Notes under the pieces: generated by a model
What the model was told of the DNA's origin: nothing
Database searches by the model: none
What the model saw: the letters and a program-made list of their open reading frames with translations, nothing else
Part shown: in pieces, positions 1 through 22,527 of the stretch
How positions within the stretch are numbered: the first letter of the stretch is position 1
Layout of the letters: every line of letters starts with the position of its first letter
Origin: a bacterium
GTDB lineage: Bacteria > SM23-81 > DAOVCL01
NCBI GenBank assembly: GCA_029932675.1
Contig: JAOZPP010000051.1
Location: forward strand, 1 to 22,527
Direction: 5' to 3'
Length of the DNA: 22,527 nt
Translations under genes and position numbers: made by a program

Positions 1-74
1 AGGAGTTACGGTTTGCCATTAGGGAGGGGGGGAGGACAGTAGGAGCAGGTGTGGTCACCGAGGTGACAGAGTAG
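1..74 (+). CDS. tuf: Elongation factor Tu, C-terminal end (partial, 5' end outside window)
   Basis: Reading from base 3 gives 23 codons ending in TAG at 72-74, and the peptide ends RFAIREGGRTVGAGVVTEVTE. The RFAIREGGRTVGAGVV stretch is the hallmark C-terminus of EF-Tu domain 3. EF-Tu is the GTPase that brings aminoacyl-tRNA to the ribosomal A site in the cytoplasm. Only the last 23 residues are present, so nothing can be said about the GTP-binding domain. A tuf gene just upstream of rpmG, trnW, secE and nusG is the classic tufB position, but here about 8.3 kb of unrelated genes separates it from rpmG. A second tuf starts at 22485 downstream of fusA. Confidence 0.95.
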   Translation, partial: ELRFAIREGGRTVGAGVVTEVTE

Positions 75-80
75 GAGGAT

Positions 81-102
81 TTCTGGTTTCTTTAAACCAG
101 AA
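81..102 (+). terminator. Possible hairpin terminator of tuf
   Basis: Seven bases after the tuf stop, TTCTGGTTT (81-89) pairs perfectly with AAACCAGAA (94-102) across a four-base loop CTTT. The stem is AT-rich and followed by ATTATTC-type sequence rather than a clean run of T, so it is a weak intrinsic terminator or an mRNA 3' end stabiliser. Its last three bases overlap the left arm of the 14-base inverted repeat at 100-113. Confidence 0.45.
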
Positions 103-276
103 TTATTCATAAATTTCCGACGATTTGGTCTATTCTGTCATCATCTTGAATGTTAAGGACAACCGTATCACCAGAAGTGAGGGGGCAGGACCCCTGTTCT
201 GCCCCGGCCAGATCAGGGATCTGACCGCTCAGCCATTGGTAGTTCGCAGCTACGTGCAGGTTTTTATGAATAATTC
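100..276. repeat. 177-bp element bounded by perfect 14-base inverted repeats
   Basis: GAATTATTCATAAA at 100-113 is the exact reverse complement of TTTATGAATAATTC at 263-276. The enclosed DNA has two further hairpins but no believable ORF. This fits either a small non-autonomous transposable element (MITE-like) or a structured RNA closed by a 14-bp stem. I see no clear target-site duplication outside the arms, and no second copy of the arm elsewhere in the window. Confidence 0.45.
182..226. other. Two adjacent GC-rich hairpins
   Basis: GGGGCAGGA (182-190) pairs with TTCTGCCCC (197-205), allowing one G-T, across a six-base loop. Directly next to it GGCCAGATC (206-214) pairs with GATCTGACC (218-226), with one mismatch, across a three-base loop. 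Neither is followed by a T-run, so they are not typical terminators. They lie inside the 100-276 inverted-repeat element and would form two arms inside its closing stem, as in a folded RNA or the core of a MITE. Confidence 0.4.
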
Positions 277-414
277 AGGATGTTACCAGATTTCTCACCG
301 AGTTTGTGCCGAAGAGTAAAGGAGTCGAAATTAAGGAATAGAACGGCTTTGTTTTAGCTTCAATGAAACTACTTCAAATGGCTAAATAGTTCTTTTTAAT
401 TTGGAGGTTTCAAA

Positions 415-615
415 ATGGGGAAGCGTGGCTTGAGAAAAGGGACCCTGGGGATTCTGATTCTCTCTGTATTGGCATTGTTGATGATGTGGGTGGGCAATAC
501 CATAGCAGAATCGCTGGCAAAGGGCCTATTCCCCAAATCAAAGCTGATTTGGGAAAGGGAGTTCGATGGCAAGATAAGGGATGTTCAGGTGGGAGGTGGA
601 AATGTAGTGGTGTTA
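415..615 (+). repeat. Conserved 5' segment of propeller gene, copy A (partner 5029-5235)
   Basis: The first 67 codons (signal peptide plus first strand pair, ending near VQVGGGNVVVL) are much closer at DNA level to 5029-5235 than the gene bodies are. Stretches such as ATGGGGAAGCGTGGCTT and ATAGCAGAATCGCTGGCAA are identical. A shorter related stretch lies in the second gene at about 1812-1920. This marks the start of the duplicated unit. Confidence 0.65.
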
Positions 616-1710
616 TGGTGGAAAGGGAACGAAATAATTGACGAAGGTCAACTTAGCATCGTCTCCTATTTAAATTCTAAAGGCGATGTTCTTTGGGAAA
701 AGAATTTTGCCTGGCATCTACCCGGCGAATGGGATAAGGAAGGGTATATTGAGAGTATATCCTTGTCTAAAAATGGTAAGGCTTTGATTGCGAATACAGT
801 GGTGGGCCCTGGAGAAGGACGGCGTGTGTATAGTTATAATGCAGAAGGCGATTTTAGATGGGAGACCGGGGCGATTGAGCCAGGCTTGGTAGTATCTCCG
901 AGAGGAAGTTATGCTATTACGACCCGCCAAAGTGAAGAGGAAATGGCAGGATATTTCAGAGTTTTTAACAATAAAACAGGAAAAGAAATATGGAATGATA
1001 GAGAAGCCGGTAGATGGTTTGCCGCTTTTTTGAATGACGGAGAGATCACCTACTTTAAAGGCCCTTTTACTCCTCTCTTTGTTCCTTATTCTGGCAAGTG
1101 TGAGCTGATGCTTTTTGATGCCGATACAGAAGCGATTGAATGGAAGGTAAATATAAAAGCCGCGATAAATAGCGTAGATCCTGTCTGGGTAACCTGGGGA
1201 CTTAATAAAGTGAAGACAAGTTACGATGGTAAGTTAATTGCTATTGCTGTGATGAATTTTAACTATAAGAAAAGACAACAAGCACAGGAAAGAACAATGT
1301 TAATGTTTGATAAAGATGGGAAGTTCTTATGGAAGAGGGATGACTTTGGAATTGTGAGGGGGGGATTAGGGGGGATAATAAGTTTTTCTTTTACCCTGGA
1401 TTCAAAGTATTTATATGTTCTTAGTTCCAAGGGCACAGTCGATCTCTTAGATGCCTGGACGGGAGAGAGGCTATGGAGGACAAGGGGTGGAAATACGATA
1501 GAATTTGGATTTACTTCCGAGGGGAATCTTATCACATCACCAACTCCAGAGGGAGGAAAGTGTGTAATGGTCTACAAGTTAGATAATGGTGAGGGATCGA
1601 GAGTTCCTGAAGTTCACAGGGCAATTCCGATAAGGGACGATGAGATTGCGCCAAGCTCTTTTATTCTCATAGACAAAGAACGAAAGAAGATCCAGAAAGT
1701 GGAATTTTAG
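415..1710 (+). CDS. Exported beta-propeller protein (PQQ/WD40-like repeats), copy 1
   Basis: This 431-residue protein begins with a basic N-terminus and hydrophobic stretch (about residues 9-27), with a likely signal peptidase site after TIA at 29-31. The rest is about seven blade-like repeats, each with a W strand of the kind GDVLWEK, GDFRWET, GKEIWND, GKFLWKR or GERLWRT, as in PQQ-like/BamB-type propellers. No catalytic motif, lipobox or sorting domain is seen, so it is probably a periplasmic or surface binding/scaffold protein; the function is unknown. The start is ATG with GGAGG eight bases upstream. It is paralogous to the genes at 1730 and 5029; residues 1-67 match the 5029 protein closely while the later blades diverge. 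It is followed after 19 bases by the copy at 1730, suggesting one transcript. Confidence 0.8.
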   Translation: MGKRGLRKGTLGILILSVLALLMMWVGNTIAESLAKGLFPKSKLIWEREFDGKIRDVQVGGGNVVVLWWKGNEIIDEGQLSIVSYLNSKGDVLWEKNFAWHLPGEWDKEGYIESISLSKNGKALIANTVVGPGEGRRVYSYNAEGDFRWETGAIEPGLVVSPRGSYAITTRQSEEEMAGYFRVFNNKTGKEIWNDREAGRWFAAFLNDGEITYFKGPFTPLFVPYSGKCELMLFDADTEAIEWKVNIKAAINSVDPVWVTWGLNKVKTSYDGKLIAIAVMNFNYKKRQQAQERTMLMFDKDGKFLWKRDDFGIVRGGLGGIISFSFTLDSKYLYVLSSKGTVDLLDAWTGERLWRTRGGNTIEFGFTSEGNLITSPTPEGGKCVMVYKLDNGEGSRVPEVHRAIPIRDDEIAPSSFILIDKERKKIQKVEF

Positions 1711-1729
1711 TCTTTAATCTCGAGGATCA

Positions 1730-2971
1730 TTGAAAATCGGAACAAAGTTGTTTATCCAGATTGCGTGTATTATACTGGCTACATCGGTGCCCTTTTGGGG
1801 CAACGCTGGCTTTGCAGAATCATTGGCAAAGGGCCTATTCCCCAACGCAAAGGTGATTTGGGAGAGGGAGTTCGATGGCAAGATACAAGAGGTTCAAGTG
1901 GGTGGGGAAAATGTCGTGGTATGGGATAGACTCCACCTTAAATGTTTGGATACTATGGGGAACATTCGTTGGGAGAAGAGGTTTGACCATGGGGCTATTT
2001 GCAAAGTTTCTCTATCACAAAATGGCGATGCAATAATCGTTAATGTCACAGACTGGGTATCCGACAGGTCGAGGGCCTATAGTTATGATAGAAATGGAAA
2101 ACTGAAATGGGATGTTGTTGTTTATAATCCAGGCCTGACTCTATCTCCAGAGGGTAACTATGCAATTACCACTCATCGGAGCATAGATGAGGATAAAGGA
2201 TACTTTAGGGTCTTTGACAACCGGACAGGTAAAGAGCTGTGGAATGATCATGGGGATAGATGGTTTGCAGCTTTTTTGACGGACTCAGAGGTAGTTTATT
2301 TGAAGAGTCCCTTTACCTCGAGAGGGACAGAGAGATGTGAGCTTAGTCTTTTGGAGTTAAAGGGTTTTACTTTCAAGTGGACGAGGGATCTTCAAAAGGA
2401 AATTGGTAGTGTAAATCCTGTTTGGGTTGGATTTGGTGCTGACAAGCTAAAGACAAGCGACGACGGGAAATTAATAGCAGCGGTTGTAAAGAATTTTAAC
2501 TACAAGGGCAAATGGCATCCCCAGGAGCGCACTTTATTGCTATTTAGCAGAAATGGCGATTTCTTGTGGAAACGAAATGATTTTGCTAAGCTCAATTCGA
2601 CATTAGGAGGGATAAACGGCTTTGTCTTTTCTGTTGAGTCGGAACACTTAATTGTAGAAAGCTTTAAGGGAACTTTCGATTTGTTGGACGCATTAACCGG
2701 ACAACGATACTGGAGAGTGAAACGAGAGAGGTTTCGTGACGTGGACGTTGGATATACCTTCTTTTATGATAAGAAGTGTTTTCTTCCTGTTATAAAGTGG
2801 GTACGAGAGGGAGAATCTACTGTTGCAAAAAAGTTAACTCTTGTGCTTGATGAGAAGACAGGCAGCCAAGCGGGAAGTCCAGTTAATATCATGATGATTC
2901 CTATGGGAGGTAGGGGTTTAATTCTTGTAGATGAGGACAGGAACAGGATTCAAAAAGTTCAAATTGACTAA
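1730..2971 (+). CDS. Exported beta-propeller protein (PQQ/WD40-like repeats), copy 2
   Basis: This 413-residue protein has a signal peptide (hydrophobic about 7-22, likely cut after A29 in GFA) and the same fold and repeat pattern as its neighbour at 415: LIWEREF-like first strand, then GNIRWEK, GKLKWDV, GKELWND, GDFLWKR and GQRYWRV. The start codon is TTG at 1730, with a short-spaced GAGG at 1722-1725; translation may depend on coupling from the upstream gene, whose stop is 19 bases away. It lacks the MGKRGLRK leader shared by the other two copies but keeps the ESLAKGLFP and EREFDGKI stretches. The C-terminus ends in a conserved NRIQKVQ-type strand, like the RKKIQKV of copy 1. No enzyme motif is seen; ligand and role are unknown. 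Confidence 0.78.
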   Translation: MKIGTKLFIQIACIILATSVPFWGNAGFAESLAKGLFPNAKVIWEREFDGKIQEVQVGGENVVVWDRLHLKCLDTMGNIRWEKRFDHGAICKVSLSQNGDAIIVNVTDWVSDRSRAYSYDRNGKLKWDVVVYNPGLTLSPEGNYAITTHRSIDEDKGYFRVFDNRTGKELWNDHGDRWFAAFLTDSEVVYLKSPFTSRGTERCELSLLELKGFTFKWTRDLQKEIGSVNPVWVGFGADKLKTSDDGKLIAAVVKNFNYKGKWHPQERTLLLFSRNGDFLWKRNDFAKLNSTLGGINGFVFSVESEHLIVESFKGTFDLLDALTGQRYWRVKRERFRDVDVGYTFFYDKKCFLPVIKWVREGESTVAKKLTLVLDEKTGSQAGSPVNIMMIPMGGRGLILVDEDRNRIQKVQID

Positions 2972-3006
2972 TAAAAGTTGAAAGATAAGATTGTTGGAGG
3001 TCTATT

Positions 3007-4896
3007 ATGAGGAGTTTTGTTAAACAAGCAATTATTGTATTTTCCCTCAGCATTGTGTTCTTGTTGACCTGTTTACTTGTCCCGAAGGGCCTTTTAGCAG
3101 CTTATAAATTCAGGAAAAGTCAGTCTATTTTTTCTCAAAGGAATATGGTTTTCGTCAAGGTAAGGGCCAGCTCAATGGAGGAGGTTGAGAGGCTGAAGGC
3201 GATGGGAATTGACTATAAATCTATTGGGACAAGGATTGTCCCTATTGAGCAAAGCAGACTGGGAGAGCTTACTGAGATGGGGATAAATTTTGAGATAGCC
3301 AGAAAAGCGCTACTCCTGCAAGCCAAAGGGATACCTTTGGTTAAAGGGAAGGGGGAGGTTAAGCATAAGTTGGTGGATACAGATGTCCCCATTCCAGACA
3401 ACGATCCCTGGGGTGCGATCTCAGAGATAACGGTTTGGGATGCTCCCTACAATGCTGTGGTCACGAATGTTGATTTTAAGATTCAGATTGTTCACGATTG
3501 GTTGCCCGATTTGTATGTGGAGTTCTATGACCAGTGGTCTGGGAATTATGTGGAGTTATGGAATAGGAATGGGGACACAGGAGATGGGTCTGATGGAGGC
3601 TATGATCATGATTCTGAGGATGATTGGGATATCTACTTATACTGTTACACCTGGGCTTTTAATGGCCAGGATGTGAACCAGACCTGGACGCTTTATGCTG
3701 AAGATAAAGCGGCGGGGGATACTGGGTATATTGACTATTTGGAGATCTGGCTCTATTATAATGAGGCCGGAGGATATTACTGTTGGCCTCTATCCAAGTG
3801 TGATGAGCCCGCTCATGGAATAAATAGCGCCTTTGGGCCAAGATGGATGGATAATCCAAATAACCCTGGTGTAGGTGACTCGGTCTGGAATTTTCATGGC
3901 GGCCTGGATATTAGAGCAGGTTATGTTGGAGAAGATGTTTACCCTATATTTACCGATACCATTTGGGTAATACCTGCTCCACATACAGTAATAGTTCGGG
4001 ATGTATTAGATTCTGATCATTACATGCGTTATACCCATATAGACACAACCGGTTTTGGGCTTAAAGTTGGGGATTATCTGATAGGTGGGCAAACTCATTT
4101 CTCTGATATACAAAATATGGCTGGATTTCATTTGGATGTTAAGGATTACATTACTTCTCCGGACGATCGTCTTTACACAAGGAATCCGATGCACATTTTA
4201 CCCTATACAGACTTTTATAGTATGACCATATGGGGGGTCAGTTCTGAGTGGCCAAGGGCCGCTTTTTGGGTAACAACCCCCGGAGATGAGCTTGATTTGA
4301 ATAGAGTAAGGGTTTATGGTTCTGGGCCTGGATGGACATATGATAAATATGTTGACTATGACGAAAAGCACAATGTAATTTACAACAATAATTATTATCA
4401 TGATCCGCCAACTGTAAATGGGATAACCGTCAGACCCAGACACTTTCCGGGCTCGCCATCAGATAAAGTGACAGGCTTCACTTTTAGTTATGAAGATCCT
4501 ATGGATGGAGTTTATGACAGCACAATAACCATTGAGGTCTATAACATCTGGGGGGTTATGGAGGCTTCTTACTCAGTCGAAGTATTTGTAGAACCCAATG
4601 AAGACGAGAGATTGCCAAGGGAGTTTTGGGTGGCTCAGAATTTCCCCAATCCTTTCAACCCAGAGACTGAGATAAGCTATGAACTTCCCAAGGATGCTCA
4701 TGTAACTCTGACTGTTTACAATCTCTTGGGGCAAAGGGTCAAGACTTTAGTGGATGAGAGTCAAGGGGTTGGACGGCACAATGTTCGTTGGGGAGGAAGA
4801 GACGACAGCGGGGAAGAGGTGGCCAGTGGGGTCTATTTCTATAAAATCCAAGCTGGAGATTTCACAGTTACTAAAAAGATGGTGCTTATCAGATAA
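3007..4896 (+). CDS. Secreted P-domain / M23 peptidase-like protein with type IX-style C-terminal sorting domain (copy 1)
   Basis: This 629-residue exported protein has a signal peptide (about 1-32) and a small alpha/beta prodomain-like segment (about 47-100). A proprotein-convertase P-like beta domain follows (about 126-250, with DVPIPDND and WTLYAED), then a LytM/M23-like domain (about 255-395), an Ig-like region, and a FlgD-like C-terminal domain (536-629, with QNFPNPFNP and GVYFYKI) of the kind used for type IX secretion and surface anchoring. M23 motifs seen are FGPR, H297-GGL-D301 and H344. The final HxH pair reads H375-L-D377, so the expected last zinc ligand is Asp. This suggests an inactive or altered peptidase, perhaps a binder of peptidoglycan or another polymer. 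The start is ATG with GGAGG at 2996-3000. It lies 35 bases after the second propeller gene. Its paralogue is at 6450. Confidence 0.82.
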   Translation: MRSFVKQAIIVFSLSIVFLLTCLLVPKGLLAAYKFRKSQSIFSQRNMVFVKVRASSMEEVERLKAMGIDYKSIGTRIVPIEQSRLGELTEMGINFEIARKALLLQAKGIPLVKGKGEVKHKLVDTDVPIPDNDPWGAISEITVWDAPYNAVVTNVDFKIQIVHDWLPDLYVEFYDQWSGNYVELWNRNGDTGDGSDGGYDHDSEDDWDIYLYCYTWAFNGQDVNQTWTLYAEDKAAGDTGYIDYLEIWLYYNEAGGYYCWPLSKCDEPAHGINSAFGPRWMDNPNNPGVGDSVWNFHGGLDIRAGYVGEDVYPIFTDTIWVIPAPHTVIVRDVLDSDHYMRYTHIDTTGFGLKVGDYLIGGQTHFSDIQNMAGFHLDVKDYITSPDDRLYTRNPMHILPYTDFYSMTIWGVSSEWPRAAFWVTTPGDELDLNRVRVYGSGPGWTYDKYVDYDEKHNVIYNNNYYHDPPTVNGITVRPRHFPGSPSDKVTGFTFSYEDPMDGVYDSTITIEVYNIWGVMEASYSVEVFVEPNEDERLPREFWVAQNFPNPFNPETEISYELPKDAHVTLTVYNLLGQRVKTLVDESQGVGRHNVRWGGRDDSGEEVASGVYFYKIQAGDFTVTKKMVLIR

Positions 4897-4948
4897 CCTT
4901 TTAGGTAGGGGCTTAAGGAGAGAGTAGGTAAATGAGGGAGATCGTTAC
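4474..4948 (+). repeat. 475-bp direct repeat, copy A (partner 7920-8394)
   Basis: This tract matches 7920-8394 at a constant offset of 3446 bases. It covers the last 140 codons of the M23-like gene (Ig-like end plus sorting domain), the stop, the short spacer and the first codons of rpmG. By eye there are only about ten differences, most of them clustered at about 4856-4873. Even synonymous sites are identical over the rest, so the copies arose or were homogenised recently, although the upstream gene bodies have diverged far. Confidence 0.9.
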
Positions 4949-4970
4949 TCTTCCAAGGGGGGAGGTTTAG
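4932..4970 (+). pseudogene. rpmG: Remnant of the rpmG start (ribosomal protein L33), truncated
   Basis: Following the same spacer that precedes intact rpmG, this begins ATGAGGGAGATCGTTAC, identical to 8378-8394, and encodes MREIVT. It then leaves the match and reads LPRGEV before TAG at 4968-4970. Only the first six codons are rpmG, and all four zinc-binding cysteines are missing, so it cannot make L33. It marks the 3' breakpoint of a tandem duplication whose other copy still abuts the intact gene. Confidence 0.85.
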
Positions 4971-5028
4971 GGGAGGCCGTAGGGATTTATTTTCCTTAGA
5001 GAAGGAGTTTATCTTTAGGGTTTTAGGA

Positions 5029-5235
5029 ATGGGGAAGCGTGGCTTAAGAAAAAGGGGGTTGTGGTTTCAGATTCTCTCTGTGGGGCTATTGGCATTGTTG
5101 ATGATATGGGTAGGCAATGCTATAGCAGAATCGCTGGCAAGGGATTTATTCCCTAAATCAAAGCTGATTTGGGAGAGGGAATTTGATGGTAAGATACGAG
5201 ACGTTCAGGTTGGCAGTGAAAACATAGTTGTTCTG
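5029..5235 (+). repeat. Conserved 5' segment of propeller gene, copy B (partner 415-615)
   Basis: This is the counterpart of 415-615. It encodes a near-identical leader and first propeller strands, with one small length difference after codon 8. Together with the 4474/7920 repeat it brackets the duplicated unit: propeller gene start to rpmG start. Confidence 0.65.
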
Positions 5236-6441
5236 ACAGATATTTTTGTGAGAGGAAAAGACCTTTGTAGTGTTGTCTACTGTTTGGGGCCTAATGGAAA
5301 TGTTTTGTGGGAGAAGAGATTTGACCTGAAACCAGATAAACGTGGGGAGTATTATGGTGGAGTGGATAATGTGTCGATCTCAGCGGAAGGGGGAGAAGTA
5401 ATCATAAATTCTCGTGCTGGATGTGAGTGGGTGATTGCAAAGAGTTATGACAAAGAGGGCAATCTCAAGTGGGAGACTCCTCTTTTTGCACCAGGACTCA
5501 CCTTATCGTCCAAAGGTGACTATGCCATAACAATTCACAAAAGCGGTGTCGAGAGGTGGGATGGATATTTCAGGGTTTTTGATAATAGAACTGGCCAGGA
5601 GTTATGGTGGGACAAAGAGAAGGAATCCATTGAGAAAGGATCTAAAATTACACACACGGAATTTAATTGGGTAGCCACATTTTTAAATGACAGCGAAGTT
5701 GTTTATTTCAAGGGATACAACCTGGAAAGGCCTTATGTCAAGTTGCTTCTTTTTGATATAAAGAAGTTAGAAACGAAGTGGGTAGTTGATATTGGTGAGA
5801 GATTGGGGGATCCACTTCACTTTAGGTTGTTTTTTAATCCACCTCAAATACCGCAACTTAAGGTGAGTGAAAATGGGAAGTTTATGGCCATTGCTGTGGA
5901 CTATTCTAATCTTCCTGATGAAGAGAAAAGAGAGGGAAGGAGATTGGTAGTATTGAGCAATGAGGGAGGTATATTGTGGAGCAGCAAAGACTTTGTGACG
6001 ATAGAGGCAGCAATGGGGCCTGAAAGGCGGATAGAAAAGGTAGGAGGATTAAGCTGTTTTTGCTTTATTGACGACTCTAAGAGTCTCTTTGCCGGAAGTG
6101 GGCCTCCAGCTACGATAGATATCTTTGATCTTCTTACTGGAAAAAGAAGATGGCGAAAAGTTTTAGGACAAGACTGGGGAAGTTACTGGCATCAATGTTG
6201 CCCATTTGCCATTAACGGAAACTTCGTTACCACGATGCGCAAAAGGGAAAGAGTTGGCTTAAAATTTGAAGAAGTCGCGGTTATCTTTAGTTTAGAGACA
6301 GGTGAGATATGCAAGAAGTCTTATGACATAGTCCGCATCATTCCTATGATGAGTTATGAAAATAAGGTAAAGTCTTTCATTCTATTAGACAAGAGTAGAA
6401 AAGTGGTCCAAAAGGTAAAGTTAGTCCCTGACTTAGAGTAG
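5029..6441 (+). CDS. Exported beta-propeller protein (PQQ/WD40-like repeats), copy 3
   Basis: This 470-residue protein has a signal peptide (basic start, hydrophobic about 11-29, likely cut after AIA at 31-33) and a propeller built on the same W-strand repeats: LIWEREF, GNVLWEK, GNLKWET, GQELWWD, GILWSSK and GKRRWRK. It is the longest of the three, with extra residues in two loops (about 189-210 and 260-285). The first 69 residues are nearly those of the gene at 415, but the rest has diverged. The start is ATG at 5029; the ribosome binding site is poor (AGGG at 5017-5020, AGGAG only at 5003-5007). It begins 58 bases after the rpmG remnant and is followed after 8 bases by the second M23-like gene, indicating co-translation. 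No enzymatic motif is seen; the function is unknown. Confidence 0.8.
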   Translation: MGKRGLRKRGLWFQILSVGLLALLMIWVGNAIAESLARDLFPKSKLIWEREFDGKIRDVQVGSENIVVLTDIFVRGKDLCSVVYCLGPNGNVLWEKRFDLKPDKRGEYYGGVDNVSISAEGGEVIINSRAGCEWVIAKSYDKEGNLKWETPLFAPGLTLSSKGDYAITIHKSGVERWDGYFRVFDNRTGQELWWDKEKESIEKGSKITHTEFNWVATFLNDSEVVYFKGYNLERPYVKLLLFDIKKLETKWVVDIGERLGDPLHFRLFFNPPQIPQLKVSENGKFMAIAVDYSNLPDEEKREGRRLVVLSNEGGILWSSKDFVTIEAAMGPERRIEKVGGLSCFCFIDDSKSLFAGSGPPATIDIFDLLTGKRRWRKVLGQDWGSYWHQCCPFAINGNFVTTMRKRERVGLKFEEVAVIFSLETGEICKKSYDIVRIIPMMSYENKVKSFILLDKSRKVVQKVKLVPDLE

Positions 6442-6449
6442 GGGAAGTT

Positions 6450-8342
6450 ATGCAGGTTCATTGGAAATTAGGAATATTTGTGTTTTTTATAATAGGGTTT
6501 CCTTTAATAGCTGTATCCGTCCCCTTAGCTAACATCGAAATCGGAGAATTTGTCAGCTCGCAGAAGATTCATTATCAATTGCTGGATGGGAATAAATCAT
6601 TGGTTATTTGTGGCAACAATTCAGAACTTTTAGAAAATGTTTGCATTATCCATATGGGAAACGGCCAGAATGGAAACATCAAAGATGAGAGTCGGGCATT
6701 CCTTCCGCCACATTGGGTTAACATTATGAACGAAGATTTCGAATCATCTTTTCCAGATAATGCTTGGAGCCGCCGAGATGTGGGGCACACAGGCAATCCC
6801 ACTGGTCATTTATGGGGTAAAGATGACTATAATCCTCATTCAGGAAAATATAGTGCATGGTGTTGCAGGAATGGGGTAAATGGCCTTGATCCAGAGTTTA
6901 ATGATTACGCTAATAATGTTCTCACCTTTATGATTTGGGGGCCTTGTGATCTTAGTGTTGGCAATGTCACTGCTGCGGAACTGCACTTTTATTATTGGTG
7001 TCGCACCATGTACGAACCTGATAGGTTCTCTCGACTTGCATCAATTGATGGCACAAATTTCTCAGGTTATGCGGCCTATGGCGATGGTGGGGATGTCTGG
7101 CGCTTTGAAAACTTCGATCTGACCAATGTCCCTGATATAGGCAATGTTTGTGGTCGCCCTCAAGTTTGGGTAGCATTTGCTTTCGAAAGCGATGGATCTC
7201 AAACACACAAAGGGGCGTTTGTTGACGATGTTGTTCTGAGAATTAATACGGAAAACTATTACTGGCCTTTGTCCCGAAGCACTACACCCCTTCATAGTTT
7301 AACCAGTCCTTTTGGGCCGAGAATCCTAATCTCGGGGAATGATACCACTTTTGACTGGCATGGTGGACTTGACATTGATGATGATGATAATCCTGCGACA
7401 GAAGATGATGTCTACACTGTATTTACAGGTATTGTTGATCACATAGGCAGCCAGTCGGTCAGGATTAGGGATACTGTGATTCCAAATCACCGTATGGAAT
7501 ATGTGCATATAAATCCAAGTGTAAATCTATGGGATAATGTTGTTGCTGGACAGACCAGAATAGGAGGGATTAGGCATATTGGGCCTGATCACTTACATGT
7601 TGAGGATTACCTGGGCGGAACTGCCTTTTCTAACTTAAGGAACCCGATGAATATTTTACCTCATACAGATACTGAGGATATGACCATATGGGGTGTTAGT
7701 TCTCACGGGCCCAGAGCCGCCTTTTGGGTGACAGTGCCGGGCAATGAGCTTGACTTGAATAGGATAAGGGTATATGGTTCAGGGATTGGAGGATGGAGTT
7801 ATGATAAGTATGTAGACTATGACGACCAACACAACTGTGGGGACGACAGTTCCACACACGACGGGATAACCATTCATCCAACTGACTTTGGAGGTTATCC
7901 ACCCAATGACCAAGTAACTGGCTTCACTTTTAGTTACGAAGATCCTATGGATGGAGTTTATGACAGCACAATAACCATTGAGGTCTATAACATCTGGGGG
8001 GTTATGGAGGCTTCTTACTCAGTCGAAGTATTTGTAGAACCCAATGAAGACGAGAGATTGCCAAGGGAGTTTTGGGTGGCTCAGAATTTCCCCAATCCTT
8101 TCAACCCAGAGACTGAGATAAGCTATGAACTTCCCAAGGATGCTCATGTAACTCTGACTGTTTACAATCTCTTGGGGCAAAGGGTCAAGACTTTAGTGGA
8201 TGAGAGTCAAGGGGTTGGACGGCACAATGTTCGTTGGGGAGGAAGAGACGACAGCGGGGAAGAGGTGGCCAGTGGTGTCTATTTCTATAAAATCCAAGCG
8301 GGGAATGTTAAATTTACTAAAAAGATGGTGCTTATCAGATAA
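6450..8342 (+). CDS. Secreted MAM/jelly-roll-like / M23 peptidase protein with type IX-style C-terminal sorting domain (copy 2)
   Basis: This 630-residue exported protein has a signal peptide (hydrophobic about 7-26) and a short linker. A jelly-roll, MAM-like or immune-inhibitor-A-like accessory domain follows (about 94-265; starts NEDFESSFPDNAW, ends GAFVDDVVLRI), then a LytM/M23 domain (about 270-400), an Ig-like segment and a FlgD-like sorting domain (537-630). The M23 residues are complete: SPFGPR, H304-GGL-D308, H353 and H381-L-H383. Family knowledge makes this a plausible zinc endopeptidase acting on peptide crosslinks of peptidoglycan or on another secreted substrate. The last 140 residues match the paralogue at 3007 except for four near the end. 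ATG follows AGGGGAAG and sits 8 bases after the third propeller stop. It lies directly before rpmG, so its transcript may run into ribosomal genes. Confidence 0.84.
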   Translation: MQVHWKLGIFVFFIIGFPLIAVSVPLANIEIGEFVSSQKIHYQLLDGNKSLVICGNNSELLENVCIIHMGNGQNGNIKDESRAFLPPHWVNIMNEDFESSFPDNAWSRRDVGHTGNPTGHLWGKDDYNPHSGKYSAWCCRNGVNGLDPEFNDYANNVLTFMIWGPCDLSVGNVTAAELHFYYWCRTMYEPDRFSRLASIDGTNFSGYAAYGDGGDVWRFENFDLTNVPDIGNVCGRPQVWVAFAFESDGSQTHKGAFVDDVVLRINTENYYWPLSRSTTPLHSLTSPFGPRILISGNDTTFDWHGGLDIDDDDNPATEDDVYTVFTGIVDHIGSQSVRIRDTVIPNHRMEYVHINPSVNLWDNVVAGQTRIGGIRHIGPDHLHVEDYLGGTAFSNLRNPMNILPHTDTEDMTIWGVSSHGPRAAFWVTVPGNELDLNRIRVYGSGIGGWSYDKYVDYDDQHNCGDDSSTHDGITIHPTDFGGYPPNDQVTGFTFSYEDPMDGVYDSTITIEVYNIWGVMEASYSVEVFVEPNEDERLPREFWVAQNFPNPFNPETEISYELPKDAHVTLTVYNLLGQRVKTLVDESQGVGRHNVRWGGRDDSGEEVASGVYFYKIQAGNVKFTKKMVLIR

Positions 8343-8394
8343 CCTTTTAGGTAGGGGCTTAAAGAGAGAGTAGGTAAATGAGGGAGATCGTTAC
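7920..8394 (+). repeat. 475-bp direct repeat, copy B (partner 4474-4948)
   Basis: This is the second copy of the tract described at 4474-4948. Here the repeat flows without a break into the complete rpmG coding sequence, so this junction looks like the original one and the copy at 4948 is the duplicate breakpoint. Identity ends at base 8394, in the fifth base of the shared GTTAC. Confidence 0.9.
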
Positions 8395-8527
8395 CTTGGC
8401 CTGTACGGAATGTAAGCGGAGGAACTATACCACTACAAAGAACAAGAGGAAACATCCGGATAGGTTAAGCTTTAAGAAATATTGCAAGTTTTGTAAGAAG
8501 CATACTCTTCATCGGGAGACGAGATAA
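8378..8527 (+). CDS. rpmG: 50S ribosomal protein L33
   Basis: This 49-residue protein begins [17 protein letters not shown] and ends [10 protein letters not shown], typical of bacterial L33, a small protein of the large ribosomal subunit near the E site. Four cysteines in two CxxC pairs (C9, C12, C36, C39) mark the zinc-ribbon (C+) form. The start ATG at 8378 has only a weak AGG-type site upstream (in GAGAGAGTAGG). It stands 35 bases after the second M23-like gene and 11 bases before tRNA-Trp, the conserved rpmG-trnW-secE order. A broken copy of its first six codons lies at 4932. Confidence 0.95.
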
Positions 8528-8538
8528 GATAGTATTGC

Positions 8539-8615
8539 AGGCCTGTAGCTCTAACGGCTAGAGCGCCGGTCTCCAAAACCGGAAGTTGGGGGTTCGAATC
8601 CCTCCAGGCCTGCCA
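8539..8615 (+). tRNA. trnW: tRNA-Trp (anticodon CCA)
   Basis: A full cloverleaf can be drawn. Acceptor AGGCCTG (8539-8545) pairs with CAGGCCT (8605-8611). The D stem is GCTC/GAGC, the anticodon stem CCGGT/ACCGG has loop CTCCAAA with anticodon CCA at 8573-8575, and the T arm is GGGGG-TTCGAAT-CCCTC. The discriminator is G8612, and the 3' CCA is encoded (8613-8615). Trp tRNA between rpmG and secE is a widespread arrangement. Only 6 bases separate its 3' end from the secE start. Confidence 0.97.
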
Positions 8616-8621
8616 ATTATT

Positions 8622-8810
8622 ATGATAGAAAAGGTTAAAAAATTTCTTAAGGAAGTCCGCTTGGAGATGCACAAGGTTACCTGGTCAACCAGGGAGGAGT
8701 TAATTACCTCTACGATTGTGGTGATTGTGGTTTCCCTCCTTTTGGCCATCTTTATTGGGGCCATTGACCTTGGCCTTTCTAACTTAGCGAATCTGATCCT
8801 GGGCAGATGA
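8622..8810 (+). CDS. secE: Preprotein translocase subunit SecE
   Basis: This 62-residue single-span form of SecE starts MIEKVKKFLKEVRLEMHKV. It has the conserved amphipathic helix and KVTWSTREEL motif (about 18-27), then one transmembrane helix (about 31-48). SecE clamps SecY in the inner-membrane Sec channel. I chose ATG 8622; an upstream in-frame start at 8586 would lie inside the tRNA. There is no room for a Shine-Dalgarno sequence outside the tRNA, so after tRNA processing the mRNA would have a 6-base leader. The stop overlaps the nusG start (ATGA). Confidence 0.93.
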   Translation: MIEKVKKFLKEVRLEMHKVTWSTREELITSTIVVIVVSLLLAIFIGAIDLGLSNLANLILGR

Positions 8811-9334
8811 AGAAGAGTTGGTACGTGGTTCATACCCTTTCCGGGCATGAGCAGAGGGTGAAGAGAAGTTTGGAGAAAGCGATCGAGGCGAAGGGACTAC
8901 AGGAGAAGATAGGGAAGGTACTCATCCCTACTGAGCAGGTTGTGGAGATGAGGAAAGGCAAAAGGATGGTTACGACAAGGAAATTTCTTCCCAGTTATGT
9001 CCTTATTGAAATGGCTTTGGATAAGGAGACCAGCCATTTGGTGGTGAGTACCCCGGGGATTACCAATTTTGTTGGGGCCAAGGGTAAACCTCAACCCTTA
9101 TCCCAGGAAGAAGTAGATAGGATATTTGAGCAAGTTAGCCATCAACAGGGTGAGAGGATGGAAATCCCCTTCGAGGTTGGTGATGCGGTCAAGGTTACAG
9201 ACGGCCCCTTTACCGACTTTTCTGGTGTGGTAAGTGAGGTCAACTCGGAGAGGGGGAAGGTAAAGGTGATGGTAAGCATATTTGGCCGTTCTACTCCAGT
9301 GGAGCTTGACTTTTTGCAGGTTCAAAGGATATAA
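8807..9334 (+). CDS. nusG: Transcription elongation/antitermination factor NusG
   Basis: This 175-residue protein has an N-terminal NGN domain (about 1-110; starts KKSWYVVHTLSGHE, with FLPSYVLIEM and STPGITNFVG) and a C-terminal KOW domain (about 122-175; FEVGDAVKVTDGPFTDFSG). NusG binds the RNA polymerase clamp, suppresses pausing and links polymerase to Rho or the ribosome. The length is usual. It overlaps secE by four bases (ATGA), which couples their translation, and is followed after 66 bases by rplK. Confidence 0.97.
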   Translation: MKKSWYVVHTLSGHEQRVKRSLEKAIEAKGLQEKIGKVLIPTEQVVEMRKGKRMVTTRKFLPSYVLIEMALDKETSHLVVSTPGITNFVGAKGKPQPLSQEEVDRIFEQVSHQQGERMEIPFEVGDAVKVTDGPFTDFSGVVSEVNSERGKVKVMVSIFGRSTPVELDFLQVQRI

Positions 9335-9400
9335 AACTAACTTCATGAAATCTCAGTTTAAGTCAGCCAACTTAAATTGAAATTGGTTAAAGGGGGAAAA

Positions 9401-9838
9401 TTGGCCAAGAAGAAGATATTGGGGGTTGTTAAGTTACAGATACCTGCTGGCAAAGCTACTCCCGCTCCTCCGGTGGGACCGGCATTGGGCCAGTATGGGG
9501 TGAATATTATGGAGTTTTGCAAGGCCTTTAACGCCCAAACTGCCAAGAAAGAGGGCTTGATTATCCCAGTAGTTTTAACTGTCTATGTGGATAGAACTTT
9601 TAGTTTCATTACCAAGACGCCTCCTGCTGCTGTTCTCCTGGCCAAAGCCGCGGGGATAGAGAAGGGTTCCTCAGAGCCCAATCGGACCAAAGTAGGTAGG
9701 GTTACTCGGAAACAGGTGAAGGAGATAGCGGAGATGAAGCTTCCTGATCTGAATGCTACTGAGCTGGAAGCGGCTATGAGGCAGGTGGAGGGAACAGCGA
9801 GGAGCATGGGGTTGGAGGTGGTGGGTGAAGAGGGGTAA
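9401..9838 (+). CDS. rplK: 50S ribosomal protein L11
   Basis: Starting at TTG 9401 gives 145 residues beginning [19 protein letters not shown], the canonical L11 N-terminus, preceded by AGGGGG at 9391-9396. An in-frame TTG at 9377 would add eight residues not typical of the family. Conserved [20 protein letters not shown] is present, as is the C-terminal rRNA-binding domain with the PPAAVLL and SSEPNR stretches. L11 binds the GTPase-associated centre of 23S rRNA and serves factor binding and stringent-response signalling. Its end overlaps rplA by 14 bases. Confidence 0.95.
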
Positions 9839-10532
9839 AAGATATAAAGCCCAGGCAGAGAAGGTGGAAAAGGGGAGAAGGTTCCCTTTGAGTGAAGCGT
9901 TGAAGCTGGTAAAGGAGAATGCTAACGCCCGTTTTGACGAGACCGTGGAAGTTGCCCTGAGGTTAGGGGTGGATCCACGAAAGGCCGATCAGATGGTGCG
10001 GGGAACCGTTGTTCTTCCCCATGGGACGGGTAGAGAGGTGAGGGTTCTTGTCTTGACCAAGGGGGAGAAGGAGAAGGAGGCCACAGAGGCAGGAGCAGAT
10101 TGGGTTGGTGCAGATGAGTTTATCGAGAAGTTGGCTGGAGGGTGGACGGATGTGGATGTGATCATTGCTACTCCGGATATGATGGGGGCTGTTGGTAAAT
10201 TGGGTAGGATCCTGGGTCCGCGGGGCCTGATGCCCAACCCTAAATCTGGGACTGTTACCTTTGATGTGGCCAAGGCGGTCAAGGATGCCAAGGGGGGAAG
10301 AATAGAATATAGGGTAGACAAGGCGGGTAACCTCCATGCTCCCATAGGTAAGGTCTCCTTTGAGCACGCACAATTGATGGAGAATGCAAAGACCCTTTTG
10401 GCTTCAGTGATGGCTGCTCGGCCCTCTGCTGCTAAGGGTCAGTATCTGAGAGCAGCAACTGTTTGTTCAACAATGGGGGTGGGGGTGAAGGTTGATGTGG
10501 GGGATATCAGAGTAGTTTTGCGGGAGGCTTAA
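9825..10532 (+). CDS. rplA: 50S ribosomal protein L1
   Basis: This 235-residue protein starts at GTG 9825 inside the end of rplK, with GGAGG at 9814-9818. Typical L1 motifs are seen: [20 protein letters not shown] near the N-terminus, VVLPHGTG, and [18 protein letters not shown] near the centre. L1 forms the mobile stalk that moves deacylated tRNA from the E site, and in many bacteria it represses its own operon by binding mRNA. The length is usual. Its TAA shares one base with the rplJ start. Confidence 0.96.
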
Positions 10533-11059
10533 TGGCCAAGAAGGAAAAAGAAGCTGTGGTGGAGGATTTGGTTGGAGTGCTCTCCGGGAGCAGGTCTGTT
10601 CTCCTTGCCGACTTTACAGGTCTGGGGGTTGAGGAGATAAACCAACTCCGCAGGGGTCTAAAGGAGAGAGAGGTTAATTTTAGAGTAGTAAAGAATACCT
10701 TGGCCCGGCTTGCTGTCCATCGAGCGGGATTTGATGAGTTGCTGCCTTATCTTCAAGGGCCTACCGCTCTGGTGACAAGCGTTGTAGATCCTGCTGAACC
10801 AGCACGGGCATTGATGGATTTTGCCCGGGAGAGGGAGAAACCAAAGATAAAGGGTATTCTCTTTGAAGGGGAGATCGGTGGCCCTTCCTTAGCAGAGAGG
10901 ATAAGGAATCTCCCTTCTAAGGAAGTGCTCCTGAGTAGACTCTGCTCCTCGATTGGATCTCCCATTGCCAGATTGACCGGATCCTTACAAGGAATGATCC
11001 GCAATTTAATTGGGACATTAGTGGCTATTCAGCATCTAAAGGAGGGTAAAAATGGCTGA
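10532..11059 (+). CDS. rplJ: 50S ribosomal protein L10
   Basis: This 175-residue protein begins [20 protein letters not shown] and contains [19 protein letters not shown] and [12 protein letters not shown], standard for L10. L10 anchors L7/L12 dimers at the base of the ribosomal stalk; the helical C-terminus (about 145-175) is the L12-binding part. The start overlaps the rplA stop by one base, leaving no room for the separate rplJ leader seen in many genomes. The end overlaps rplL by eight bases. Confidence 0.96.
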
Positions 11060-11486
11060 AGCTGTTGCCAAGAAGGCCCCGGCAAAGAAGTCGTCCTCAA
11101 AGAAGGACCCAATCGGGGCAATCTTAGAATCGATTGAGAAGCTGACTGTGTTGGAGCTGTCTGACTTAGTAGATAGGCTCCAGGAAAAGTTTGGGGTTAC
11201 TGCTGCTGCCCCAGTGATGCAGGGTGTAGGTGTTCCCCAACCACAACTTCCCCAGGAAGAGGCCCCGGAAGAGAAGACGGAGTTTGATGTTGTGCTCTCC
11301 TCTGTCGGGGATAAGAAAATTCAGGTAATTAAGGTGGTGAGGGCGGCAACCGGGTTGGGCCTTAAGGAGGCCAAAGAGTTGGTGGACAGCGCTCCTAAAC
11401 CCGTTAAGGAGAAGGTATCCAAGGAGGAGGCTGAGGACCTGAAGGCCAAACTTGAGGAGGTGGGGGCCTCAGTAGAGCTCAAGTAG
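11052..11486 (+). CDS. rplL: 50S ribosomal protein L7/L12, with lysine-rich N-terminal extension
   Basis: This 144-residue protein is longer than the usual 120-130. The N-terminal dimerisation domain ([17 protein letters not shown], about 24-40) is preceded by about 18 extra residues rich in Ala, Lys and Ser ([13 protein letters not shown]). A flexible Pro/Gln/Glu hinge (about 52-75) leads to the C-terminal factor-binding domain (about 76-144; [27 protein letters not shown]). L7/L12 recruits translation GTPases to the ribosome. AGGAGG at 11040-11045 supports ATG 11052; no start downstream gives the usual length with a good site. Confidence 0.95.
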
Positions 11487-11496
11487 GGGGGGATAA

Positions 11497-14400
11497 GTGC
11501 CCAGGAAGGAGAGGATTATCCGTCGTAGTTACAATAAACTACCCGGGGCAGCCCCAATGCCCCATTTTTTGAAGCTGCAGTTTGAGTCCTTTAACTCCTT
11601 TCTCCAAGCCGATGTTCCTCCGGAGAAAAGGGAGAGGAAGGGATTAGAAGGGGTATTTCGGGATGTCTTTCCCATCCAGGATATCCACCATGCTTACAGT
11701 TTAGAGTTTGTCAGATATGATGTGGGGAATCCGAAGTATACGGTGGATGAGTGTAAGGAGAGGAATGTGACCTATGGGGCTCCCCTCAAGGCGGTGTTAA
11801 GGCTGCTGGTCAAGGATCCCACTTTGAAGGAGAGGCCGGTAAAAGAGGTTATCGAACAGGAGGTGTACTTAGGAGAACTCCCCCTGATGACCGATAGGGG
11901 AACATTCATCATCAATGGGGCAGAGAGGGTCGTGGTTAGTCAACTGCACCGCTCACCTGGTCCATGTTTCGAGTCCATTATTCACCCAAATGGCAAGAGG
12001 ATGTTCTCCGCCCGCATAATTCCTTATCAGGGATCCTGGATGGAATTTCTCTTAGATATCAATGACACAATCTATGTCTACATCGACCATAGAAGGAGAA
12101 TGCCGGTAACCACGTTTCTCCGGGCCATTGGATATTCCTCTAACGAAGAGATATTCAAACTTTTCCATTCAACGAAGAGACTCCCAATTTCTAAGAAGGA
12201 TTTACTTGTCGGTGGGATCTCCGCCCAGGATTTGGTTGACCGCTCTACAGGGGAAGTTCTTATAGAGGCTGGTCAGAGGATAAAGGAGGAGGATTGGGAG
12301 AGGTTAAAGGAGGCGGGGATAAGTGAGGTTGAGATTTTATCCCTCAAGGAGAGGAGGGAGGCAGATCCGCTCAGGAATACCCTAAAGAAGGATCAGACCA
12401 GGAGCCAGGAGGAGGCGCTTCACGCGATATACACCTCAATGAGGGGCGGAGAGGCACCAAATCTGGATACAGCGAGATCCTTTTTAGAGAGGCTCTGCTT
12501 TAACCCTCAGAGGTTCAACTTGGGATTGGTGGGCAGATATAGGATGAATAAAAGGTTGGGTTTGGATCTCCCCGCCGATCATATAGCACTCCATCCGGAC
12601 GATGTGGTAGGGATGGTTAAGGCTCTCATTGAATTTAAACTGGGCAAGGGATACTTTGACGATATAGACCATTTGGGAAACAGGAGGTTGAAGGGGGTTG
12701 GGGAACAGTTGGTCAATACCTTTAGTATTGGACTTACCAGAATGGCCAGGGCCATTAGGGAGAGGATGAGCCTGAGGGAGACGGATTCAATTACCCCCCG
12801 GGATTTGGTCAATGCTAAGACGGTCTCTTCAGTTGTAGAGACGTTCTTTGGCACCTCTCAACTCTCCCAGTTTTTGGATCAAACGAACCCCTTGGCTGAG
12901 CTCACTAACAAACGTAGGTTGAGCGCATTGGGACCTGGAGGGTTGAGCCGAAAGAGGGCAGGATTTGAGGTGAGAGATGTCCACCGCACCCATTATGGCC
13001 GAATTTGCCCCATTGAAACCCCAGAGGGTCCCAATATCGGCTTGATCACCTCCCTGGCGACCTACGCCCAGGTGAATGAGTATGGTTTCCTGGTCACCCC
13101 CTATTGGAAGGTGGAAAAGGGTAAGGTTACCAATAAAGTGGAATACCTCTCTGCCGAGGAGGAAGACAGGTTTACAATAGCTCAAGCGAACGCAGAACTC
13201 TCCCCCCAGAGGGAGTTTGTCTCTTCCAAGATAAAGGCACGCAAGAAAGGGGAATTCTCTTTGGTAACTCCTGAGGAGATAGATTATATGGATGTCTCCC
13301 CTGCCCAACTGGTTAGCGTTTCCGCCGCCTTGATCCCCTTCTTAGAACACGATGATGCCAACCGTGCCCTCATGGGTTCTAATATGCAGCGACAGGCAGT
13401 GCCCCTCCTCTTCCCGCAGGCCCCATTAGTAGGAACTGGTATCGAGGAGAAGGTGGCGAGGGATACAGGGATGGCCATCGTTGCCCAGGAGAGTGGTTGG
13501 GTGGAGAGTGTCTCTGCAGACCGGATCGTTATCCGACCGGAAGGGGATCTTCAGGGAGAAGCAAGCCTTTTTGGGGTGAGGGAGTATAGGTTAAGGAAGT
13601 TTTATCGGTCAAATCAGGATACCTGCATAAATCAAAGGCCACTGGTAAAGGAAGGGGAATGGGTGGAAAAGGGGGAGGTAATCGCCGACGGAATGGCCAC
13701 AGATAGAGGGGAACTTGCCCTGGGGGCCAATGTGTTAGTGGCTTTCCTCCCTTGGAAGGGGTACAACTACGAGGATGCGGTGGTGGTGAGTGAGAGGTTG
13801 TTGGAGAAGGACATCTTTACCTCAGTCCATATACAGGAGTTTGAGCTTCAGGTGAGGGATACTAAAAGGGGGCCGGAGGAACTAACCAGGGAGATCCCTA
13901 ATGTCTCAGAGGAGGCTGTGCGTAACCTCGACGCTCAGGGGGTAATAGTTGTGGGGGCGGAGGTGGAGGCAGGGGACATATTAGTGGGGAAGGTTACCCC
14001 TAAGGGGGAAACAGAGCTTTCCCCGGAGGAGAGGTTACTACGGGCCATCTTCGGGGAGAAGGCTTGGGATGTAAGGGATGCTTCCCTGAAGGCTCCCCCA
14101 GGGATGAAAGGAACGGTTATCGCCACAAAGATTTTCTCCCGTAAGGAACATACCCCTGAGGCTAAGGCCAGGGAGAGGGAACAGACAGAGGAAGTGAGGG
14201 CAAGGTTTGAACAGCTCATTTCCGACATAAAGAGAAGGCGTGATGAAAGGCTTTTAACCGTCCTTTCCGGTGGGGTTGCTGGCTCTGACCTGCCAGGCAG
14301 GGATGGCCAAGTTGTAATCAAGAAGGGGACAAGATACAAGAATAGGGATCTAGCTAAGGTTAACTTCGATCTCATCCCCCGTGGCCTCTCCCTCACCACC

Positions 14401-15261
14401 AGCAAGGAGAGGAATGAGAAGGCCCAGGAAATCCTGCGTACTGCTGATTGGCTTATAGAATCCAATAGGCGCAGGTTAGAGTCAGAGCTGGAGAAGGTTA
14501 CCCGCGGAGATGAGCTTCCCCCCGGGGTCTTAAAGTTGGTGAAGGTCTGGGTAGCCACCAAGAGAAGGCTTTCCGTTGGGGACAAGATGGCTGGCCGTCA
14601 TGGGAACAAAGGGGTTGTGGCTAAGATCGTTCCTGTTGAGGATATGCCTTATCTTCCCGATGGTACCCCGGTAGATATAGTACTCAATCCCTTGGGAGTG
14701 CCCTCACGAATGAATGTTGGCCAGGTTATGGAGACCCATTTAGGATGGGCGGCGAAAAAGCTTGGCTATTGGGTAGAGAGTCCAGTCTTCTCTGGGGCGA
14801 CGATAGGGGAGGTGAAGGGTGCCTTACAGGAAGCCGGTCTCCCTTCTGACGGAAAGACCATCCTTTATGATGGCCTTACCGGGGAGCCATTCTCCTCAAA
14901 GATTACAGTGGGCTGTATGTATATGATGAAGCTATGGCACTTAGTTGATGACAAGATCCATGCCCGTTCCATTGGCCCTTACTCCTTGGTTACCCAACAG
15001 CCCTTAGGGGGGAAGGCGCAGTTTGGCGGTCAGCGGTTTGGCGAGATGGAGGTTTGGGCCTTGGAAGCCTATGGGGCAGCTTACAGCCTCCAGGAGATGC
15101 TTACGGTCAAATCTGACGATGTGAGCGGTCGCTCCCGGATCTATGAAGCGATAGTGAAAGGGGAGAATCCAGCAGAACCAGGGATACCGGAGTCCTTTAA
15201 TGTGTTGGTTAAGGAGCTCCAGAGCCTCTGTTTAGATGTAAAGTTGGAGGAAAGGGATTAG
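11497..15261 (+). CDS. rpoB: DNA-directed RNA polymerase subunit beta
   Basis: This 1254-residue beta subunit has GTG start 11497 preceded by a run of seven G's (11485-11492). The N-terminal protrusion and lobe include [20 protein letters not shown]. Between about 230 and 265 is a small GEVLIEAGQ-type module known in many RpoB proteins. The rifampicin pocket ([16 protein letters not shown]) is followed by [13 protein letters not shown]. Catalytic-core motifs include RHGNKGVV (about 1034-1041). Residue N471 stands where E. coli has H526. The C-terminus ends in the conserved clamp segment ([18 protein letters not shown]). It assembles with alpha, beta' and omega to form polymerase. rpoC starts one base after its stop. 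Confidence 0.98.
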
Positions 15262-15262
15262 G

Positions 15263-18200
15263 ATGGAACTGGAGTCGAAAAGACCCACAGATTTTTCTGC
15301 CATAAGGATAGGCTTGGCTGCTCCGGAGACCATAAGGAGTTGGTCCTATGGGGAGGTGACTAGTCCGGAGACGATAAACTATCGTACCTTCAAGCCGGAG
15401 AGGGATGGGCTCTTCTGTGAACGGATCTTTGGGCCAGTAAAGGACTATGAATGCCATTGTGGGAAGTATAAAAGGGCCAGATATAAAGGGGTGGTCTGCG
15501 ACCGGTGTGGAGTGGAGGTTACCCTCTCTAAGGTGAGGAGGGAAAGGATGGGCCATATAGAACTGGCTGTGCCCGTCTCCCACATTTGGTACTTCAAATC
15601 TGTCCCCAGCTATATGGGTTATCTCTTGGATATGTCCATCAGGGAATTGGAGAGGGTTCTCTACTATGAATCCTATGTTGTTGTCGATCCAGGTGATAGT
15701 GGTTTGAGGCCGAAGGAACTTATCTCGGAGGTTGAATATAGCGAGTTGGTAGAAGGAGGGAAGGAATTTGTAGCCAAGATGGGGGGGGAAGGGGTAAGGG
15801 ACCTATTAAGCCGCATCGATATTGAGGAGTTATCCGCGGAGCTCCGGGCCAAGGTAAAGGTAGAAACCTCAGAGCAGCAGAAGAAGACCCTTCTGAAGAG
15901 GCTGAGGGTGGTGGAAGCCTTTAGGCAGTCGGACAATCGACCGGAGTGGATGATCCTTGAGGTCCTCCCCGTTATTCCACCTGACTTGAGACCCCTTGTC
16001 CCTTTAGAAGGGGGAAGGTTTGCTACCAGTGACCTAAATGATCTCTACCGGCGGGTGATTAACAGGAACAATAGATTGAAGAAACTGATAGAGATGAGAG
16101 CGCCTTCGGTGATCCTAAAGAACGAGAAGAGGATGTTGCAGGAGGCAGTAGATGCCCTCTTAGACAATGGCCGGAGGGCCTCCTCAGTGACGGGAAGGAC
16201 GAAGAGGCCCCTGCGCTCCCTGTCCGACCTTTTGAAGGGGAAAAGGGGAAGATTTAGACAGAACCTCTTGGGCAAAAGGGTTGACTACTCCGGGCGTTCG
16301 GTGATCGTAATTGGGCCTGAACTTCAGCTCCACCAGTGTGGATTGCCCAAACCTATGGCTCTGGAGCTCTTTAAACCATTCATAATTAGCAAACTGGAGG
16401 AGAAGGGGCTTGTGCAGACCATTAAGAGTGCCAAGAGGTTGGTGGAGAGAGAGCATCCTCAGGTCTGGGATATATTAGAGGAGATTATTGAGGACCATCC
16501 GGTATTACTCAACCGCGCTCCTACCCTCCACCGATTGGGCATTCAGGCCTTTCAACCAGTGTTGGTAGAGGGAAAGGCCATTAAAATCCACCCTCTAGTC
16601 TGTGCAGCGTTCAATGCCGACTTCGATGGGGATCAGATGGCTGTCCATGTGCCTTTAAGCTTTGAGGCCCAATTGGAGGCTGCTGTATTGATGAATTCGA
16701 TGAATAACATCCTTTCCCCTGCCCATGGTCGGCCCTTAGCTATTCCCAGCCAGGATATGATCTTGGGCATCTATTATCTGACCAAGGAAAACCCTGAAGA
16801 AAAGGCTGAAGTGGGGGTCTTTTCCAATCGAGATGAGGTTCTGGTAGCCCTTGATGAGGGCAAGGTGGGGCTACATACCAAGATCAAAGCGAGGATAGAT
16901 GGCCGGATCATAGAGACTACTCCGGGGAGGGTGATCTTTAACCAGATAGTGCCCCCTCAATTGGGATATATCAACGAATGTCTGAACAAGAAAAAGATGG
17001 AGGAAGTCGTCTATCGAGTCCACCGTCTATTGGGCAACAGGTTAACCGCGGACTTCTTGGATAAATTGAAACAGTTAGGTTTTGAATATGCCACCCGCAG
17101 CGGCCTCACAGTGGGCATAGACGATTTTGTCATTCCCCGTCAGAAGGAGGAGTTGGTAAACCGAGCCTTCCAAGAGGTGGAGCTTATCCAGCAGCAATAT
17201 GAAAAAGGGATTATCACTGATGGTGAGAGGTATAATAAGGTGATCGATACTTGGACTCGTACTACCAACGAGGTAGCTGAGGTGATGATGGAGGAGATGG
17301 AGAATGACCAAGCCGGATTTAATCCTATCTTTATGATGGCTGACTCGGGGGCGCGGGGAAGTCAGGATCAGATTAGGCAACTCTCTGGGATGAGGGGTCT
17401 CATGACCAAACCCCAGAGGAAGATCACTGGTGGAGTGGGGGAGATAATTGAGTCCCCGATAACCTCAAACTTCAAGGAGGGGCTCTCCGTTTTAGAGTTT
17501 TTCGTCTCCACCCATGGGGCAAGAAAAGGATTGGCTGATACTGCCTTGAAGACTGCAGATGCCGGCTATCTGACCAGGAGGCTGGTTGATGTCGCCCAAG
17601 ATGTAATCATCACTGAGGAGGACTGCGGTACCATTTTGGGATTGGAGATCTCTGCCCTTAAGGAGGCGGAGGAGGTGATTGAATCCCTAGGGGACAGGAT
17701 ATTGGGAAGGGTAGCTTTAGAAGATGTTTATAGTCCCCTGACCGGCGAACTTCTGGTGAGGGCGGGAGAGGAGATAGACGAGGATAAGGCGGCGACGATA
17801 GAGGAGAATGGTATAGAATCAGTGATGATCAGATCTGTCTTGACCTGTGAAGCCCGCAAGGGAGTATGTGCGAAGTGTTATGGTCGCAACCTAGCCACTG
17901 GAAGGATGGCCGAGTTAGGGGAGGCAGTGGGGGTGATGGCTGCCCAGAGCATTGGGGAGCCTGGGACCCAGCTTACCTTAAGGACGTTCCATATTGGTGG
18001 TACGGCGGGAAGGATTGCTGCCCAGTCCAAGATAACAGCCAAATTGGATGCCGAGATTAAGTTCAAAAACCTCAGCTTCGTGGAGAAAGAGGAAGGGCTT
18101 GTTGTCCTCAATCGTCAAGGTGAAATTCACCTTCTTGATGAGAAGGGTAGGGAAAGGGGTAGATATACTGTCCCCTATGGAGCATACTTGAAGGTGAAAG

Positions 18201-19312
18201 ATAGGGAGAAGGTGAAGAAAGGCGATTCCCTCTTCGAATGGGATCCCTACTCCAACTCCATTCTTACCGAAAGGGAGGGAAAGGTTTCCTTTACAGACCT
18301 GGTACGCGATGTTACAGTTAAAGAGGAACTTGATGAGACAACCGGCCTGCGGCAGAAGGTAGTTGTGGAGGATCGAGAGAAGGTTCTGCATCCCTATATT
18401 AACATCTTGGATGGAAGAGGGAAGAAGTTGGTTAGCTATTCCATCCCGACTGGTGCCCACCTGATGGTCAACGACGGGGATATGGTCCACGCCGGTGATC
18501 CGTTGGTAAAGATCCCTAAGGAGATCAGCAAGACAAGGGACATAACTGGGGGCCTTCCGCGGGTCGCTGAGCTCTTTGAGGCGCGGAGGCCAAAGGATCC
18601 GGCTGTGGTCAGCGAGATCGATGGCGTAGTGAGGTTTGGCAAGTTAATCAGGGGAGCCAGGCAAGTGGTGGTAGAGGGTGAGAACGAGGAGGTAAAGGAG
18701 TATCTGATCCCCCAGGGCAAACATTTTCGGGTGCATGATGGTGACCGGGTTAAGGCTGGTGAGAAGCTCTGCGAAGGGCCCATTGACCCGCGGGATATCC
18801 TGAGGATAAAGGGATCTAAGGCAGTGCAGGAATATTTGGTGAACGAAGTCCAGGAGGTCTATCGGCTCCAAGGGGTAAGGATAAATGACAAGCATGTAGA
18901 GGTGATCGTTAGGCAGATGCTTAGGAAGGTGAAGGTGGTAGATCCAGGGGATACTCAGTTCTTAGAGGGGGAGCAAGTAGACAAGTTTAGGTTTCAGGAG
19001 GAGAACCTCAAGGTAATGAGGGCTGGAGGGGAGCCGGCAACTTTTCAACCATTGCTCTTAGGGATAACAAAGGCTGCCTTGAGCACAGATAGCTTTGTCT
19101 CCGCTGCTTCCTTTCAGGAGACGACTAGGGTTCTCTCCCAAGCAGCGATTATGGGGAGGAGGGATGAACTCTTAGGCCTAAAAGAGAATGTCATTATGGG
19201 CCACCTCATTCCTGCGGGGACAGGACTGGATAGATATAAGAGGCTTCAGGTTAGTTCTCCAAAGGAGGAGGAAGAGGAGAAGGAAGAGTTGGAGGTGGTA
19301 AAAAAAGAGTAA
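15263..19312 (+). CDS. rpoC: DNA-directed RNA polymerase subunit beta'
   Basis: This 1349-residue beta' subunit has zinc-binding cysteines C64, C66, C79 and C82 in the N-terminal clamp, and the active-site NADFDGDQ motif at 451-458 with the three Mg-binding aspartates. The bridge-helix/trigger-loop region follows ([19 protein letters not shown]). A second zinc site is formed by C788, C862, C869 and C872. The jaw and C-terminal region end in an acidic Glu/Lys tail (last about 20 residues). It lacks large lineage insertions and is a little shorter than the E. coli protein. The start is ATG one base after rpoB, with GGAGG at 15246-15250, and is translationally coupled. Confidence 0.98.
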
Positions 19313-19390
19313 CCTTCTGATTTAACTTCGCCTTATCCTTAGGGGGAAGACTCTTTCTCCAATTGAGGGCAAAAATTGCCAGAAAAAAAC

Positions 19391-19418
19391 TTGACTCTAA
19401 AGGATTTTTTTCTATATT
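19391..19418 (+). promoter_or_regulatory. Putative sigma-70-like promoter for rpsL-rpsG-fusA-tuf
   Basis: TTGACT (19391-19396) and TATATT (19413-19418) are separated by 16 bases in the 184-base AT-rich gap between rpoC and rpsL. This is the only stretch of this gap with a well-spaced consensus-like pair, and it would give a leader of about 70 bases before rpsL. A short GGCAA/TTGCC hairpin lies just upstream (19368-19380) but is too weak to call as a terminator. The match is by eye only. Confidence 0.5.
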
Positions 19419-19496
19419 TTAGACTTTTGTATTCCCTTAGTGAAATTTAAAATGGTTTGACAGAGTAGGGGCTTATAAAAAGGTGTAGGGGGAATA

Positions 19497-19868
19497 GTGC
19501 CCACTATCAATCAGATTATTAGGAAGGGAAGAAAGAGGAGTAAATCAAAAGGGGTTATGCCGGGACTTAAGGGTTCCCCGCAGCGGAGGGGAGTCTGCAC
19601 CCGGGTTTACACTTCAACCCCGAAGAAGCCGAACTCTGCTTTGAGGAAGGTAGCTAGGGTGAGGCTAACCTCGGGGGTAGAAGTGACCGCCTATATACCG
19701 GGTGAAGGTCATAATCTCCAGGAACATTCCATCGTTCTGGTTAGGGGGGGTAGGGTTAAGGATTTGCCTGGAATCAGATATCATATCATCAGAGGTACTC
19801 TTGATGCCAGTGGGGTAGAGGACAGGAAACAGGGAAGGTCCAAGTATGGTACAAAGAAAGGAAAATAG
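19497..19868 (+). CDS. rpsL: 30S ribosomal protein S12
   Basis: This 123-residue S12 starts at GTG 19497 with TAGGGGGA just upstream. It shows the [20 protein letters not shown] loop, then [10 protein letters not shown] and [11 protein letters not shown]12 lies at the decoding centre and controls accuracy. Lysines at the streptomycin-relevant sites (in TPKKPNS and RVKDLPG) are wild-type, so no streptomycin resistance is predicted. It begins the str operon and is separated from rpsG by 6 bases. Confidence 0.97.
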
Positions 19869-19874
19869 AGAGGT

Positions 19875-20345
19875 ATGCCGAGAAGGAAAAAGGTAACCAA
19901 GAGGGAGGTTCTGCCTGACCTTAAATATAACAGCCCTCTGGTAAATAAGTTTATAAATTGCCTAATGAAAGATGGGAAGAGAGGGTTAGCGGAAAAGATA
20001 TTTTATCGAGCATTGGAATTAGCCCAGGAGAAGGGGGGGGAGAAGGGTTTGGATATCTTTAATAAGGCCGTGAACAATGTCAAACCAGTTTTAGAGGTTA
20101 AGTCCAGAAGGGTTGGTGGGGCCACTTACCAAGTTCCGGTCGAGGTAAGGTCCGATCGAAGGACCGCATTGGCCATCAGGTGGTTGAAGACCTACGCCAA
20201 GGAGCGTCCAGGGAAGAGTATGGCCGAGAAATTGGCTGCTGAACTGGTAGCTGCTGCGCGGGGTGAGGGGGGGGCAATAAAGAAGAAAGAGGTTACTCAC
20301 AAGATGGCCGAGGCTAACCGGGCCTTTGCCCATTACAGGTGGTGA
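19875..20345 (+). CDS. rpsG: 30S ribosomal protein S7
   Basis: This 156-residue S7 begins [20 protein letters not shown] and has [20 protein letters not shown] and ending NRAFAHYRW, all typical. S7 nucleates assembly of the 30S head and contacts E-site tRNA. GAGAGGT immediately upstream serves as ribosome binding site. The length is usual, and it is followed by a 34-base gap and fusA. Confidence 0.97.
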
Positions 20346-20379
20346 GGGATGGGGAGCAGTTTGATCTTTGGAGTAATTT

Positions 20380-22467
20380 ATGGCGCAGAAATTTTCCTTA
20401 GGAAAGATGCGCAATATCGGATTGATTGCGCATATAGATGCAGGGAAGACTACCACTACCGAGAGGATACTCTACTATACGGGCAAGGTCCACAGGATGG
20501 GGGAGGTAGATGATGGTGCGGCAACTATGGATTGGATGGAACAGGAGAAACAGAGGGGGATCACCATTACCTCTGCGGCCACCACCTGTTTCTGGAGGGG
20601 GCACCGGATAAATATCATTGACACGCCTGGGCATGTAGACTTTACGGTTGAAGTAGAGCGCTCTTTGAGAATTTTAGATGGGGCAGTGATCATCTTTTGT
20701 GGGGTGGCTGGGGTAGAGCCTCAATCGGAGACTGTTTGGAGGCAGGCGGATAAGTATAAGGTTCCTCGGATTGTATTTGTGAACAAATTGGACAGGGTTG
20801 GATCGGACCTTTGGAATGCAGTAGAGATGATCAGGGAGAGGCTTGAGGCCAATGCGGTTCCCATTCAGATTCCTATTGGGCAGGGGGATTCCTTTCGCGG
20901 GATTGTAGATTTGGTGACAATGACTGCACGTTTCTATCATCAAGAGAACTTGGGAGCCACCTATGATGATCTTCCCATTCCCGCAGAGCTGAACCAGGAG
21001 GCGGCAAGAGCGCGTGAGGTTTTGTTGGAGGCAGTCTCTGAATATGACGACAACCTTTTGGAGAAATATTTAGAGGGGAGCCCAATCAGACCTGAGGAGA
21101 TCATCCCTCCTCTCAGAAAAGCGACCTTATTAGGAAAGATTATCCCCGTCCTCTGTGGGGCTGCCTTCCGGAATCAGGGAGTGCAGAGGCTTTTAGATGC
21201 CATAGTCGACTACCTTCCCTCCCCAATCGATATGCGACCTGTAGTGGGGACAAACCCTCATACTGGGAGGGAGGAAATGAGGAAGGCCTCCCCTGATGAG
21301 CCATTTGCAGCTTTGGTTTTTAAGATAATGGCCGGTACTCATACCGGAAAATTGGCCTTTGTTCGGGTGTATTCAGGAAGGTTAAGGGTTGGCTCAGCAG
21401 TTCTCAATGCCTCCACCGGTCGACGGGAAAGGGTGGGGAGGATCCTCCTCATGCATGCTAACCGGAGCCAGGATCGCCAGGAGGTTGTGGCGGGGGAGAT
21501 CGCTGCCTTTGTGGGCCTGAAGGGAGTGACTACCGGAGATACCCTCTCCGATCCCCAGCGGCCCATTCTCTTGGAGAAGATGGAGTTTCCTAAACCGGTT
21601 ATCTCTGTAGCCATTGAGCCTAAGACGAAGGCTGATCGGGATCAACTCGATCTTGCCCTCCGCAGGCTGAGTGAGGAAGATCCAAGTTTTACGGTTAAAG
21701 TGGATAGGGAGACAGGTCAGACGATTATCTCAGGAATGGGTGAGCTACATTTGGAGGTGATCACTGAGCGGATGCTCAAGGAGTTCAAGGTGCGCGCCAG
21801 GGTGGGGAGCCCCCAGGTTGCCTATAGGGAAACCATTACCAAGGTTGGTCAGGGTGAGGGAAAATTCATCAGGCAAACGGGGGGGAGAGGTCAATATGGT
21901 CATGTCCTCGTTAGACTTTACCCCCTTGGGCGGGGAGAGGGGTTCTCCTTTCAGGTTTCCCTTCAAGGGGTCTTTATCCCCAAGGAGTATATAAAAGCCA
22001 CTGAGGAAGGGATGAGGGAGGCGTTGAGTAATGGGGTTTTGGCCGGCTATCCGGTGGAGGATGTAGGAGTGGAGCTAATTGGGGGATCTTATCACGATGT
22101 GGACTCCTCAGAGGTTGCTTTTAGAATAGCTGCCTCTATGGCCTTTAGACAGGCAGCCTTAGAGGCTTCCCCTGTACTCTTGGAGCCCATCTTCTCTCTG
22201 GAGGTGGTCGTGCCAGAGAGCTATTTAGGGGATGTAATTGGAAACTTAAACTCCAGGAGGGGGAAGATAGAGGGGATAACAACCAGCGGGGATGAGCGGA
22301 TCATAGAGGCCAGGGTTCCGCTTGCAGAAATGTTTGGTTATGCCACAGATTTGAGGTCCCTTACTCAAGGAAGGGCCCTCTATACGATGCATTTTTCCCA
22401 TTATGATGAGGTCCCTAAACCTATAGCTGAAGAGATTATCTCCCGGCTGCGGGGAAGAAGAGTTTGA
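20380..22467 (+). CDS. fusA: Elongation factor G
   Basis: This 695-residue translocation GTPase has P-loop AHIDAGKT (17-24), switch 2 DTPGHVDF (81-88) and guanine-specificity NKLD (135-138; many EF-Gs have NKMD). Domain II starts near [20 protein letters not shown], domain III near [14 protein letters not shown], and domain IV contains GGRGQYGHV. Domain V ends [23 protein letters not shown] moves tRNA and mRNA through the ribosome. Length and its place between rpsG and tuf identify the canonical EF-G rather than a mitochondrial-type or spd paralogue. The ribosome binding site is weak (GGAG at 20371-20374). Confidence 0.97.
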
Positions 22468-22484
22468 AAGGAGGAGAATAGGAT

Positions 22485-22527
22485 ATGGCGAAGAAGAGGT
22501 TTGAGCGGAGGAAGCCGCATATAAACA
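22485..22527 (+). CDS. tuf: Elongation factor Tu, N-terminal start (partial, 3' end outside window)
   Basis: ATG at 22485 follows AAGGAGGAG (22468-22476) and encodes MAKKRFERRKPHIN before the window ends. This matches the EF-Tu N-terminus (MAKEKFER-K-PH-N), and its place after fusA is that of tufA in the str operon. With the tuf 3' end at 1-74, the genome has at least two tuf genes about 22 kb apart in the same orientation. Confidence 0.93.
   Translation, partial: MAKKRFERRKPHIN

Follow-up and report, generated by a model that had tools for sequence, protein, structure and literature searches.

The interval between the second tuf copy (tuf2) and rpmG in this uncultured bacterium probably holds, on the evidence of sequence comparison, a small recombining exchange island of one genus, in which additive recombination at the start of rpmG would have stacked two alleles. 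Gene-exchange hot spots are familiar, but the order tuf-rpmG-secE-nusG-rpl-rpo is among the most conserved in bacteria, and exchange islands are not expected there; what is unusual about this core-flanked exchange hotspot, in kind a known one, is its location, with the essential neighbouring genes staying in place. The window, the whole 22,527-nucleotide stretch analysed, is one entire contig with each end broken inside a tuf copy. Its right end is the first 14 codons of tuf1, 3′ of fusA, and contig C23 opens with the same tuf tail as the window, followed by rpsJ-rplC.

An initial annotation had read the edges of the interval as the EF-Tu C-terminus and rpmG-trnW-secE-nusG, and both are in place, the former as a TIGR00485 match (C32:6-68). 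The exported propeller and M23-like genes that it placed between them in one direction are likewise present, as five long co-directional ORFs (Table 1). Three encode BamB-like propellers of Sec type with eight blades, and the other two encode large proteins, each combining an M23-peptidase-like domain with a sorting tail for type IX secretion (T9SS). With lengths of 413-630 aa and homologues at the same place in another genome, these ORFs are not due to chance.

Table 1. Features of the window, in order of position
Feature	Position	Strand	Remark
tuf2 (second tuf copy), EF-Tu C-terminus, last 24 codons	1-74	+	contig begins inside gene; stop TAG 72-74
Terminator-like hairpin after tuf2, weak	81-102	+	overlaps left end of dispersed repeat
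Dispersed MITE-like repeat copy	98-280	+	terminal inverted repeats and inner hairpin
prop1, exported eight-bladed BamB-like beta-propeller	415-1710	+	N-terminal half matches congener's second propeller gene
prop2, exported beta-propeller, paralogue	1730-2971	+	both ends match congener's second propeller gene
M23a	3007-4896	+	P-domain-like region (below Pfam cut-off), M23-like domain (HxxxD, YxH, HLD), T9SS sorting tail
457-bp duplicate, left copy	4492-4948	+	M23 3′ end and first 17 bases of rpmG
19-bp copy of rpmG 5′ end	4930-4948	+	at junction with prop3 unit
Segment ~96% identical to congener region right after tuf2	4930-6380	+	probable recent exchange
prop3, exported beta-propeller	5029-6441	+	probably a recently exchanged allele
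M23b	6450-8342	+	N-terminal domain differs; M23-like domain (HxxxD, YxH, HLH), T9SS sorting tail
457-bp duplicate, right copy	7938-8394	+
19-bp rpmG 5′ end	8376-8394	+	real rpmG start
rpmG (ribosomal protein L33)	8378-8527	+
tRNA-Trp (CCA)	8539-8615	+
secE	8622-8810	+
nusG	8807-9334	+
rplK-A-J-L, rpoB, rpoC, rpsL, rpsG, fusA	after nusG, up to 22467	+

Comparison of gene layouts shows an insertion into the normally tight tuf-rpmG-trnW-secE-nusG arrangement, as had been proposed: the distance from tuf to nusG, 417-890 bp across 27 other genomes, is 8,731 bp in the window and 5,333 bp in an uncultured congener (G001, labelled Candidatus Zixiibacteriota at NCBI). On its own contig the congener has tuf, prop3, a chimeric propeller gene, an M23 gene and then rpmG to nusG, three module genes in place of five and in a different order. 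In G002 and G003, the remaining two genomes of the phylum, tuf stands directly before rpmG. Their lack of the insert rules out phylum-wide ancestry and marks the module as derived at the level of the genus, and misassembly at 75 or 8377 is ruled out by the congener, independently assembled with the module at the same address. A scan of genome contigs for wider relatives matched nothing beyond the contig of the congener and a single KSB1 MAG, the latter being the one genome that the search of the KSB1 phylum covered.

Further comparison with the congener shows, in so far as aligned sequence can, that alleles are mosaic, that prop3 was recently copied across lineages and that the M23 3′ end is duplicated together with the rpmG start. 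The prop3 gene is 96% identical to its congener counterpart (dS 0.076 and dN 0.015 over codons 1-440), whereas core genes of the same operon (nusG, rplA, rplJ, rpoB) are at dS 0.89-1.32; the values for M23a and the N-terminal half of prop1 are 0.57 and 0.67. Identity breaks in prop1 and prop2 against the congener's second propeller gene mark the latter as a prop1/prop2 chimera. The two copies of the 457-bp duplicate differ by 9 mismatches, and its right edge is sharp, at the end of a 19-mer from the 5′ end of rpmG whose only exact copies in the genome are the two tabulated, flanking the prop3-M23b unit. An exact repeat of 338 bp is also present inside the contig. Vertical inheritance, with in-place tandem duplication in each lineage, no transfer and a prop3 that is merely slow-evolving, would agree with both genomes having the same genes at this location and with paralogues in tandem, but is very unlikely: prop3 has about one tenth the synonymous divergence of rpoB or nusG in the same stretch, its similarity to the congener ends abruptly at codon ~440, and it is first in the congener's module and fourth in the window's.

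In the exchange-island reading the recipient chromosome would have carried prop1-prop2-M23a, and the donor would have been DNA of a relative with tuf-rpmG′-spacer-prop3-M23b-rpmG that recombined in additively, with the left crossover in the 19-bp rpmG 5′ end and the right crossover in the M23 3′ end. The target segment would thereby be duplicated and two interval alleles stacked in tandem, with conserved flanking sequence supplying the homology and an intact rpmG start rebuilt at every swap. With only two genomes carrying the locus, just two alleles bear on which way the exchange ran and in what sequence the events took place. Furthermore, the 338-bp exact repeat is longer than short reads, so that the M23a-prop3-M23b order could be the assembler's choice. 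It could then be supposed that the chromosome is simply tuf-prop1-prop2-M23a-rpmG, with prop3-M23b coming from a co-occurring strain or a separate molecule and joined via the shared 3′ end, a supposition to which the exact repeat, the 457-bp near-repeat, the MAG nature of the data and the closeness of prop3 to the congener all lend something. It is nevertheless unlikely, as the junction of M23a, 19-mer, spacer and prop3 could come only from an actual molecule on which prop3 adjoins an M23 3′ end, M23b was not found in the congener genome, contamination of the genome is 0.24%, and the outer boundaries are confirmed by the congener.

Similarly unlikely is site-specific accretion of cassettes, in which circular units would integrate at the 5′ end of rpmG through a 19-bp att-like sequence (AAATGAGGGAGATCGTTAC) and each supply a fresh rpmG start and a ribosome-binding site, with the recombinase encoded elsewhere. 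The exact 19-bp repeats on either side of the prop3-M23b unit accord with this, as does the congener's copy with 2 mismatches, which overlaps the tuf2 stop at the left end of the module, the whole of which is flanked by the repeat there; the tandem stacking resembles accretion, and streptococcal tyrosine-integrase elements use the rpmG 3′ end and, rarely, the 5′ ends of other genes (PMC4701971). However, ORF annotation and profile searches of the five module proteins revealed no integrase, relaxase, conjugation or other mobility gene, the repeat is embedded in the 457-bp duplicate, for which homologous recombination suffices, and the module's left end in the window has no 19-mer within 6 mismatches. 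A plasmid origin was also considered, and prop1 has no match in PLSDB. The bolder proposal, in which integrase-less cassettes have the rpmG 5′ end as their dedicated attachment site and accumulate in the ribosomal/RNA polymerase operon, each restoring rpmG and adding a propeller-peptidase pair for T9SS export to an array of surface proteins with growth-rate-linked transcription, is quite unlikely to hold.

Each unit of the exchange island would comprise a T9SS-exported M23-peptidase-like protein preceded by one or two BamB-like propellers of the periplasm. Profile searches of the five proteins, as the initial annotation had advised, put prop1 and prop2 over the Pfam cut-off for PQQ_2/BamB-like repeats and both sorting tails over theirs, whereas prop3 is below cut-off and Pfam recognizes M23 in just one of five family members (E 5e-5; none in the first). 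The M23 label is given because of that one significant match and the motifs; HxxxD is in all five members, but HLH is in M23b only, and with HLD in the other four an Asp replaces the second zinc His, making peptidase activity uncertain. The M23 structure model (pLDDT 36) is too poor for use, and a search of solved structures with the M23 domain gave chance-level matches only. For the propeller (model pLDDT 79), Foldseek ranks BamB first, with an eight-bladed fold and Z of ~22 against BamB, as compared with 24-27 against WD40 propellers; sequence matches of WDR5 type were dismissed as generic repeat matches.

FlgD_ig and Por_Secre_tail are over the Pfam cut-off in both M23a and M23b, whose sorting tails exceed the TIGR04183 cut-off of 23 bits with scores of 47.0 and 46.7. 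The T9SS translocon SprA (758.7 bits summed) is encoded elsewhere in the genome, and the two are among ~144 tail matches. Judged by these profiles the M23-like proteins are ordinary T9SS cargo, and the suggestion that the module is a secretion system does not stand. T9SS would deliver the M23-like protein to the cell surface or medium, as a putative cell-wall or protein-cleaving metallopeptidase; the propeller may be its periplasmic partner, given that genes for the two proteins are neighbours at two of the KSB1 bacterium's three loci. Among the papers that the literature search covered, none links Zixibacteria to type IX secretion.

About 180 of the first 200 bp 3′ of tuf2 are not module sequence but a copy of the dispersed repeat, in which the inverted repeats GAATTATTCATAAA (100-113) and TTTATGAATAATTC (263-276) are terminal and GGGGCAG..CTGCCCC forms an inner hairpin. 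The initial annotation had suggested that the module could borrow growth-linked transcription from tuf; here the weak terminator-like hairpin and this repeat stand between tuf2 and the module, whereas the congener's tuf-to-module spacer is only ~95 bp and lacks the repeat. No Rfam element scored above chance at 1-500, and a promoter scan found 25 where 17 are expected, a count that is uninformative. From their position and direction, the module units are probably inside the old tuf2-rpmG transcription unit and expressed partly by read-through, which raises the question whether exported proteins can come under ribosomal-operon transcription.

Among known systems, the module propellers share an eight-bladed fold and Sec-type signal with BamB/PQQ-repeat propellers; they differ in scoring 28.1 and 22.7 bits on the BamB equivalog TIGR03300, far below its 285-bit cut-off, in lacking a lipobox (residues 1-45 of prop1 and of prop3 contain no Cys) and in being paired with T9SS cargo. 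The sorting tail over cut-off and SprA in the genome are as for T9SS type A cargo (TIGR04183), unlike the M23-like domain that Pfam misses in most members, with HLD and not HLH. Integrative elements attach at the 3′ ends of the ribosomal-protein genes rpmG, rplL and rpsI and at the 5′ ends of ftsK, rbgA and ebfC (PMC4701971). Shared with these elements are an intact rpmG, possible accretion and a short housekeeping-gene-end repeat on both sides, seen at both boundaries of the prop3 unit and of the congener's module though not at the left end of the window's; here, however, it is the 5′ end of rpmG, with neither integrase nor conjugation genes. Closer in kind are flexible genomic islands and horizontal-transfer hotspots that lie between core genes and draw on homologous recombination (Oliveira et al. 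2017, PMC5635113). As in these, core neighbours that are adjacent in relatives enclose content that differs between close relatives, here two genomes of one genus, with mosaic alleles and other signs of recombination inside, flank homology and no mobility genes. Here the slowly evolving flanks seem to act as anchors for recombination that swaps exported proteins. The tuf2-rpmG island is set apart by its position beside rpmG-secE-nusG-rpl-rpo, its size of only 5-8 kb and alleles apparently stacked in tandem, not replaced; with swap points at the start codon of an essential operon, it would be a clean natural case of additive recombination building islands without mobility genes.

The five-gene module between tuf2 (the tuf copy preceding it) and rpmG is an insertion derived in this genus. 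With measurement confined to genomes having both genes on one contig, tuf stop to nusG start is 417-890 bp in 27 others (two from the same phylum and 25 from elsewhere among the nearest available), against 8,731 bp in the window and 5,333 bp in G001, the one congener compared; in one further genome the two genes are unlinked. The same-phylum G002 and G003 lack the module, with rpmG ~45 bp past tuf, and a search throughout both for propeller or M23-domain relatives gave no clear match. In G001 (Candidatus Zixiibacteriota), a single contig, DAOVCL010000034.1, reads tuf-prop3-other propeller-M23-rpmG-trnW-secE-nusG. A same-direction gene block between tuf and rpmG had been noted in the initial annotation; five co-directional genes are found at 415-8342, and the interval comparison it proposed shows that the module is not phylum-wide. 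Assembly artefact at the outer module boundaries is ruled out by its presence at the same address in G001.

Within the source MAG (3.03 Mb, 97% complete, 0.24% contamination), the window is one entire contig, both ends of which are accounted for by two near-identical tuf genes. Because another contig, C23, opens with the same tuf tail and continues into rpsJ and the S10 operon, the joined map is tuf2-module-rpmG-trnW-secE-nusG-rplKAJL-rpoBC-rpsL-rpsG-fusA-tuf1-S10 operon. The G001 and G003 contigs are likewise cut at tuf. Regions adjacent to tuf are thus often truncated in MAGs, and inserts there could be under-reported.

Features of the contig (positions in nt)
Feature	Position	Remark
tuf2 C-terminal end	1-74	last 24 codons, stop 72-74; contig start
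terminator-like hairpin	81-102	after tuf2
dispersed MITE-like repeat	98-280	other copies at loci L067-L086
prop1	415-1710	co-directional with other four module genes
prop2	1730-2971	co-directional with other four module genes
M23a	3007-4896	co-directional with other four module genes
M23-like domain of M23a	3775-4212	
duplicate, first copy	4492-4948	
prop3	5029-6441	co-directional with other four module genes
M23b	6450-8342	co-directional with other four module genes
M23-like domain of M23b	7257-7670	
duplicate, second copy	7938-8394	
tuf1 start	22485-22527	first 14 codons, after fusA; contig end

Gaps within the module are, in gene order, 19, 35, 132 and 8 bp; M23b and rpmG are 35 bp apart. 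The GC content of the module is 0.43 (core genes 0.51; 21.6 kb of other fragments of the genome 0.48). The short spacing in G002 and G003 suggests that tuf and rpmG form one transcription unit there. In the window tuf2 is followed by both a terminator-like hairpin and a dispersed repeat copy, and no terminator-like sequence was found between M23b and rpmG; expression of rpmG and the genes downstream must be by read-through or from a promoter inside the module. The dispersed repeat has GAATTATTCATAAA as its terminal inverted repeats and, as conserved inner hairpins, GGTGGCAGAACCCCTGTTCTGCCAC and GGTCAGATCAGGGGATCTGACC; many copies retain the hairpins alone. There are at least 25 matches to it in the source genome and at least 14 in G001, with none among the matches listed for the other three genomes compared.

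Evidence that the module recombines comes from sequence comparison. From window to G001, prop3 and ~100 bp upstream are 96% identical, the remaining shared region being about 81-82%. Over prop3 codons 1-440 dS is 0.076 and dN 0.015, with a jump to 0.42 and 0.37 in the last 30 codons; core-gene dS in the same stretch is 0.89 (rplJ), 0.97 (rplA), 1.27 (nusG) and 1.32 (rpoB). The spacer 5′ of prop3 in the window is that 3′ of tuf2 in G001. The second G001 propeller gene is a prop1/prop2 chimera: over its N-terminal half the match to prop1 is mostly 84-94%, dropping to 40-60% beyond, and the match to prop2 is confined to the two ends. M23a and M23b share a 457-bp duplicate (nine differences, 338 bp exact), upstream of which they are mostly 40-80% alike. 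Its end coincides exactly with that of the 19-mer AAATGAGGGAGATCGTTAC, the rpmG 5′ end, whose exact matches genome-wide are just the two at the ends of the duplicate copies. In G001 the real rpmG start is an exact copy, and a copy with two mismatches, at the left module end, shares bases with the tuf2 stop codon (none of 2,000 base-shuffled controls matched as well).

On the evidence of two alleles, a single additive recombination event would fit these observations: a donor, tuf-rpmG′-spacer-prop3-M23b-rpmG, and a recipient, prop1-prop2-M23a-rpmG, with the left crossover inside the 19-bp rpmG start, the right one inside the M23 3′ end, and the segment between these points duplicated as a result. 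Given the 19-bp repeat at either end, site-specific accretion fits as well, but an integrase is absent and homologous recombination suffices. As a caution, the 338-bp exact repeat within the contig could have left a short-read assembler to choose between two gene orders.

Both M23-like proteins carry a type IX secretion (T9SS) type A sorting tail above cut-off. With the translocon SprA encoded (758.7 bits) and about 144 tail matches in the 3.0-Mb genome, they are two cargo proteins among many; such a cargo set is very large. A tandem pair of near-identical, repeat-rich T9SS-tailed proteins of 437 and 454 aa elsewhere in the genome (L051 782-3498, contig C111) reads as another recently duplicated cargo locus. 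All five M23-like members, from two phyla (window, G001 and KSB1), keep HxxxD, YxH and HL[D/H], but only one reaches Pfam M23. In four, Asp replaces the last zinc His (HLD for HLH), other active-site residues being invariant, and a variant metal site is possible.

For the propeller, structural matches to a model (pLDDT 79, pTM 0.82) indicate a clear, eight-bladed fold, from which no function follows: BamB is the top Foldseek match, and with a second aligner the model scores Z 22 against BamB and 24-27 against WD40 propellers. Membership of BamB is rejected (28 bits against a 285 cut-off, lipobox absent). At two of three loci in the KSB1 MAG BS750m-G25, the next gene downstream of a propeller encodes an M23-like T9SS protein; the pair, and not the tuf-rpmG address, is therefore the wider unit. 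The propeller may be a periplasmic partner of the T9SS-exported peptidase. On KSB1 contig C35 (L013 1-3258) a third family member is directly downstream of a large gene, by eye for a subtilisin-type peptidase and not M23-like, hinting that propellers pair with different exported peptidases.

Hotspots flanked by core genes, without mobility genes and with recombination at the flanks, are established (PMC5635113), and additive transfer via flanking-region recombination has been proposed as frequent (PMC11375855). Streptococcal integrative elements target the rpmG 3′ end, and rarely the 5′ ends of other genes (PMC4701971). The module locus belongs to this known kind of hotspot but lies at an unusual address, and what sets it apart is the apparent stacking of alleles where rpmG begins.
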